Source of the DNA: Marixanthotalea marina
Lineage (GTDB): Bacteria; Bacteroidota; Bacteroidia; Flavobacteriales; Flavobacteriaceae
Length of the DNA stretch: 64,000 bases
NCBI GenBank assembly: GCA_018883545.1
Contig: JAHLEH010000008.1
Location: forward strand, 1-64,000
Direction: 5' to 3'
Positions 1-64,000 of this stretch are shown here, piece by piece. Position numbers and translations under genes: made by a program. Position 1 is the stretch's first letter. The number at the start of each line of letters is the position of its first letter. The notes below the pieces were generated by a model, which saw only the letters and a program-made list of their open reading frames with translations, did not search any database and was not told the DNA's origin.

Positions 1-152
1 ATATCATTAACAACGACCGAAATCTTCCGGTACTCAAAATGGTCTATTCTCTTGTCGACAGCAACCGTTTCCAGTTACCGCCTTACGCTGTCAATCCAAT
101 ATGTCTATGAACTTTTATATCTTCTCTGCCCAACTCGTTTCCTCGTTAAGCG
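1..152 (-). other. 5' leader of an rRNA operon lying left of the window
   Basis: Read on the minus strand, this stretch runs from the tandem promoters at 157-322 toward the window edge. It contains a TTCATAGACATATTGG motif (about 104-119) resembling the boxA-type leader seen before 16S rRNA in Flavobacteriaceae, and short GC-containing stems such as ACCGGAAGATTTCGGT (about 22-37). No 16S sequence is inside the window, so the rRNA assignment is inferred from the promoter and leader style. The GCACCCGC that follows both -7 boxes is typical of stable-RNA promoters in this group. Confidence 0.65.
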
Positions 153-156
153 GGTG

Positions 157-188
157 CAAATATAAAACCCTTTTCCGTCTCCGTCAAA
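157..188 (-). promoter_or_regulatory. rRNA-type promoter P1 (leader-proximal)
   Basis: On the minus strand a TTTG (185-188) and TATATTTG (157-164) are separated by 20 bases, an excellent match to the Bacteroidetes housekeeping promoter. Transcription would start near 150-153 within GCACCCGC and run left, off the window. The same GCACCCGC follows P2. Confidence 0.78.
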
Positions 189-291
189 ACTTTTTCCAAC
201 TTTTTTTTGAACTTTTTTTCAAGCCCCTGGAAAACAAGGAAAAACACGGTAAAGAACTTCCGAAAACAGGACCTTGCCCGTTTTGCGGGTG

Positions 292-322
292 CAAACATAC
301 CACCTTTTTACACTTCCGCAAT
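292..322 (-). promoter_or_regulatory. rRNA-type promoter P2 (upstream, tandem)
   Basis: On the minus strand ATTG (319-322) and TATGTTTG (292-299) are 19 bases apart, followed by the same GCACCCGC initiator seen at P1. Tandem promoters about 135 bases apart are usual for rRNA operons. The small open frames across 101-492 have no independent support and are not called as genes. Confidence 0.7.
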
Positions 323-423
323 GGCTTTTCACAAATATTTTTAAACCTTTTTCTAAGACCATCACAAACAACCTTAAAATCACACGATTACACATCAAAA
401 AAATCCTGGAGGGGATGGAAAAA

Positions 424-2373
424 TTACATAAAGAAGTTCCAAACAATACCAAAACGAACCGTAAAATCCCTGTATGGATAGTTTGGAGCTGAATAATAAT
501 CGTAACCCGTAAAAGCAGAATTAAAGTGTTCTGCCTTTAAAAAGATACGCGTTTGACGTATTTTGGCATTAATGAAAAAGTCTAATCTAGGAAATTCTCC
601 ATATTGCCTATCGTTCTGCACATAGAATTCTGCCAATAAAGGATCGTAGGCATTCATATAATACTTGGTAAAATAATTTAATGTAACCCCCGTTTGCAAG
701 TACATGGCTTTTTTGAAGACGTGATTAGAATAATAAAGTGTATTACGTGTTATTATTTCTGGTACATTCAAAATTCCACTACCATTGGTTGCCTTTTGGT
801 AAAGTACCGTATTGTTAAGTGCAAAATGTCCAACCCTTATTTCCTTTTCCAATTTCACTTTCAAATAATTTATGGTATTGTTGGCTTGGTATGCTTTTAC
901 AGCACTTGTTGAATCTTTTTTGAAATAAGTATAATCTGTTATTGTAGAATAGTCTACCGAAATATTGGCCAGTTTCTCCGATTTTAATTGAAATTCTAGC
1001 TGTTGGGTTTCGGTATTGTTGAAATTGTTTTGCCAATTATAATTAATATAATTGCTCTGGTATAATAATACGTTATAATTTGGCGCTTTGGAATTGTGGC
1101 TCACCATTGCGGTTACAGATATATCGTCATTTAGTTTATAAGTAGCTTCTCCCTTAATAAAATTACCTTCAAAATCGCCAACAACGTTAAGCCCCAACGA
1201 ACCTTTCAACTCAAAACCTTTGAATTGCTTATGGTATTTACCGCCTACGGCAAACACCTCTCCTTTTATTCTATTTGTAATGGTATTACCATTTAGCACT
1301 ACAACTTTATCGTAGCCATAATTGTAATTGGTATTGCTTACATTAAATTGTAAATCGCCCAGAATATCATTACTATAATTTAAATTGACTTGATTATAGA
1401 AATTCTCTAATGTAACACGATCCCTAAAACCTGATGCTTTAAATGCTGTACCAAAATATTCTTGAACTGCATTGCTTTGGTCATACTGATACGATTTATC
1501 CTCCATAGACATAATATGCCCCAAACTTATTTGGTTTGTTGAAAGTGTGTCCTTCTTATTCAGCAGATAATATTTATGGTCTAAATAAAAGCGTTTTCCT
1601 TTTAACATGCTTTCAGCATTTTCAAAATTGACTTCTAAAATAGACCTATCTAAAAACTCGGGGTCTCCCGTTTCAAAATACTCAATATTATCATCACGCA
1701 AGCCACCATTTTCTTGATTCATTAAATCTTGTGTTACCACGTGGGTTTTCATAAAGTAACGTTTGTTCTTGGTTTGGTAATTAGCCGTAACCCTAAAATT
1801 ACCAGTACTTGTTAAAATATGCTGATATTTACCCAATGACCGTAGCCCTTTGTAAGCTATAGACAGGTTTAATTGTGGCGAAGTATTAACCGTAAAAAAG
1901 GAATCGGCCAATTGCCCTTGTTCAAAAGCAGATTTATATAATAGTTCGGTTAATGGCGTTGGCACTCTATAATAATTTATATCTGCCACTTCCATATAAT
2001 TGAAGTGCCTTGCCCTAGCTCCAAAACTTGGCATTAGGTCTTCACTACCAAAATCGTAAGCCAAAGTATTATATGTTTGACCTAAGTTTGAAAAAGGAAT
2101 AAGCTCAAAATTATCACGTCTTAGATAATTGAACTTATACTCCTTTTGTATGGTAAGCGTGGTATCTACATAAGTGGTATCGTTTTCGTTGGAAATTATT
2201 AGATACTCTTTTATGTTGGCTACTTTCTGTTTGGCTTTAGCACCTTCCATTTCCTGCATACTTGGAGTTCCTGAATTTGTGCCTTGTGGTCTTGCAGGAC
2301 CATTTGGTCTATTTTGAGCATAGGTTTCACAAACCAAAAACATTAAAAAGATTGCTGAAAATATTCTTACCAT
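424..2373 (-). CDS. putative outer-membrane porin (Porin_10-like beta-barrel)
   Basis: A 649-residue secreted protein. Residues 1-19 form a signal peptide ending in TYAQ, followed by a Pro/Gly/Asn-rich linker (20-45) and then a long region of alternating aromatic and polar strands ending in ...GIVWNFFM, as expected for an outer-membrane beta-barrel with a C-terminal aromatic strand. Length, N-terminal pattern and position beside rnhB match the putative porin family common in Flavobacteriaceae (from memory of the family). The substrate is unknown. The gene is divergent from rnhB; a TACTTTTG box at 2393-2400 lies 19 bases before the ATG. Confidence 0.78.
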   Translation of the reverse strand: MVRIFSAIFLMFLVCETYAQNRPNGPARPQGTNSGTPSMQEMEGAKAKQKVANIKEYLIISNENDTTYVDTTLTIQKEYKFNYLRRDNFELIPFSNLGQTYNTLAYDFGSEDLMPSFGARARHFNYMEVADINYYRVPTPLTELLYKSAFEQGQLADSFFTVNTSPQLNLSIAYKGLRSLGKYQHILTSTGNFRVTANYQTKNKRYFMKTHVVTQDLMNQENGGLRDDNIEYFETGDPEFLDRSILEVNFENAESMLKGKRFYLDHKYYLLNKKDTLSTNQISLGHIMSMEDKSYQYDQSNAVQEYFGTAFKASGFRDRVTLENFYNQVNLNYSNDILGDLQFNVSNTNYNYGYDKVVVLNGNTITNRIKGEVFAVGGKYHKQFKGFELKGSLGLNVVGDFEGNFIKGEATYKLNDDISVTAMVSHNSKAPNYNVLLYQSNYINYNWQNNFNNTETQQLEFQLKSEKLANISVDYSTITDYTYFKKDSTSAVKAYQANNTINYLKVKLEKEIRVGHFALNNTVLYQKATNGSGILNVPEIITRNTLYYSNHVFKKAMYLQTGVTLNYFTKYYMNAYDPLLAEFYVQNDRQYGEFPRLDFFINAKIRQTRIFLKAEHFNSAFTGYDYYSAPNYPYRDFTVRFGIVWNFFM

Positions 2374-2392
2374 TAATTTAATTTTTCCGAAG

Positions 2393-2440
2393 CAAAAGTA
2401 ATTATTTGAACGTTAAGTGTAAGTAAAAATTATAAATTTG
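2393..2440. promoter_or_regulatory. divergent promoter region between porin and rnhB
   Basis: The minus strand carries TACTTTTG (2393-2400) pointing at the porin gene. The plus strand carries TAAATTTG (2433-2440) pointing at rnhB. Both fit the TAnnTTTG -7 box; a TTTG at 2405-2408 is 24 bases from the rnhB box, longer than usual, so the -33 parts are weak. Confidence 0.5.
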
Positions 2441-2457
2441 ACAATAACTATTATTTC

Positions 2458-3057
2458 ATGCTAGCATTAAACCATTCAGATTTCAAATTAGAGTGTGGTA
2501 CCGATGAAGCAGGTCGCGGTTGTTTGGCTGGACCCGTAACAGCTGCTGCCGTAATTTTACCTGAAGCTTTTGAAAATTCCATACTAAACGATTCGAAACA
2601 ATTGACGGAAAAGAAAAGAGATTTATTGAAGTCTATAATCGAAAATGAATCCTTAACTTTTAGTGTTGCCCATATTTTTCAAGAGGAAATTGATAAAATA
2701 AATATTTTGAACGCCTCTATTTTGGCCATGCACAAATCGATTGAAAGTTTAAACACAGCTCCCGAATTTATAATCGTAGATGGCAACAAGTTTAAACCGT
2801 TTAAAAATATTCCCTTTGAAACCATAATTAAGGGCGATGGTAAATATATGAGCATTGCCGCCGCTTCCGTTTTGGCCAAGACCCATAGAGATGCTTATAT
2901 GAACGCCATTCATGAAGAATATCCCATGTACAATTGGAAAAAAAACAAGGGCTACCCAACTGCCGAGCACCGAGAGGCCATAAAAAAATATGGCATTACC
3001 AAATACCACAGAAAATCGTTTAGGCTCTTACCAGAGCAATTAAAACTTAATATTTAA
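2458..3057 (+). CDS. rnhB: ribonuclease HII
   Basis: A 199-residue cytoplasmic nuclease that cuts the RNA strand of RNA-DNA hybrids, including single misincorporated ribonucleotides. The family signature DEAGRG is at residues 16-21 (metal-binding D16 and E17). DSKQLT (45-50), IIVDGN with D108, KGDG (125-128) and the [14 protein letters not shown] block (132-145, D145) are all present. Full length with no odd features. The start is supported by the TAAATTTG box 17 bases upstream. It is followed 85 bases later by a lipoprotein gene on the same strand with no terminator between them, so they may be co-transcribed. Confidence 0.95.
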
Positions 3058-3142
3058 CTGCTTATAAAATTAAGTCTATATTCCTATGGTTTTGTTTAAT
3101 AGTAAAATGAAAAATATGTAGGTTTGTAAAAACTAATTTCCC

Positions 3143-5575
3143 ATGAGATTTTTTTGTTTCGCTTTCTTACTTTTTTTAACCTACAGTTGCAACAATACGA
3201 ATACCACCAGAAACAAACTTATTCACTACACACCAGAAAATGCTTCTATTATTGTAAAAGCTAATAATATTGAAAGCTTAAAAAGTACACTAAACAACAA
3301 CAACTTTTTTAAAACGCTCGAAAGTACCCAAACCTATAAAGCACTTAATGAAAAATTAGAAAGTCTATCGCTTTTTAAACCAGAGGGCGTTATGCTTGTT
3401 TGTTTTTCTAAAGACCAAACCGATAGCCTTCAATTTACTGTCATAACAAAATATACTAAAGACCTGTTTGTAACTGACTCCCTAAAAGACTATACCGAAG
3501 AAACCCTAACAAACAAAGGCAAATCCATTATTAAATCGTCCTTAAAAAACAACACATTTTACAGTACTATTATAGACAGCACGTTTATTTCTTCTTCATC
3601 TAGAGCGATTATTGATTTAGCTTATGAAAAGCCAAATATAGATGCTGAACTCGAAAAAATATACAACACCACAAGCACGGATAGAACAGTGTCATTCATT
3701 ATAAAGTCTGATACAACATTTATTAAATCGTTTTTCTTAAATGACAGTTTACCGCTTGAAACATTTAGTAACTATATGGCTTTGGATGCTGATGTTGACC
3801 AAAACCAAATCTTTATCAATGGTATTACACAAGCCCTAGATTCATCAAAGAGCTTTATAAACATCTTTAAAGACATTATTCCGCAGGAAAACCAAATACA
3901 AAACATTACACCTTATACCAGTGATGGTTTTTTAAGTTTTACGTACAACAATTTTAAAAACTTTGAAACCAATATAAATAAGTTCAATAAAAAAGATTCT
4001 TTGGTTGCCGGCACTTCACTTTTTGACAATATTGCCGAAGTTGGTGTTATTTACGAAGGCGACAATAGGGCTGTAGCTTTAAATTCCTTGGATATTATTG
4101 CAACGAAAGACCAATTACTATCAGAATTAAATTTAAAAGAAAATTACAGGGAAGTTGATATTTACAGTTTTAGCAAGCCAGAACTTTTTAATGATGTTTT
4201 CCACCCCTTAATAACGTCTAAAAACCTTACCGAATATTGCATTTTAGATAACTATTTTGTGTTTGCCAATAACATGGATTTGCTAAAAAGCATTATTACC
4301 AATTACCAGAACAAAACCGCATTGGGCGAGCAAGCTTATTTTAAAGACATTAAAGAACAGCTAAACGACGCTTCTTCTTTAATGGTTGTATTAAATCCTA
4401 CTTTATTGAAAAAAACATTGGAAAAAAATCTTGATGAAACCATAGCTTCAGATTTAAAACAATACAACGCATCTGCTTTGCAGTTTATTTACGATTCTAA
4501 TTTTGCCCATATTAATGCCATTATCAAGGAAACCAAAGCCAAGGCAAGCAGCAACTCCATTACCGAAGAACTAAACATTAAACTAGACAACGATTTACTG
4601 AACTCACCTCAATTTGTTACAAACCATTACACACGTGAACAAGAAATTGTGGTGCAGGATATAAAAAACAACTTGTATTTAATTTCCAATAAAGGAAAAA
4701 TACTTTGGAAAAAACAACTGGAAGGTCCTGTTTTAGGAAATATAGAACAAATTGATATTTACAAAAATGGAAAGCTTCAATTGGCTTTTGCCACGCCACA
4801 CCGTCTTTATGTTATTGATAGAAATGGAAAGGATGTCGATCCTTTTCCTGGAAAATTCAACGATTTAATAACCCAACCACTTTCGGTGTTTGATTACGAT
4901 AAAAACAAAAACTACCGACTATTGGTAACACAAGGTAAAAATGTATTGATGTACGATGTAAATGCTAAAATCGTAAAAGGCTTCGTTTTTAAATCGGCTA
5001 ACGCCAACATTATAAGTCAGCCACAACATATAAGAATTGGCAGAAAAGACTATTTATTGTTTAAAACCGAAAACAAACTTTACATACTAGATAGAACGGG
5101 CAGAACCAGAGTAACGCCAAAAACATCGCTTTCTTTTTCCAACGAACCGGTATTTTTATACAATAATAAATTCACCACCACCACGAATATTGGCGATTTA
5201 TTGAATATAGATCCCAACGGCAATGTGGCGAGTGTAAATTTAAACCTGACGGAAAACCATCATATTGACGCTACCAACAAAACCTTGGCCACTATGAGTG
5301 AAAACAAACTCACCATTAAAGGCAAAACTGTTGAGTTGGATTTTGGAAGTTATACCACGCCCAAAATATTTTATATAAACGACAAAATTTATGTGAGCGT
5401 AACAGACTTACAATCGCACAAAGTTTACCTGTTTGACAGCCAAGCCGAACCCATACCTAATTTCCCTGTATATGGCAACTCATCTATAAACTTAGATAAC
5501 ATTGACAGGAACAGAAACTTGGAGTTTGTGGTAAAAGGCGAAAACAATTCCATCATTCTTTACGAAATCCACTAG
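3143..5575 (+). CDS. large lipoprotein with a beta-propeller-like C-terminal half
   Basis: An 810-residue protein with a lipoprotein signal peptide whose lipobox ends LTYSC at about residue 16, so it is probably membrane-anchored and faces the periplasm. Residues 20-460 are a Ser/Asn/Asp-rich domain with repeated FxSFxxN-type strands, reminiscent of DUF3352-like flavobacterial proteins. From about 490 onward the protein has PQQ/WD-like blades, for example YLISNKGKILWKKQL and RLYVIDRNGKDV, where displayed values alternate with aspartate-rich turns. The function is unknown and no catalytic motif is visible. It lies just downstream of rnhB on the same strand. Confidence 0.7.
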   Translation: MRFFCFAFLLFLTYSCNNTNTTRNKLIHYTPENASIIVKANNIESLKSTLNNNNFFKTLESTQTYKALNEKLESLSLFKPEGVMLVCFSKDQTDSLQFTVITKYTKDLFVTDSLKDYTEETLTNKGKSIIKSSLKNNTFYSTIIDSTFISSSSRAIIDLAYEKPNIDAELEKIYNTTSTDRTVSFIIKSDTTFIKSFFLNDSLPLETFSNYMALDADVDQNQIFINGITQALDSSKSFINIFKDIIPQENQIQNITPYTSDGFLSFTYNNFKNFETNINKFNKKDSLVAGTSLFDNIAEVGVIYEGDNRAVALNSLDIIATKDQLLSELNLKENYREVDIYSFSKPELFNDVFHPLITSKNLTEYCILDNYFVFANNMDLLKSIITNYQNKTALGEQAYFKDIKEQLNDASSLMVVLNPTLLKKTLEKNLDETIASDLKQYNASALQFIYDSNFAHINAIIKETKAKASSNSITEELNIKLDNDLLNSPQFVTNHYTREQEIVVQDIKNNLYLISNKGKILWKKQLEGPVLGNIEQIDIYKNGKLQLAFATPHRLYVIDRNGKDVDPFPGKFNDLITQPLSVFDYDKNKNYRLLVTQGKNVLMYDVNAKIVKGFVFKSANANIISQPQHIRIGRKDYLLFKTENKLYILDRTGRTRVTPKTSLSFSNEPVFLYNNKFTTTTNIGDLLNIDPNGNVASVNLNLTENHHIDATNKTLATMSENKLTIKGKTVELDFGSYTTPKIFYINDKIYVSVTDLQSHKVYLFDSQAEPIPNFPVYGNSSINLDNIDRNRNLEFVVKGENNSIILYEIH

Positions 5576-5799
5576 GTTTTATTAGGTTGATTTTTAATTT
5601 GTTTAAACCTTTTTGATATAACTATGTAAATTTCTATATTTACAAAGCTATTAATCAATTTAAATCTTAATTTCTCAACAACATTCTTAAAATAAGCCTA
5701 GAGCTTTATCTGTTTCAACAACTATTCTTTTTATAAAAAAATTAGATTGGTTTTTGTATTGATATGTTTTTAAAGATAAATCTCAAGTCCCTGAATCTA

Positions 5800-5836
5800 G
5801 AACGTCAAGGCCTCGGCTTTGGCGTTCACTTTTTTA
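5800..5836 (+). terminator. intrinsic terminator-like hairpin in a 310-base gap
   Basis: The arms at 5800-5812 and 5815-5827 pair over about 12 base pairs with two G-T wobbles, followed by a run of T (5830-5835). This would end the transcript of the lipoprotein gene. The rest of the gap (5576-5885) is AT-rich and holds no gene I can support. A 17-codon frame at 5836-5889 overlaps the next start codon as ATGA but may be chance. Confidence 0.6.
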
Positions 5837-5885
5837 TGCATTTCTCTTTTTTAATTAGTACTATTGCAATCTTAAAACTACGACC

Positions 5886-6935
5886 ATGATTTCAAGGAAA
5901 AATGCATCCATTTCAAAATTCATTATCCATAAAGTTGGCAACAAGTTCAACGATACAAAAAATGCGTTCTCAGATAAAACGGTAGATTTTGACGAAGCTA
6001 GCTACGATTTAATGCTTCCTTTCTTGCTGCGCCCATTTAGCAGTGCAGTGCAAAGTTATAGGTTTAACCACCATGCCAATATTTCCTTAAACGAGATTAA
6101 CAGCTATAGCTCTCAAATTTTTAATGACGATGATGCTTTTGTAGAAACCTCCAAACACATTGTTACGCATTTATACGAACAATCTACTTCTGCAAACATT
6201 AAAACAGGGGATGTTATGGTAGTCATGTTTGAAGGCATTGAATTTAACGAAATAACCACAAACGCTTTGGGCATTTTTAAAATTGAAAACAAAGTAGATT
6301 TTTTTCAAACTTATTTAGAAAACAACAGTTACGATGTCTTGGTGCAAAGAGGTATTAGCTCAAAAAAAGTAGACAAAGGCTGTTTAATTCTAAACCAAAA
6401 AGATACCGAAGGTCCTATTGTGTTTAGTGTGGACAACAATAACTATGACGCCCAATATTGGATAGACCGCTTTTTGAACATAAAATATGCCGATGATGCT
6501 AACAACCATACACAACAGTATATTTCGTTTTGTAAAGAATTCTCTAGCGAAATTTTAAAAACCAGTTATGGCGCCCAAGAGCAAAATACATTCTTGGCAA
6601 AAACCATCGATTTCTTTAAGGAAAATGAAGTGGTGAATATTGAACGTTTTAAAGAAGATATTTTTGAAGAACCCAAACACAAAAGTTTATTTGACGACTA
6701 CAAAAAAACATTTGAGGGCGAACAGAACATTGTTTTGAGAAATCAATTTGATGTGGCCGAAGCGGTTGTAAACAAGGAAAAGAAAAAAATTAAAACCGAT
6801 ATAAAACTAGATACCAACATTCAAATAAAATTAAATATTGATGCCCCCGAAGCTTCGAGCGAATATTTGGAACGTGGTTATGATGATGAAAAAAAGATGC
6901 ATTATTATAAAGTATTCTTTAATGCCGAGGCTTAA
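5886..6935 (+). CDS. nucleoid-associated protein, NdpA/YejK family
   Basis: A 349-residue cytoplasmic protein resembling the NdpA (YejK, PF04245) family of nucleoid-associated proteins. Typical features are the N-terminal SKFIIHKVGNK segment, the LMLPFLLRPF block at about residues 43-52, a GDVMVVMFEGIEF strand near 110-122, and a phage-repressor-like C-terminal part. The family binds the nucleoid, but its exact role is unclear even in well-studied species. The stop codon interlocks with that of the convergent GNAT gene in a shared TTAA (6932-6935), so there is no room for a terminator. Confidence 0.8.
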   Translation: MISRKNASISKFIIHKVGNKFNDTKNAFSDKTVDFDEASYDLMLPFLLRPFSSAVQSYRFNHHANISLNEINSYSSQIFNDDDAFVETSKHIVTHLYEQSTSANIKTGDVMVVMFEGIEFNEITTNALGIFKIENKVDFFQTYLENNSYDVLVQRGISSKKVDKGCLILNQKDTEGPIVFSVDNNNYDAQYWIDRFLNIKYADDANNHTQQYISFCKEFSSEILKTSYGAQEQNTFLAKTIDFFKENEVVNIERFKEDIFEEPKHKSLFDDYKKTFEGEQNIVLRNQFDVAEAVVNKEKKKIKTDIKLDTNIQIKLNIDAPEASSEYLERGYDDEKKMHYYKVFFNAEA

Positions 6936-7375
6936 GGCTCCAAAGCATACAGGACTTCTTTTTGGCCTTGATCATTAAGTTCCTTTATTTTTTTAAAGCC
7001 ATTTTTTACATAAAAACTATGCAGGTCTAAATCTTCAATAGTCAACCAATACTTTTGTTGCGGAAACTTGTCCTTTAATTTAGAAAGCCATAACGAGCCT
7101 AAGTTTTGTCCGCGTCTTTCTTGCAAAACATAAACAAACCCTAAATACAAATAGCCTTTGCTAAACCATACTTTGGCTTCTTCTTTGGCGTATAACATGT
7201 CTGGCGGACATTCATAAAAAACCAATCCGCCAGCAATGGGTTTTTCATTATCCAAAAGTAAATAACATTTGGTTGTGTCTTTATAATTATTCCAAACAGG
7301 CAAAATGGTTTCTTGCCAATCTAAAGGCAGTATGTTAAAGAATTGGTTGTATTGTATTGTTTCCTTAAAAACCAT
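6932..7375 (-). CDS. GNAT-family N-acetyltransferase
   Basis: A 147-residue protein when started at the ATG at 7373-7375, which follows the stop codon of the upstream ATP-grasp gene by one base (TAA-T-ATG). The longer open frame would overlap the end of that gene and is less likely. The GNAT fold is seen in the GLVFYE strand, the YLYLGFVYVLQERRGQNLGSLWLSKL acetyl-CoA-binding block (R/Q-x-x-G-x-G/N type), and the C-terminal LDLHSFYVKNGFKKI segment. Coupling to a PurD-like ligase suggests a shared pathway. The acceptor substrate cannot be told. Confidence 0.75.
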   Translation of the reverse strand: MVFKETIQYNQFFNILPLDWQETILPVWNNYKDTTKCYLLLDNEKPIAGGLVFYECPPDMLYAKEEAKVWFSKGYLYLGFVYVLQERRGQNLGSLWLSKLKDKFPQQKYWLTIEDLDLHSFYVKNGFKKIKELNDQGQKEVLYALEP

Positions 7376-7376
7376 A

Positions 7377-8672
7377 TTAAAGTAGTCCCCAAGACCATAA
7401 TTTATCGGAATCTTCAAACCACCGGTCACCAATATCGGTTCTATAATATCCGTTGTTGATGATGATGTTACCTATTCTATTATACATCATTTTTTGGGCA
7501 TCTTTCATCGTTGTTCCTGTTCCTGTTACCAAGACTGCTATGCCAGTATTACCCGTAATCAACCACTGGTCGTTAATATTTTTTAAGTGCATTGGGTGCA
7601 CACCTTCCTTGTTGTTCTTCTTAAAAACAACCACCGCATCTTTAGAAAAAAGCCTAAACGTTTTTTTATCGTCATAAGGAAACGGTGGCACCACAATAAA
7701 AGCACCTACCTGAAACCCCTTTTTTACGTTTATTTTAAAAGACCTCCCTGAAGCCAACTTATAGAACAATTCGCCCATAGGTTCTATAATACCGGCTCGT
7801 TGAATAAATATCTGTGGATAACCAAAACGCGATGTAAACTCTAAAGGATAAATGCCATTGCCATTAACAATGCAGTTTATATCTATATGCCCTATAAAAT
7901 TATGTTTGGCTAAAGTATTTTGAAATTTCAGCAACGTAGCTTCAAAAATGGGTGAATCTTTGGTCCAAAACATACTCGTTCCCATCTCCCCTGTAGAAAC
8001 ACCAAGCTCTTTAGGAAAAAGTTTTTTATGTTCGAAAGTCACATTTATAGGATAGATAAATTCCTTACCATTAAAAAACGCTGCAATGGAAATTTCTACA
8101 CCTTTTACTTTACGCTGTAATTGGAAGTTGCCAAAATCGTCGCCCCAAGATTTTTCATAGGCTTTCAGCACACGAATTACATCTAAACCCTCATCATCAC
8201 TGCCAACAAAGAGCAATTGCTTTAATTCTTGGGTCTCGCCACAAGGCTTCAAAACATACGAATTTGGATTTTGCTCTATATAAATAATAGCTTCATTAAA
8301 AGAAGTGAATTCTTTTGAAGGCAATACTTTTATTTTGTGCCTTTGAAGTTCGGCCTGACCAAAATTCCTGTCCAATTCCAACTTATCGGTATATTCGGTA
8401 CCGCCTATCACCAATTTTCCTGAAGCTCTTAAATCGGTTGCTATTTTACCATAACCCGTGTAATCAAAAACAATAATGTCTGCCCAATCTGTATGATCTT
8501 CCCATTTGGCTACTTTTTTAACAAAGCCAAGACCTATTTCGCGCGAAGATTTGTCTTCTATATAAAGTTTCACTTCATTGCCTTCATTTAATATGGTAAA
8601 AGCAATGTCTAAAGATTCGCCCCATCTGGAAACGAAAAGGAATTTTTTTCCTGCAGTTTGCTTTTTTTTCAC
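7377..8672 (-). CDS. PurD-like ATP-grasp ligase of unknown substrate
   Basis: A 431-residue protein with the layout of phosphoribosylamine-glycine ligase (PurD/GARS). It has an N-terminal Rossmann-like domain (FVSRWGESLDIAF, residues 13-25), a linker, and an ATP-grasp domain with conserved YVLKPCGETQELKQLL, GVEISIAAFFNGKEF, GEMGTSMFW and YPLEFTSRFGYPQ elements. The N-terminal glycine-rich GGREHA-type loop that binds phosphoribosylamine in true PurD is altered, so it may not make glycinamide ribonucleotide. It forms a one-base-spaced pair with a GNAT gene, and both are oriented leftward. A peptide- or amide-bond ligase role is inference. Confidence 0.7.
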   Translation of the reverse strand: MKKKQTAGKKFLFVSRWGESLDIAFTILNEGNEVKLYIEDKSSREIGLGFVKKVAKWEDHTDWADIIVFDYTGYGKIATDLRASGKLVIGGTEYTDKLELDRNFGQAELQRHKIKVLPSKEFTSFNEAIIYIEQNPNSYVLKPCGETQELKQLLFVGSDDEGLDVIRVLKAYEKSWGDDFGNFQLQRKVKGVEISIAAFFNGKEFIYPINVTFEHKKLFPKELGVSTGEMGTSMFWTKDSPIFEATLLKFQNTLAKHNFIGHIDINCIVNGNGIYPLEFTSRFGYPQIFIQRAGIIEPMGELFYKLASGRSFKINVKKGFQVGAFIVVPPFPYDDKKTFRLFSKDAVVVFKKNNKEGVHPMHLKNINDQWLITGNTGIAVLVTGTGTTMKDAQKMMYNRIGNIIINNGYYRTDIGDRWFEDSDKLWSWGLL

Positions 8673-8732
8673 TTGAAAAAAAGACTTGTATTTTTCATCT
8701 GTATATACTATTTGTTTTCAAAGGTCAGATGC

Positions 8733-8783
8733 AATGTTCATTTTTACACATTATAACTTAACGAATTATTAAAAGTGAACATT
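8733..8783. repeat. inverted repeat upstream of the ATP-grasp gene
   Basis: AATGTTCATTTTT (8733-8745) and AAAAGTGAACATT (8771-8783) are inverted copies matching at 12 of 13 positions, with 25 bases between them. They lie 60-110 bases in front of the ATP-grasp start and could be operator half-sites or a long stem. Confidence 0.45.
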
Positions 8784-8822
8784 TCATAATTTAAGCATTG
8801 AAATTTTATGCGAATTTATACA

Positions 8823-8840
8823 AATAACGGTTCCGTTATT
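8823..8840. repeat. perfect 18-base palindrome
   Basis: AATAACGGTTCCGTTATT is a perfect palindrome between the ATP-grasp gene and the secDF terminator. It could be a dimer-binding site or a short hairpin; there is no further evidence. Confidence 0.4.
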
Positions 8841-8872
8841 CTTTTAATATCATAATTTTTTTACCCATAAAA

Positions 8873-8902
8873 AAAGCCTATCAATTTTCATTGATAGGCT
8901 TT
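8873..8902 (-). terminator. terminator of secDF
   Basis: AAAGCCTATCAA (8873-8884) pairs perfectly with TTGATAGGCTTT (8891-8902) across a six-base loop. On the minus strand it is followed by T residues, which ends the secDF transcript. Confidence 0.85.
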
Positions 8903-8922
8903 AATTTTCTTAAAGAAATAAA

Positions 8923-11904
8923 TTAGCTTTTTTTCTTTTTCTCTTCTAATTTATTGATGGTATCGTACATTATTGGCGAAGCAATAAACAATGATGAATA
9001 TGTACCAACAACAATACCTACTATCAAGGCGAACATGAAACCTCTTATAGATTCACCTCCAAAAATGAAGATGGCTAATAACACCACTAATGTAGTAGAC
9101 GATGTATTTAATGTTCTTCCCAAGGTACTGCTTAACGACACATCTACCAGTTTTTGGAAATTCCAACTGGTGTGCTCGTTAATATATTCCCTAACCCTAT
9201 CGAACACAATTACGGTATCGTTCAACGAGTAACCAATTACCGTAAGAATAGCTGCAATAAACGCTTGGTCTATTTCCATGCTAAAAGGCATAAACTTATA
9301 AGTTAAAGAGAAAATACCCAAAGTAATCAATACATCGTGGAAAACGGCAGCAACCGCTCCCAAAGAGAATTGCCATTTTTTGAAACGCAATAATATGTAC
9401 AGGAACACTACAACCAGCGACCCTAATACAGCCCAAAAAGACGCTTGCTTAATATCGTCTGCTATGGTTGGACTCACTTTAAAGTACTGCATTAACCCAA
9501 CTGTTTTAGTTTCAGAATCACTAATAAAATCTTCATAAGACATGCCATTTAAATAAGGCTGTAATGCATTATACAATTCTGTTCTAATTTCTTCGTCAAC
9601 CTCAGCACTGGTATCATCTACTTTGTATTTTGTGGTAATCTTCAACTGATTGGCACTTCCATACGTTTTAGCATCGGCGCTTCCAAAAGCATTGGACAAT
9701 ACTGAGGTAATCTCCGTTGGACTTACATCTTGTGAAAAGCGTACTTGGTAGGTTCTACCACCAACAAAATCTACACCTTGATCTAATCCATTAGTGAATA
9801 ATGAGCCTAAACTTACTATGATAAATACTCCGGAAATTATGTAAGCGATTTTACGCTTTCTTAAGAATTCGATATTGATATTCCTAAATAGGTTTTTAGT
9901 AATTCCTGTTGAAAATTCTAATTTTCCACCTTTATTAACATACCAATCTACCAATAATCTAGTGATAAAAATAGCCGTAAACAATGAGGTTAAAATACCA
10001 ATCAATAACGTTGTGGCAAATCCTTTAATAGGCCCTGTACCAAAAACGAATAAAATCAAGGCTGTTAAACCTGTAGTAATGTTAGCATCTAAAATAGATG
10101 ATAAGGCATTGCTAAATCCATCTTGAATAGCCTCTTTTTGACCTTTCCCTTTAGCAATTTCTTCTTTTATTCGTTCAAAAATAATAACGTTGGCATCAAC
10201 CGACATACCTATGGTTAACACGATACCCGCAATACCAGGCAATGTCAATACAGCGCCTAAACCAGAAAGTACTCCAAAAATTAAAACGATATTGAAAATC
10301 ATGGCCACATCGGCAAAACCACCTGCTTTACCGTAGTAAAAAATCATCCATACCAGTACCAAAACCAATGCAATCATGAAAGATGTTGTACCACTATCGA
10401 TAGCTTCCTGACCTAATGATGGCCCCACAACTTCACTTGCAATAATATCAGCAGAAGCCGGTAATTTACCTGCACGCAATACATTGGCTAAATCGATAGC
10501 CTCATTCAATGTAAAGTTTCCTGAAATTTGTGAGTTACCTCCAGAAATTGGCCCTGTAGTTACACCAGGTGCAGAATACACGATATTATCTAAAACTATG
10601 GCTATCTGGCTTTGTTCTGAATAAGCCCTACCTGTCATTTCTTCCCAAATCTTAGCACCTTTAGCATTCATTTGCATTGTTACAGAAGGTTTATTGATTT
10701 GGTCGTAATCCTGTCTGGCATCTACAACAACAGCGCCACTTAAAGGCGGTGCATTATCTCTATTGCCTTCAAGCACATATAACTCTACCAACTCACTATT
10801 AGGTTGTGGTTTACCAAAAACAAATTTTACATAACGTTGTTCTGCTGGAAGCAAGGCACGTACTTGTGGCATATTTAAATAATCAAGTACAGTTTGCTTA
10901 TCCTTAATTTCAAACATACCAAGAACTGGTCCACCAGGATAGCCCATTCCTTTATACAAACTAAGTAATGGACTAGTGGTAGTAGCTGTAGAATCTACAC
11001 TGGTTTCACCTAAAAGATCGTCGATTTGAGCATCTTGTGCATCCTCTTCATCTTGACTTTCTACCTCACCATCTTGGACATCAGTCTTAACTATATCACT
11101 TAAAAGTTGATCGGCTTCTTGTAAAAACGGAATAAATTGTTCGCCTTTATAAGCATACCAAAACTCTAATTGAGCGGTACTTTGTAATAAACTTGTAGCT
11201 CGTTCTACATCTTTAACACCTGGCAACTCTACAAGAATACGCCCAGACGCTCCCAAACGCTGAATGTTCGGCGACACGACACCAAACTCGTCGATACGCT
11301 TACGTAACACCTCAAATGCAGAGGTAATTGATTCGTCTATTTTTCTAGAAATAATGGTTTTAACTTCATCATCGGTCATCGTACCATTAATTTCACCATC
11401 CAATTCTTTGGTATAAAAAATATCTGGAGACGCCAACTTTGTATCGCCTTTTATTCTATCAAAAGCAATGAAAAAATCTTCCAAATAAGTATTCTGGCTA
11501 TTTTTTTGAAGTTCTGTGGCATCATCTAATGCCTTATTGAACATTGGGTTTTTGGTGTTATTTGCCAATCCTTTTAAAATATCCTTTACAGACACCTGAA
11601 GGATAACGTTTAAACCTCCTTTTAAATCCAATCCAAGATTCATGGATTTTTGCTTTACCTCGTTATAGGTATATTTAGCAATACCCATATTGAAAACTGT
11701 GTCGGCAGCAATCGATTCCAAGTAAGTGGTTTCTTCTGCACTTCTTAATGTTCTATAATCTTCTTGGGTATCTGGAACTTTAGTTATGGCCAGTTCCTCG
11801 GCATTCTTCTCTATTTGATTCGCTTTAAACGTAAATGACAATTGGTAGATACTTACCAAGCCAAATAAAAGCGCAAACAATTTCACTAATCCTTTATTTT
11901 GCAT
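8923..11904 (-). CDS. secDF: protein translocase subunit SecDF (fused)
   Basis: A 993-residue membrane protein that uses the proton gradient to help the Sec translocon pull exported proteins across the inner membrane. SecD is roughly residues 1-640: the first membrane segment (about 8-25), the LGLDLKGGLNVILQV motif at about 91-105, the P1 periplasmic domain with RKRIDEFGV, and a five-helix bundle with GMSVDANVIIFERIKEE. SecF follows at about 680-993 with DFVGGRTYQV and GYSLNDTVIVFDRVRE. The fusion is usual in Bacteroidetes. It is preceded by a strong promoter and followed by a clear terminator. An acidic Gln/Asp-rich insert at about 270-300 looks like a flexible linker. Confidence 0.96.
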   Translation of the reverse strand: MQNKGLVKLFALLFGLVSIYQLSFTFKANQIEKNAEELAITKVPDTQEDYRTLRSAEETTYLESIAADTVFNMGIAKYTYNEVKQKSMNLGLDLKGGLNVILQVSVKDILKGLANNTKNPMFNKALDDATELQKNSQNTYLEDFFIAFDRIKGDTKLASPDIFYTKELDGEINGTMTDDEVKTIISRKIDESITSAFEVLRKRIDEFGVVSPNIQRLGASGRILVELPGVKDVERATSLLQSTAQLEFWYAYKGEQFIPFLQEADQLLSDIVKTDVQDGEVESQDEEDAQDAQIDDLLGETSVDSTATTTSPLLSLYKGMGYPGGPVLGMFEIKDKQTVLDYLNMPQVRALLPAEQRYVKFVFGKPQPNSELVELYVLEGNRDNAPPLSGAVVVDARQDYDQINKPSVTMQMNAKGAKIWEEMTGRAYSEQSQIAIVLDNIVYSAPGVTTGPISGGNSQISGNFTLNEAIDLANVLRAGKLPASADIIASEVVGPSLGQEAIDSGTTSFMIALVLVLVWMIFYYGKAGGFADVAMIFNIVLIFGVLSGLGAVLTLPGIAGIVLTIGMSVDANVIIFERIKEEIAKGKGQKEAIQDGFSNALSSILDANITTGLTALILFVFGTGPIKGFATTLLIGILTSLFTAIFITRLLVDWYVNKGGKLEFSTGITKNLFRNINIEFLRKRKIAYIISGVFIIVSLGSLFTNGLDQGVDFVGGRTYQVRFSQDVSPTEITSVLSNAFGSADAKTYGSANQLKITTKYKVDDTSAEVDEEIRTELYNALQPYLNGMSYEDFISDSETKTVGLMQYFKVSPTIADDIKQASFWAVLGSLVVVFLYILLRFKKWQFSLGAVAAVFHDVLITLGIFSLTYKFMPFSMEIDQAFIAAILTVIGYSLNDTVIVFDRVREYINEHTSWNFQKLVDVSLSSTLGRTLNTSSTTLVVLLAIFIFGGESIRGFMFALIVGIVVGTYSSLFIASPIMYDTINKLEEKKKKS

Positions 11905-11941
11905 TATTTAATTATTTTTTGGTCAATTTTTCAAAATCGGG

Positions 11942-11972
11942 CAAATATATAATTTACCTACGATTTATCAAT
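11942..11972 (-). promoter_or_regulatory. promoter of secDF
   Basis: On the minus strand ATTG (11969-11972), 19 bases, then TATATTTG (11942-11949). This is the same geometry as rRNA promoter P2. The start site would be near 11938, giving a leader of about 34 bases before the ATG at 11904. Confidence 0.7.
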
Positions 11973-12068
11973 TATTTTTTGTTATACATTATTGAACATG
12001 ACTTTGAAGTATAAAGTCACTTTTTAAATATTTTACTCTTGAAGAATAAAAAGCGTTACGGTTAATTC

Positions 12069-12677
12069 TTAACAGTTTGGACCTGCCCTGCCATCTGGAA
12101 TTTTAAGTGAAGAATTTTTTAACGCAAAGGCAATATAAAATGAATTACCTAAGCTCTTTTTGAAGTTATTTTCAAATTTACAAATGTTGGTTTCGCTAAC
12201 TGAAATGAACGGATTCAAAAATTGGTTTTTGTCCAGCTTAACAATTACGGCACATTGTCCACCAAAGCCAGAACCTGAATCCTGTTTGTGGATTTCAAAA
12301 ACATTAAGACTATAGAATGTACCTTCTTTATTTGAAGACTTTTTGGGCTGTTCTTTTTCTCTGTTATTAGATGCAACAGTACCTAATTTAAAATCTTTGG
12401 CTTCGGAAAGTATTTTTTTTACACTATCGGCATCTGTATTACTGTAATAGGTGATTTTAAGCGTACCATTTTCTTCTTCCAGCACTTCAAGATTATCTAC
12501 ACCTATTTCTAACAGTTGCGCCTTTACAACTTCAATAGTTGTTTGCACTTCTACAGTAGTAACCCTATCATTGGTAAACTGCAATACAATTTCCTGATTG
12601 GGCAGAGCTTTTTGTTGCTGATTGGCAGCAAACAACAAAGCAAATAAAAAAATAATGGCGCACCATTTCGCTTTCAT
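12069..12677 (-). CDS. small secreted protein with a SecD-P1-like segment
   Basis: A 202-residue protein of unknown function. Residues 1-19 form a signal peptide (FALLFAANQQ). Residues about 42-98 (VQTTIEVVKAQLLEIGVDNL ... SVKKILSEAKDFKLG) follow the spacing of the SecD P1 beta-alpha-beta unit (LRKRIDEFGV ... VERATSLLQSTAQLEF in the neighbouring SecDF). A Lys/Ser-rich linker (about 105-116) precedes a second domain with two C-terminal cysteines (GGQC, AGPNC). It lies directly upstream of secDF on the same strand. The minus-strand box TATATTTG (12682-12689) ends four bases before the ATG, so the mRNA may be leaderless. A role beside SecDF is only inference. Confidence 0.6.
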   Translation of the reverse strand: MKAKWCAIIFLFALLFAANQQQKALPNQEIVLQFTNDRVTTVEVQTTIEVVKAQLLEIGVDNLEVLEEENGTLKITYYSNTDADSVKKILSEAKDFKLGTVASNNREKEQPKKSSNKEGTFYSLNVFEIHKQDSGSGFGGQCAVIVKLDKNQFLNPFISVSETNICKFENNFKKSLGNSFYIAFALKNSSLKIPDGRAGPNC

Positions 12678-12696
12678 GTGCCAAATATAAAAAAAT

Positions 12697-12720
12697 AAAG
12701 ACTGCTTAAAAGCAGTCTTT
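12697..12720 (-). terminator. terminator of mdh
   Basis: AAAGACTGCT (12697-12706) pairs with AGCAGTCTTT (12711-12720), loop TAAA. On the minus strand a T-rich tract follows (12690-12696). It overlaps the promoter region of the next gene. Confidence 0.8.
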
Positions 12721-12752
12721 ATTTAAATTTCAATATAATTAAAATGTATATT

Positions 12753-13679
12753 CTACAATTCTAACAAATTATTCACCTTTTGAACACCTTCCGCACTTTC
12801 TTTCATACTAGCTACTTCGGCATCATTAAGGTTGATTTTTACAATTTCCTCGATACCGTTTTTACCTAATATAACAGGCACACCTAAACAAATATCGTTT
12901 AAACCATACTCTCCATCTAACAAAGCAGAACAAGGGTACACTTTCTTTTGGTCGCAGGCAATGGCTTGTACTAACCCAGAAACTGCGGCTCCTGGTGCAT
13001 ACCAAGCAGATGTTCCTAATAACTTGGTTAATGTAGCACCACCAACCTTCGTATCTTCTTTTACTTGATTTAATCTTTCATCTGATAAAAATTCAGAAAC
13101 TGGCACACCGTTTCTTGTTGCCAAACGTGTTAAAGGAATCATGCCTGTATCACTATGGCCACCAATTACCATACCATCTACATCACTAATAGGACCGCCA
13201 ATAGCTTCGGCCAATCTGTATTTAAAACGTGCAGAATCCAATGCGCCTCCCATACCTATAATTCTGTGTTTTGGTAAGTTGGTTGATTTATGCACCAAAT
13301 AAGTCATAGTATCCATTGGATTACTTACTACTACAATGATAGTATTTGGAGAGTGCTCTATTAAACTTGAAGACACATTTTTTACGATACCAGCATTAAT
13401 ACCAATCAATTCTTCTCTCGTCATTCCGGGTTTACGTGGAATCCCAGAAGTAATTACACAAATATCACTGTTTGCGGTTTTGCTGTAATCGTTGGTAACA
13501 CCTGTAATTTTTGTATCAAACCCATTTAAAGATGCGGTTTGCATTAAATCCATAGCTTTACCTTCAGCATAACCTTCTTTAATGTCTAATAAAACGACTT
13601 CTGAAGCAAAATCTTTAATGGCAATATACTCTGCACAACTTGCACCTACTGCCCCAGCTCCAACTACTGTAATTTTCAT
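12753..13679 (-). CDS. mdh: malate dehydrogenase
   Basis: A 308-residue NAD-dependent enzyme that interconverts malate and oxaloacetate in the TCA cycle. The nucleotide-binding loop VGAGAVG is at residues 6-12, with D32 in LLDIKEG choosing NAD. Substrate arginines are in PRKPGMTR (R82, R88) and SARF (R151), and the catalytic pair is D148 and H175 (IGGHSDTG). The length fits the lactate-dehydrogenase-like malate dehydrogenases of bacteria. It is transcribed alone, with a terminator on its 3' side and a -7 box about 110 bases upstream. Confidence 0.96.
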   Translation of the reverse strand: MKITVVGAGAVGASCAEYIAIKDFASEVVLLDIKEGYAEGKAMDLMQTASLNGFDTKITGVTNDYSKTANSDICVITSGIPRKPGMTREELIGINAGIVKNVSSSLIEHSPNTIIVVVSNPMDTMTYLVHKSTNLPKHRIIGMGGALDSARFKYRLAEAIGGPISDVDGMVIGGHSDTGMIPLTRLATRNGVPVSEFLSDERLNQVKEDTKVGGATLTKLLGTSAWYAPGAAVSGLVQAIACDQKKVYPCSALLDGEYGLNDICLGVPVILGKNGIEEIVKINLNDAEVASMKESAEGVQKVNNLLEL

Positions 13680-13788
13680 AAGTTTTAATTATTTTTTATT
13701 GAATATAAATTTTTAACCAAATTGGGGATTGACACTATTCTGAAGTATTCTTTTTGTTAGATTATAACTACATAAAAACAGTGTCGTG

Positions 13789-13796
13789 CAAAAGTA
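13789..13796 (-). promoter_or_regulatory. -7 box upstream of mdh
   Basis: The minus strand reads TACTTTTG at this position. It implies a leader of about 105 bases before mdh, rather long for this window. No clear -33 TTTG is visible at the right spacing. Confidence 0.45.
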
Positions 13797-13818
13797 TAAA
13801 TTAAAATGTTCTTAATGA

Positions 13819-13848
13819 AAAAAGTGCGGCATTAAATCCGCACTTTTT
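13819..13848 (-). terminator. terminator of the DUF6588-type gene
   Basis: AAAAAGTGCGG (13819-13829) and CCGCACTTTTT (13838-13848) form an 11-pair stem with an eight-base loop, with T residues following on the minus strand. Confidence 0.85.
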
Positions 13849-13915
13849 AACATCCAACTAATAACAAAAATTAAACTAATAAAAACAATTATAATTATGA
13901 AAAAACTTTATTTAA

Positions 13916-14932
13916 TTATCTAAAACCAAAGTTTATACCTACTGAAAAAGCATTAAACTCTGCTAAATGATATTCTGCATTCAATCTAAAAAAACCTAAC
14001 TTCAGTTTCGTACCTAGAGTGCCTCTTACACCCGATACTTCACTGGAAACTGAAAATGGGTCTACAATATCTTCTGACGTCGTTAAACCATTGGAAACTC
14101 TATATGTTCCCAACAAGTCTGATTCCGATTTCCCTTTTATATACCCTAAGCCACCATAAAAATTAATGACCGGCAGTTTGGTTGAGGCAATGAATTGAAA
14201 TAACCATGTATTGGTATCATTTTCCAAACGTTGGTTTTCCCCTTCAACCCCAGAACTTTCTGTTAAATTATAAGTACCATCTAGGTGCGTGTATGCCACC
14301 AAACCAGACAAGGCTACTGGCAAAATCTTATCTGCAGGCAACCATTTGGTCATTTCAAACTGCAAACCAGCACCATACATACTTATGGAAACATCATCTG
14401 TTTTTATTTTGGGCACAAAACGTGCTTTTATTTCAAATCCCTTAACTAATCCCAAAGCACCTTGAATGTAAGCTGTTGGCAACAAATTGGCAGTTGACGA
14501 TCCTATACCAGATGGTAAGGTAATTTGCTCTGTTTGTTGACCAAAAATGGGATCATCATAAGTTAATACTACTTCCACATCTGGATCATTTTCACCTAAA
14601 GCAGTTGCAACCATTTGCGCATTTGGACCTTGAGCAAATTGTACATTATTGTACAAATCGGTATCCATCAAAAAAGATTTATGTTCATTTTTAATAGTCG
14701 CCGCATTAGCTATGATAGATATCTCAAAACCACCTAAAATTTTGGCATCTGCTGTATTAAACCAATTGGCATTCATACTGTACATAAGACCATTGGTGCC
14801 CGGCGCCAAATAATCATTAGCGAACCTTTGGGCATCATCGACACCTGCCGCTAAAAGGGCATCTATGTCATTTTGAGCTCTAAGGGAAAGTGTTGCCGAA
14901 AAAAGCAACATAAGTAGGATTAATTTTTTCAC
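13916..14932 (-). CDS. outer-membrane protein, DUF6588-like
   Basis: A 338-residue protein with a signal peptide (residues 1-19, ending LRAQ). The rest alternates hydrophobic and polar strands and ends in an aromatic strand (FSVGINFGFR), as in outer-membrane beta-barrels. The N-terminal segment DIDALLAAGVDDAQRFANDY followed by LAPGTNGLMYSMNANWFNTA matches my memory of the flavobacterial DUF6588 family. The function is unknown. It stands alone with a terminator of its own. Confidence 0.72.
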   Translation of the reverse strand: MKKLILLMLLFSATLSLRAQNDIDALLAAGVDDAQRFANDYLAPGTNGLMYSMNANWFNTADAKILGGFEISIIANAATIKNEHKSFLMDTDLYNNVQFAQGPNAQMVATALGENDPDVEVVLTYDDPIFGQQTEQITLPSGIGSSTANLLPTAYIQGALGLVKGFEIKARFVPKIKTDDVSISMYGAGLQFEMTKWLPADKILPVALSGLVAYTHLDGTYNLTESSGVEGENQRLENDTNTWLFQFIASTKLPVINFYGGLGYIKGKSESDLLGTYRVSNGLTTSEDIVDPFSVSSEVSGVRGTLGTKLKLGFFRLNAEYHLAEFNAFSVGINFGFR

Positions 14933-15153
14933 TTTGTTAAATTTAGGTTTTGTAAAAGTAGTAAAAAAAACTACAAAAACAACATTTTATCTGAAAAATT
15001 TGCTTTTTGTCGATATTTCAATGTTTTTAATCGAATAACAAATGAATTCGACTAGGGCTTTTATACTCTTAATTGTTATACAAACACTAACTACAGATGC
15101 ACATAAAAATATTTAATAAAAAAATGTAGTTTAGCAATCTGATATTATTCAAA

Positions 15154-15927
15154 ATGAAATACAAAGCTTTAATTATATCGTTATTGGCGCTGGTTATACT
15201 TCAGGCATGTAGTAAAGACGAAACAAACGAAGGCCCCAATAGTATTAATAAAATTGTCAACAAGCAACCAACCGGAAGTTCTGCCAACGACATCCTCTCC
15301 GATAATAAATTTAAAAGCATTGTCATTGAACTTGCTTACATAGAAGGTTACAAGCCCACGGCGAACGCTATAGAATATTTCCAAGATTTTGTAAATAGCA
15401 CATCTTATAAACCAGGAGGCATAACCATTGTAGAAAATGCAATACCTTCTCTTGGAAATTCTGAATACACTATTGAGGAGATAGCAGATATTGAAGAAGC
15501 CAATAGAACAAAATACAATATTGGCGACGCAATTACTATTTGGGTATTCTTCGTAGATGGAAAATCCGACAAAGACACCAATGAATCAGTGGTTTTAGGA
15601 ACTGCTTATAGAAATACTTCTTTTGTAATATTCGAAGAAACCGTTAGAAGTTTTAGTGACGGCCCTTTCGAGCCCAACAGAAGCTTATTAGAAGCCACCG
15701 TTGTAAATCATGAGTTTGGACATTTATTAGGTCTTGTGAATTTTGGTTCCGATATGCAAATGCCACACGAAGATTCAGAACATAATAGACACTGCGATGA
15801 AGAATCTTGCCTAATGTACTGGGAAGCTGTATCTACAAGTGGTTTTAACAACATAATGAATACCAATGCGCCTCCTCAATTAGACGCACAGTGCCTAGCC
15901 GATTTACAGGCAAATGGCGGCAAATAA
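15154..15927 (+). CDS. lipoprotein zinc metalloprotease, archaemetzincin-like
   Basis: A 257-residue lipoprotein with lipobox LQAC (C19). The zinc site is HEFGH at residues 186-190 (catalytic E187) followed by LLGL. The usual third metzincin His, six residues after the second, is Asn (N196). Instead an HCDEESCLM segment lies at 213-221, which has the HC-x4-C-x-M order of archaemetzincins, with M221 as a likely Met-turn. H205, H210 or H213 may be the third ligand. It probably acts at the cell surface or in the periplasm; the substrate is unknown. It is convergent with gyrB across a shared terminator. Confidence 0.72.
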   Translation: MKYKALIISLLALVILQACSKDETNEGPNSINKIVNKQPTGSSANDILSDNKFKSIVIELAYIEGYKPTANAIEYFQDFVNSTSYKPGGITIVENAIPSLGNSEYTIEEIADIEEANRTKYNIGDAITIWVFFVDGKSDKDTNESVVLGTAYRNTSFVIFEETVRSFSDGPFEPNRSLLEATVVNHEFGHLLGLVNFGSDMQMPHEDSEHNRHCDEESCLMYWEAVSTSGFNNIMNTNAPPQLDAQCLADLQANGGK

Positions 15928-15960
15928 ACAGCTCAAAGAAACGAATAAAACTAAAAATAA

Positions 15961-15994
15961 AAAGCTGGCAAAACATATTTTGCCAGCTTTTTTT
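15961..15994. terminator. bidirectional terminator between the metalloprotease gene and gyrB
   Basis: AAAGCTGGCAAAA (15961-15973) pairs with TTTTGCCAGCTTT (15978-15990) over 13 pairs, with T runs on the plus strand and A-rich flank on the other side. It serves both convergent genes. Confidence 0.88.
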
Positions 15995-16013
15995 ATTTGA
16001 AACATATAATTAA

Positions 16014-17963
<1,950 letters not shown>

Positions 17964-17997
17964 TTATTGCTTATTTATTATTTTTTGTCTCATTTTG

Positions 17998-18046
17998 GCA
18001 AAAAAAAAGATGCTTTGACGCATCCTTCTGAATACATACAAATATA
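17998..18046 (-). promoter_or_regulatory. gyrB promoter and leader hairpin
   Basis: The minus strand carries TATATTTG (18039-18046), placing the gyrB start near 18035 and giving a leader of about 80 bases. Within this leader GGATGC and GCATCT (arms 18020-18025 and 18008-18013) form a short stem followed by nine T residues (about 18000-18008), the look of an intrinsic terminator just after the promoter. This could be a transcription attenuator, but the stem is short. Confidence 0.5.
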
Positions 18047-18422
18047 CAAAATTACAAAGGCTTTTTAAAGTATTTTATCGATTTTACGTTATAATTATCA
18101 ACATTTGTTAATTACTTAAAAGTGCCTTAAATCGCCTAAAAAACACCTTAAAATTGATTTTACTGTTTTTTATCAATTTTTAAAAATGAAAAACACACAA
18201 AGTTGTTTATAGTCCATATTTTGGCGTTCATCAATTTCAAAACAACACCCAAAACAATACTTTTTCAATCATATTCAACAGAACTCCCTTTCCTTAATGA
18301 ACGAAAGCAAGTAATGATTATTACTTGTTATTGAACCAACAAATTATATTCACATTTCTTGTTAATTTAACAATATACTATAGTATATCACAAAAAAATG
18401 TGCTTAGTATGTTATTTCTATA
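18047..18422. other. long AT-rich intergenic stretch, no gene seen
   Basis: About 375 bases between the gyrB promoter and the gat operon promoter. It is very AT-rich, with several TA-rich runs (for example ATACTATAGTATAT at 18374-18387, a near palindrome). I see no coding frame with support, no tRNA and no clear terminator in it. Confidence 0.6.
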
Positions 18423-18430
18423 TATATTTG
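18423..18430 (+). promoter_or_regulatory. promoter (-7 box) of the gat-aspS attenuator
   Basis: TATATTTG matches the -7 consensus exactly; transcription would start at about 18434-18436, some 14 bases before the leader peptide. The -33 region is weak: no TTTG at 19-21 bases. Confidence 0.65.
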
Positions 18431-18448
18431 GTGCTCAAAAAAGTATTT

Positions 18449-18493
18449 ATGACTAATAACAACAATAATAATTTCAATAATCCTAATGATTAG
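18449..18493 (+). CDS. Asn-rich leader peptide of the gat-aspS operon
   Basis: A 14-codon frame ATG to TAG encoding MTNNNNNNFNNPND. Nine of fourteen residues are asparagine, six of them in a row (AAT AAC AAC AAT AAT AAT, 18455-18472), with the last Asn codon three codons before the stop. It begins about 14 bases after the predicted start of transcription and ends just before the antiterminator arm. By analogy with the his, thr and pheST leaders, ribosomes would stall here when charged tRNA-Asn is scarce. The downstream genes make amidated aminoacyl-tRNA, which fits. It is too short to be confirmed as translated from sequence alone. Confidence 0.8.
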   Translation: MTNNNNNNFNNPND

Positions 18494-18551
18494 GACTGGA
18501 AGGTTATTGTTAAAAATATATAAGGCCTTCCAAATTCGGAAGGCTTTTTTT
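18481..18551 (+). terminator. attenuator: pause hairpin, antiterminator arm and intrinsic terminator
   Basis: Four segments can be seen. Segment 1, TCCTAA (18481-18486), pairs with TTAGGA (18490-18495) across TGA and includes the leader stop codon. Segment 2 is GGAAGGTT (18498-18505). Segment 3 is GGCCTTCC (18524-18531). Segment 4 is GGAAGGCT (18538-18545), followed by seven T. Pairing 3:4 gives a GCCTTCC/GGAAGGC stem plus T tract, an intrinsic terminator. Pairing 2:3 (six Watson-Crick pairs plus two G-T) prevents it. A ribosome stalled on Asn codons would block segment 1 and free segment 2, favouring antitermination; one at the stop codon would cover segment 2 and allow termination. Confidence 0.82.
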
Positions 18552-18569
18552 AATATAAAAATTTAAGAC

Positions 18570-18836
18570 ATGAGCAAGATTATGACCGTCGACATTTTGT
18601 CGAGCATTAAAGGAGCACAACCCAGTGAGGCTGTGAACAAATTATTTGAAGTGATTAAAAACGCACAATCAACTAATAATAACTCTTTTAATGCCAATCA
18701 TAACAATGTGTCTCTAGATGATTTGCGCGATGATGTGGTTATTGAAAGCTCTGCACAGGAAAAACAAATCATCATAGAAAACTTTCCCAAAGAAAAAAAT
18801 GGGTATTTGGTGGTTTCTAAAATTATAGAAGAATAA
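18570..18836 (+). CDS. small hypothetical protein, first gene after the attenuator
   Basis: An 88-residue acidic protein of unknown function, beginning 19 bases after the terminator T tract. Residues 1-34 look helical (VDILSSIKGAQPSEAVNKLF), followed by an Asn-rich low-complexity linker (STNNNSFNANHNN, about 34-46) and a Glu-rich C-terminal helix ending KIIEE. Its stop codon is two bases before gatA, so it is clearly part of the operon and sits where gatC is found in many genomes. I see no GatC signature. It may be an unrecognised partner of the amidotransferase, but nothing in the sequence proves that. Confidence 0.7.
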   Translation: MSKIMTVDILSSIKGAQPSEAVNKLFEVIKNAQSTNNNSFNANHNNVSLDDLRDDVVIESSAQEKQIIIENFPKEKNGYLVVSKIIEE

Positions 18837-18838
18837 TT

Positions 18839-20239
18839 ATGGACTCACAAATACTACACATACACCAACAGTTAACAAACAAGGAAATATCTTGTGCGGC
18901 TTTGGTTCAGGAAAAATTGGAAGCTTTAAAACCAAACACCAACAACACTGTAAATTCCTTGCTAGATAACTTGGCTTTGGAACTTGCGGCCAAGGTAGAT
19001 GAAAAAATAGCCAAGGGCGAACCTATTGGTGTTTTAGAAGGTATTCCCTTTGGCATTAAAGATGTCTATATGGTTCAAGGCACTTATACCACGGCAAGTT
19101 CTAACTTATTGAAAAATTATAAATCGGCTTATACAGCCACGGCCATACAAAAATTACTCGACGCTGGTGCCATTCCTATTGTTAAAGAAAACTGCGACAG
19201 TTTCGGACATGGTTCTTCCAGCGAAAATACCATTTTTGGCGCTGTAAAAAATGCTATTAACCCCGAATTGGTTGGTGGTGGTTCCAGTGGAGGCTCAGCC
19301 GTTAATGTAGCTAAAGACTACACTGTTTTCTCCATTGGTGGCGATACGGGAGGTTCTATTCGTCAACCTGCTGGTTACAACCACGTGTATGGTTTAAAAC
19401 CTACTTACGGACGAATTTCACGCTACGGACTCATGGCTTATGCTTCTTCAACCGATTGTGTTGGGCCCATAGCCAAAACAATTGAAGATATTCGTATTGT
19501 TTTAAACGTAATGAGTGGCAAAGACGCCAAAGACCAAACCACCTATGCTTCTGAAGAAATAAAAGCTGAAAATATTTCGGATTATTCAAACATTAAATCC
19601 GTTGGGTATTTTAAAGATTTTGTTGAAAGCGATGCTATTGACCCTAAAATTAAAGCTGACTTCTTAGCAGCTATTGAAAAAATTAAAGCTAAAGGTATTA
19701 CGGTAAAAGAACTGGATTTCTTTAAATCGGACATATTAGTTTCTACCTATTACACCTTGGCCATGGCCGAAACAGCCTCTAACCTATCCCGCTTGGATGG
19801 TTCTAATTATGGCAATCGTATTGAGGATAAAAACTTAAAAGAATCGTATGCCATTACACGTTCTGAAAATTTTTCGGAAGAAACCAAACGCCGAATTGTG
19901 GGGGGCAACCAAGTATTATCCCAAGGATTTTCAGATGAAATCTATTTAAAAAGCTTGGCGCTTCGCGATGCTATTTCAGCAAATTTTGAAAAGGATTTTA
20001 CAGAGGTTGATATTATTTTATCTCCTGTAACACCCAGCAATCCGCCAAAAATAGGAGATAGCTTAAAAAACCCACACGCCATGTATTTAAGTGATGCTTA
20101 CACGGTTGGTTTCAGTTTAGGACAATTACCAACGTTTACAGTACCACAAGGCACCAACACAGGCCTACAAATAACGGCCGCTAAAAATAACGACGAACTT
20201 GTTTTGAAGTTTGCTAACTTCTTAAAAGATACGATATAA
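18839..20239 (+). CDS. gatA: Asp/Glu-tRNA amidotransferase subunit A
   Basis: A 466-residue glutaminase subunit that releases ammonia from glutamine and feeds it to GatB, converting Asp-tRNA-Asn to Asn-tRNA-Asn (or Glu-tRNA-Gln to Gln-tRNA-Gln). The amidase signature GGGSSGGSAVNVA is at residues 146-158. The Ser-cisSer-Lys triad is visible as K74 (PFGIKD), S149 and S173 (GGDTGGSIRQPAG). It overlaps gatB by one base (TAATG at 20237-20241), pointing to translational coupling. It is preceded by an Asn-sensing attenuator, suggesting tRNA-Asn is the main substrate. Confidence 0.96.
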   Translation: MDSQILHIHQQLTNKEISCAALVQEKLEALKPNTNNTVNSLLDNLALELAAKVDEKIAKGEPIGVLEGIPFGIKDVYMVQGTYTTASSNLLKNYKSAYTATAIQKLLDAGAIPIVKENCDSFGHGSSSENTIFGAVKNAINPELVGGGSSGGSAVNVAKDYTVFSIGGDTGGSIRQPAGYNHVYGLKPTYGRISRYGLMAYASSTDCVGPIAKTIEDIRIVLNVMSGKDAKDQTTYASEEIKAENISDYSNIKSVGYFKDFVESDAIDPKIKADFLAAIEKIKAKGITVKELDFFKSDILVSTYYTLAMAETASNLSRLDGSNYGNRIEDKNLKESYAITRSENFSEETKRRIVGGNQVLSQGFSDEIYLKSLALRDAISANFEKDFTEVDIILSPVTPSNPPKIGDSLKNPHAMYLSDAYTVGFSLGQLPTFTVPQGTNTGLQITAAKNNDELVLKFANFLKDTI

Positions 20240-23200
20240 TGGAATTGGAACAATTAGACGCGGCTTTAAAAGCCTACGAATTAGAATTGGTTATCGGATT
20301 GGAAACCCACGTTCGGTTGAACACTAAAACCAAATTGTTCTGTTCTTGTCCAAACCAAGAAATAGACACACCAAACCAAAATATTTGTCCCGTTTGTACT
20401 GGTCAGATGGGTGTTTTGCCTGCTATCAATAAAGAAGCCATAAGAAAAGCTATTTATTTTGGAAAAGCCGTAAAATCTACCTTTGAAAATGAAATTATTT
20501 CTTGGGACAGGAAACATTACGAATACCCAGACAACCCCAAAAACATACAAATTACCCAATTCCACAATCCTATCATTCCTGATGGGCAGGTATCTTGCTA
20601 TCGTAACGATGGGAGTCAGTTTACAGTAAATTTAACACAGGTTCATATTGAGGAAGATGCTGCCAAATTAATGCACGAAAAAAACGTGTCTTTGGTGGAC
20701 TTTAATAAAGCGGGTGTACCATTGATTGAAATTGTAACCGAACCTTGTATTCACCATATTGAGGACGCTTCAACTTACGCACAATACATTCAACGTATTG
20801 TCCAAAATCTAAAAATTTCTGAAGCCAATCTTGAAAAAGGTGAATTTAAATCGGATGTATCTGTGTCTTTGCGTAAAAAGCACAGTTATACTTTAAATCC
20901 ACGTACTGAAATCAAAAACCTAAACTCCTTTAAGTTTATGGTAGAAGCTTTAAAAGAAGAAGTTGAAAAGCAACTTAACTATTATTTAGAGCACAAAGAA
21001 TTCAGACCAGACCAAACTACGGTTCTTTTTGATGCCGATTTAAAACAAACAAAAACCATGCGTAAGAAGGAATATGAAGCCGATTACCGCTTTATATCAG
21101 AACCCGACTTACCATTTGTAAACATAAAACAAGCCATAGAAAGCATACACGTAGATGCAAGTGCTTTGCCGTATGCAGTGGAATCTATTTTGATAAACGG
21201 TGGCGTTTTGCCACAGGATGCCAAATTCTTTACGGCAGATTCTCTACGGTCTGAAACCTTTGTAGCCATTAACAATGAGCTGAAAGACCCACTTTTTGTT
21301 GCCAAGACTTTAACAAATAATATCAAGCCAGAGGAATACGATAAGATTCAAAATATTTCAGATGTTATAGACATTTTCAACTTGTTTAAGCAAGACAAAG
21401 TAACCGCTGTATTATTTCAAAATGCCATTAAGTCTTTGCTTTTAGATGCTACGTTTGATTTCAAAACCTATTTTGAAGAAAACTCCATTTCCGAAGAAAA
21501 AATACATGACGCTATTAGCAAGGTAATTTCCGAAAACGAAGCTATTGCTAACGACATTAAATCTGGAAATCAAGGGAAAGCTGGTATTTTAGTTGGAAAA
21601 GTGATTGCCATTATCGGCAAAGGCGCTTCTGGAAAAGTAATTCGCGAAGGGATTTTAAACCAGTTGCAAAGCATAAAGTTGAAAGTTGAAAGTTCTTCTG
21701 AAGAACCTACTAAAAGACCAGCAACCAACAACCAACAACCAACGGCCAAAGAAGAAGCCCTGCCTCAAATTCCAATCGTTATAAAGGATGAATACCGAAC
21801 TCACTTAATCTCGGATATTTCAGAAGAAAACATTTCTGAAAAAGTAACATTTGCAGGTTGGGTAGCTAGTGTACGCGACCACGGTGAATTGATTTTTATC
21901 GATTTACGTGATTCGAGCACAGAGAAATTCCAAATCCGTTTAAGCAGGGAATCGTTTCCAAATTTAGACGAGTTAGTGAAGTTAAAACCAGAATCGGTTA
22001 TCACTGTTACAGGCACGATTGTACAACGTGATGAAGATGACTACAACACGGCTTTAAGAACCGGAAAAATTGAGTTGGAAGCTTACGAACTGGATATTTT
22101 AAATCTATCCAGAACCTTGCCTTTTGAAATAAAAAGAGCAACCAAAACCAATGAAAATGTACGCTTTCAATATAAATATCTAGACCACAGAAATGATGAT
22201 GTACGTAGGGCAATTGTAAACAGGCATAAGGTTATTAAATTACTTCGCGATATTTTGGATGAAGAACATTTCTTGGAAATAGAAACACCTATTTTAAGTG
22301 CCGGCACCGATGAAGGTGCGCGCGAATTCATCGTTCCTTCCCGTAAACAAGCCGGTGCATTTTACACCTTACCACAGGCACCTCAGCAATTTAAACAAAT
22401 GTTGATGGTAAGTGGTTACGAGAAATACTTCCAAATAGCACGTTGCTTTAGGGATGAAGATTCCCGTGGCGACCGCCAACCGGAATTCACACAATTGGAT
22501 TTGGAAATGGCTTATGCCAGCATGCAGCAAATCATCGATTTGAACACCAAAATGTTCAATGAAGTTGTTACCAAAATATATGGCAACAAATGGATTTTAC
22601 ACCCGTTTCAAGTGCTAACTTACCAAGAAGCCATGGATTTATATGGTTGTGACCGACCTGACTTGCGCTTTGGTTTACAGCTACAAGACATAACCGATAT
22701 TGTAAAAGACACCACATTCCAAGTGTTCAGCAAACCTATTGAAGAAGGCGGTATTGTAAAATGTATTAAGGTGTCTGCCAAAGAACAAGGCAACAAGCGT
22801 TTGTCTAAAGGACAAATTGAAAAACTAACGGCCATTGCACAGCAATACGGTTTGGGTGGCCTGGCCTATATTATTGTTAATGAAAACGATTTACAATCAC
22901 CCATCATTAAGTTTTTAGGAGAAGATATTGCCGCTGGTATTATTAAAACAACCAATGCACAAGTAGGTGATATTGTGTTTTTCTCAGCAGCCGATTATGC
23001 CACGGCCAACAAAGCTTTGGATGCCGTTCGTCAGGAATTGGGGCAGATGCTAAAACTTATCAATCCAAAAGAGTTAAGGCCGGCTTGGGTGGTTGATTTT
23101 CCAATGTTTGAAAAAACCGATGAGGGCAGATGGACCTTTACCCATAACCCTTTCTCTATGCCAGCAGTTGCCGACATCGATAAGCACATGAACGGCAAAG

Positions 23201-23574
23201 AAGAGGAAATAGGAAGCATTATCGCCCAACAATATGATTTAATCTTAAATGGTTACGAAATTGGAGGTGGCTCCGTGCGTGCACACAAGCCCGAAATTTT
23301 AGAAGCTACCTATAGAAATATGGGCTACAATAAAGAAGACATGCTTAAAAGTGTGGGCACTATGTACAAAGCCTTCCATTATGGAGCACCTCCGCATGGC
23401 GGTATTGCTTGGGGCGTTGACCGACTCATGATGATTTTAGAGAAAAAAGCGTCTATTCGTGAAGTAATGGCGTTCCCTAAAACAGGCACCAGCGATGATT
23501 TATTGTTTGGAGCACCTTCTATGTTATCGGACAAAAAAGTGGAAGAAATGAATGTTAAAGTGATTAAAAAATAA
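20239..23574 (+). CDS. gatB/aspS: GatB-AspRS fusion: amidotransferase subunit B joined to aspartyl-tRNA synthetase
   Basis: An 1111-residue two-enzyme protein. Residues 1-475 are GatB: IGLETHVRLNTKTKLFC, a CSCPN...CPVC zinc-binding set, DFNKAGVPLIEIVTEPC and the FKFMVEAL segment. A flexible linker (about 478-512) follows. Residues 516-1111 are aspartyl-tRNA synthetase: an OB-fold anticodon domain (FAGWVASVRDHG), class II motif 2 (RCFRDEDSRGDRQPEFTQLD), a GAD-like insert, and motif 3 (GGIAWGVDRLMMIL). Fusing the enzyme that mischarges tRNA with Asp to the one that amidates it would allow channelling. AspRS charging specificity cannot be read from motifs alone. Confidence 0.93.
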   Translation: MELEQLDAALKAYELELVIGLETHVRLNTKTKLFCSCPNQEIDTPNQNICPVCTGQMGVLPAINKEAIRKAIYFGKAVKSTFENEIISWDRKHYEYPDNPKNIQITQFHNPIIPDGQVSCYRNDGSQFTVNLTQVHIEEDAAKLMHEKNVSLVDFNKAGVPLIEIVTEPCIHHIEDASTYAQYIQRIVQNLKISEANLEKGEFKSDVSVSLRKKHSYTLNPRTEIKNLNSFKFMVEALKEEVEKQLNYYLEHKEFRPDQTTVLFDADLKQTKTMRKKEYEADYRFISEPDLPFVNIKQAIESIHVDASALPYAVESILINGGVLPQDAKFFTADSLRSETFVAINNELKDPLFVAKTLTNNIKPEEYDKIQNISDVIDIFNLFKQDKVTAVLFQNAIKSLLLDATFDFKTYFEENSISEEKIHDAISKVISENEAIANDIKSGNQGKAGILVGKVIAIIGKGASGKVIREGILNQLQSIKLKVESSSEEPTKRPATNNQQPTAKEEALPQIPIVIKDEYRTHLISDISEENISEKVTFAGWVASVRDHGELIFIDLRDSSTEKFQIRLSRESFPNLDELVKLKPESVITVTGTIVQRDEDDYNTALRTGKIELEAYELDILNLSRTLPFEIKRATKTNENVRFQYKYLDHRNDDVRRAIVNRHKVIKLLRDILDEEHFLEIETPILSAGTDEGAREFIVPSRKQAGAFYTLPQAPQQFKQMLMVSGYEKYFQIARCFRDEDSRGDRQPEFTQLDLEMAYASMQQIIDLNTKMFNEVVTKIYGNKWILHPFQVLTYQEAMDLYGCDRPDLRFGLQLQDITDIVKDTTFQVFSKPIEEGGIVKCIKVSAKEQGNKRLSKGQIEKLTAIAQQYGLGGLAYIIVNENDLQSPIIKFLGEDIAAGIIKTTNAQVGDIVFFSAADYATANKALDAVRQELGQMLKLINPKELRPAWVVDFPMFEKTDEGRWTFTHNPFSMPAVADIDKHMNGKEEEIGSIIAQQYDLILNGYEIGGGSVRAHKPEILEATYRNMGYNKEDMLKSVGTMYKAFHYGAPPHGGIAWGVDRLMMILEKKASIREVMAFPKTGTSDDLLFGAPSMLSDKKVEEMNVKVIKK
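21676..21743 (+). repeat. word-like repeat encoding the GatB-AspRS linker
   Basis: The linker DNA contains AAGTTGAAAGTTGAAAGTT (21676-21694), then GTTCTTCTGAAGAAC (21692-21706, a near palindrome), then ACCAGCAACCAACAACCAAC (21718-21737). It reads in frame as a Ser/Glu/Thr/Asn/Gln-rich linker. Such tandem words are typical of flavobacterial intergenic spacers (from memory), so the fusion may have kept a former spacer. Confidence 0.5.
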
Positions 23575-23607
23575 TTGCTTAAATTCATATTCTTCAAATT
23601 AATATCA

Positions 23608-24891
23608 ATGGTATTAAATAGAATTTGGATATTTATAAGCTTTCTATACTGTTTAAATTTATCAGCACAGGCAACTTGGCAACCTTTAGATAACATAGTT
23701 TCCAACACCAACAACCAACGGTTTGATGATGTGTTTTTTATTGACGAAAACATTGGTTGGGCCGCCAATGGCTATTATGCTGCCGTTTATAAGACCATTG
23801 ACGGAGGAACAACTTGGACTGAGCAATTAAACGAAGCTATACTTGGCGGCAACTATTATTTTAGAAATATTGAATTTTTAGATGAAAACATTGGTTTTTT
23901 AGGCACACTTGATGGCGAATTTTTTAAAACAACTGATAGTGGCAATAGTTGGACAGAAGTAACAAATATATCTCCAAATCCGGCAGCTATTTGTGGATTA
24001 GACACTGTTGGCCCATCTACCATTTATGGTTGTGGAGCCTATTTTATGCCAGCACATATCATTAAATCTACCGATAGTGGAAACACATGGCAGTTCATAG
24101 ACATGTCGGCTTATGCAAACGCTCTTGTTGAGATTTATTTTTTAACAGAGAACATTGGCTTTGTTTCTGGTAGAAATGATAATGGCGCTACCATTTTAAA
24201 AACTACTGATGGCGGTGCAACATGGACAGAACTTTACAATTCTAATATAGCAGGAGAATATTTCTGGAAACTACAAGTTTTGAAAAGCAATACAGATGTG
24301 ATTTTTGGATCTATTTCATCTGTTACACCCAACCTTGGAAAATTGGTAAAATCGACTGATGGTGGTTCAACATGGGAAAGCTTCGATGCACCCGAAACAG
24401 ATATTCAGGCCGTTGGATTTATAAATGAAAACATTGGTTGGATGGGCGGTCATTCTACTGGTTTCTACGAAACCACTAATGGTGGTCAAACTTGGAGCAA
24501 CCTTAGTATTGGCAACAATTTGAATAGAATTTTCATTATAAATCCAAATTTAGCATATGCCAGTGGCACTTCTATTTATAAGTTTACAGAAGAAACACTC
24601 GGCATCTCAACAAATGAAGAAAACCCTAGAAAAGGCTTGCATATTAGCTTACTTGAAAATCCAGTAACCAACACTCTTCAATTTGAGATCGAATTCCAAT
24701 CAAATGACAACCTACTGATTGAATTATACGATACTAATGGTAAATTCATTAAACAATTGAGTAGAGAAATCATTTCCCAAAAAACCAAAAAGCATTATAC
24801 ATTTCCGCTAGAAAACCTTGCGCCAGGAATCTACATTATAAACCTACATAACAATACAGGGCGAGAATCCTTTAAATTTATAAAAAAGTAA
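23608..24891 (+). CDS. secreted YCF48/BNR-like repeat protein with T9SS sorting domain
   Basis: A 427-residue secreted protein when started at the ATG at 23608; a longer TTG-started frame begins right after aspS but puts extra charged residues before the signal peptide. Signal peptide residues are about 1-21 (ending LSAQ). The body has several beta-propeller repeats of the YCF48/BNR type, each with a KT(I/T)DGGxTWxE core, for example YKTIDGGTTWTEQ and LKTTDGGATWTEL. The last ~80 residues (LLENPVTN... LIELYDTNGKFIKQL ... GIYIINL) form a type IX secretion C-terminal domain. It is therefore a surface or extracellular protein of unknown target. Confidence 0.85.
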   Translation: MVLNRIWIFISFLYCLNLSAQATWQPLDNIVSNTNNQRFDDVFFIDENIGWAANGYYAAVYKTIDGGTTWTEQLNEAILGGNYYFRNIEFLDENIGFLGTLDGEFFKTTDSGNSWTEVTNISPNPAAICGLDTVGPSTIYGCGAYFMPAHIIKSTDSGNTWQFIDMSAYANALVEIYFLTENIGFVSGRNDNGATILKTTDGGATWTELYNSNIAGEYFWKLQVLKSNTDVIFGSISSVTPNLGKLVKSTDGGSTWESFDAPETDIQAVGFINENIGWMGGHSTGFYETTNGGQTWSNLSIGNNLNRIFIINPNLAYASGTSIYKFTEETLGISTNEENPRKGLHISLLENPVTNTLQFEIEFQSNDNLLIELYDTNGKFIKQLSREIISQKTKKHYTFPLENLAPGIYIINLHNNTGRESFKFIKK

Positions 24892-24997
24892 TTTTAAAAA
24901 TTTCATCTTCATTTAACACTATTAGCCAATTTTTATAATAATTTTAAGATTATTTTACCTTATATTTAGTAGCTAAACTAATACTTAAAACTAAAAC

Positions 24998-25528
24998 ATG
25001 AAAAAACAAACAATTTTACCTTCTTTGGCATTGGTAATTCTAATGCTATTTTCAATAAACATTAATGCCCAAAAATTCCCAGGCTTAGACGGAAGTCCAA
25101 TGGATTTGGCTTATTTCAGGGCTAATAGAAATGCCCCTGCAATAATAAAAGTTTTTTATAGCAGACCCCAACTTAAAGGCAGGGATTTGAGCACTTTGGC
25201 CCCAAGCGGCAAAGTTTGGAGAACAGGCGCTAACGAAGCTACTGAAATTCAAATATTTGAAGACGTCAATTTTGGAGGAAAAATGGTTAAAGCTGGCAGA
25301 TATTCGCTTTTCACCATTCCTGGAGATACAGAATGGACCGTTATTTTAAGTAAGGATTTAGATAACTGGGGATCATTTTCTTATAAAGAAGAAAATGATG
25401 CACTTAGAGTAGTGGCTCCTGTGAGCAAAGCTAACGAACCTATAGAAGCTTTTGCCATTACTTTTGACCAAAACAATATGTATTTGGGATGGGGAACAAC
25501 TGTAGTAACCGTTCCTGTTAGTAAATAA
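24998..25528 (+). CDS. DUF2911 family secreted protein
   Basis: A 176-residue protein with a signal peptide (residues 1-24, ending INAQ). The body carries the conserved DUF2911 features: IKVFYSRPQLKGRDL (about 47-61), GKVWRTGANEATEI (about 70-83), AGRYSLFTIPG and WTVILSKDLDNWGSF. The family is common in Bacteroidetes and its function is unknown. The gene has its own strong terminator. Confidence 0.9.
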   Translation: MKKQTILPSLALVILMLFSININAQKFPGLDGSPMDLAYFRANRNAPAIIKVFYSRPQLKGRDLSTLAPSGKVWRTGANEATEIQIFEDVNFGGKMVKAGRYSLFTIPGDTEWTVILSKDLDNWGSFSYKEENDALRVVAPVSKANEPIEAFAITFDQNNMYLGWGTTVVTVPVSK

Positions 25529-25546
25529 AATTCCAATAATTCAAAA

Positions 25547-25572
25547 AAAAGCCCCGCAAATGCGGGGCTTTT
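25547..25572. terminator. bidirectional terminator between DUF2911 gene and queE
   Basis: AAAAGCCCCGC (25547-25557) pairs with GCGGGGCTTTT (25562-25572), loop AAAT. The stem is GC-rich with T runs on both strands, serving two convergent genes. Confidence 0.92.
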
Positions 25573-25573
25573 T

Positions 25574-26203
25574 TTATGGAATATTTAAATACTTATGTGT
25601 TTGCAACGACACCTTCCATTTGGGGTTTTTCATAACATAATCAACAATCTCTGGAATCATTTTATCCCTTCTACTCCATTCTGGCTGCAAGTATAAAATG
25701 CAATTTTCATTTACTTTCGCAGCTTGTTCTTCTGCAAACCGAAAATCATCTTTATTATAGATAATCATTTTCAGTTCATCTGCTACTTCATAAACCTCAT
25801 CAGTTGGCAGCTTTATTTTTTTAGGTGATAGGCAAATCCAGTCCCATTGCCCAGTAAGTTTATAAGCTCCAGAAGTTTCAATGTGTACTTGCAAACCTTC
25901 TGCCTTTAATTGTTGGGTCAACAACGTCATATCCCAAGTTAATGGTTCGCCACCAGTTACAACAATGGTATCGCTATATTGTTTTGCATTTGCCACAATT
26001 TTAGCCGTTTCCGTTGGTGGGTGCAACTTAGCGTTCCAGCTTTCCTTTACATCACACCAATGACAACCAACATCACAACCACCAATACGTATAAAATAAG
26101 CTGCCGTGCCTTTATGGAAACCTTCGCCTTGAATAGTATAAAACTCCTCCATTAAGGGCAACATCTCGCCTTTATTGACCAATTCTTGTATCTCTCTAAT
26201 CAT
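25574..26203 (-). CDS. queE: 7-carboxy-7-deazaguanine synthase
   Basis: A 209-residue radical SAM enzyme in the queuosine precursor (preQ0) pathway; it converts carboxy-tetrahydropterin to 7-carboxy-7-deazaguanine. The iron-sulfur cluster motif CDVGCHWC gives C43, C47 and C50. YTIQGEG (22-28) and VVTGGEPL (about 85-92) are typical QueE features. It stands alone between two plus-strand genes. Its promoter box TATCTTTG ends seven bases before the ATG, giving a nearly leaderless mRNA. Confidence 0.93.
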   Translation of the reverse strand: MIREIQELVNKGEMLPLMEEFYTIQGEGFHKGTAAYFIRIGGCDVGCHWCDVKESWNAKLHPPTETAKIVANAKQYSDTIVVTGGEPLTWDMTLLTQQLKAEGLQVHIETSGAYKLTGQWDWICLSPKKIKLPTDEVYEVADELKMIIYNKDDFRFAEEQAAKVNENCILYLQPEWSRRDKMIPEIVDYVMKNPKWKVSLQTHKYLNIP

Positions 26204-26210
26204 AAGGCTG

Positions 26211-26243
26211 CAAAGATAAACGTTTGTTATCTAATTGTTCAAA
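26211..26243 (-). promoter_or_regulatory. promoter of queE
   Basis: On the minus strand TTTG (26240-26243), 21 bases, TATCTTTG (26211-26218). The predicted start is two to four bases before the queE ATG. Confidence 0.6.
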
Positions 26244-26306
26244 GATTTACAATGCTAGTTTATATGTATTCATATAGAATGGTTATTTTTATGCAAAATA
26301 AGTAAC

Positions 26307-27848
26307 ATGGATCAAAAGGAAACCTTTTTCAATTACATCACAGAAGGCAACATTACTAAAGGGGATTATATTCCAGTTGGAGCAGCAATGTTGAATGGCG
26401 AAACCATTACCAATGCCCTTGTAAAAATTCCACTCAAAACATTAAACCGCCATGGTTTGATTGCTGGTGCAACAGGTACGGGAAAAACAAAATCATTACA
26501 AGTTTTAGCCGAAAATTTAAGTGATAAAGGCATTCCTGTTTTGTTAATGGACATAAAAGGAGATTTAAGTGGTTTGGCACAGCCAAGTCCGGGGCATGCA
26601 AAAATTGATGAGCGCCACGCTAAAATTGGATTGCCTTTTGAACCCAAAAGCTTTCCTGTCGAGCTTTTAACGCTTTCTGAACAAAATGGCGTTAGATTAC
26701 GCGCTACGGTAAGTGAGTTTGGCCCTGTTCTACTGTCAAGAATTTTAGATTTATCTGAAACACAATCTGGCGTTGTGGCCGTTATTTTTCAATATTGTGA
26801 CGACAACAAATTGCCTATTTTAGATTTAAAGGATTTCAAAAAAATATTGCAGTACGCTACCCAAGAAGGCAAGGAAGAATTTGAAGATGCCTATGGTCGC
26901 ATCTCCACAGCTTCAACAGGTGCTATTTTACGTAAAATTGTAGAATTGGAACAACAAGGAGCCGACTTATTTTTTGGAGAAACGTCTTTTGATGTGGACG
27001 ATCTTTTAAGAATTGACAACGATGGCAGAGGCTATATCAACATTATTAGGTTAACCGATATTCAGGACAGACCAAAGTTATTTTCAACTTTCATGCTGAG
27101 CCTTTTAGCTGAAATCTATTCCACATTCCCAGAGCAAGGCGATAGCGACCGTCCAGAATTGGTTATTTTTATAGATGAGGCCCATTTAATTTTCAATGAA
27201 GCTTCCAAAGCATTGCTCAATCAAATTGAAAGTATCGTTAAGTTAATTCGCAGTAAAGGGGTTGGCTTATATTTTGTAACCCAAAACCCAACCGATGTTC
27301 CCGAAGCTGTTTTAGGTCAGTTAGGTTTAAAAATACAACATGCATTAAGGGCTTTTACAGCAAATGATAGAAAAGCCATTAAAATGACGGCTCAAAATTA
27401 TCCTGATTCGGAGTATTATGACACGGAAACTGTTTTAACATCACTTGGTATTGGAGAAGCTTTGGTTTCAGCTTTAGATGAAAAAGGCCGCCCCACACCA
27501 TTAGCTGCCACTATGATGCGTGCCCCTATGAGCCGCATGGATATTCTAACTGAAAGTGAACTTAATGCCTTGAATTCCCAATCCAAACTGGTTAAAAAAT
27601 ATAACGAAACCATCGATAGGGAAAGCGCCTATGAATTACTGAACAAAAAAATAGAAAAGGCTGAAGCGGAAGAAGCCAAAGAAAAAGCCAGAAAAGAAAA
27701 AGAGGCACTAGAAAAAGCTGAAGCCAAACAAAGAAAATCCAGTTCCAGAAGGAGAAGTACCGCTATGAACCCCGTAGTTAAGGTATTAACAAGCGCCACA
27801 TTTATACGAAGCGTGTTTGGCATTTTAAATAAGGTGATGAAGAAGTAA
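26307..27848 (+). CDS. HerA-like ATPase (DUF853/YjgR family)
   Basis: A 513-residue cytoplasmic ATPase. The Walker A loop GATGTGKT is at residues 54-61 and the Walker B LVIFIDEAH is near 285-293. The Gly-Asp segment LLMDIKGDLSG follows Walker A, as in DUF853 proteins. The C-terminus from about residue 440 is a long charged helix (KAEAEEAKEKARKEKEALEK) followed by a basic RRRST stretch and hydrophobic tail. It is HerA-like by fold, but DUF853 members are not proven DNA translocases. No nuclease partner is next to it. Confidence 0.85.
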   Translation: MDQKETFFNYITEGNITKGDYIPVGAAMLNGETITNALVKIPLKTLNRHGLIAGATGTGKTKSLQVLAENLSDKGIPVLLMDIKGDLSGLAQPSPGHAKIDERHAKIGLPFEPKSFPVELLTLSEQNGVRLRATVSEFGPVLLSRILDLSETQSGVVAVIFQYCDDNKLPILDLKDFKKILQYATQEGKEEFEDAYGRISTASTGAILRKIVELEQQGADLFFGETSFDVDDLLRIDNDGRGYINIIRLTDIQDRPKLFSTFMLSLLAEIYSTFPEQGDSDRPELVIFIDEAHLIFNEASKALLNQIESIVKLIRSKGVGLYFVTQNPTDVPEAVLGQLGLKIQHALRAFTANDRKAIKMTAQNYPDSEYYDTETVLTSLGIGEALVSALDEKGRPTPLAATMMRAPMSRMDILTESELNALNSQSKLVKKYNETIDRESAYELLNKKIEKAEAEEAKEKARKEKEALEKAEAKQRKSSSRRRSTAMNPVVKVLTSATFIRSVFGILNKVMKK

Positions 27849-27962
27849 TCAATTATATAAGGATTGCCGAAAGCGAAAACTATACTCAATTTGTAATACA
27901 CAAAACTGAAAAACAACAATTAAACAAAAAGACCCAAAACCAATCTAAAACCATTTCCTTTT

Positions 27963-28523
27963 ATGAAAAAAATATTTTTAAGCATCTCTATATTATCCTT
28001 ACTGTTTGCAAGCTGTACAAAAGAACAAAACCCTTTTTTAATTGGTAAAAATCATGTGGGTTTGTTAACCGATTCTACTCAAGTTAGAGATATAGCTAAA
28101 ATTTTCAGCAACGATTCTATCGTAACAAACAATAGCGCCAATGCGTTTATGGGACCTAATGACGATATAGAAATTTACGAAAAAGGTGGGAACAAATTAT
28201 TGATTCTAACCCCAGCGATCCCTAATGATTCCACTTCTTACATAAGAAGTGTTCGCATTATGGATCCTCGTTACAAAACCAAAGAAAACATAACTGTTTC
28301 AAGCACCTTTAAAGATGTTTCTGATAACTATAAAATTAATAAAGTAGATAATATGCTTGGATCTGTGATAGTTTATGCTAAAGAAATAAATGCCATGTTA
28401 ACTATTGACAAAAAAGAGCTTCCTGCAAATATGCGCTTTGATACGAGCTTAAAAATTGAGGCTATTCACATACCCGATAATGCCAAAATAAAATACTTTT
28501 TCCTAAATTGGAATAAATCTTAA
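27963..28523 (+). CDS. hypothetical lipoprotein
   Basis: A 186-residue lipoprotein with lipobox LFASC (C18), then about 165 residues of mixed alpha/beta character with a GMGPNDDIEI-like acidic turn (AFMGPNDDIEIYEKGG). No motif assigns a function. It is eight bases upstream of the YitT gene and probably co-transcribed with it. Confidence 0.72.
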   Translation: MKKIFLSISILSLLFASCTKEQNPFLIGKNHVGLLTDSTQVRDIAKIFSNDSIVTNNSANAFMGPNDDIEIYEKGGNKLLILTPAIPNDSTSYIRSVRIMDPRYKTKENITVSSTFKDVSDNYKINKVDNMLGSVIVYAKEINAMLTIDKKELPANMRFDTSLKIEAIHIPDNAKIKYFFLNWNKS

Positions 28524-28531
28524 AACCTATA

Positions 28532-29506
28532 ATGAACCCACTATTCTCGAAACTCTTAATTGATATTGCTCGAAAAAAACTTGAGTCGAAGCAGAAAACG
28601 AGCGCACCTGTTAGTAAAAAACAGATTGTTCCGTTGGTTAGACGCCTTCAAGTTGAGTTTTCCCATGCACTAAAAGAATACATCTACATAGTTATAGGTG
28701 TGTTTGCTGCTGGGTTTGGCTTAAAGGGTTTTTTGTTACCAAATCGCTTTATTGATGGTGGTGCTACTGGTATATCATTATTACTTGAAAACATTACACA
28801 TTTTAACCTTAGTTATTTATTGGTTGCTGTTAACATTCCATTTTTAATTTTAGCGTCAAGAACCTTTAGCATAAAATTTGCTTTACGCAGTTTGGTTTCT
28901 ATAGCAATCTTGGCTTTTGTAGTTCACTTTGTTAACTACCCTACCATTACCGAAGACAAACTACTCATTGCTGTTTTTGGCGGCTTCTTTTTGGGACTTG
29001 GTATTGGTATGGCCATGCGAGGTGGCAGTGTTTTAGACGGCACCGAAGTATTGGCTATTTTTTTAAGCAGAAAATTATCATTGACTGTAGGCGATGTGTT
29101 ATTCTTAATAAACATCATAATTTTTTCAGCTGGCGCTTATATCCTATCGATTGAAACTGCTCTTTATGCTATTTTAACATACTTGGCTGCTGCTAAAACG
29201 GTAGATTTTGTAGTTGATGGCGTTGAGGAATATATTGGCGTTACCATTATTTCTGAAAAACACGAAGACATCAGAGTAATGATTATAAACAACCTTAGAC
29301 GTGCCTGCACTATTTATGCTGGCAAAGGTGGTTTTGGCAAAAGTGGGAATAGCTACGACAAAGATATTATTTTTACTGTAGTTACCCGTTTGGAACTTGC
29401 CAAATTACAGACCGAAATTGACAAAATAGACAAAAAAGCCTTTATAATAATGGGCATGGTTAAAGATTTAAAAGGTGGTATGATAAAACGCAAACCATTA
29501 AAATAA
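28532..29506 (+). CDS. YitT family membrane protein
   Basis: A 324-residue inner-membrane protein. After a soluble N-terminal stretch (1-45) there are five to six membrane segments between about 50 and 225, including GFGLKGFLLPNRFIDGGATG and FLGLGIGMAMRGGSVLDGTE, typical of the YitT/DUF161 family. The last ~90 residues form the soluble DUF2179 domain (GKGGFGKSGNSYDKDIIFTVVTR). The transported substrate is not known for the family. Confidence 0.88.
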   Translation: MNPLFSKLLIDIARKKLESKQKTSAPVSKKQIVPLVRRLQVEFSHALKEYIYIVIGVFAAGFGLKGFLLPNRFIDGGATGISLLLENITHFNLSYLLVAVNIPFLILASRTFSIKFALRSLVSIAILAFVVHFVNYPTITEDKLLIAVFGGFFLGLGIGMAMRGGSVLDGTEVLAIFLSRKLSLTVGDVLFLINIIIFSAGAYILSIETALYAILTYLAAAKTVDFVVDGVEEYIGVTIISEKHEDIRVMIINNLRRACTIYAGKGGFGKSGNSYDKDIIFTVVTRLELAKLQTEIDKIDKKAFIIMGMVKDLKGGMIKRKPLK

Positions 29507-29517
29507 AGTAAATTCCA

Positions 29518-29883
29518 ATGGCTAAATACACGATACAAGATAACCCTTTTGTCGTACCAACCACTGATGGCAAAATCATTAAGGAACATTTTGGATTAGC
29601 AAGTGATGGAAACCCCAATATAAGCATTGCTCACATGACTGCTCCCCCAGGATGGAGCGAACCTTTTCAAACCCCAGAATTTGACGAATACACTTTTGTA
29701 ATAAAAGGCAAAAAGCAATTCAATATAGAGGGAGACGTTTTTGTTTTAAAAGCTGGTGAATCCATAAAAATCAATAAAAATACCAGAGTTCAATATTCCA
29801 ATCCGTTTTCTGAACCTTGTGAGTATATTGCTATTTGCACCCCTGCTTTTTCTATGGATTCTGTAAACAGAGAAGATGAATAG
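29518..29883 (+). CDS. cupin-domain protein
   Basis: A 121-residue single-cupin protein. The core barrel includes PGWSEPFQTPEFDEYTFVIKGKKQF and the glycine-rich GDVFVLKAGESIKI strand. The usual His-x-His metal ligands are not clear (GWSEPFQ takes their place), so metal binding is uncertain. It starts 11 bases after YitT and is directly followed by the hydrolase gene, indicating one transcript. Confidence 0.78.
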   Translation: MAKYTIQDNPFVVPTTDGKIIKEHFGLASDGNPNISIAHMTAPPGWSEPFQTPEFDEYTFVIKGKKQFNIEGDVFVLKAGESIKINKNTRVQYSNPFSEPCEYIAICTPAFSMDSVNREDE

Positions 29884-30711
29884 ATGAAAAAATACCTTCC
29901 CAAAATTATTGGAACTTCTATAAACCTGGTCAGCAATGTATCAACTAAAACGGCAGTGAAAATAGCTTTCACCTTATTTTCAACTCCTCAGAAGGGTAAA
30001 ATGAAAACAACTGGTAAAAGTATCGTCGATTCGGCTGAACAAAAAACTCTGGCTTATGGGAATTTACCTATTATGACCTATCATTGGTACGGAAAAAAAG
30101 AAACCGTTTTGTTGGTTCATGGTTGGGAAAGCAATACCATACGTTGGAAAAAAATGATTGAAATTTTAAACGAATTAGATTATAATGTGGTAGCATTGGA
30201 TGGCCCTGCCCATGGAAAATCTGGTGGAAAACTGTTCAATGCCGTGCTTTATTCTGAATTCATCAATATAGTTTCCCAAGAATTCAACCCCTCCATTATA
30301 ATTGGGCATTCAGTTGGCGGTATGGCAACCATTATATCTCATCACAAACATCATTTACCCAATACTGAAAAGCTAGTACTTTTAGGTGCTCCATCAAACT
30401 TTGAAGGCATTTTTAATCGCTACAAACGTATGATGCGATACAACAAAAAAGTCGCTGATGGCATCGATAATTACACTTTAGAAAATTTCAATAATTTACC
30501 AAGCTATTACCACATAGCTAATTTTTCTGAAAACATAAAACCAAAAGGGCTCATTATTCATGATAAAGAAGACAAAATAATCCCTTACAGCGATGCATTA
30601 GATTACCAAAAGTATTATAAAAATGCTGAACTTATTACCACTACAGGGTTAGGTCACGGGTTAAAAGACAAAAAAGTAAACGAGCATATTTTAGACTTTA
30701 TCAACCAATAG
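29884..30711 (+). CDS. alpha/beta hydrolase
   Basis: A 275-residue alpha/beta hydrolase. The oxyanion region is LLVHGWESN (about 77-85) and the nucleophile elbow is GHSVGG with S143. The likely acid is the Asp in IHDKEDKIIPYSD (about residue 225) and the base is His in GLGHGLKD (about 258). The substrate is unknown. It begins one base after the cupin stop codon. The N-terminal 50 residues are basic and could touch a membrane, but there is no cleavable signal. Confidence 0.85.
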   Translation: MKKYLPKIIGTSINLVSNVSTKTAVKIAFTLFSTPQKGKMKTTGKSIVDSAEQKTLAYGNLPIMTYHWYGKKETVLLVHGWESNTIRWKKMIEILNELDYNVVALDGPAHGKSGGKLFNAVLYSEFINIVSQEFNPSIIIGHSVGGMATIISHHKHHLPNTEKLVLLGAPSNFEGIFNRYKRMMRYNKKVADGIDNYTLENFNNLPSYYHIANFSENIKPKGLIIHDKEDKIIPYSDALDYQKYYKNAELITTTGLGHGLKDKKVNEHILDFINQ

Positions 30712-30730
30712 TTTATTGTATTTTTGACAT

Positions 30731-31489
30731 ATGGCAGAAGAATTAAAACGCATCAATAAATATTTAAGTGAAGTAGGTTACTGTTCACGCAGGGAAGCCG
30801 ATAAATTAATTGAAGCTGGTCGTGTAACCATTAACGGAAAAGTTCCAGAAATGGGAACTAAAATAGCAACCGATGATGTAGTAGCTGTTGATGGCAAAAA
30901 CATTAAAGACACGAAAGAAAGTTTTGTGTATTTGGCCTTTAACAAACCGGTGGGCATTGTTTGTACCACCGATACGCGTGTAGAAAAAGACAATATAATA
31001 GACTTTATAAATTACCCAAAACGTATTTTCCCTATTGGCAGATTAGATAAACCCAGTGAGGGCTTAATTCTTTTAACCGATGATGGTGATATAGTCAATA
31101 AAATTCTGCGTGCCAGCAATAATCATGAAAAAGAATACATTGTAACTGTTGACAAACCTATTTCGCAAACGTTTATTCAACGAATGTCTAACGGCGTACC
31201 TATTTTAGATACGGTTACCAAAAAATGTAAGGTTGAAAAGTTAGGCACTTATGAATTTAAAATTGTGCTTACCCAAGGCCTTAACCGACAAATCCGTAGG
31301 ATGTGTGAGTATCTAAACTATGAAGTGCAAACCCTAAAACGGGTTCGTATTATGAACATAAAATTGGATGTACCTATTGGCAAATACAGAGAGCTCAACA
31401 AAGAAGAAATGAAAGAATTAAATCAATTATTGAGTAGCTCTTCAAAAACATTCAAACCAAATCCTCGTAAAAGACAAAGAAACAATTAA
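30731..31489 (+). CDS. rluF: 23S rRNA pseudouridine synthase, RluF-type
   Basis: A 252-residue enzyme that makes pseudouridine in 23S rRNA. An S4 RNA-binding domain occupies residues 1-60 ([21 protein letters not shown]). The catalytic motif GRLDKPSEG contains D106, and the RluF-type [13 protein letters not shown] and [16 protein letters not shown] segments follow. The box TATTTTTG (30719-30726) ends four bases before the ATG, so the mRNA may be leaderless. Its stop interlocks with the folD stop in TTAA (31486-31489). Confidence 0.9.
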
Positions 31490-32367
31490 GCGGTTTGATG
31501 TCTTTCCCTAGCCAACAAAGTATTTTTTAAAAGCATCGCAATGGTCATTGGCCCCACACCTCCTGGAACAGGGGTTATATAACTGGCTTTTTTACTCACG
31601 CTTTCAAAATCTACGTCGCCAGCAAGTCTGTAACCAGTTTTCTTGGTTTCGTCAGGAACACGGGTAATACCAACATCAACAACTACCACACCATCTTTTA
31701 CCATATCGCCTGTTAAAAACTCAGAAATACCTATGGCCGCTACTACAATATCGGCTCCTTTGGTTATTTCGGCTAAATTCTTAGTACGACTATGCACCAC
31801 AGTAACAGTGGCATCGCCTGCTTTACGTTTCTGACTCATTAAAATACTCATCGGGCGCCCCACAATGTGGCTTCTCCCCATAACTACTACATTTTTACCT
31901 GAGGTTTCAATATCATAGCGTTCAAGTAATTCAAGAATACCAAATGGTGTGGCAGGTAAAAAAGTTGGTAAATCTAAAGCCATTCTACCAACATTGGTTG
32001 GATGGAAACCATCTACATCTTTGTCTGGATTTATGGCCATTAACACTTTTTGCTCATCTATATGTTTAGGCAGGGGCAACTGTACTATAAAACCATCAAT
32101 GTCTTTATTTGTGTTTAGCTCGTGAATTTTTTCCAACAAAACCGCTTCGCTTGTAGACTCAGGCAAATCGATGAGCGTTGATTCAAAACCAATCATTTTA
32201 CAAGCTTTCACTTTAGCATTCACATAAGTCATACTAGCTCCATCAGTTCCTACTAGAATTGCAGCTAAATGCGGTACTTTTTCACCATTAGAAACCATAG
32301 ATTTCACTTGTACTGCGATTTCCTCTTTTATGTCGTTGCTTATTTTTTTTCCGTCTAAAATTGTCAT
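31486..32367 (-). CDS. folD: methylenetetrahydrofolate dehydrogenase/cyclohydrolase
   Basis: A 293-residue bifunctional enzyme that interconverts methylene-, methenyl- and formyl-tetrahydrofolate. Conserved features include [14 protein letters not shown] (about 48-61) with the catalytic lysine, [12 protein letters not shown] (about 96-107), [21 protein letters not shown], and [15 protein letters not shown] near the C-terminus. Full length. It starts five bases from the left inverted repeat of the four-helix-bundle element, so its promoter may lie within that element. Confidence 0.96.
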
Positions 32368-32371
32368 ATTT

Positions 32372-32826
32372 TAAATAGTTTTCAGTCGCAGTTTTCTGTC
32401 TCAGTTTATTAACTATTCAACTTTAACTCCGAATTTTTCTGGATTATTAATCATAAAATTTATTAGTTTGCCAACTTCATTTCCTATCTCAGACAAATCA
32501 ACATAATCTTCATTTGAAATATACTTACAAGCCAATGCAAAATCCAACCAGGTATTTGTTTCAGAATTTTCACCATCTGCATCAGTCAATTTACTTATAA
32601 AATGTTTAGGGTATATTCTTTTTCTGTAAGCTTCAGAAATATTTGCGCAAACTGAACGCGAACTTCGTCTTACCTGATCTGTTAAAGAATATGTCTCTTC
32701 TTTTGGAAACGTTTTAGAGATTTCAAAAATTAACATTGCCAAATCAAATGCTTTTTGATAAGCTAATAATTTTTTGAAATCCATATTATATATTTAAATA
32801 CTGTAAACTGTGACTGAGACTATTTA
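32372..32826. mobile_element. candidate small mobile element: four-helix-bundle gene between inverted repeats
   Basis: The left repeat (32372-32399) and the inverted right repeat (32800-32826) share TAAATAGT, CAGTC and CAGTTT blocks in the same order. Within a 17-base core, 14 positions match (left CAGTCGCAGTTTTCTGT, right copy read inverted CAGTCACAGTTTACAGT). Together they bound about 455 bases holding one gene. The unit fits exactly between folD and ffh. No transposase is present, so movement would depend on factors elsewhere. Element status is inference. Confidence 0.45.
32413..32784 (-). CDS. four-helix-bundle protein (23S rRNA intervening-sequence protein family)
   Basis: A 123-residue helical protein. 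MDFKKLLAYQKAFDLAMLIF, the RRSSRSVCANISEAY segment (about 39-53) and the NETNTWLDFALACKYI segment are the hallmarks of the four-helix-bundle family first seen in 23S rRNA intervening sequences. There is no rRNA gene here, so the family name does not tell its role. It is flanked on both sides by an imperfect inverted repeat, and sits alone between two housekeeping genes. Confidence 0.85.
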   Translation of the reverse strand: MDFKKLLAYQKAFDLAMLIFEISKTFPKEETYSLTDQVRRSSRSVCANISEAYRKRIYPKHFISKLTDADGENSETNTWLDFALACKYISNEDYVDLSEIGNEVGKLINFMINNPEKFGVKVE

Positions 32827-32832
32827 CTACAA

Positions 32833-34161
32833 TTAACGCATATTACGCATCATTTGCATCATTTTTTTGCCGCCGCCACCTTGCATCATTTTCATCATTT
32901 TACTCATCTGGTTGAACTGCTTTAGTAATTGATTTACCTGCTGAACAGACGTTCCTGAACCATTACCAATACGCTTTTTTCTGCTGGCATTAATAATGGA
33001 AGGATTGCTTCGTTCTTCTGGTGTCATGGAATGAATAATTGCCTCAATTCCTTTAAAAGCATCATCATCAATATCTACATCTTTCATCATTTTACCAGCA
33101 CCGGGAATCATACCTACAAGGTCTTTCATATTACCCATTTTCTTTATCTGCTGGATTTGCTTTAAGAAATCATCAAATCCAAATTGGTTTTTGGCTATTT
33201 TCTTTTGAAGCTTTCGTGCTTCTACCTCGTCAAACTGCTCTTGGGCACGCTCCACAAGCGATACCACATCTCCCATTCCCAAAATACGGTCGGCCATACG
33301 TGACGGATAGAACACATCAATAGCTTCCATTTTTTCACCCGTACCAATAAATTTAATGGGTTTATTTACTACCGATTTAATGGATATGGCAGCACCACCG
33401 CGCGTATCACCGTCTAATTTGGTTAAAATAACCCCATCAAAATTCAGCACATCGTTAAAGGCTTTTGCTGTGTTTACCGCGTCCTGTCCTGTCATGGCAT
33501 CCACTACAAACAAGGTCTCCTGTGGTTTGATAGCTTTGTGGATATTTGATATTTCGGTCATCATGGCTTCATCTACAGCCAAACGACCCGCGGTATCTAT
33601 AATAACCACATTAAAACCATTGGCTTTGGCATGGGCAATACCAGCTTGTGCGATTGCGACAGGGTCTGAATTTCCTTTATCACTAAAAACCTCAACATTT
33701 ATTTGCTCACCAACTACATGTAATTGATCTATCGCTGCTGGGCGATACACATCACAAGCTACCAATAATGGCTTTTTGGTTTTTTTGTTTTTAAGATAAT
33801 TGGCCAATTTACCTGAAAAGGTTGTTTTACCAGAACCTTGTAAACCAGACATTAAAATAACACTTGGTGCACCTGAAAGATTAATGCCCTCAGCATCACC
33901 TCCCATGAGTTCAGTCAACTCATCCTTTACGATTTTAACCATTAACTGCCCTGGCTGCAATGTAGTTAATACATTTTGACCAAGGGCTTTTTCTTTTACC
34001 TTATTGGTAAACTCTTTGGCTATTTTAAAATTAACATCGGCATCCAATAAAGCGCGACGCACCTCTTTTAGTGTTTCGGCAACATTTACTTCTGTAATGC
34101 TACCATGCCCCTTTAATACATGTAACGCTTTATCTAACTTTTCACTTAAATTATTGAACAT
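32833..34161 (-). CDS. ffh: signal recognition particle protein Ffh
   Basis: A 442-residue GTPase that binds signal sequences emerging from the ribosome and brings them to the membrane via FtsY. The N domain (1-90) is followed by the G domain with GLQGSGKTTFSGKLA (about 107-121), DTAGRLAVDE, TKLDGDTRGGAA and the GTGEKMEAIDVF segment. The C-terminal M domain (about 300-442) ends in a Met/Gly-rich stretch (KMMKMMQGGGGKKMMQMM). Full length. A TAAATTTG box at 34187-34194 lies 25 bases before the start. Confidence 0.97.
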   Translation of the reverse strand: MFNNLSEKLDKALHVLKGHGSITEVNVAETLKEVRRALLDADVNFKIAKEFTNKVKEKALGQNVLTTLQPGQLMVKIVKDELTELMGGDAEGINLSGAPSVILMSGLQGSGKTTFSGKLANYLKNKKTKKPLLVACDVYRPAAIDQLHVVGEQINVEVFSDKGNSDPVAIAQAGIAHAKANGFNVVIIDTAGRLAVDEAMMTEISNIHKAIKPQETLFVVDAMTGQDAVNTAKAFNDVLNFDGVILTKLDGDTRGGAAISIKSVVNKPIKFIGTGEKMEAIDVFYPSRMADRILGMGDVVSLVERAQEQFDEVEARKLQKKIAKNQFGFDDFLKQIQQIKKMGNMKDLVGMIPGAGKMMKDVDIDDDAFKGIEAIIHSMTPEERSNPSIINASRKKRIGNGSGTSVQQVNQLLKQFNQMSKMMKMMQGGGGKKMMQMMRNMR

Positions 34162-34186
34162 AATTTCCTTTTAATTTTAAGAACTG

Positions 34187-34194
34187 CAAATTTA
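34187..34194 (-). promoter_or_regulatory. -7 box of ffh
   Basis: The minus strand reads TAAATTTG. The start site would be near 34183, leaving a leader of about 22 bases. The -33 region is weak. Confidence 0.5.
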
Positions 34195-34245
34195 ATGATT
34201 TGCTATTTATTAATAAAGTAACATTCTACAAAAAGGAAAATAAAA

Positions 34246-34276
34246 AAAGCCGTCAAATTTAAAATTTGACGGCTTT
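34246..34276 (-). terminator. terminator of the repeat-rich lipoprotein gene
   Basis: AAAGCCGTCAAA and TTTGACGGCTTT form a long stem between 34246 and 34276. On the minus strand a run of T follows, ending the transcript of the 34350-36110 gene. Confidence 0.85.
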
Positions 34277-34349
34277 ATAAAAGGAAACTTAAATAACTAA
34301 CCTAACAAACCGAAATGATAAGCTTCCATTAATTAACCAATAAATAATA

Positions 34350-36110
34350 TTACAGTTTTCTTTCAAGTACCAATATACTTTCTACTTCACCAGTAGAACT
34401 AAAATCTTTTAGTTCAATTCTTGTTGTAGTAACCGATGTTATTTTCCATCTGTTACTCAAAACATTGAATGGCTCTATATTTTCATATAACATACCTAAA
34501 CGCAAGCCTTCGTTTCTATAAGCCAACCAAGATCCATAGATAGTACCATTATTGGGATCGGTTACTTTTATTCTACCTGTGATTAAAAAGTCTACCGCGT
34601 ACATGAAATAATTCTCAGTTTTATCCACTTCACCTTCTTTGTAAAGCGCCACTTCCCAAGCGCCCGCAATTAATGCTGTGTCAATAAATGTAAGGTCTTC
34701 ATCAATATCTGGGCAATGTCTCTGAAGAACCATTTTATCTGCATTGTTTCCTAAGGATTCCAGTTTTATCAAGCCAGGTTCTAAGAAGGTTATTAACCAT
34801 TCCAGTTGGAGGTGTGGTCTTCCTTCCAATTGAATTTGCAATACAAATCCTGAATTATACGATAGCACATTGTAAACGCCAGTTACAAACTCGCCATTCA
34901 CTCTCATTTTAACTACATTTTCCGCAAAGAACTTTAATGGCGTTCCTATATAATCTTGTTCATGCTCCGAACCATCAACGGTTAAACGTGCTACTCTCCA
35001 AAAACATTCCTGTAAATAGTTCTCAATTCTTTCTTTAGTAAATTCAACAGCTATATCACAGTTTTTCTTTAAAATGATTTTATTTCCACCATCAGTATAA
35101 AGCTTAATTCTACCATATTCGATTTCATAGACATACCACTCTAATGCAAAATCTACAAGCGTATCAAACTCTAGTTTCAAAGCAACGCCGTGGTCTGTAA
35201 CACGTGTACTCCAAGAACCAGTTAAAATATCGCCACCACGCTTACGCACCTTTACAACACCTTCTTCCTTAAATACCATCACATATTCTAGATAGGTTTC
35301 TGTTAAATTATCTTGGTTTCTATTTACTTCGTAAACCACCCAAGGACATATTTTCAGCAATTCTTCTAAACGGTCTTGGGTAAAATCGTCATCATGGTAG
35401 TCGTTATCGTCGTCTTCATCACAAAGTCCTTTATATTCTTTGATAGTATTATGAAGCTGTGAATTACTATTCACCTCAATCACAGTACCATCGGTTAATT
35501 CTAAATTAACAGGAAAGTTAATACTGGCTATAACCTCACCTTCCTTAACACGGTGAATAAACTTATACATTTGTCTGTCACTTTCAATGGTCACAACATC
35601 AATAATTTGAAAATCTGTGTTGAACACTGAAAACGAAATGGGATACTGAAAATCGACACATTCGATATCGTCATCTTCTTCATTTTCACCATTGCATTCT
35701 TTAATTAGGTTTTCCAATGCATCACGGTTTTCTATGGTAACCTCAGTATAATTTGATGTTATAATGGTGATAGGGAACACAATATCTAAATTGTCATCAT
35801 CGTCATCAAATTCATTAAAAACGGCCTCGATAACCTGATAGTCTTCAGTAGAATCTACCGTAACTTCAAGGCCATTGGCAATAACTGTAACGGGCAATTC
35901 TACCGACAAACAATTGGCTTTATCAATTATATTGTCTAAAGAACCATCCATCTTGGCAGTTGCACTCATAAAAGCAGTTAATTCAGATTCGGCCACTAAA
36001 GCCTCGCTTTCATTAGGTGGTGTTATATCTGTCACTTCTTCTTGACAGGACGTTATAAATAAAAGGGCAAAAAAGGATAAAAGTAATACTGTTCTCAATT
36101 TCGTTTTCAT
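34350..36110 (-). CDS. lipoprotein with acidic N-terminal and C-terminal repeat families
   Basis: A 586-residue lipoprotein when started at the ATG at 36108-36110; an in-frame ATG at 36155 lies inside the promoter -10 element, so it is rejected. Lipobox ITSC is at about residue 22. The N-terminal half has four repeats of about 44 residues, each with a (V/F)xFPVxI-type strand pattern separated by strongly acidic linkers (DDDDDN, EEDDD, DEDDDND). The C-terminal half has three repeats of about 110 residues, each starting ERLEELLKICPWVVYE-like and including a VxxxFxxxGxVKVR strand and a GSW/GVYN turn. The function is unknown. It shares its promoter element with fecR. Confidence 0.72.
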   Translation of the reverse strand: MKTKLRTVLLLSFFALLFITSCQEEVTDITPPNESEALVAESELTAFMSATAKMDGSLDNIIDKANCLSVELPVTVIANGLEVTVDSTEDYQVIEAVFNEFDDDDDNLDIVFPITIITSNYTEVTIENRDALENLIKECNGENEEDDDIECVDFQYPISFSVFNTDFQIIDVVTIESDRQMYKFIHRVKEGEVIASINFPVNLELTDGTVIEVNSNSQLHNTIKEYKGLCDEDDDNDYHDDDFTQDRLEELLKICPWVVYEVNRNQDNLTETYLEYVMVFKEEGVVKVRKRGGDILTGSWSTRVTDHGVALKLEFDTLVDFALEWYVYEIEYGRIKLYTDGGNKIILKKNCDIAVEFTKERIENYLQECFWRVARLTVDGSEHEQDYIGTPLKFFAENVVKMRVNGEFVTGVYNVLSYNSGFVLQIQLEGRPHLQLEWLITFLEPGLIKLESLGNNADKMVLQRHCPDIDEDLTFIDTALIAGAWEVALYKEGEVDKTENYFMYAVDFLITGRIKVTDPNNGTIYGSWLAYRNEGLRLGMLYENIEPFNVLSNRWKITSVTTTRIELKDFSSTGEVESILVLERKL

Positions 36111-36145
36111 GATATTTAGTTTTGGGTTCAACATGCTTTTTTTAA

Positions 36146-36178
36146 CATAAAACAAGATAGCTTTAAAAATTCCTACCC
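36146..36178 (-). promoter_or_regulatory. ECF-type promoter of the acidic-repeat lipoprotein
   Basis: On the minus strand GGGTAGG (36172-36178), 16 bases, TTGTTTTATG (36146-36155), then the ATG at 36110 about 35 bases later. The same motif with identical spacing occurs at 52066-52098 and, in plus orientation, at 37332-37364. It does not resemble the TAnnTTTG class. Confidence 0.7.
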
Positions 36179-36225
36179 TTTGTTTGCATTTTTTTTATTT
36201 TAGCAATGCCAATTGCCCTTAAACT

Positions 36226-36741
36226 ATGGAAAATCAACTACATAAAAATATTTGCGAAGAGCGATTATTTTCATCCATATTCAATAAATATTCTAAAGAT
36301 TTACATAACTTTTTATACTATAAGTTTGGAGAAATGCTTAACCCGAAAGACAAAGTACAGGAAGCATTTGTAAAACTTTGGGAGAATTGTGCCAAGGTAT
36401 CACCTGAAAAAGCCAAAAGCTTTGTATTTACAACGGCCAATAATTTAATGTTGAACGAAGCCGCCCACCAAAAAGTGGTTTTAAAATACCAACAGACCAA
36501 ACCTAAAGCACACACCAATGAAAGTCCGGAGTTTTTATTGCGTGAAAAAGAATATATGGACAAACTTCAAAAAGCATTGGCCAATCTTACCGATGCCCAA
36601 CGTGAAGCGTTTATGATGAACCGTGTGGAAGGTAAACGTTTTAAGGAAATTGCAGCTATTTTAGATATTTCTACCAAAGCGGTTGAAAAGCGTATTTATG
36701 GCGCTTTGGAAAAGTTGCGACAAGACATAAAAGAATTATAA
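36226..36741 (+). CDS. ECF-family RNA polymerase sigma factor
   Basis: A 171-residue sigma-70 family factor without sigma-1 or sigma-3. Region 2 (about residues 15-90) includes FNKYSKDLHNFLYYKFG and DKVQEAFVKLWEN. Region 4 (about 115-168) includes LTDAQREAFMMNRVEGKRFKEIA and the helix-turn-helix ISTKAVEKRIYGALEKLR. It is followed by an FMN reductase, then FecR and a TonB-dependent receptor. It probably recognises the GGGTAGG-N16-YTGTTWTAT promoters seen on both sides of it, released when FecR receives a signal through the receptor. No such motif precedes its own gene. Confidence 0.88.
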   Translation: MENQLHKNICEERLFSSIFNKYSKDLHNFLYYKFGEMLNPKDKVQEAFVKLWENCAKVSPEKAKSFVFTTANNLMLNEAAHQKVVLKYQQTKPKAHTNESPEFLLREKEYMDKLQKALANLTDAQREAFMMNRVEGKRFKEIAAILDISTKAVEKRIYGALEKLRQDIKEL

Positions 36742-36756
36742 GAAGACACTACCAAA

Positions 36757-37314
36757 ATGACTACGAAAAAAAATGTTTTAGGTATTAATGGCAGTGCCAG
36801 TAAAAATGCTTCCAATCTTGCTATTCTGAAAAATATAGCTCATTTAAGCGAATCGGAAATCGAATTAACCATTTTAGAAGATTTATCTGAGCTGCCCCAT
36901 TTTCAAACCAATTTAACCGATATAAATGTTCCCGATAAAATTGTAGAATTTAGAAACAAAATTGAAAAAGCAGACGGTATTATTATTTGTACGCCAGAAT
37001 ATGTTTTCAGTATCCCCAGTGGTTTAAAAAACGCCCTTGAATGGTGCGTCTCAACAAATATTCTTACTGACAAACCAACTGGCTTAATAACTGCTTCGGC
37101 TAGTGGTGAAAAAGGGCATGAAGAACTTAAACTAATAATGAAAACACTGCAAACCAATTTCACCAATGAAACAACATTGCTCATTCAAGGCATTAAAGGC
37201 AAAGTAAATACTGAAGGAAACATAACAGATAATAACACCAAAATCGAATTGAAACAATTTTTACTTTCATTCAACAAGTTTATTAAAAATGAATCCGTAA
37301 AAGCTCCTGACTAA
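36757..37314 (+). CDS. NAD(P)H-dependent FMN reductase-like flavoprotein
   Basis: A 185-residue flavodoxin-fold oxidoreductase of the NADPH-dependent FMN reductase family. GINGSASKNASN (about 8-19) is the flavin phosphate-binding loop, and TPEYVFSIPSGLKNALEWC (about 81-99) is the conserved flavin-ring loop. It starts 15 bases after the sigma gene, and a sigma-type promoter begins 17 bases after its stop codon. It may be co-transcribed with the sigma gene; a link to the receptor's substrate is inference. Confidence 0.85.
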   Translation: MTTKKNVLGINGSASKNASNLAILKNIAHLSESEIELTILEDLSELPHFQTNLTDINVPDKIVEFRNKIEKADGIIICTPEYVFSIPSGLKNALEWCVSTNILTDKPTGLITASASGEKGHEELKLIMKTLQTNFTNETTLLIQGIKGKVNTEGNITDNNTKIELKQFLLSFNKFIKNESVKAPD

Positions 37315-37331
37315 TTTTTTTTTCAAATTAA

Positions 37332-37364
37332 GGGTAGGAAAAAATAAAACATAACTGTTATATA
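37332..37364 (+). promoter_or_regulatory. ECF-type promoter of fecR and TonB receptor
   Basis: GGGTAGG (37332-37338), 16 bases, CTGTTATATA (37355-37364), then the fecR ATG at 37380. Same geometry as the sites at 36146-36178 and 52066-52098, with C for T and A for T at two positions. Confidence 0.7.
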
Positions 37365-37379
37365 GTTGAATACGAAAAA

Positions 37380-38276
37380 ATGGACAGAGAAACACTCATA
37401 TCGAAATGGTTGGACAACAATCTAAATGATCAAGGACTTGAAGCATTTAAAAAGCTTGAAGATTACGATGATTTGATTAAGCTATCTGAAAGCACGAAAG
37501 CTTTCAAAGCTAACGATTATAATACGTCTGCTGAATTGAACAAGGTATTATCTACCATTAAAAATTCTAAAAAGGAAACGTCTTTTGTAAAACCATGGAT
37601 GCGTGTGGCGGCTATTTTGGCCATTTGTTTCGGTTTATATTATTATACAACCACTTTAGATACCAACATATCTACACAAGTGGCCGAAAAAACAAATATT
37701 GAGTTGCCAGATGCTTCAACAGTAACACTTAATGCTAAATCGCATTTGGCTTACAATAAAAATTCATGGAAAAACAAACGTGATGTAGAACTGGAAGGTG
37801 AAGCTTTCTTTAAAGTTGCCAAAGGTTCTACATTCAATGTTATAACAACATCTGGAACCGTTACGGTTTATGGCACGCAGTTTAATGTAAAACAACGCGA
37901 CAATTATTTTGAAGTTATTTGCTACGAAGGGTTGGTTGGAGTCACTTACAATTCCAAAGAAACCAAATTAAAACCTGGCGACAGTTTTTTAATTATCGAT
38001 GGGAAAAGTATTGCTAAAGAAAAAGAAACGCTCCCAACCCCTTCGTGGATAAACAACGAAAGTCAATTTAAAAGTTTACCTTATCATGAGGTTTTAGATG
38101 AATTTGAAAGACAATATGATGTTACTTTTATTTCTGAAAATATTGATGGCGAACAATTATTTACTGGAAAATTTACACACGACAACATAGAAATAGCATT
38201 AAAATCCATTACCTTACCCTTACGTTTAACCTATAGTAAAACCAACAATACTATAACATTAAAAAGTGAGCAGTAA
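37380..38276 (+). CDS. FecR-family anti-sigma/sensor protein
   Basis: A 298-residue single-pass inner-membrane protein. A cytoplasmic N-terminal part (1-66) should bind the sigma factor. The membrane segment is at about 70-88 (MRVAAILAICFGLYYYTT). The periplasmic FecR domain has IELPDASTVTLNAKSHLAY and VELEGEAFFKV, and a DUF4974/STN-like C-terminal domain (YHEVLDEFERQYDVTF, GKFTHDNIEIALKSIT) is present. It overlaps the receptor gene by eleven bases. It relays substrate binding by the receptor to the sigma factor, as in the Fec system. Confidence 0.92.
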   Translation: MDRETLISKWLDNNLNDQGLEAFKKLEDYDDLIKLSESTKAFKANDYNTSAELNKVLSTIKNSKKETSFVKPWMRVAAILAICFGLYYYTTTLDTNISTQVAEKTNIELPDASTVTLNAKSHLAYNKNSWKNKRDVELEGEAFFKVAKGSTFNVITTSGTVTVYGTQFNVKQRDNYFEVICYEGLVGVTYNSKETKLKPGDSFLIIDGKSIAKEKETLPTPSWINNESQFKSLPYHEVLDEFERQYDVTFISENIDGEQLFTGKFTHDNIEIALKSITLPLRLTYSKTNNTITLKSEQ

Positions 38277-40620
38277 AGGGACACTTTATATTTTCATCTT
38301 TATTTTTTTTCTGAACTCCGTAAGTCTGATGGCTCAAACTGTTCAAGAAGAAAAACAACCTCTATCTTCTGTTTTAAAGTTATTGGAAAAACGTTATAGC
38401 ATTAGTTTCTCTTATGCAGATGCCAATATACAGGACAAATATTCTATACTACCAAACGAAGCATTCTCTCTTGAAGAATCTCTAATAATTTTAAAGGAGC
38501 AAACCCAATTAGAATTTGAATTACTAGGCAATCGGTTTATAGCTATTAAAACATTGGAAACATCACAAAAAACAAATAATTCCTTTGGTACACAACAATT
38601 AGAAGAAGTTATAATTTCGAATTACTTGACTTCTGGTATCACCAAACTAAATGATGGAAGCATAACCATAAAGCCTGAAACTTTTGGTATTTTACCGGGT
38701 TTGATTGAGCCCGATATATTACAGACCATTCAAGCACTACCCGGAATTATCAGCATAGACGAAACCGTTTCCAATATAAACGTTAGAGGTGGCACACACG
38801 ACCAAAACTTACTACTTTGGGACGGCATTAAAATGTACCAATCCGGCCATTTTTTCGGACTCATTTCAGCGTTTAACCCTTACACAACTCAATCTGTAAA
38901 TGTGTCTAAAAATGGTACTCGTGCTAAATATGGCGATGGTATTTCAGGAGTAATAGACATGCAACTTTCCAACACTATAGATGGTAAATTTAAAGCCGGC
39001 GCTGGATTTAATCTTATAAATGCTGATGCTTACGCAAAAATACCTTTAACCAAAAATACCGAACTGCAAGTATCTACACGCCGTTCGGTAACCGATGTTT
39101 TGATTACACCAACCTACGACCAGTATTTTAAACGTATTTTTCAGGATTCGGACCTATCCAATTCCAGTAGAAATGACAATTCCATTTCCAAAAATGAAAA
39201 CTTCTATTTTTATGATGTGGCCTCCAAGTTTTTATATGACATCACAAAAAAGGATAAGCTTCGATTCAACTTCCTTTATGTAAACAACAGTTTAAACTAT
39301 GAAGAACAATCGACCATAAACGACCGCAGTGAAGCACTAAACAGTAATCTTTCCCAGCAAAATCTGGCAGGTGGTGTTACCTATACCAGAGATTGGAGCG
39401 ATTACCTTTCTACAACAGCACAAGTTTATGTATCAAATTACGATTTGGATGCCACCAATTACGATGTTGTTTATGAACAACGCCTCATTCAAGAAAACGA
39501 AGTGTATGATGGTGGTGCCAAATTTGAAATCAATTATAAACCCAATACAAATTTTCAAATAAATAGTGGCTACCAATTTTTTGAAGTTGGCATTAGCAAT
39601 TTAGAAGATGTTAACAACCCAGTCTTCAGAAGCTATATTAAAGAAGTACTTAGAAGCCATGCCGTTTATGGCGAAACGTCTTTGCTTTCGTACGACGCCA
39701 AAACCCGATTCACATTTGGCACGCGTGTTAACTATTTCAATAAATTCAATACAATTTTAGTAGAGCCTAGGCTAAGCTTTAGTCAACGATTTTTAAACAA
39801 CTTTAGGTTTGAGGTATTGGGCGAACTTAAAAGCCAAACTACCTCACAGATTATAGATTTACAAGATGATTTTTTAGGTGTTGAGAAACGCCGTTGGGTA
39901 TTGGCCAATAACAAAACAGAAATAGAAAGAACAAACAACCAAACCATACAACCTATACCAATTTTAAAAAGCAAACAAGGTTCTGTAGGCCTTCATTATA
40001 AAAAGAATGATTTACTCATTAGTGCTGAAGGCTATTTAAAAAAAGTAGATGGTATTACAACCAGGAGCCAAGGTTTTCAAAACCAATACCAATATGAAAT
40101 CGCCATAGGCAGTTACCTCATTAAGGGCATCGACTTTTTAATCAATAAACAGTTTGGCAATAAAGCCAGCACCTGGCTAAGCTACTCTTACAGCAAAAAT
40201 GATTATACGTTTAATGATTTAAATAATGGTGAACCGTTTCCCAACAATGCAGATTTAAGGCATACATTAGCCTTATCTGGAACGTATACACTTAGCGACA
40301 TTAAGTTTGCGTTAGGACTTAACTGGCATTCTGGCAAACCTACAACATTACCCATAAATAGCACTGACGGAACTATTAATTACGAAGCACCCAATAGCTC
40401 TAACCTATCAGATTATTTAAGAGTTGACTTCTCTACCACCTATGCCTTCAATATTTCTGAAACTTCCCGCGCTACCATTGGAGCCTCCGTTTGGAATGTT
40501 CTAAATAAAAAAAACATCATTAACGCATACTACAAATCCGATAATAATGACAACATTACCAAAGTAGAAAACCTTTCTCTGGGCATAACACCTAACGTAA
40601 GTTTTAGAGTGGCGTTTTAA
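38266..40620 (+). CDS. TonB-dependent outer-membrane receptor with signalling domain
   Basis: A 784-residue receptor starting at a GTG inside the end of fecR; this is the only start that includes the whole signal peptide (ends SLMAQ, residue 24). Residues 25-100 form an STN signalling domain that contacts FecR. The plug follows at about 110-225 (VRGGTHDQNLLLWDGIKMYQ, GISGVIDMQ). The remainder is a 22-strand-type barrel ending VSFRVAF. No SusD gene follows, so this is not a typical glycan-uptake pair; iron, cofactor or other ligands are possible. No ligand-binding clue is visible. Confidence 0.92.
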   Translation: MSSKGTLYIFIFIFFLNSVSLMAQTVQEEKQPLSSVLKLLEKRYSISFSYADANIQDKYSILPNEAFSLEESLIILKEQTQLEFELLGNRFIAIKTLETSQKTNNSFGTQQLEEVIISNYLTSGITKLNDGSITIKPETFGILPGLIEPDILQTIQALPGIISIDETVSNINVRGGTHDQNLLLWDGIKMYQSGHFFGLISAFNPYTTQSVNVSKNGTRAKYGDGISGVIDMQLSNTIDGKFKAGAGFNLINADAYAKIPLTKNTELQVSTRRSVTDVLITPTYDQYFKRIFQDSDLSNSSRNDNSISKNENFYFYDVASKFLYDITKKDKLRFNFLYVNNSLNYEEQSTINDRSEALNSNLSQQNLAGGVTYTRDWSDYLSTTAQVYVSNYDLDATNYDVVYEQRLIQENEVYDGGAKFEINYKPNTNFQINSGYQFFEVGISNLEDVNNPVFRSYIKEVLRSHAVYGETSLLSYDAKTRFTFGTRVNYFNKFNTILVEPRLSFSQRFLNNFRFEVLGELKSQTTSQIIDLQDDFLGVEKRRWVLANNKTEIERTNNQTIQPIPILKSKQGSVGLHYKKNDLLISAEGYLKKVDGITTRSQGFQNQYQYEIAIGSYLIKGIDFLINKQFGNKASTWLSYSYSKNDYTFNDLNNGEPFPNNADLRHTLALSGTYTLSDIKFALGLNWHSGKPTTLPINSTDGTINYEAPNSSNLSDYLRVDFSTTYAFNISETSRATIGASVWNVLNKKNIINAYYKSDNNDNITKVENLSLGITPNVSFRVAF

Positions 40621-40723
40621 CAAAACCAATTTAAATCAGCTTTTTAAACACTCCAATCAATATTTTTTTGTTTATTTAGGTACACAAATGCCACACTCCA
40701 GCTGAAACTAAACATTAAAAAAC

Positions 40724-43057
40724 ATGTATCAACATTTAAAGAGGTGTCTTGCTTTATCAACGCTAGTTCTTTTTATTTCATGCCAGCAAAATCAAAATAA
40801 GGCTGCCGACGTTAAATCTGAAAAAACAGCACCTGCAAACATTAATAAAAATACTGATCCGCAGACATTAGCCATGATAAAAAATGTGCACGATGCGGTA
40901 AATAACATTGATGTTTTTAATAATACGTTTTTTTTCAGTGACGAAAAGATTGAAATATTACTAGAAAAACTTAAAACCTCAAAAGGTTCCGCACATTTAG
41001 ATTATCTTTTCTATTATGCCCAAGAGCTACTCAATGCTGGAAGATCTGAAGAAGCCATTGCCGGTTTTAAAGAGCTATTAACGGCAATTGAGACATCGAA
41101 TGAAAAACAAAAACACCAACTCATCTTCTTCGCTAAAAAACAATTGGCCATTGCTTATATGAGAAAAGGCGAGCAAGACAACTGTATTGTTAACCACACA
41201 AACGAATCCTGCATCATCCCAATAAGTCAAAAAGCACAACATACTTTGAGAGAAGGATCTGAACAAGCCATTAAAATACTTAACGAATTATTGGAATTAA
41301 ATCCGTACGATTTTGGATGCCAATATTTATTGAATATAGCCTATATGACCCTTGGGCAATACCCAGATGGAGTACCTAATTTATTTAGAATACCCGAATC
41401 TTACTTTAAAGAATCTGCAAACTTCCCCCATTTCACTGACATAGCAATGGATTTAGGAGTTGCTGTAAATGACAATGCAGGCGGCACCTGCTTAGACGAT
41501 TTTAATGGTGATGGCTATTTAGACATTATTGCCTCGTCTTGGGGTCTACACGATCAAATTAAATATTTTGAAAATGACAAAATGGGCGGTTTTACAGACA
41601 AAACCATTGATGCTGGGTTGAATGGTGTTACTGGCGGCCTAAATTTAAGACATGCCGATTATGATAATGATGGCCACCTAGATTTTTTAATTTTAAGAGG
41701 CGCTTGGTTATCAAACCAAGGTAGCATACCCAATTCGTTAATGCGAAATAATGGCGATGGCACCTTTACCGATGTAACCATAGAAGCTGGCGTTTACTCA
41801 CTTAATCCTACACAAACTGCTGTTTGGGCCGACATTGATTTAGATGGTTGGGTCGATTTATTGGTTGCCAATGAATGGACTGAAACCAAACAAAGTAAGT
41901 GCGAACTGTTTTTAAACCAAAAAAATGGCACATTTAAAAACATAGCCGATGACGCTGGAATTAATGCTTATGGTTTTTTTAAAGGCGTTGCTGCTGGCGA
42001 CATTAACAACGATTCGTATCCAGACTTTTACCTATCTGATTATTTTGGAAACAATACGCTCTATTTAAACACAACCAAAGAAACGGGTAAACCATCTTTT
42101 TCAAATATTGCAAAAAAAGCTGGTGTCTCAGAACCTATTCTTAGTTTTCCAACTTGGATTTTCGATTACAATAATGATGGGTTTGAAGATATATTTGTAT
42201 CTGGTTACTCCTCTTCAGAAACACCACCAAGTGTCACATTTATTAGAAATATCAAAAGCCTGGCGCTAGAATCTAGCTCTGTAACCAACCAAAACATGAA
42301 AAGTATTAAGGACAAAGCCCTTGAGTACCGACCAATGCTTTATCAAAATAATGGTGATGGCACTTTTAAAGAAGTTTCTTTAGAGGCTAATTTAAATGAA
42401 CCCACAGCTACTATGGGCTGTAATTTTGGAGATTTAGATAATGATGGGTTTTTGGATTTCTATTTGGCAACAGGAGATCCCGACTACTACTCCATCGTAC
42501 CAAATAAAATGTACCACAATGTTAACGGAACCCATTTTGAAGACGTAACATATAGTGGCGGCTTTGGGCACATTCAAAAAGGACATGCCATTGGTTTTGG
42601 CGACATAGATTTAGATGGCGATCAAGATATTTATACCGTAATGGGTGGTGCTTTTGATGGTGATGTTTTTGGCAATTTATTGTTTGAAAACCCTATAGGC
42701 AATGAAAACAATTGGATAAATATAGTTTTAGAAGGCAAAAAAAGTAACCGTTCGGCCATTGGTGCTAAAATTATATTAACCCTTAATGAGAATGGCAAAA
42801 CAAGGAAAATATACCACGCCGTAGGCACAGGCGCCAGCTTTGGAGGGAACAGCTTAATGGCAGAAATAGGTTTAGGCAAAGCAAAGACTATTGAAAAAAT
42901 AGAGATTAAGTGGCCTAACCAATCTAAGGAAGTAAGCACTTACAACAACTTAGAAGTCAACAAAATCATTAAAATTGTAGAAGGCGAACCAATACAAGTT
43001 TTAAACCTTCCAACCACACCTTTTAAAAAAGGCATGCCACAGCACCATAACCATTAA
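40724..43057 (+). CDS. CRTAC1-type lipoprotein with FG-GAP repeats and UnbV domain
   Basis: A 777-residue lipoprotein (lipobox LFISC, C20). Residues about 65-215 are helical, TPR-like (EQALNAGRSEEAIAGFKEL and similar). From about 230 to 650 there are multiple FG-GAP/VCBS repeats with D-x-(N/D)-x-D-G calcium loops, for example DDFNGDGYLDI, DIDLDGWVDL, DYNNDGFEDI and DLDNDGFLDF. The C-terminal ASPIC/UnbV domain (about 670-745) includes SNRSAIGAKI and IKWPNQSKE. It is downstream of the receptor and probably an outer-membrane lipoprotein of the same locus. Its stop interlocks with that of the next, convergent gene. Confidence 0.88.
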   Translation: MYQHLKRCLALSTLVLFISCQQNQNKAADVKSEKTAPANINKNTDPQTLAMIKNVHDAVNNIDVFNNTFFFSDEKIEILLEKLKTSKGSAHLDYLFYYAQELLNAGRSEEAIAGFKELLTAIETSNEKQKHQLIFFAKKQLAIAYMRKGEQDNCIVNHTNESCIIPISQKAQHTLREGSEQAIKILNELLELNPYDFGCQYLLNIAYMTLGQYPDGVPNLFRIPESYFKESANFPHFTDIAMDLGVAVNDNAGGTCLDDFNGDGYLDIIASSWGLHDQIKYFENDKMGGFTDKTIDAGLNGVTGGLNLRHADYDNDGHLDFLILRGAWLSNQGSIPNSLMRNNGDGTFTDVTIEAGVYSLNPTQTAVWADIDLDGWVDLLVANEWTETKQSKCELFLNQKNGTFKNIADDAGINAYGFFKGVAAGDINNDSYPDFYLSDYFGNNTLYLNTTKETGKPSFSNIAKKAGVSEPILSFPTWIFDYNNDGFEDIFVSGYSSSETPPSVTFIRNIKSLALESSSVTNQNMKSIKDKALEYRPMLYQNNGDGTFKEVSLEANLNEPTATMGCNFGDLDNDGFLDFYLATGDPDYYSIVPNKMYHNVNGTHFEDVTYSGGFGHIQKGHAIGFGDIDLDGDQDIYTVMGGAFDGDVFGNLLFENPIGNENNWINIVLEGKKSNRSAIGAKIILTLNENGKTRKIYHAVGTGASFGGNSLMAEIGLGKAKTIEKIEIKWPNQSKEVSTYNNLEVNKIIKIVEGEPIQVLNLPTTPFKKGMPQHHNH

Positions 43058-46000
43058 GGTCTCATTTTAAACACCGTTAATGGACCATTATTATTAGCCG
43101 CCAACAAATATGGCTCGTTTTTAACCTGTATCAATGCCATATGCTTTGTATTTAAATCGTTGTAAAAACTAATATCTTTAAAAGGTTTTAAATCACTATT
43201 GGCGTCGCCTAATAAAATATACCCTATATTGGAATCGTATCGAACGGTTTCGACCTCAGCTTCATGAATACCTCCCATGCCTAAAACATCCATATAGCCA
43301 TCTTTATTAATATCGGCAAAAACAAATGCCATCGTTGGCCCCAATTGCGCAGATACCGGCAAATGTTTTATTTCGAACTCGCCATTTCCTTTGTTTTCCA
43401 CATAAACCGACTCAAACTCATAAACTTCTTTATGGTACGAGTTGGCCAACTGTTCTGTACCATAAATGTCTGCCAAAGTAGAATTAGCAAATTCTTTATA
43501 GGTTTTTATTTTCTGGCTCACAAAGGGATTTTGACTTGTAGAACACTCTTTACCGCGAACGGGCACCAAATTGCCGTTGTAAACTTTGCTCAAAATCATA
43601 TCGTAATTACCATCATTGTCAAAATTATTTCCATAAATATGAAGTGGTTTTTCCTTTGATGGATGAAACTTATTGTTAGCTCCCAAATTACCTACAAAAT
43701 AATCCATATCCCCATCGCCATCAAAATCAATTTCTTTAATGGTATTCCACCAACCTTCTGTATCTTTAAAAGCAAGAATATCTTCTTTCTTCAACAAGCC
43801 ATTATCATTATTGAAAACCGTTATGGGCATCCACTCCCCAACAACTATTACATCTTTGTCATTGTCACCGTCATAATCAGATAAAACAAAATCGTTTACA
43901 ATACCGACTTCAACAAAATCTGGCGCAATTTTTTCAGTCACATCCTTAAATTGGCCATTTTCATTCTCTAAAATGTATGACCTTGGAGCCAATGGATATT
44001 TTCCAGGCACCACTCTACCGGCTACTATTAAATCTAAGTCCCCATCTGAATCGTAATCCAATGACTTGACAGCCTTTGTACTGCTGAGCATTTTAGGCAA
44101 CCCATTAGATTTAACAAAGCCACCTTTTCCATCGTTTATATATAACCTATCTTGTAACAAATTGTCATTTTCACTCAGTTCGTAGCCGCCGCTTGCTACA
44201 TAAAGATCTACATTGCCATCTCCGTTTGCATCAAAAAAATGGGCACCATTGTCTTCGTAGGCCTTATCCGTCATAAAAGCATCTACATTCATTTTATTGA
44301 ATTTTCCCGATGCGTTTTGCACATAAAGTTCTGCTGGTTGATTAAATCCACCACCTAAAAACAAGTCTTCCAAGCCGTCATTATTAATATCGGCAGTAAC
44401 AAATGCTGGGCCTTGATGTGACTGCTTTTGGGGTAACAACACCTGCTTTGAAAAATCATTAAAATCATTTTCAACATGATTATATGCTACTCCCAAATCG
44501 CTTGGATTGATTCTTTTAAAGTTTATTGGAAACCGTTGTTCTGTTTCTTTAGTATTACTGGATTTACTTTCTTGGAGCGTTAATATTTGGTTAGCTTTAA
44601 CATGCTCTTCTATAGACACTTTGCCGTTATACCAAACCACCTCGATACGGTCTATTGTATTTTCATCGCCAAGTCCAAAATTTAAAACAGGAGATACCGA
44701 AGATTGGTAACCTCTTGAAAGGAATAATTCTCCATACTGCTGTGTTTTTTTAGTATATACCTTCACTTTAGAACCAACAGCATTTTTATTATCGCTGCCC
44801 CCAACCAACTTAATACTTATGAAATTATTGGGAGAGTTGTTTCTATAAACACTTGCCACATCTTCAAGGTTATTTAAAACGAGGTCTAAGTCGCCGTCAT
44901 TGTCCAAATCGGCATACGCTGCCCCATTTGAGTTTAATCTTTGGTCTAATCCCCAATCTTCAGCAACAGTTTTAAAAGACAAATCGGCATTATTTTTAAA
45001 CGCGTAATTCTGAATTTTTTCCGAAGGCATTTTGTTGAGTACAGAATCTATGGATGACAATCGCTCAATGGCTTCCTCTTCAATATTTACCTGATGTCCA
45101 AAATCTTGATTTGCTATTTCCCTTTTTATACCGTTGGTTATAAAAATATCTTTATGCCCATCGTTATCGAAATCTGCCATTAACGGCGCCCAACTCCAAT
45201 CTGTCTTGGAGGCTCCCGATACTTGGGCGATGTCTGAAAACGAACCATTGCCATTATTTAGGTTAAGAATGTTAGACATATAAGCAAAATGAAAACCCAA
45301 GCGATACGCATCCCAAAAACCAGCTGTATTCATGGTCGCCATGTTTTGCTTGCCTCGGCTATGATCGGCAGCAGACATATCCAACACCAATAAATCTGGG
45401 TAGAAATCGTTATTAATATCGGCAAAATCACTTCCCATACTACTATAGGATGTATGCTTAAGCCTATTGTCTATTTGGTTAGAAAACGTGCCGTTTTTGT
45501 TATTAATGTACATTTTGTCTGGCGTCACAAAATCGTTAGCAACGAATATGTCTAGCCAACCATCGTTATTATAATCTCCAATTGCTGCACTCAAACTAAA
45601 ATCTTTACTTAACAGGCCACTATCTACCGTAACATCTAAAAATTTGGATCCTTCGTTTTCGTAAAGGTGATTTGATGTTTGTGGATAAAACTCACCATCT
45701 TCCAAAACCTTATCAAGATCTACAGAATTCACAAAATCGTTTCTATGATTTACTAGAAACATATCTAAATCGCCATCTTTGTCATAATCAAAAAAATAGG
45801 ATTGCACTGAAAGTCCCTGGTCGTCCAACCCCCATTCTTTGGCTTCTTCCCTAAAAGTACCATCCTTTTGGTTTACAAACAGTTTATTGCTACGAAGCGC
45901 TTCATCTCCCAATGATGCCGACTTACACACGTAAATATCCATCCAACCATCATTATTAATATCTACCATATTCACTCCTGTAGACCAGCCATCAGCATCA

Positions 46001-46347
46001 CTTACATTTGCCTGTTCGGTAACATCTTCAAACTTAAAATCGCCTTTATTTATATATAATTTATTTGATTTCTGGTTAGAGGTAAAATAAATATCCTGAA
46101 GTCCGTCGTTATTTACATCACCAACAGCAACACCACCACCGTTATAAGCATAATAATATTTTAAAACGTTAAAATCTTTGGTCTCCGTTACGGTGTTTTT
46201 AAAATGTATATTGGAATGTTCCTCCGAAATTAAAGAGAACAGTGTACTTTCATTATTTTGCTTTTTCACAATGGTTGTTGTTTCATCTTTACAGGCGTAT
46301 AAAAACACCAACAAAAGAACAGCCATTAGGGTTTTAGTTGAATACAT
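43054..46347 (-). CDS. large FG-GAP/VCBS lipoprotein with UnbV domain
   Basis: A 1097-residue lipoprotein (lipobox YAC, C19). At least ten FG-GAP/VCBS repeats with DxNNDGxxD calcium loops run through residues about 65-460 and 620-1060, for example DVNNDGLQDI, DINNDGWMDI, DYDKDGDLDM, DYDGDNDKDV and DFDGDGDMDYFVG. An ASPIC/UnbV domain lies in the middle (about 500-590, NKNAVGSKVKV, VVWYNGKVSIEE). It is convergent with the other FG-GAP gene, and both probably sit on the outer membrane. Such proteins often accompany glycan or vanadium-dependent systems, but the substrate is unknown. Confidence 0.88.
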   Translation of the reverse strand: MYSTKTLMAVLLLVFLYACKDETTTIVKKQNNESTLFSLISEEHSNIHFKNTVTETKDFNVLKYYYAYNGGGVAVGDVNNDGLQDIYFTSNQKSNKLYINKGDFKFEDVTEQANVSDADGWSTGVNMVDINNDGWMDIYVCKSASLGDEALRSNKLFVNQKDGTFREEAKEWGLDDQGLSVQSYFFDYDKDGDLDMFLVNHRNDFVNSVDLDKVLEDGEFYPQTSNHLYENEGSKFLDVTVDSGLLSKDFSLSAAIGDYNNDGWLDIFVANDFVTPDKMYINNKNGTFSNQIDNRLKHTSYSSMGSDFADINNDFYPDLLVLDMSAADHSRGKQNMATMNTAGFWDAYRLGFHFAYMSNILNLNNGNGSFSDIAQVSGASKTDWSWAPLMADFDNDGHKDIFITNGIKREIANQDFGHQVNIEEEAIERLSSIDSVLNKMPSEKIQNYAFKNNADLSFKTVAEDWGLDQRLNSNGAAYADLDNDGDLDLVLNNLEDVASVYRNNSPNNFISIKLVGGSDNKNAVGSKVKVYTKKTQQYGELFLSRGYQSSVSPVLNFGLGDENTIDRIEVVWYNGKVSIEEHVKANQILTLQESKSSNTKETEQRFPINFKRINPSDLGVAYNHVENDFNDFSKQVLLPQKQSHQGPAFVTADINNDGLEDLFLGGGFNQPAELYVQNASGKFNKMNVDAFMTDKAYEDNGAHFFDANGDGNVDLYVASGGYELSENDNLLQDRLYINDGKGGFVKSNGLPKMLSSTKAVKSLDYDSDGDLDLIVAGRVVPGKYPLAPRSYILENENGQFKDVTEKIAPDFVEVGIVNDFVLSDYDGDNDKDVIVVGEWMPITVFNNDNGLLKKEDILAFKDTEGWWNTIKEIDFDGDGDMDYFVGNLGANNKFHPSKEKPLHIYGNNFDNDGNYDMILSKVYNGNLVPVRGKECSTSQNPFVSQKIKTYKEFANSTLADIYGTEQLANSYHKEVYEFESVYVENKGNGEFEIKHLPVSAQLGPTMAFVFADINKDGYMDVLGMGGIHEAEVETVRYDSNIGYILLGDANSDLKPFKDISFYNDLNTKHMALIQVKNEPYLLAANNNGPLTVFKMRP

Positions 46348-46467
46348 AGTTTAGTTAGTCGTGATATTAAATACTTTAATAATTGAGGTTGTAATGCTCT
46401 AATGGAAGTCCCTTTTTAATGGAAAAAACCATGGTATTTTTATAATATAGTGCTAAACCTCTGATTT

Positions 46468-46497
46468 CAAATATATAAATTCAATTGATGAAGCAAA
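46468..46497 (-). promoter_or_regulatory. promoter of the large FG-GAP lipoprotein gene
   Basis: On the minus strand TTTG (46494-46497), 18 bases, TATATTTG (46468-46475). Implies a leader of about 115-120 bases. The rest of the 290-base gap (46348-46636) is AT-rich with no gene. Confidence 0.6.
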
Positions 46498-46636
46498 ACA
46501 TTCCATCTCTTATTTTTCATATTAATTATAACCCTCCAAACCAGACAGCATTGATTTTATCAACCTCTATTGAATTATAATTTAAGGTTGGTCTTTAGTT
46601 TTTTGATTTAATAAAAACATCATTTATATTAGTTAA

Positions 46637-47713
46637 ATGGTTTTAGCGGCAATCTATTTTTCACTTGCATTGGTATTGATTATAGTATCAATTCTACCTT
46701 TAATATCAAACCAATATTGGATATTTAGAATATGTGAATTTGCCAGAATACAAATCTTAGCATTTCAAGTCTTCACTCTAATTCTTGGTTTTATAGTTTA
46801 TAACCAAAACCCCAACATTGTTTTAATTAGTGAAGTTTCTTTGTTTGCTTTTGCAATGCTTAACATTGTATTGTTAGCACCCTACCTACCTTATAAAGAG
46901 CTATTTGGAAACACAAAAACCCCAACAAGCACAAATTCAATAACTTTACTTTCATTTAACGTTTACCAATACAATAAAGAATATCAAAATTTCATTTCAC
47001 TAATTAATGATGTAAAACCAGATATATTCTTAACTATGGAATCGAATGCTGATTGGGAAACCGCACTATCTGTTTTAGATTCCCAGTACCCATATCGTAA
47101 AAAAATAGCATTAGAAAACACTTACGGTATGCACTTTTACTCTAAACTAAAAGTTGACAATTGTAAAGTGAATTATTTTATGGCAGACGATTTACCTTCT
47201 ATTGAAGCCATGCTTACCACCAAAAACAATGAAAAGCTTACTTTTTTTGGCACCCACCCACCGCCACCAAGCCCTACAGAAGAAGACACTTCCAAAGAGC
47301 GGGACGGCGAAATTATAATGATTGGTAAGAAAGTTAAAAAATATACCAACCCCTTAATTGTAGTTGGCGATTTTAACAATGTTGCTTGGTCTAAATCGAG
47401 CAGATTATTTAAAAAAATATCTGGATTGACCGATGCCCGTATTGGAAGGGGCTTTTTTTCAACATACCACGCCAATTACAAGTTGCTTCGCTTTCCAATC
47501 GATTTGCTTTTTCATTCCAACAGTATTTCTATTGAAGAATTTAAAACCCTTAAAAACATAGGGTCTGACCACTTGCCATTATACTGCCGTTTTTCCATTA
47601 ATTCTATTTCAAAAGAAAAGGAAACCAATGAAGAAAATTTAAGCAAAGATGATGTAGAGGAAATGAACGAAATGATACAAGAAGGAAAAGAAGAAAAAGG
47701 AAACAGGGATTAA
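46637..47713 (+). CDS. membrane-anchored endonuclease/exonuclease/phosphatase-family protein
   Basis: A 358-residue protein. Three membrane segments occupy residues about 3-82. The EEP domain follows: N108 in LLSFNVYQ, E135 in LTMESNADW, H207, D245 and N247 in VVGDFNNV, D289 and the C-terminal SDH (D311, H312). This is the full metal and catalytic set of the DNase I-like fold. The tail (320-358) is very acidic. It may act on phosphodiesters at the periplasmic or cytoplasmic face; the substrate is unknown. The next gene starts 22 bases later on the same strand. Confidence 0.82.
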   Translation: MVLAAIYFSLALVLIIVSILPLISNQYWIFRICEFARIQILAFQVFTLILGFIVYNQNPNIVLISEVSLFAFAMLNIVLLAPYLPYKELFGNTKTPTSTNSITLLSFNVYQYNKEYQNFISLINDVKPDIFLTMESNADWETALSVLDSQYPYRKKIALENTYGMHFYSKLKVDNCKVNYFMADDLPSIEAMLTTKNNEKLTFFGTHPPPPSPTEEDTSKERDGEIIMIGKKVKKYTNPLIVVGDFNNVAWSKSSRLFKKISGLTDARIGRGFFSTYHANYKLLRFPIDLLFHSNSISIEEFKTLKNIGSDHLPLYCRFSINSISKEKETNEENLSKDDVEEMNEMIQEGKEEKGNRD

Positions 47714-47735
47714 AAATCTAAAAATACAATACCTT

Positions 47736-48830
47736 ATGAAACACTTTAAATTACCATTTTACAATATTATATTCTGTAACTTGCTTTTAGTATTATTTTC
47801 TTGCAGCAATAGCAACAAAACAGCTAACACCTTCGTAACAATAAAAGAAGAAGCTTTCTACATTAACAACAAAATAACCTATGAAGGCCGCCATTGGAAA
47901 AACCATAAAATTGAAGGTTTACTATTTAACTCCAGAATGGTACAAGGCGTTTTTGATGATACCAATCCAGAAACAAGAACGCTTTTTGGTTACCCAGACA
48001 CCAAAGCATGGGATCCTAACAGAAACACACAAGAATTTATCAATGCCATGCCCAATTGGAAATCGCATGGCCTATTGGCGTTTACTTTAAACCTACAAGG
48101 CGGAAGTCCTACTGGCTATGGTAACAAAGACTGGGTTAATTCTACATTTGACAGTAAAGGCAATTTAAAACCTGCTTACCTAGATAGACTTGAAAGCATT
48201 TTAAATAAAGCGGATGAACTTGGCATGGTTGTTATATTGGGGTACTTTTATTTTGGTCAAGACCAATTGCTAAAAGATGAAACTGCCGTTGTTAATGCCG
48301 TAGACAACATTACCAATTGGATTATTGAAAAAGGTTACAAAAACATACTTATTGAAATAAATAATGAATGTGATATTCAGTACGATCATGAGATTCTAAA
48401 ACCTAAACGGGTTGACGAACTTATAAAAAGGGTTAAAAATTTAAGTAATAACACGCTTTTAGTTGGTACCAGTTTTAGTGGAAATGCCCTACCAACACCA
48501 AATGTAATAGAAACCTCCGATTTTATATTAATTCATGGAAATGGCGCCAATGCTGAAGACATAAAAAATTTGGTACTAAACGTAAGAAATTCTGAAGTCT
48601 ATACCCCAAAGCCTATTCTTTATAATGAAGACGACCATTATGATTTTGATAAGGAATCTTATAACTTACTATCGGCCATAGAAAATTATGCTTCTTGGGG
48701 CTATTTCGATTTTAGACGCGATGGTGAAGATTTTGAAGAAGGTTTTCAGAGTGTACCTGTAGATTGGGAAATTAACTCCGAACGCAAAAAAGACTTTTTT
48801 AATAAATTAAAAGAAATAACAGGATATTGA
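47736..48830 (+). CDS. lipoprotein with a glycoside-hydrolase clan-A-like TIM barrel
   Basis: A 364-residue lipoprotein (lipobox LFSC, C23). The body has the order of a clan-A glycoside hydrolase: a VVILGYFYFGQDQ strand, the acid/base candidate E211 in ILIEINNEC, and the nucleophile candidate E298 in KPILYNEDDHY. The sequence YASWGYFDFR near the end is also typical of the barrel. This does not match a named family in my memory, so the substrate is open. The downstream gene begins four bases after it. Confidence 0.68.
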   Translation: MKHFKLPFYNIIFCNLLLVLFSCSNSNKTANTFVTIKEEAFYINNKITYEGRHWKNHKIEGLLFNSRMVQGVFDDTNPETRTLFGYPDTKAWDPNRNTQEFINAMPNWKSHGLLAFTLNLQGGSPTGYGNKDWVNSTFDSKGNLKPAYLDRLESILNKADELGMVVILGYFYFGQDQLLKDETAVVNAVDNITNWIIEKGYKNILIEINNECDIQYDHEILKPKRVDELIKRVKNLSNNTLLVGTSFSGNALPTPNVIETSDFILIHGNGANAEDIKNLVLNVRNSEVYTPKPILYNEDDHYDFDKESYNLLSAIENYASWGYFDFRRDGEDFEEGFQSVPVDWEINSERKKDFFNKLKEITGY

Positions 48831-48833
48831 TTT

Positions 48834-49424
48834 ATGGAATCTGTTGAAGAATATATAGAAAGACATACTAAATACTCAGATGCTCTGGCTTTATTAAGAC
48901 GTATTTTACTATCTACGGAACTAGAGGAAACCATTAAATGGAATGCACCTGTTTACACCATAAACAATAAAAACGTAATTGGTTTAAGTGCTTTTAAGAA
49001 CCATTTTGGTCTGTGGTTCTTTAATGGTGTCTTTTTAAAAGATGAAAAGAAATTATTGCTCAATGCTCAAGAAGGCAAAACCAAAGCATTACGCCAAATG
49101 CGCTTTGAATCTATTAATGATATTGATAAAAACATTGTATTAGCTTACATTAAGGAAGCCATAGAAAATCAAAAATTAGGCAAAGAACTCAAGCCTAGCA
49201 GAAAGCCTAAAGCCATAATCATTCCCGAATTACTTGCAAACGAACTGAACAAGAACACCAATTTAAAATCTAGTTTTGACTCTTTGGCTACGTATAAACA
49301 ACGGGATTATGCAAATTACATTAAGACAGCAAAACGGGATAGCACCAAACTATCCCGCCTGAATAAAATTATTCCAATGATTTTAAAAGGCATTGGTCTT
49401 AACGACAAATACCAAAAACCATAA
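48834..49424 (+). CDS. YdeI/OmpD-associated family protein (DUF1801-like)
   Basis: A 196-residue protein. Residues 1-110 resemble DUF1801 (ETIKWNAPVYTINNKNVIGLSAFKNHFGLWFFNG), and residues about 130-180 the YdeI C-terminal part with its two-helix IIPELLANELNKN... SLATYKQRDYANYI segment. The family is widespread but its biochemistry is not established. It starts four bases after the glycosidase-like gene and ends one base before the convergent proB stop. Confidence 0.82.
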   Translation: MESVEEYIERHTKYSDALALLRRILLSTELEETIKWNAPVYTINNKNVIGLSAFKNHFGLWFFNGVFLKDEKKLLLNAQEGKTKALRQMRFESINDIDKNIVLAYIKEAIENQKLGKELKPSRKPKAIIIPELLANELNKNTNLKSSFDSLATYKQRDYANYIKTAKRDSTKLSRLNKIIPMILKGIGLNDKYQKP

Positions 49425-49425
49425 A

Positions 49426-50196
49426 TTATATCGACACTTTAGTACCTACGCTTTTGCCGTCAATAATATCTATAATGGTGTTTTCTTTTTTACCATTTGC
49501 TATAAACGTAGGAATGTTTTTAGATGCTGCTTGCTTGGCATAGTCTAATTTAGACCCCATGCCTCCTCGGCCTTCTCCTTCGGTTTTATTACTATCCTTA
49601 ATATACTTATCTAAATTTTCATCTGGCTGTATATCGGTAATAAGATCGCTGTTTTCTGAATCCGGATGGCCATTATACACCCCATCGATGTCTGTTAAGA
49701 TAATAAGTTTATCGGCGTTCATTAATTGTGCAATTAAACTGGCCAATTCATCATTATCTGAAAACATAGACATGGTAACAGAAACCGCATCATCTTCATT
49801 AGCTATGGGAATAACACCTTCCGAAATCAATCCTTCACAGCAGTTTATCATATTTTCACGGTGCAATCCCGGACTAAAATCGCGTTTGGTTGGTAGTACC
49901 TGGGCACATTTTAAACCATAATCGTGAAAAATATTATAGTACAAACGCATCATTCTAGGCTGTCCAATGGCCGAATATACTTGTCGGCGTTGGGTTTTAT
50001 CTTTTATTTTCGATTTCCCCAGAACTTCTTTTCCTGCAATTACAGAACCTGATGACACTAAAATGGTCATAATATCCCTTTCGTACAGTTCGGCAATTTG
50101 GCTTACCAAACGTTTTAGAACAGGTCTTACTATTCTATTATCCTTGTTGGTCATCACATTGGTACCAACTTTAATAACTATTCTTTCTTTATACAT
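49426..50196 (-). CDS. proB: glutamate 5-kinase without PUA domain
   Basis: A 256-residue amino-acid kinase fold enzyme that phosphorylates glutamate in the first step of proline synthesis. VIKVGTNVM (about 6-14) is the phosphate-binding start. VSSGSVIAGKEVLG, ANEDDAVS and the TDIDGVYNGHP segment are conserved. It ends at the kinase domain, lacking the PUA domain of the E. coli enzyme. It begins one base after proC, so the two are likely translated together. proA is not in this window. Confidence 0.92.
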   Translation of the reverse strand: MYKERIVIKVGTNVMTNKDNRIVRPVLKRLVSQIAELYERDIMTILVSSGSVIAGKEVLGKSKIKDKTQRRQVYSAIGQPRMMRLYYNIFHDYGLKCAQVLPTKRDFSPGLHRENMINCCEGLISEGVIPIANEDDAVSVTMSMFSDNDELASLIAQLMNADKLIILTDIDGVYNGHPDSENSDLITDIQPDENLDKYIKDSNKTEGEGRGGMGSKLDYAKQAASKNIPTFIANGKKENTIIDIIDGKSVGTKVSI

Positions 50197-50197
50197 T

Positions 50198-51004
50198 TTA
50201 ATGTTCTTTGCCTAACTCTACAGCTCGATTAAATGCAGCAAAAGCCGCTTCCTTTATTAATTTATTAACGTTGTTATTATCCATGGAATCTAGGGCAGCT
50301 CTGGTTGTACCTCCTTTAGAGGCCACACGATCCATCCAAGATTCTGGTGACAGGTTAGATTGGTTAAAAAGTTCTACGGCTCCAGTAAATGTCTGACTCA
50401 CCAAAACGGTAGAGTCGCTCTCTGAAAAGCCCATTTGTTTTGCAGCTTCCATCATGCTTTGCATAAAATAGAACACATAGGCTGGTCCACTTCCCGATAT
50501 GCCAGTTGAAGCATCAATAAAATTCTCGTTACTCACTTGGAGTGATTTACCAGTGGTATTCAATAAACTTTCAATAGTAAGCAGTTCAGTTTTCGAGACA
50601 GATGGAGATGTGACGAACGACGTAAGCCCTTTTCCGATTTGCGCAGGTAAATTGGGCATAGCGCGTACTACTTTTTTCAAACCTGTATATTCTTCAATGG
50701 CTTTAATGGTTACACCTGCCATAATTGAAACGATAATCTGTTCTTGGTTTACCAATGGCTTTATAGCTTCAAATAAACTTTCCGCATGGTAAGGTTTAAC
50801 AGCTATAAAAATAATGTCAGCTTGTGGCACACAGTCTTTTAATTCTTTAAAAGCATCAAAGTGTGGTAATTTGTTAAGTTCTTCAAGTTTTTCTTCGGAG
50901 TTGTCTAAAACCATTATGTTTCTTTCCTTTAACAGTTTAGACTTAGACATGCCTTCGGCATAGGTTAGGCCCATATTACCGGCGCCTATTACTAAAATTT
51001 TCAT
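50198..51004 (-). CDS. proC: pyrroline-5-carboxylate reductase
   Basis: A 268-residue NAD(P)H-dependent enzyme making proline from pyrroline-5-carboxylate. The Rossmann loop VIGAGNMG is at residues 4-11. The C-terminal dimer region has STGISGSGPAYVFYFM and VASKGGTTRAALD. It is separated from proB by one base and reads leftward. No clear promoter box lies directly in front of it; the small reading frames 51038-51229 and 51360-51467 may be part of its leader transcript. Confidence 0.95.
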   Translation of the reverse strand: MKILVIGAGNMGLTYAEGMSKSKLLKERNIMVLDNSEEKLEELNKLPHFDAFKELKDCVPQADIIFIAVKPYHAESLFEAIKPLVNQEQIIVSIMAGVTIKAIEEYTGLKKVVRAMPNLPAQIGKGLTSFVTSPSVSKTELLTIESLLNTTGKSLQVSNENFIDASTGISGSGPAYVFYFMQSMMEAAKQMGFSESDSTVLVSQTFTGAVELFNQSNLSPESWMDRVASKGGTTRAALDSMDNNNVNKLIKEAAFAAFNRAVELGKEH

Positions 51005-51037
51005 TTGGTTTTTTTATAGGTTTTTATTTTAATGTTA

Positions 51038-51229
51038 TTAAATGAATAACATGCTGTTTTTGGTATCCTTCACCTGACCATAATAGGTAAACCCGTATTT
51101 ATGGAGTGTTTTTATAGGATATCCCAAAAGATACTTTTTAATATATGTTTCTTTGGTAGTTAGAACTCCCATTTTTACACTATACCTTGTTTCATAATTT
51201 GTTTTTCTTTTTATGTAAATAAATTTCAT
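51038..51229 (-). CDS. small hypothetical protein upstream of proC
   Basis: A 63-residue frame encoding a basic protein rich in Lys and Tyr (MKFIYIKRKTNYETRY ...). It lies 33 bases before proC on the same strand. No domain is recognised and it could be chance. It may be part of the proC-proB transcript starting at the strong promoter at 51472-51503. Confidence 0.35.
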   Translation of the reverse strand: MKFIYIKRKTNYETRYSVKMGVLTTKETYIKKYLLGYPIKTLHKYGFTYYGQVKDTKNSMLFI

Positions 51230-51359
51230 CTTTCTTTGTTTGAATTAAACGCTTCACGATAAATTCGGTGGTTTAAACTGATTGTGGACATTACTTTGTC
51301 ATTAATATTGAATACTTTTCGCATTCAATCATTAAAAATAAAACAACCGAAAAATAGTA

Positions 51360-51467
51360 TTAGCGTGAGGTAGAAGGTGGGATAAACTTTTTAGATTGGT
51401 TCCTAAACACTAGAAAATTGAAATTAAAAATTCTACCATTTCTTTTTTCATGTTTTTTATCATCCAT
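51360..51467 (-). CDS. candidate 35-residue small protein behind a strong promoter
   Basis: The frame reads MDDKKHEKRNG... ending PPSTSR. Its ATG (51465-51467) lies exactly four bases after a TACCTTTG box, so the transcript would be leaderless. There is no family match and no homology evidence; the promoter is better supported than the protein. The gap from here to 51230 has no other clear feature. Confidence 0.35.
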   Translation of the reverse strand: MDDKKHEKRNGRIFNFNFLVFRNQSKKFIPPSTSR

Positions 51468-51471
51468 AATG

Positions 51472-51503
51472 CAAAGGTACAAAATACTTGAACCAATCAC
51501 AAA
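51472..51503 (-). promoter_or_regulatory. promoter reading toward proC/proB
   Basis: On the minus strand TTTG (51500-51503), 20 bases, TACCTTTG (51472-51479). It is one of the best TTTG-N20-TAnnTTTG matches in the window. It could drive the small frames and the proC-proB genes, since I see no terminator between. Confidence 0.65.
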
Positions 51504-51527
51504 AGCGCCATTTTAAGCTATTGTAAA

Positions 51528-51560
51528 AAACAAGGGCTTCCCGAAAGGAAGCCCTTGTTT
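51528..51560 (-). terminator. terminator of the His/Tyr-rich protein gene
   Basis: AAACAAGGGCTTCC (51528-51541) pairs with GGAAGCCCTTGTTT (51547-51560), 14 pairs, a five-base loop. T residues follow on the minus strand. It separates the His/Tyr-rich gene from the pro genes. Confidence 0.87.
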
Positions 51561-51579
51561 CTAAACTAACTAAAATTAT

Positions 51580-52032
51580 CTAAAACAAACTTAAACCAAC
51601 ACTTGGTGTTGCCACCTTTACACGTGTATTTACACTGTTATACCTCGGATATCTTTCGTAATGGTAATAATAGTCATGATAATAAAATGATGCATGATTA
51701 TAATAATAATGGCTATGGTGGCAGTGCTGATTACAATGGGAATAATGTTCCCTATAAGCATCCTGCTTTCCTTGCATATAGGCATTATAGGCTTCCCTAT
51801 CACGCTTTTTAAGTTCTTTCTCATATTGCTTTTGGTCTTTCCAAAAGTTTTTTTCTTCCTTCTTGTTATTGGCAGCAAACTGCTGTTCAAATTTTGCATC
51901 CTCTAGGGCACGTTGTTTGTAATACGTACTTTTATCTGTTTTAGTAGTATCTGAAACCACAGCCTCCTGAGCTGTTATTGTATAAGAGAAACAAAACATA
52001 ATTAAAGCTGATATGTATTTTACTTTTTTCAT
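51580..52032 (-). CDS. secreted His/Tyr-rich protein
   Basis: A 150-residue secreted protein. The signal peptide is residues 1-21 (ending ITAQ). Residues about 38-92 are highly charged and helical. The region at about 97-132 is extraordinarily rich in His and Tyr (HCNQHCHHSHYYYNHASFYY and onward), with two Cys; it could bind metal or form a structured film. It ends in a hydrophobic PSVGLSLF tail like an outer-membrane signal, though no T9SS domain is seen. Its promoter carries the same GGGTAGG element as the ECF locus. Confidence 0.7.
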   Translation of the reverse strand: MKKVKYISALIMFCFSYTITAQEAVVSDTTKTDKSTYYKQRALEDAKFEQQFAANNKKEEKNFWKDQKQYEKELKKRDREAYNAYMQGKQDAYREHYSHCNQHCHHSHYYYNHASFYYHDYYYHYERYPRYNSVNTRVKVATPSVGLSLF

Positions 52033-52065
52033 AATGTATTATTTATAGATTTTAAGGCCTTTATA

Positions 52066-52098
52066 CATAAAACAAGTAAGTCTTTAATTTACCTACCC
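52066..52098 (-). promoter_or_regulatory. ECF-type promoter of the His/Tyr-rich protein gene
   Basis: On the minus strand GGGTAGG (52092-52098), 16 bases, TTGTTTTATG (52066-52075), then the ATG at 52032 about 33 bases later. The -10 part and the spacing are identical to the site at 36146-36178. Confidence 0.7.
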
Positions 52099-52160
52099 TA
52101 AATCCTGTGTTTTTTGCACTTCGTAACCATAAGCACTTAAATACCAAACTATAAGACATA

Positions 52161-52190
52161 AAAAAACCTCGAAATATTTCGAGGTTTTTT
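52161..52190. terminator. terminator after yajC
   Basis: AAAAAACCTCGAA pairs with TTCGAGGTTTTTT around an ATAT loop (52161-52190); the T run lies on either strand. It ends the nusB-DUF1573-yajC transcript on the minus strand. Confidence 0.85.
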
Positions 52191-52207
52191 AGTTTATGAA
52201 TTTTTGT

Positions 52208-52489
52208 TTAAGCCGTTTTCCTGACTTTCTCGGTCATTTCCATAGAAATTGAAGAACGCTCGTATTTTACTTTTCCAGACATGGTTTCTATAACACACGT
52301 GCTATCTTTATCGTTCAATTCTAAAATTTTGCCGTGAACGCCACTTTTGGTGACAATTTTGTCACCTTTTTTTAGTTCGGCATTAAACTTCTTTTCTTTC
52401 TTTGCTCGTTTCATTTGTGGGGCTATCATAAAAAAATAGACTACCACAAACATTAGAATTATTGGAAAGAAACTTCCTAAATCGCCCAT
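52208..52489 (-). CDS. yajC: preprotein translocase subunit YajC
   Basis: A 93-residue inner-membrane protein that associates with SecDF. One membrane segment at about residues 4-25 (FFPIILMFVVVYFFMIAPQMK), then a basic linker (RAKKEKKFN) and the small beta domain (LKKGDKIVTKSGVHGKILELND). Start and length fit the family. It follows the DUF1573 gene by nine bases in an operon reading leftward. Confidence 0.93.
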   Translation of the reverse strand: MGDLGSFFPIILMFVVVYFFMIAPQMKRAKKEKKFNAELKKGDKIVTKSGVHGKILELNDKDSTCVIETMSGKVKYERSSISMEMTEKVRKTA

Positions 52490-52498
52490 AAATATTAA

Positions 52499-53038
52499 TT
52501 AATCGTGGTTATGACCTTCATGGCCCGGTTGTGTACTATATTTTACTTGTGTTTGGCCTGTAGTCATTAAAGGCGAATTTGTTGTAGTTCCTGCAGCAGG
52601 TTTAACAAAAGCCTTAATCTGAACGGTTTCTGTTCCTTTTTCAGTGTTGGCAGTAACAGTAATGGTTTTACTTACCGTATTAGAACCGCTGCCATTAAAC
52701 TTAACAGTAAAATGACCAGACTCTCCTTTAGCCAAAGGTTCTCTAGACCAATCTTCTGGTACTGTACAGCCACAAGAGCTTTTAATGTCAGTTATTACCA
52801 AAGGCGCATCACCTACATTGGTATAATTAAACACGGTTTCAACAGGAGTGTTAGCTGCTATTTCGCCAAAATCGTGCAATGTTTCTTCAAATTGAAGAAC
52901 AGGGAATTTATTGGCACTAGCATCTCTTTCTGCAGCAACAGCTACATTCGCTTCATTGATTTTTTTTGAGGCATCTTCTTTGCAAGATGTAAATGCTAAT
53001 ACGCTTAAAGCACTTAATCCTAAAATTATTTTTCTCAT
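52499..53038 (-). CDS. DUF1573 lipoprotein
   Basis: A 179-residue lipoprotein (lipobox FTSC, C19) with an MSP/ASPM-like immunoglobulin domain: LHDFGEIAANTPVETVFNYTN, ITDIKSSCGCTVPEDW (with the conserved CGC), and GHFTVKFNGSGS. The family is common in Bacteroidetes with no proven function. A low-complexity Thr/Ser/Gln-rich tail ends in HEGHNHD. It is 89 bases from nusB and nine bases from yajC. Confidence 0.87.
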   Translation of the reverse strand: MRKIILGLSALSVLAFTSCKEDASKKINEANVAVAAERDASANKFPVLQFEETLHDFGEIAANTPVETVFNYTNVGDAPLVITDIKSSCGCTVPEDWSREPLAKGESGHFTVKFNGSGSNTVSKTITVTANTEKGTETVQIKAFVKPAAGTTTNSPLMTTGQTQVKYSTQPGHEGHNHD

Positions 53039-53127
53039 GATAAATTGGTTTAGTCTATAAATAGATTTTTGTAAAAGTAGTAATTATTTAGTCTATTTGA
53101 AATTTTTAAACAATTCTTAACAGATTA

Positions 53128-54072
53128 TTACACTAATCCCCGGCCAATTTTGTTTAGGTTCCCTGCTTCTTCATATTCCTTAACAAGCTTATCCAAAATG
53201 CCATTTATAAAAACACTGCTTTTGGGCGTAGAATACTCCTTGGCTATTTCAAGGTACTCGTTTATGGTTACCTTAACTGGAATGGAAGGGAAATTTTTTA
53301 GCTCGCAAATGGCCATTTGCAACAACACATAATCTACGTTTGCTATTCTGTCTGCATCCCAATTCTGTGTTTTCTTTTCTACTTCATTATTTAAAACCGA
53401 ACGGTTTAGCAATGTTTTTTTAAATAAGTCGACTGCAAACTGTTTATCGTCGGCATCCTTGTAAAGTTTTGGCGTAAAATAATTATCTGGCAACTGTGGC
53501 TTGGCCTTTCTTAACAGTTTTAATATTGTAGTATTTATGGTTGGTAGATCGTCTAACCAAGTAAGGTTTTTATCCTCTATATATTCATATAGTTTTTCGT
53601 TCGGTGCTATTACTTCCTTAAAAACATCTACAACAAACAATTTGTCTTCTTTAAAATCGGACACCTTATTCTGCATATAAGCTTTGTACAAATCACTATT
53701 GGTAATAGCCTTAAAAATTATATCAACATATTCACTATCTAGTTCCCAATTGGTAATTTTATGAGCCTCTAACTGGTTCTTTAATTGCAGGTTATCCTTA
53801 ATGGATAATAACAATTCGTTATTAACAAATTTTCTATTGGGATTTTTATCTTCATGGGTTGCCAAATGCTTGTTTTGTTTTTTAAGCAAGTCGGCTTCAG
53901 CACGTTTCTGTACCTCTATCAGAAGCGATAATATCAGCAAATACAAGTTATACATGTTTTCTATGCTGAAGAGCAAGAACTTTTGGTTGGGGCTAAAATC
54001 ATCACTTTCACCACCTTTGAAGGCGTAAATGGTTTGCATCACTTTTACTCGAATATGTCTTCTATTCAGCAT
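53128..54072 (-). CDS. nusB: transcription antitermination factor NusB (long form)
   Basis: A 314-residue protein that helps RNA polymerase read through rRNA operons with NusE. The N-terminal part has RRHIRVKVMQTIYAF. The all-helical core at residues about 170-310 includes FKKTLLNRSVLNNEVEKK, VDYVLLQMAICELKNFP and VTINEYLEIAKEYS, and TPKSSVFINGILDKL. It is about twice the length of the E. coli protein; the extra central part is typical of Bacteroidetes. Its predicted promoter TATTTTTG is 56 bases upstream, divergent from the ABC transporter gene. Confidence 0.92.
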   Translation of the reverse strand: MLNRRHIRVKVMQTIYAFKGGESDDFSPNQKFLLFSIENMYNLYLLILSLLIEVQKRAEADLLKKQNKHLATHEDKNPNRKFVNNELLLSIKDNLQLKNQLEAHKITNWELDSEYVDIIFKAITNSDLYKAYMQNKVSDFKEDKLFVVDVFKEVIAPNEKLYEYIEDKNLTWLDDLPTINTTILKLLRKAKPQLPDNYFTPKLYKDADDKQFAVDLFKKTLLNRSVLNNEVEKKTQNWDADRIANVDYVLLQMAICELKNFPSIPVKVTINEYLEIAKEYSTPKSSVFINGILDKLVKEYEEAGNLNKIGRGLV

Positions 54073-54127
54073 AAAACAAAGAACTTATAGTTAAAAAAGG
54101 TCGTGTCATTTATATCCTTTCAGACGG

Positions 54128-54254
54128 CAAAAATAATACTATTTTAAAAAAAACAACTTCTATTTTAGTTTTTATTGATATGGTACTTTAGGCTATATTT
54201 AACATTTTGCTTTCATGCCAGAAATGCATTTATTGGTTTAAACGTGTATATTTG
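54128..54254. promoter_or_regulatory. divergent promoter region of nusB and the ABC exporter
   Basis: The minus strand carries TATTTTTG (54128-54135) toward nusB, with GTTG 18 bases further. The plus strand carries TATATTTG (54247-54254) toward the ABC gene, whose start site near 54259 places the ATG at 54279 downstream and excludes the earlier frame start at 54207. Confidence 0.55.
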
Positions 54255-54278
54255 TTTCCCTATTTAGCAAGGCCATTA

Positions 54279-56045
54279 ATGAAAGAACTTAGGCAACTAG
54301 ACAAATACCTTTACAAATACAAAACCTATCTGTTAATTGGGGTTGTTATTACCATTGTAGCTAGAATTTTTCTATTATATACCCCTAGATATGTTAAACG
54401 TATTTTTGACATTATAGACAAATATAACAACGAGAGCAATGCAGATATTCAAATCGTACAAGGCGAATTGCTTGAGGCCATTCTTTATATAATAGGGGCT
54501 GCTGTTATTGCAGGTATTCTCACATTTTTTATGCGACAAACTATTATTAATGTGTCTCGATATATAGAGTACGATTTAAAGAATGAAGTGTTTGACCACT
54601 ATCAAAAACTTTCTTTAAATTTTTACAAGAAGAACCGAACAGGCGACCTGCTTAACCGAATTACAGAAGATGTAACGCGCGTACGCATGTATTTTGGCCC
54701 AGCCATTATGTACAGCATCAACACCATTACACTTTTTGTGATTTCGTTAGCTTATATGTTTAACGAAGCCCCTACGCTTACGCTTTACACGATCGTGCCA
54801 CTGCCTATCCTCTCGATAGCAATTTATAAATTAAGTAAAGAAATTCATAAACGCAGTACCGTTGTACAAGAGTTTCTATCTAACCTATCATCGTATAGCC
54901 AAGAAACATTTAGTGGTATCTCGGTTATTAAAGCTTACGGTATTGAACCCCAAACCTCTGAAGGTTTTGACGAACTTTCAACTGAAAGCAAAAAAAAACA
55001 GATTCATTTAGCTAGCGTACAGGCATTGTTTTTCCCCATGATGATTTTACTTATAGGGGTTAGCAACCTATTGGTTATCTATATTGGTGGCACGCAATAT
55101 GTAAGTGGAAAAATAGAAAGCATAGGTACCATTGCAGAGTTTATAATTTACGTTAACATGCTTACTTGGCCAGTAGCCACTGTTGGCTGGGTAACTTCAA
55201 TTGTGCAGCAGGCCGAAGCTTCCCAAAAGCGCATCAATGAGTTTTTAAACATTGAACCCGAAATTAGAAATACAGTTACTACGCCTAGTGAAATAAAAGG
55301 AAATATATCTTTTGAAAATGTTTTCTTTACGTATGATGACACCAATATAGAAGCCTTAAAAGGCATTAGCTTTACCTTATCATCTGGTGAAACCCTTGCC
55401 ATTTTAGGTAAAACAGGCTCTGGAAAATCAACTATCTTGGATTTAATTGGCAGATTATACGATATAGATAAAGGGAAAATATTAATCGACGGCACACCAA
55501 TAAAACAACTAAACCTAGACGACCTTAGAAATAGTATTGGTTATGTTCCGCAAGATGCCTTTCTGTTTTCAGACACCATAAAAAACAACATTAAATTCGG
55601 TAAAGAAGATGCTACCGATGAAGAAGTTATAGAAGCAGCAAAAAAAGCACACGTACACAAAAACATCGTGAAATTTGGACAAGGGTATGAAACCATTCTG
55701 GGAGAGCGCGGCATTACACTTTCTGGTGGACAAAAACAACGTGTTTCTATAGCCAGAGCTATTATAAAAACACCTAAAATACTGTTGTTTGATGATTGTT
55801 TATCGGCCGTAGACACCGAAACTGAAGAAAAAATATTAAAAAACCTATACCAAGTAACATCCAACAAAACCACCGTTATTGTAAGCCATAGGGTTTCGTC
55901 GGTAAAAAATGCCGATAAAATAATTGTATTGGATAATGGAAAAATTATTCAAGAAGGCACCCACGAAACACTTATAAACACCGATGGCTACTACAAACAC
56001 CTTTACATAAAACAATTAAGCGAAAACACAGATAAAGACTTATAA
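54279..56045 (+). CDS. ABC-type exporter (fused membrane and ATPase domains)
   Basis: A 588-residue half-transporter when started at 54279; the in-frame ATG at 54207 lies upstream of the predicted transcription start and adds an unrelated Cys/Trp-rich stretch. Six membrane segments fill about residues 17-310. The nucleotide-binding domain has the Walker A LGKTGSGKST, a Q-loop YVPQDAFLFSD, the signature LSGGQKQR and the Walker B ILLFDD. It resembles lipid or multidrug exporters of the MsbA/MdlB type. The substrate is unknown. Confidence 0.88.
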   Translation: MKELRQLDKYLYKYKTYLLIGVVITIVARIFLLYTPRYVKRIFDIIDKYNNESNADIQIVQGELLEAILYIIGAAVIAGILTFFMRQTIINVSRYIEYDLKNEVFDHYQKLSLNFYKKNRTGDLLNRITEDVTRVRMYFGPAIMYSINTITLFVISLAYMFNEAPTLTLYTIVPLPILSIAIYKLSKEIHKRSTVVQEFLSNLSSYSQETFSGISVIKAYGIEPQTSEGFDELSTESKKKQIHLASVQALFFPMMILLIGVSNLLVIYIGGTQYVSGKIESIGTIAEFIIYVNMLTWPVATVGWVTSIVQQAEASQKRINEFLNIEPEIRNTVTTPSEIKGNISFENVFFTYDDTNIEALKGISFTLSSGETLAILGKTGSGKSTILDLIGRLYDIDKGKILIDGTPIKQLNLDDLRNSIGYVPQDAFLFSDTIKNNIKFGKEDATDEEVIEAAKKAHVHKNIVKFGQGYETILGERGITLSGGQKQRVSIARAIIKTPKILLFDDCLSAVDTETEEKILKNLYQVTSNKTTVIVSHRVSSVKNADKIIVLDNGKIIQEGTHETLINTDGYYKHLYIKQLSENTDKDL

Positions 56046-56191
56046 TTAGAGGAAAAATAAAAAAACTATTGCTGTAATATAATCAATTAATACTGTGATT
56101 CTTAAAAAGAAACCGTAAATTTTGTTGGTTAGTATATATTTTTTTTAGATTTTTGGTACTAATAATGATAATACGTTAATATTATATAACT

Positions 56192-56569
56192 ATGAATTCA
56201 AATGATATGATGGAGAAAGAGGAGATTTTTTCTAAAGTATTGAGAGCAGGAAGACGCACTTATTTTTTTGATGTTAGAGCTACTAAAGCCGATGATTATT
56301 ACCTTACAATTACCGAAAGTAAAAAATTCACTAATGACGATGGTTCTTTCCATTACAAAAAACACAAAATATATATTTACAAAGAAGACTTTTCTGAGTT
56401 TAAGGAAATCTTAGCAGAAATGACCGATTACATTATTAGTGAAAAAGGTGACGAGGTTATTAGCGAGCGCCACCAAAAAGACTTCAAAAAAGAGTATGAC
56501 GAAAAAACTTCCGATAATCAGGATAAATCTGTAGAAAGTTTTACCGATATAGATTTTGATGATATATAA
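56192..56569 (+). CDS. PUR-alpha-like DUF3276 protein
   Basis: A 125-residue protein. The segments FSKVLRAGRRTYFFDVRATKAD (22 residues from about 13, shown in part), DYYLTITESKKFTN and KHKIYIYKEDFSEFKEILAEM follow the PUR repeat pattern of DUF3276, a family of single-strand nucleic-acid-binding proteins. The acidic tail (98-125) is unlike known PUR proteins of eukaryotes. Three ATG codons lie close together at the start; 56192 is kept because it is first. Confidence 0.78.
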   Translation: MNSNDMMEKEEIFSKVLRAGRRTYFFDVRATKADDYYLTITESKKFTNDDGSFHYKKHKIYIYKEDFSEFKEILAEMTDYIISEKGDEVISERHQKDFKKEYDEKTSDNQDKSVESFTDIDFDDI

Positions 56570-56592
56570 ATCATCCTAACAAAAAACTATTG

Positions 56593-56621
56593 AGCCGATA
56601 TTAAAAGTATCGGCTTTTTTA
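56593..56621 (+). terminator. terminator of the DUF3276 gene
   Basis: AGCCGATA (56593-56600) pairs with TATCGGCT (56608-56615), followed by six T and an AT-rich tract. Confidence 0.78.
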
Positions 56622-56628
56622 TTTTTAA

Positions 56629-56964
56629 CTAACCTACCACACTACCATTTGGCACTCGATTTTCTGGGTTAAGCAACACCACATCTTTAGCTTTTACAGC
56701 TCCCACAACCAAGCATTCGCTCATAAATTTAGCTATCTGTTTCTTAGGAAAGTTAACCACAGCCACAATTTGCTTATTTAACAAATTTTCCTTATTATAT
56801 AGTGTAGTTATTTGTGCAGAGGATTTTTTAATACCCAAATCACCAAAGTCGATAATTAATTGATACGCTGGGTTTCTCGCTTCAGGAAAGTCGTTGACTT
56901 CAATAATAGTTCCAATGCGCAAATCTACTTTCGAAAAATCCTCAAAGGTTATGGTATCATTCAT
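56629..56964 (-). CDS. tRNA-binding CsaA-like protein
   Basis: A 111-residue EMAP/CsaA-type OB-fold protein. VDLRIGTIIEVNDFPEARNPAYQL (partly quoted), DLGIKKSSAQIT and VNFPKKQIAKFMSECL are typical. It binds tRNA-like RNA and has chaperone activity in some species. The minus-strand box TATTTTTG (56969-56976) ends four bases before the ATG, so it may be leaderless. It is divergent from the thioredoxin gene at a 46-base spacing. Confidence 0.88.
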   Translation of the reverse strand: MNDTITFEDFSKVDLRIGTIIEVNDFPEARNPAYQLIIDFGDLGIKKSSAQITTLYNKENLLNKQIVAVVNFPKKQIAKFMSECLVVGAVKAKDVVLLNPENRVPNGSVVG

Positions 56965-57010
56965 TTTTCAAAAATATAAATATTCACGAACTTTGTAAAA
57001 AAACAACAAA

Positions 57011-57568
57011 ATGGCAAACACACCATCTAACATGATAGCCCTAGGCACAAAGGCACCAGATTTCAAACTATTGGATACTGTTAGCAATAAAACTTTAAGT
57101 TTAGAAAAGCTAAAAGGCAAACAGGGTACTGTTATTATGTTTATATGTAACCACTGCCCCTTTGTTAAACATGTAAACGACGAACTTGTAAAAGTTGCCA
57201 ACGAGTATAACAAAAAAGGCATTGGGTTTATTGCTATTTCCAGCAATGACGTTATAAATTATCCCCAGGACGGTCCTGGCAAAATGAAACTTAACGCTGA
57301 AGAAAACAAGTATCCGTTCCCTTATTTGTACGATGATACCCAAGAAACAGCCAAGGCTTATGATGCCGCCTGCACACCGGACATTTACTTATACGACCGC
57401 AATTTAGAGCTCATATATCGTGGGCAACTAGATGATTCCAGGCCAGGAAACGGCATACCGGTTACAGGGAAAGATTTAAGGCATGCCCTAGATTGTTTGC
57501 TACAAAACAAAGAAAACACAGAACCACAAAAACCAAGTATTGGCTGTAATATTAAATGGAAAAGCTAA
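57011..57568 (+). CDS. thioredoxin-like protein (AhpC/TSA-type)
   Basis: A 185-residue redox protein. The CNHC active-site motif is at residues 46-49, after the FICN strand, with the PDIYLYDRN strand near 118. The GxxxGxG-like and FPYLYDDTQE segments fit thioredoxin-family peroxiredoxin-like proteins. No signal peptide. The C-terminus has a CNIKWKS end with one more Cys. The stop codon interlocks with that of the convergent GNAT gene (CTAA at 57565-57568). Confidence 0.88.
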   Translation: MANTPSNMIALGTKAPDFKLLDTVSNKTLSLEKLKGKQGTVIMFICNHCPFVKHVNDELVKVANEYNKKGIGFIAISSNDVINYPQDGPGKMKLNAEENKYPFPYLYDDTQETAKAYDAACTPDIYLYDRNLELIYRGQLDDSRPGNGIPVTGKDLRHALDCLLQNKENTEPQKPSIGCNIKWKS

Positions 57569-58050
57569 TCTAAAATAAGCTCCCAAAAGCCAACATCCAA
57601 CCATTTATTAAACTTAAAACCCACTTCCTTAAAATGGGCAACTTGCTTAAATCCTAATTTTTCGTGAAGCTTTACACTAGCCTCATTGGGCAATGTGAGT
57701 CCACCAATAGCCACATGGTATTTCTGAGCTTTTAAAAGATTTAAAAGTGCCGAATAAAGTTTGGTCCCTATTTGTTTTCCTTGGGCTTCTTTAGCTAAAT
57801 AAATAGTGGTTTCTACCGAATTTTTATAAGCTGGCTTTTGCCTAAACATATTGGCGTAGGCATAACCTAAAATTTTACTATTCTCTTGGTAAACAATAAA
57901 GGGATAGCGTGAAGATACATCAACAATGCGCGTTTTAAAATCGGCTTCGCTAAAAGGAACTTCATCAAAAGTTACTACAGAATTCAACACATAATAATTA
58001 TAAATGTCAACTATTTGCTTGGCATCTGTAATTTTTGCATTCCTAATCAT
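57565..58050 (-). CDS. GNAT acetyltransferase, phosphinothricin-type
   Basis: A 161-residue acetyltransferase. IRNAKITDAKQIVDIYNYYV at the N-terminus, VETTIYLAKEAQGKQIGTKL (acetyl-CoA loop) and LPNEASVKLHEKLGFKQVAHFKEVGFK are typical of the PAT/bar-like GNAT branch. It directly follows the YfiT-type gene on the same strand with no gap. The acceptor is unknown. Confidence 0.85.
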   Translation of the reverse strand: MIRNAKITDAKQIVDIYNYYVLNSVVTFDEVPFSEADFKTRIVDVSSRYPFIVYQENSKILGYAYANMFRQKPAYKNSVETTIYLAKEAQGKQIGTKLYSALLNLLKAQKYHVAIGGLTLPNEASVKLHEKLGFKQVAHFKEVGFKFNKWLDVGFWELILD

Positions 58051-58596
58051 TTATAACCAGTTGTTGCGTTTCAACAGATTTTCTATGTGGGCATAGTGGT
58101 GGTTGCAGTGCCAAGCATAAAGCGCCATGTTCATTTTTAAAGAGATTTCCTTATGATTTTCTGGATGAATGAACGATTTATTCAAATCATCAGCATTCAA
58201 TCTTTTTAATAGATACACCAATTTAAAATGAATGGCTTTTAAGTGGTTTAATGATATGTCTATGGGCGCCGATTTAGAATCTACCAGTTCTGCCCACCTT
58301 TCTTCACGATACGCTTTAATAACGGGTTTATTTTCTGTTAAAGCCCATTTAAAACGCGTATAGCTATGATGATGACTATCAGACACATGATGAACGGTTT
58401 GCCTAATGGTCCAGCCATCTGGCCGGTAAACAGTATCTAATTGTGTATCAGATAAGTTTTTAACCAAGTTTTCCAAACGCTCTGGAAACTTTTCCAAGGT
58501 AGCAATCCATTGTTGGATATCGTCATTAGATATTTTCGTTGGAAAAACAAATTTCCCTATGGGATATTTCAGTATCTCTAATGCTTCTGGTGTCAT
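58051..58596 (-). CDS. YfiT-type DinB-fold metal enzyme (putative thiol transferase)
   Basis: A 181-residue DinB-like four-helix protein. The metal-ligand histidines are H69/H70 (TVHHVSD), H163 and H167 (WHCNHH), matching the H67, H160 and H164 pattern of B. subtilis YfiT. The RPDGWTIRQTVHHVSDSH signature is clear. YfiT members are annotated as metal-dependent hydrolases or bacillithiol transferases. The box TATATTTG (58601-58608, minus strand) ends four bases before the ATG, so the mRNA may be leaderless. Confidence 0.88.
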   Translation of the reverse strand: MTPEALEILKYPIGKFVFPTKISNDDIQQWIATLEKFPERLENLVKNLSDTQLDTVYRPDGWTIRQTVHHVSDSHHHSYTRFKWALTENKPVIKAYREERWAELVDSKSAPIDISLNHLKAIHFKLVYLLKRLNADDLNKSFIHPENHKEISLKMNMALYAWHCNHHYAHIENLLKRNNWL

Positions 58597-58611
58597 AATA
58601 CAAATATATAA

Positions 58612-59034
58612 CTATTCTATCTCTGTCATATTATTTTTAACCCAATTAACTGCCTCAAAAACTGTATTAAACCGTTTAATTTTTTTGCTGAAAAATAGAT
58701 TTTCAACCATGTAATTCATAACCCCTAATTTCCCTTGAGATACAATGCAGTAAGCCTTGAGCGTATATGCCCTTTTAAAAAATTTTATCCAATCTGCCGC
58801 AACCACCGAATAAGCATTAATACGGTTTGATATATAAACCAAATCCCTACCATCTGTTTTTAAAAATGCAACCACATCCTCTACAATTACTTTTCCATGG
58901 TCTTCCCAATTAAAAGTCACGCCTTCTTTTATTTCAGAAACCAGATAGCCTTTAAAAATAAAAATATCTCCAAATGGATAATTCAACTCCTTAACCACTT
59001 CTGGGTACAAATCTGTCTGTTTAATACTTAGCAT
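58612..59034 (-). CDS. hypothetical protein, possibly STAS/SpoIIAA-like
   Basis: A 140-residue cytoplasmic protein with a strand-helix pattern (IFIFKGYLVSEI, RDLVYISNRINAY, AYCIVSQGKLGVMNYMV) reminiscent of the SpoIIAA-like or STAS fold. There is no phosphorylatable Ser motif that I can be sure of. Its function is unknown. It lies 15 bases upstream of the YfiT-type gene on the same strand. Confidence 0.6.
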   Translation of the reverse strand: MLSIKQTDLYPEVVKELNYPFGDIFIFKGYLVSEIKEGVTFNWEDHGKVIVEDVVAFLKTDGRDLVYISNRINAYSVVAADWIKFFKRAYTLKAYCIVSQGKLGVMNYMVENLFFSKKIKRFNTVFEAVNWVKNNMTEIE

Positions 59035-59127
59035 ACATTAAATGTATTTTTTTCGTACAAGAAATACAAAAATATATTCACCAAAACATCAAATTTTTGT
59101 CCAATCCAAAATACTTACATAAAAAAA

Positions 59128-59160
59128 GAGGCGCCCAGAAAAAGGCACCTCTTTTTTTAT
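59128..59160 (-). terminator. terminator of the dual immunophilin gene
   Basis: AGAGGCGCC and GGCACCTCT form a stem that is complete on the minus strand thanks to one G-U wobble, followed by T residues. It lies just after the stop codon of the immunophilin gene. Confidence 0.8.
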
Positions 59161-59171
59161 GTAAGTATTAG

Positions 59172-60104
59172 TTATTTCACATCCATTAATTCAACATCAA
59201 AAATCAAGGTGGCATTTGGCGGAATAACACCACCGGCACCAGCACTTCCGTAACCTAAATGACTAGGAATTACCAAACGTGCCTTGTCGCCTACCTTCAA
59301 TAATCCAATACCTTCATCCCAACCTGGAATAACCTGACCAACGCCTATGGCAAAATCGATAGGTTGATTGCGTTTGTATGAAGAATCGAATACCGTTCCA
59401 TCGGTCAGCATCCCTTTGTAGTGTACCGAAACCGTGTTTCCTTTTTCAGCTTTTTTACCATTTCCTTTTTGAAGTATCTGGTAACGCAAACCGCTATTGG
59501 TTTTTTCGAAACCAGAGGCTATTTTTTCCATTTCTGCTTCGGCTTTTGCTTTTTCTTCCGCCAGTCTTTTTTCCCTTGCACCTTCAAAAGTTCTAAAAGC
59601 TTCTACTGCGTTAAAGGCTTCAGCTTCATCACCTACCCTTACAATTTCAAGACTTTCAATAACATCGCCTTGAGCAATGGCATCAACAACATCTTGACCA
59701 GACTGTACTTTACCAAAAACAGTATGTTTACCATCTAACCAAGCTGTTTCTGTATGTGTAATAAAAAATTGGCTACCGTTAGTGCCTGGCCCAGCATTGG
59801 CCATAGACAATACACCAGGCCCATCGTGTTTTAAATCGGGGTGGAACTCATCATCAAATTTATAGCCCGGACCACCAATTCCGGAACCTTGCGGACATCC
59901 TCCTTGAATCATAAAATCTGGAATAACCCTGTGGAATTTCAATCCGTTATAATACGGTTTTCCTTGTGGTTTAGCCGAGTTTTCTAAATTACCCTCTGCC
60001 AAGGCTACAAAGTTACCAACCGTTCCTGGTGTTTTTTTAAATTCTAAGGCCACCAAAATTTCGCCTTTTGTTGTATTGAATTTTGCGTATAATCCGTCTT
60101 GCAT
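59172..60104 (-). CDS. dual-family immunophilin: cyclophilin fused to FKBP
   Basis: A 310-residue cis-trans prolyl isomerase with two catalytic domains. Residues 1-170 form the cyclophilin ([35 protein letters not shown] with R and Q active-site residues). Residues about 175-200 are a Glu/Ala/Lys coiled-coil linker. Residues 205-310 form the FKBP ([42 protein letters not shown]). The order and coiled coil match the CFBP type described from Flavobacterium johnsoniae (from memory). No signal peptide, so it acts in the cytoplasm. A TATCTTTG box at 60128-60135 is 23 bases upstream. Confidence 0.93.
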
Positions 60105-60140
60105 GACATTCTTTTTTTAATGAAGTGCAAAGATAACAAG

Positions 60141-60245
60141 GATTTACGATTTAAGATTTAAGATTTAAGGTTTTTTGGAAGAAGTCTCAAAAGCTTCATA
60201 GTTACAAAGCAACAAAGATTTTCACTTTGAAGCTTTGCCTCTTAG
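60141..60245. repeat. tandem heptamer and word-like repeat
   Basis: Four copies of GATTTAA/C stand at 60141-60168. A second stretch (60199-60245) alternates words such as ACAAAGCAACAAAG and CTTTGAAGCTTTG that partly form inverted pairs. The style is like other intergenic spacers of this group. Confidence 0.55.
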
Positions 60246-60268
60246 CTACTCAAAATTTTTAACTTTAA

Positions 60269-62470
60269 TTAGTTGGCCACTTCACTAATGAATTTAATAC
60301 GATACAGACGCAGTTCTTCATCATCATATTCACCATCAAATTCGTTAATGGCTAAATCGATACTGTCAGACGTGCAATCCATAAAATAATCGTGTATTTC
60401 CTCTTGTTGGTCTTCATCTAAAATATCGTCAATCCAATAATTGATATTCAATTTTGTACCAGAATACACAATGGCTTCCATTTCTTTTATGAATTCAGCC
60501 ATAGAAAGTCCTTTAGCAGAAGCAATATCATCCAAAGGTAATTTTCTATCAATATTTTGTATGATGTACAATTTATTTGCGGAATTACTTCCTGTGGATT
60601 TTACCACCAAATCATCTGGCCGTAGAATATCGTTCTCTTCAACGTATTTAGCTATGAGTTCCACAAAATCCTTTCCGTATTTTTTGGCTTTCCCGTCACC
60701 AACGCCATGCACATTGGAAAGCTCGGCCAATGTTATGGGGTATTTTAAGGCCATATCTTCCAAAGAAGGATCCTGGAAAATAACAAAAGGCGGAACACCC
60801 AGTTTTTTGGCATTTTTCTTTCGTAAGTCTTTAAGCAAGGCCATTAAGGCTTCATCTGCCGAACCAGCACTTGCTTTCGCAGAAGTTACAATACTACCAT
60901 CGTCCTCTGAATCGAACACGTGGTCTTCGGTCATCATAAACGATTCAGGCTTATTAATGAATGCCTTACCGCTTTCATTTAATTTGATAACACCATAAGT
61001 TTCAATATCTTTCTTTAAGTAACCTGCCACCAATAACTGCCTTAATAAGGCCATCCAATATTTGTTGTCTTGATGACTGCCTTTTCCAAAAAAGGGCTGC
61101 TCATCGGTTTTATGCGATTTTATCAAGGCATTGTTCTTACCAACAACGACGTTCACCAAATCTTTGGATTTGTATTTTTCGTTGGTTTTTTCAATAATTT
61201 CCAAGAGAAACTTGGCATCGTCTTTAGCTTCATGTTGCTTTTTAGGATGCCGTACATTATCGTCCATATCACCGCCTTCCCCAGTCTCATTATCAAATTC
61301 TTCCCCAAAATAATGAAGTATAAATTTTCTTCTGGAAATGGACGTTTCGGCAAAGGCCACAACTTCTTGTAACAAAGCATGACCAATTTCCTGTTCGGCC
61401 ACAGGTTTACCAGACATAAATTTTTCTAATTTCTCTATGTCTTTATAAGAATAATACGCCAAACAATGACCTTCGCCGCCATCGCGACCGGCTCTACCCG
61501 TTTCCTGATAATAGCTTTCTATACTTTTTGGAATGTCATGATGGATAACAAAACGGACATCGGGTTTGTCTATACCCATACCAAAAGCAATGGTAGCCAC
61601 CACCACATCAACATCTTCCATTAAGAATTTATCTTGGTGACTTGATCTGGTTTTGGCATCCAATCCGGCGTGATAGGGTACCGCCTTAATACCATTTACC
61701 TGTAGTACTTGCGCCAATTCTTCCACGCGCTTTCTGCTTAAACAGTAAACAATACCTGATTTACCTGAATTTTGCTTAATAAAACGGATAATATCGGCAT
61801 CTACATTTTTTGTCTTCGGTCTTATCTCATAATATAGGTTAGGCCTGTTAAAAGATGCTTTAAACACTTTAGCATTTGGTATTCCTAAATTTTTCAGAAC
61901 ATCTTCTTGCACTTTAGGCGTGGCCGTAGCTGTTAGCGCTATAATGGGAATGTTATCACCTATTCTGCCTATAATTTGTCTTAGGTTTCTGTATTCGGGT
62001 CTAAAGTCATGTCCCCATTCACTAATACAATGGGCTTCATCTATGGCCATAAAAGAAATTTTAACCGAGCGTAAAAAATCTACATACTCTTCTTTAGTTA
62101 ATGATTCTGGCGCCACATACAAAAGTTTGGTAACGCCATTTATCATATCCTCCTTTACACGCTTTACCTCCGTTTTGTTTAACGATGAATTTAAAACATG
62201 CGCTATGCCTTCTTCATTGGAAATACCCCTTATGGCATCTACCTGATTTTTCATCAATGCAATTAAAGGCGATACCACAATAGCCGTACCTTCTTGCATA
62301 AGGGCAGGCAATTGATAACATAGTGACTTACCGCCCCCTGTTGGCATAATAACAAACGTATTGTTACCAGATAATATACTTTCTACAACGGCTTCCTGAA
62401 GACCTTTAAATTTACCAAAGCCAAAATATTTTTTTAATGCAGACTGTAACTCTATTTTAGATGTAGACAT
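60269..62470 (-). CDS. recQ: RecQ-family DNA helicase lacking zinc cysteines
   Basis: A 733-residue superfamily-2 helicase that unwinds DNA in recombination and repair. Walker A MPTGGGKS is at 42-49, the DEAH box at 144-147, and motif [13 protein letters not shown] near 322-332. Winged-helix (RQC) and HRDC-like parts follow (about 410-620, 545-620). The four zinc-binding Cys of E. coli RecQ (C380, C397, C400, C403) are absent: the first aligns to S379 in SISRRKF, and the CGNCDIC segment is replaced by GEGGDMDDN (about 397-405). The rest of the subdomain is well conserved. Confidence 0.92.
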
Positions 62471-62541
62471 TTAGAAAATAAAACTTAATTTAAATATGAA
62501 AAAATCAATATTTAATAACTAATAATTAATTTTAGTTGTGT

Positions 62542-62574
62542 TTTGAGAGAACCCTCTTTTTTTCGTTAGTTTTG
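62542..62574 (+). promoter_or_regulatory. promoter of kdsD-tatC
   Basis: TTTG (62542-62545), 21 bases, TAGTTTTG (62567-62574). The start would be near 62579, about 88 bases before the kdsD start. A TAAATTTG on the minus strand (62585-62592) may serve recQ. Confidence 0.55.
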
Positions 62575-62666
62575 TAACCAAAATCAAATTTATAATAAAA
62601 AGCTATTCTGATTAACATTAAAGATAACAAAATCTTTAAAAGCATCAATCAAAAAAAGAATAAATT

Positions 62667-63632
62667 TTGAAAAACAAAGATTCTATTATTGCTACAGCCA
62701 AGCAAACCATTAATATGGAAGGACACGCGGTTTTAAACCTATCCAACCTTGTAGATTATGATTTCGCTGAAGCCGTGCAACTTATATACAATTCCAAAGG
62801 ACGTGTTATTATAACCGGTGTTGGAAAAAGCGCTGTCATCGCTAACAAAATTGTAGCAACACTCAACTCAACCGGCACCCCTTCTATTTTTATGCATGCT
62901 GCCGATGCCATTCATGGTGATTTAGGACTTATTTTAAAGGACGATATCGTTATGTGCATCTCTAAAAGTGGCAATACTCCAGAAATAAAGGTTTTAATCC
63001 CATTGATTAAAGGCGGCAAAAACAAAATAATCGCCATTACAGGCCAAAAAGAATCCTATTTGGGCGAGCAAGCAGATTTCATAATCAATTCTTATGTTGA
63101 AAAAGAAGCATGCCCCAATAATTTGGCCCCCACAACGAGCACAACGGCCCAATTGGTAATTGGTGATGCCTTAGCCATGTGTCTATTGGAATTACGCAGT
63201 TTTTCAAGTAATGATTTTGCCAAATACCACCCAGGTGGTTCTTTGGGCAAAAAACTGTATTTAAGGGTTGAGGACATTTCAGCCGTAAACCAAAAACCAA
63301 AAGTAGAGAAACATACAAGCATAAAAAATGTTATTATTGAAATGACCGAAAAAATGCTTGGAGTTACCGCTGTTGTAGAAAACGACGCCATAGTTGGCAT
63401 TATTACAGATGGCGACTTAAGAAGGATGTTAAGCAAGGTTGATGATTTTTCGTCGTTAACCGCTAAAGATATTATGGGCAAAAACCCAAAAAGGATTGAT
63501 GCAAACGCTATGGCAGTCGATGCAAAAGAGCTTATGGAAATACATGGCATTTCTCAATTATTGGTAGAACAAAATGGCAAATATGCCGGTGTGGTTCATT
63601 TACATGATTTAGTAAAAGAGGGTATTATATAA
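62667..63632 (+). CDS. kdsD: arabinose-5-phosphate isomerase (KdsD/KpsF family)
   Basis: A 321-residue isomerase converting ribulose-5-phosphate to arabinose-5-phosphate, the first step toward KDO. The SIS domain (about 38-165) contains VIITGVGKSAVIANKI, HAADAIHGDLGLI and SKSGNTPEIK. Two CBS domains follow (about 205-321). The start is a TTG at 62667; this includes the conserved IATAKQTINMEGHAV helix and is preferred over the ATG at 62718. It overlaps tatC by one base (TAATG). Confidence 0.9.
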   Translation: MKNKDSIIATAKQTINMEGHAVLNLSNLVDYDFAEAVQLIYNSKGRVIITGVGKSAVIANKIVATLNSTGTPSIFMHAADAIHGDLGLILKDDIVMCISKSGNTPEIKVLIPLIKGGKNKIIAITGQKESYLGEQADFIINSYVEKEACPNNLAPTTSTTAQLVIGDALAMCLLELRSFSSNDFAKYHPGGSLGKKLYLRVEDISAVNQKPKVEKHTSIKNVIIEMTEKMLGVTAVVENDAIVGIITDGDLRRMLSKVDDFSSLTAKDIMGKNPKRIDANAMAVDAKELMEIHGISQLLVEQNGKYAGVVHLHDLVKEGII

Positions 63633-64000
63633 TGGCAAAAAAGAATATAAATGAGATGTCTTTCTTAGACCATCTCGAAGATTTACGCTGGCATTTAATA
63701 AGAATAGTTGTTGGAGTTATGGTATGTGCTACTGGAGCATTCTTAGCCAAAAGCTTTATTTTCGATTTCTTAATTTTTGGCCCATCCAAAGCTAACTTTG
63801 TTACTTACGAAGTATTATGTAACCTGGCCACCAGATTGGGATTAAGCGAAAGTTTCTGTTTTGAGGAATTGCCTTTTGAAATTCAAAGTAGAAAATTATC
63901 GGGACAATTTTCTGCCCATATTTGGACATCCATTACTGCTGGTTTTGTCATATCGTTTCCATACGTGCTTTATGAACTTTGGCGATTTATAAGTCCGGCA
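63632..64000 (+). CDS. tatC: twin-arginine translocase subunit TatC (cut by window end)
   Basis: The first 123 codons of an inner-membrane protein that forms the receptor of the Tat export system. MSFLDHLEDLRWHLIRIVVGVM at the N-terminus contains the conserved LDHLEDLR (about 11-18) that contacts signal peptides, followed by the first membrane segment. SGQFSAHIWTSITAGFVISFPYVLYELWRFISPA is the start of the second to third segments. The gene continues beyond the right edge. Confidence 0.93.
   Translation, partial: MAKKNINEMSFLDHLEDLRWHLIRIVVGVMVCATGAFLAKSFIFDFLIFGPSKANFVTYEVLCNLATRLGLSESFCFEELPFEIQSRKLSGQFSAHIWTSITAGFVISFPYVLYELWRFISPA

What the first reader, a model, noticed from the sequence alone, without database searches (positions are those of the whole stretch)
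18423..18570. Asn-codon attenuator controlling gatA and the gatB-aspS fusion
A promoter box is followed by a 14-codon leader with nine Asn codons (MTNNNNNNFNNPND), a pause hairpin spanning its stop codon, an antiterminator arm (18498-18505), and an intrinsic terminator (18524-18551) that shares the middle arm. This is the exact architecture of ribosome-mediated attenuation. The genes behind it make amidated aminoacyl-tRNA, and a GatB-AspRS fusion would make Asp-tRNA-Asn and amidate it. So the cell would sense scarce Asn-tRNA through the leader and raise the enzymes that produce it. I know of leaders for his, thr, trp and pheST but not of an Asn leader for gat genes.
Basis: partly seen in the sequence, partly recalled or inferred. 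Interest (0 to 1): 0.93.

Follow-up and report, generated by a model that had tools for sequence, protein, structure and literature searches.

The report
Asparagine-sensing attenuator of asparagine synthesis
In front of the genes that likely form this flavobacterium's only route to asparagine lies a tiny reading frame in which nine of fourteen codons are asparagine, followed by a predicted transcription terminator; the pair is predicted to switch the genes on when asparagine-charged tRNA runs short, and the same design stands in front of two other, unrelated asparagine-making genes in related bacteria.

Summary
Window 18449-18493 encodes MTNNNNNNFNNPND, followed by an intrinsic-terminator sequence (18522-18551) whose 5' arm can pair instead with a segment 4 nt after the stop codon. 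Behind it lie a gatC-like gene, gatA and a gatB-aspS fusion. 54 of 94 distinct upstream regions carry the same leader and terminator; three of these are gammaproteobacteria (Paraglaciecola) that appear to have acquired the operon and kept the Asn codons although peptide, promoter and codon pairing changed. In 199 family genomes none of the 32 with this GatA has canonical AsnB, against 145 of 167 others; the window's genome has no AsnA match and no AsnB over cut-off, so the operon is probably its Asn route. Asn-codon leaders with terminators also precede asnA (5 of 23 loci) and asnB (12 of 100 regions, non-random sample), the asnB ones with an unrelated RNA sequence. Best reading: ribosome-mediated transcription attenuation sensing Asn-tRNA. 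No experiment exists; covariation is weak because the middle arm is invariant; 40 of 94 regions lack the leader; a classical 1:2 protector is not supported by folding. The mechanism is of a known kind; the amino acid and target were not found in the papers I could search.

The parts
18423..18430 (+). TAnnTTTG -7 box (TATATTTG), Bacteroidota sigma-A type promoter element
   Evidence: sequence; such a box lies upstream of the ATG in 51 of 51 flavobacterial-type gat leaders; consensus given in PMC9723704 (passages)
18449..18493 (+). leader ORF MTNNNNNNFNNPND, stop TAG 18491-18493
   Evidence: TAG stop in 54 of 54 leaders
18461..18476 (+). segment 1: Asn codons that can pair with 18497-18511
   Evidence: fold of 18459-18513, -13.2 kcal/mol
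18482..18494 (+). small hairpin CCTAA-TGA-TTAGG across the stop codon
   Evidence: sequence; part of the minimum-energy folds
18497..18511 (+). segment 2 (core GGAAGG 18498-18503), antiterminator 5' arm
   Evidence: 2:3 fold -12.3 kcal/mol; 4-5 nt after the stop in 54 of 54
18524..18531 (+). segment 3 (core CCTTCC 18526-18531), shared middle arm
   Evidence: core invariant in 54 of 54
18522..18551 (+). intrinsic terminator: segments 3:4 plus U-tract 18545-18551
   Evidence: (terminator in 54 of 54)
18570..18836 (+). gatC-like ORF, first gene of the operon
   Evidence: TIGR00135 E 1.5e-4, 22 bits, under the cut-off of 47.1; start of the ORF recurs in relatives (by eye)
18839..20239 (+). gatA
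   Evidence: TIGR00132 433.7 bits (cut-off 481.1), PF01425
20239..23574 (+). gatB-aspS fusion (GatB 14-477, AspRS 518-1111)
   Evidence: NF004012 394.6 bits and NF001750 711.4 bits, both over cut-off; PF02934, PF02637, PF00152, PF02938

Best explanation
The element is predicted to be a ribosome-mediated transcription attenuator that senses asparagine-charged tRNA and controls the gatC-gatA-gatB::aspS operon, which is likely this cell's only way to make asparagine. Proposed working: RNA polymerase starts at the TAnnTTTG promoter and a ribosome follows it through the 14-codon leader. If Asn-tRNA is plentiful, the ribosome reaches the TAG stop, where its footprint covers segment 2 (GGAAGG, 4 nt beyond the stop); segment 3 is then free to pair with segment 4 and transcription ends near 18551. 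If Asn-tRNA is scarce, the ribosome stalls on one of the nine Asn codons, segment 2 stays open and captures segment 3 (antiterminator), so polymerase reads on into the operon. A non-discriminating AspRS fused to GatB would put Asp on tRNA-Asn, and GatCAB would amidate it to Asn-tRNA-Asn, closing the loop. Shown by sequence or calls: leader, codons, alternative pairings, terminator sequence, conservation, gene content, lack of AsnA and of canonical AsnB over cut-off. Inferred: promoter activity, leader translation, stalling, termination and read-through, and the AspRS specificity.
For: Leader: 54 of 94 distinct upstream regions have the Asn ORF, against 3 of 9400 shuffles at the same score; all 54 have a terminator, a TAG stop (3 of 34 ORFs of 200 codons or more in the window end in TAG) and segment 2 4-5 nt after the stop. 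Folding with a 13-nt ribosome mask: a stall at each of the 475 Asn codons of the 54 leaders gives the antiterminator; a ribosome at the stop prevents it in 51 of 54. Codon choice is not just pairing: 158 of 475 Asn codons touch the longest 1:2 helix; the three Paraglaciecola leaders (helix 5, 5, 7 bp, no longer Asn run with GTTATTG) and three asnB leaders tested (5, 4, 4 bp) keep 8-9 Asn. Target: AsnB (NF006949) over cut-off in 0 of 32 family genomes with this GatA versus 145 of 167 others (Fisher p = 8e-23, not corrected for kinship), and in 0 of 10 genomes reached through named loci, three Paraglaciecola included (overlap with the 199 not excluded). Own genome: AsnRS (610 bits), no AsnA match, no AsnB over cut-off; the one tRNA-Asn found, among loci of 30 of 37 tRNA matches, has U1-A72, the pair GatCAB reads, and the tRNA-Asp found has G1-C72 (rule in PMC4206432 and PMC9976931, passages). 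AspRS: the fused enzyme shares RDHG with the P. aeruginosa Asp/Asn enzyme 4wj3, where the E. coli and Thermus Asp enzymes have RDLG; H in 71 of 71 fused AspRS aligned, K in the genome's own housekeeping AspRS. Independent parallels: Asn-rich leader plus terminator before asnA (5 of 23 loci) and asnB (12 of 100 regions; 1 of 2000 shuffles). In those 100 regions 11 of 11 strongly Asn-rich ORFs come with a terminator; for other amino acids Phe 1 of 3, Leu 1 of 10, Ile 0 of 6, the rest have no such ORF.
Against: 40 of 94 upstream regions have no such leader, so the operon can run without it. Segment 3 never varies, so covariation inside the gat leaders is limited: one pair goes G-C 47, G-U 3, A-U 4; the segment-2/segment-3 extension pairs in 22 of 54 (shuffle mean 16.8, p = 0.02, not corrected for relatedness). 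Without any ribosome the minimum-energy fold up to segment 3 is 2:3 in 48 of 54, not the protecting 1:2, so 'no translation = termination' is not supported; the same in 9 of 12 asnB leaders. The terminator (median -15.8) is more stable than the antiterminator (-11.5 kcal/mol), so read-through would have to be kinetic. A broad Asn-synthetase model (TIGR01536) is, by its E-values, over cut-off in 11 of the 32 GatA genomes, though not in the window's own; the own genome has one marginal PF00733 match (21.8 bits, cut-off 21, in a 396-aa frame). The 4wj3 chain leads the Thermus Asp enzyme by only 0.3 bits. GatA and GatC score under their curated cut-offs. At a looser threshold 12 of 16 Asn-rich ORFs before asnB have a terminator. 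GlnRS was not searched. No transcript data were available.
Confidence: 0.86

Rival explanations
1. The Asn codons are structural: they exist only to pair with GTTATTG after the stop, and the RNA is an ordinary leader of the aromatic (Phe/Tyr) type or a passive hairpin.
For: Watson-Crick 1:2 helices of 8 bp or more in 47 of 54 leaders. A model built from the gat leaders (R1) also finds leaders before aromatic genes in other Bacteroidota families (L177, L178) that have NN beside their Phe/Tyr codons, and Rfam's nearest family is Phe_leader, 29.9 bits against a gathering score of 55.
Against: Only 158 of 475 Asn codons touch that helix; the three Paraglaciecola leaders and three asnB leaders tested keep 8-9 Asn without it. 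The window's leader has one Phe codon and no Tyr. The genes behind Asn leaders are asnA, asnB or gatCAB-aspS.
Confidence: 0.06
2. The terminator works alone or with another signal (a protein, a small RNA or a ligand) and the short ORF is untranslated.
For: No translation data; without a ribosome the fold up to segment 3 favours 2:3.
Against: Start, frame and TAG kept in 54 of 54, with lengths of 45, 48 or 54 nt only (reading frame was a condition of the search, the TAG was not); Asn content kept in Paraglaciecola; no Rfam family at gathering score in the window.
Confidence: 0.05
3. Attenuation is real but the operon's main product is not Asn-tRNA: GatCAB mainly serves Gln-tRNA or another amidation.
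For: GatCAB can amidate Glu-tRNA-Gln (PMC9976931, passages); GlnRS was not searched here; the tRNA-Gln found begins with U.
Against: GatB is fused to AspRS in 70 of 70 related loci with enough contig; exclusion of AsnB; Asn codons in the leader.
Confidence: 0.06

Closest known systems
Ribosome-mediated attenuators of trp, his, thr, phe operons (e.g. Rfam Phe_leader RF01859, Thr_leader RF00506, Bacteroid-trp RF01692)
   Same: Short ORF rich in the regulated amino acid, mutually exclusive antiterminator and terminator, biosynthetic genes behind it.
   Different: Amino acid is Asn; target is a tRNA-dependent amidation operon; no Rfam family reaches its gathering score; masking of segment 2 at the stop codon, not a 1:2 protector, is what folding supports.
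T-box riboswitch of the Clostridium acetobutylicum gatCAB operon (Saad et al. 2012, 2013; titles seen in the reference list of PMC4206432; content recalled)
   Same: Same pathway, same logic: uncharged tRNA raises tRNA-dependent Asn synthesis by preventing termination.
   Different: There the RNA binds the tRNA itself; here a translating ribosome would read Asn codons. No T-box match here. An older T-box survey found no T-box before amidotransferase genes of its species (PMC2494555, passages).
Non-discriminating AspRS plus GatCAB as Asn route (Deinococcus, Thermus; Bdellovibrio with one AspRS; PMC4206432, abstract and passages read)
   Same: AsnRS present, AsnA/AsnB absent, tRNA-Asn with U1-A72, GatCAB present.
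   Different: Here a bacterial-type second AspRS is fused to GatB; that paper reports a second AspRS in five of its 18 genera lacking Asn synthetases, all Deinococcus-Thermus.
Leader-peptide attenuators reported for amino-acid operons of Flavobacterium psychrophilum (PMC9723704, passages and section 19 read)
   Same: Same family of bacteria; leader-peptide attenuation of amino-acid operons claimed; conserved 5' elements before pheA and hisG named.
   Different: No asparagine mention in the main text and no gat leader in section 19; its supplementary Table S7 was not available to me.

Membership tests
Ribosome-mediated transcription attenuator | Short ORF with codons of the amino acid that the operon supplies | tested here: met
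   Nine Asn of 14 codons; 54 of 94 upstream regions; shuffles 3 of 9400
Ribosome-mediated transcription attenuator | Intrinsic terminator between leader ORF and first gene | tested here: met
   54 of 54; sequence criterion only
Ribosome-mediated transcription attenuator | Antiterminator that excludes the terminator and is controlled by ribosome position | tested here: met
   In silico only: 2:3 forms with stalls at all 475 Asn codons, blocked at the stop in 51 of 54
Ribosome-mediated transcription attenuator | 1:2 protector/pause hairpin | tested here: inconclusive
   1:2 can form (-13.2 kcal/mol in the window) but is the best fold in only 6 of 54 once segment 3 is present
Ribosome-mediated transcription attenuator | Compensatory change in segments 2, 3, 4 | tested here: inconclusive
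   Segment 3 invariant; G-C/G-U/A-U 47/3/4 at one pair; p = 0.02 at another; same topology with different letters in asnB leaders
Ribosome-mediated transcription attenuator | Leader translated; read-through rises on starvation for the amino acid | not testable with these tools
   No expression data
T-box riboswitch | Rfam T-box model match | tested here: not met
   No match at gathering score in the window; none among 37 matches with E up to 10 in 18400-18600
Rfam Phe_leader (RF01859) | Score at or above gathering (55 bits) | tested here: not met
   29.9 bits
Non-discriminating AspRS | Charges tRNA-Asn as well as tRNA-Asp | not testable with these tools
   Only resemblance: RDHG as in P. aeruginosa 4wj3, RDLG in E. 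coli and Thermus chains, RDKG in own housekeeping enzyme; that this residue matters is recalled
GatCAB amidotransferase | GatA, GatB, GatC models over curated cut-offs | tested here: inconclusive
   GatB over cut-off; GatA 433.7 of 481.1; GatC 22 of 47.1

The most novel reading that the evidence does not exclude
Asn-tRNA-sensing ribosome attenuators are a regulatory class of Bacteroidota that has been placed in front of three non-homologous ways of making asparagine (asnA, asnB, and tRNA-dependent gatCAB-aspS), with at least two unrelated RNA sequences and therefore at least two origins, and one of them has travelled with its operon into a gammaproteobacterium, where it was given a new promoter and a new peptide but kept its Asn codons.
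Probability: 0.7. Interest if true: 0.8.

Novelty: new variant of a known kind. Interest (0 to 1): 0.76.

Why it matters
Asparagine is missing from the textbook list of amino acids under ribosome-mediated attenuation (recalled: his, thr, trp, phe, leu, ilv). If true, this adds it, and does so for a pathway in which the amino acid is made on the very tRNA that the leader senses, so sensor and product are one molecule. The recurrence on three unrelated enzymes would make Asn attenuation a natural experiment in convergent regulation, and the replacement of AsnB by the gat-aspS operon would explain how the flavobacteria that carry it make Asn. It also suggests a cheap annotation rule: an Asn-run leader plus terminator marks an Asn-making gene.

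Tried and rejected
Generic sigma-70 scan: no + strand site at the leader and no excess over shuffles; the TAnnTTTG box fits instead. Rfam scans found no family at gathering score. A pattern scan for the Asn block in 395 phylum-level genomes gave 52 matches in 48 genomes, not followed up beyond the own one. The RNA model R1 uses RNAalifold's consensus (2:3 plus stop-codon hairpin), probably because segment 4 is misaligned in indel rows; it was used only to find leaders (4 of 395 genomes including the own one). In one search the terminator finder picked the antiterminator for six asnB leaders; corrected. Reverse-strand loci were wrongly oriented; fixed. A role as terminator of an upstream gene was rejected: the upstream gyrB-like ORF (16014-17954) is divergent (its name is by eye). 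Structure prediction was not run.

Sampling notes: asnB regions were 100 from 99 genomes (98 of the 145 over cut-off, G174 just under, G127 twice), not random: 3 of the first 40, 7 of 20 (five of them picked for frame length after the first hits), 0 of 20, 2 of 20. asnA: 23 of the 25 rows were scanned (22 over cut-off, L200 just under); L201 and L202 were left out as marginal matches; L191 was added by eye (five Asn in a 36-codon ORF). Rows dropped: L096 (3 nt upstream) and duplicates among 105 gat loci (94 distinct left; they include L106, a 41%-identical cyanobacterial protein without GatB-AspRS behind it, counted as leaderless); L106 and 29 unnamed loci are not in the tree.

Full report
WHAT IS THERE. 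The window carries, on the + strand, a TAnnTTTG box (18423-18430), an ORF of 14 codons with nine Asn (18449-18493, MTNNNNNNFNNPND, stop TAG), and an intrinsic-terminator sequence (18522-18551) before a gatC-like ORF (18570), gatA (18839) and a gatB-aspS fusion (20239-23574). The upstream gyrB-like ORF is divergent, so the terminator lies in the operon's own 5' leader. The stretch folds far better than its shuffles (z -3.67), and none of 5000 shuffles gives so Asn-rich an ORF.

ALTERNATIVE PAIRINGS. In the window, segment 1 (Asn codons, 18461-18476) can pair with 18497-18511 (-13.2 kcal/mol), segment 2 (GGAAGG, 18498-18503) with segment 3 (CCTTCC, 18526-18531) (-12.3), and segment 3 with segment 4 (18538-18543) (-14.7). 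With a ribosome footprint assumed to reach 13 nt from the A-site codon's first base, a stall on an Asn codon leaves segment 2 able to pair, and a ribosome on the stop codon covers it.

CONSERVATION. All 54 end in TAG, have a terminator and have segment 2 4-5 nt after the stop. Folding under ribosome masks gives 2:3 for stalls at each of their 475 Asn codons, blocks it at the stop in 51 of 54, and gives 3:4 for the free full RNA in 54 of 54. Against the classical picture, the free RNA up to segment 3 prefers 2:3 in 48 of 54, so 1:2 is at most a weak protector; termination would rest on the ribosome at the stop codon. Segment 3 is invariant, as an arm with two partners might well be, but this leaves little covariation.

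LEADERLESS RELATIVES AND TRANSFER. 40 of 94 lack the leader, among them the Lutibacter, Wenyingzhuangia, Flavicella and Aquimarina loci and two of three named Polaribacter; by eye many have a TAnnTTTG box just before gatC instead. On a quick GatA tree of 73 rows (the named loci and the own one) the label needs 7 changes against 23.2 in shuffles. The three Paraglaciecola loci fall among Flavobacteriaceae (SH-aLRT 95 for the enclosing group of 58 rows, 100 for themselves; short search, no bootstrap). Their leaders (for example MTNNAQNNNWNGNNLNY) keep 8-9 Asn and the GGAAGG/CCTTCC/GGAAGG set, but their longest 1:2 helix is 5, 5 and 7 bp and they have no TAnnTTTG box (a TATACT-like box stands there by eye). 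The Asn codons have been kept, not the peptide or that pairing.

WHAT THE OPERON DOES. AsnB (NF006949) is over cut-off in 0 of 32 family genomes with this GatA (E under 1e-200) and in 145 of the 167 others (p = 8e-23); one more genome (G124) has only a 31-residue GatA piece and no AsnB, and is counted among the 167. Ten genomes reached through named loci, three Paraglaciecola included, lack it too. The broader TIGR01536 is over cut-off in 11 of the 32 (judged by E-value) but not in the own genome, which has one marginal PF00733 match. The own genome has AsnRS, no AsnA match, a separate housekeeping AspRS, and a tRNA-Asn with U1-A72, the pair GatCAB needs (PMC4206432 and PMC9976931, passages). 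GatB is fused to AspRS in 70 of 70 related loci whose contig reaches far enough. The fused AspRS has RDHG like the P. aeruginosa Asp/Asn enzyme, which leads the Thermus Asp enzyme by 0.3 bits only; the housekeeping one has RDKG. The operon is therefore best read as tRNA-dependent Asn synthesis that replaced AsnB.

THE SAME IDEA ELSEWHERE. A covariance model of the gat leaders, run over 395 class-level genomes, found three leaders in other families: a tandem pair (MKTNFNNNFYFNPKN, MMNFYFNNNFNYATPPGGD) before asnA (L176; 397 bits over cut-off), and two Phe/Tyr-rich ones before prephenate-dehydratase-like genes (L178, 163.8 bits under that model's cut-off of 219; L177, by eye, its gene broken by one in-frame stop). 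A search for asnA then gave 25 rows; of 23 loci scanned 5 have Asn-rich leaders and terminators (four by script, L191 by eye). In 100 flavobacterial asnB upstream regions 12 have an Asn-run leader and terminator (for example MFILANNNNNNNNNAKT, MLLNNNNNNNNRMP), with arms such as AAACTTG / CAAGTTT / AACTTG unlike the gat set. Stalls at all Asn codons give 2:3 in 11 of 12; at the stop it forms in 1 of 12. Shuffles give 1 of 2000, and no other amino acid shows such a link to a terminator. The asnB sample is not random.

PRIOR WORK. Ten literature searches in open-access PMC papers, whose listings are capped at 20, showed no paper on an Asn leader peptide or on one for gat genes; bear on this directly. 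PMC9723704 (section 19) reports leader-peptide attenuation of amino-acid operons in F. psychrophilum and names 5' elements before pheA and hisG; its supplement was not readable. PMC2965389 (terms only) does not mention asparagine, gatA or aspS. T-box control of C. acetobutylicum gatCAB is known (titles in PMC4206432's references). Subscription journals were mostly not covered.

VERDICT. A likely ribosome-mediated attenuator with a new amino acid and a new kind of target, part of a wider set of Asn leaders in Bacteroidota. The mechanism class is known; the sensor-target pair and its recurrence on unrelated enzymes are the news. All regulatory steps remain untested.

Noticed in passing
L241-L248, L250, L254, L300, L302 (upstream of asnB): Asn-run leader peptides with terminators before asnB in 12 of 100 flavobacterial regions, using RNA arms unlike those of the gat leader.
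   Followed up: yes
L176/L195, L182, L188, L191, L196 (upstream of asnA): Asn-rich leaders with terminators before asnA in other Bacteroidota families; two of the five (L176/L195, L196) are tandem double attenuators.
   Followed up: partly
L177:1500-1760 and L178:1500-1760: Tandem Phe/Tyr-rich leaders (MNNFFNNYFFNYSRT + MNKTMTYFFFYFFNPN; MQKQLNNYFFFFNAMR + MKRQTSTVFFYFFFIQP, read by eye) before prephenate-dehydratase-like genes, with a 3' half close to that of the gat leader (in L178 GGAAGGTTATTG and AAAGCCTTCC), hinting at a shared ancestry of Asn and aromatic leaders.
   Followed up: partly
L177:1758-2573: The prephenate-dehydratase-like gene behind the tandem aromatic leaders holds one in-frame stop codon.
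   Followed up: no
L087, L091, L093: Paraglaciecola (Gammaproteobacteria) carry the leader-gatC-gatA-gatB::aspS operon and fall among Flavobacteriaceae in the GatA tree: likely transfer between phyla with the regulator kept.
   Followed up: yes
window 20239-23574: GatB fused to a bacterial-type AspRS with RDHG, beside a separate housekeeping AspRS (RDKG) in the same genome; the fusion recurs across Bacteroidota and in one Ignavibacteriota bin (L103).
   Followed up: partly
window 18355-18380: A stretch like TTTTTTAATAATTTGACAATACA, roughly 70-95 nt before the leader ATG, recurs in several relatives (by eye); role unknown, perhaps an upstream promoter or regulator site.
   Followed up: no
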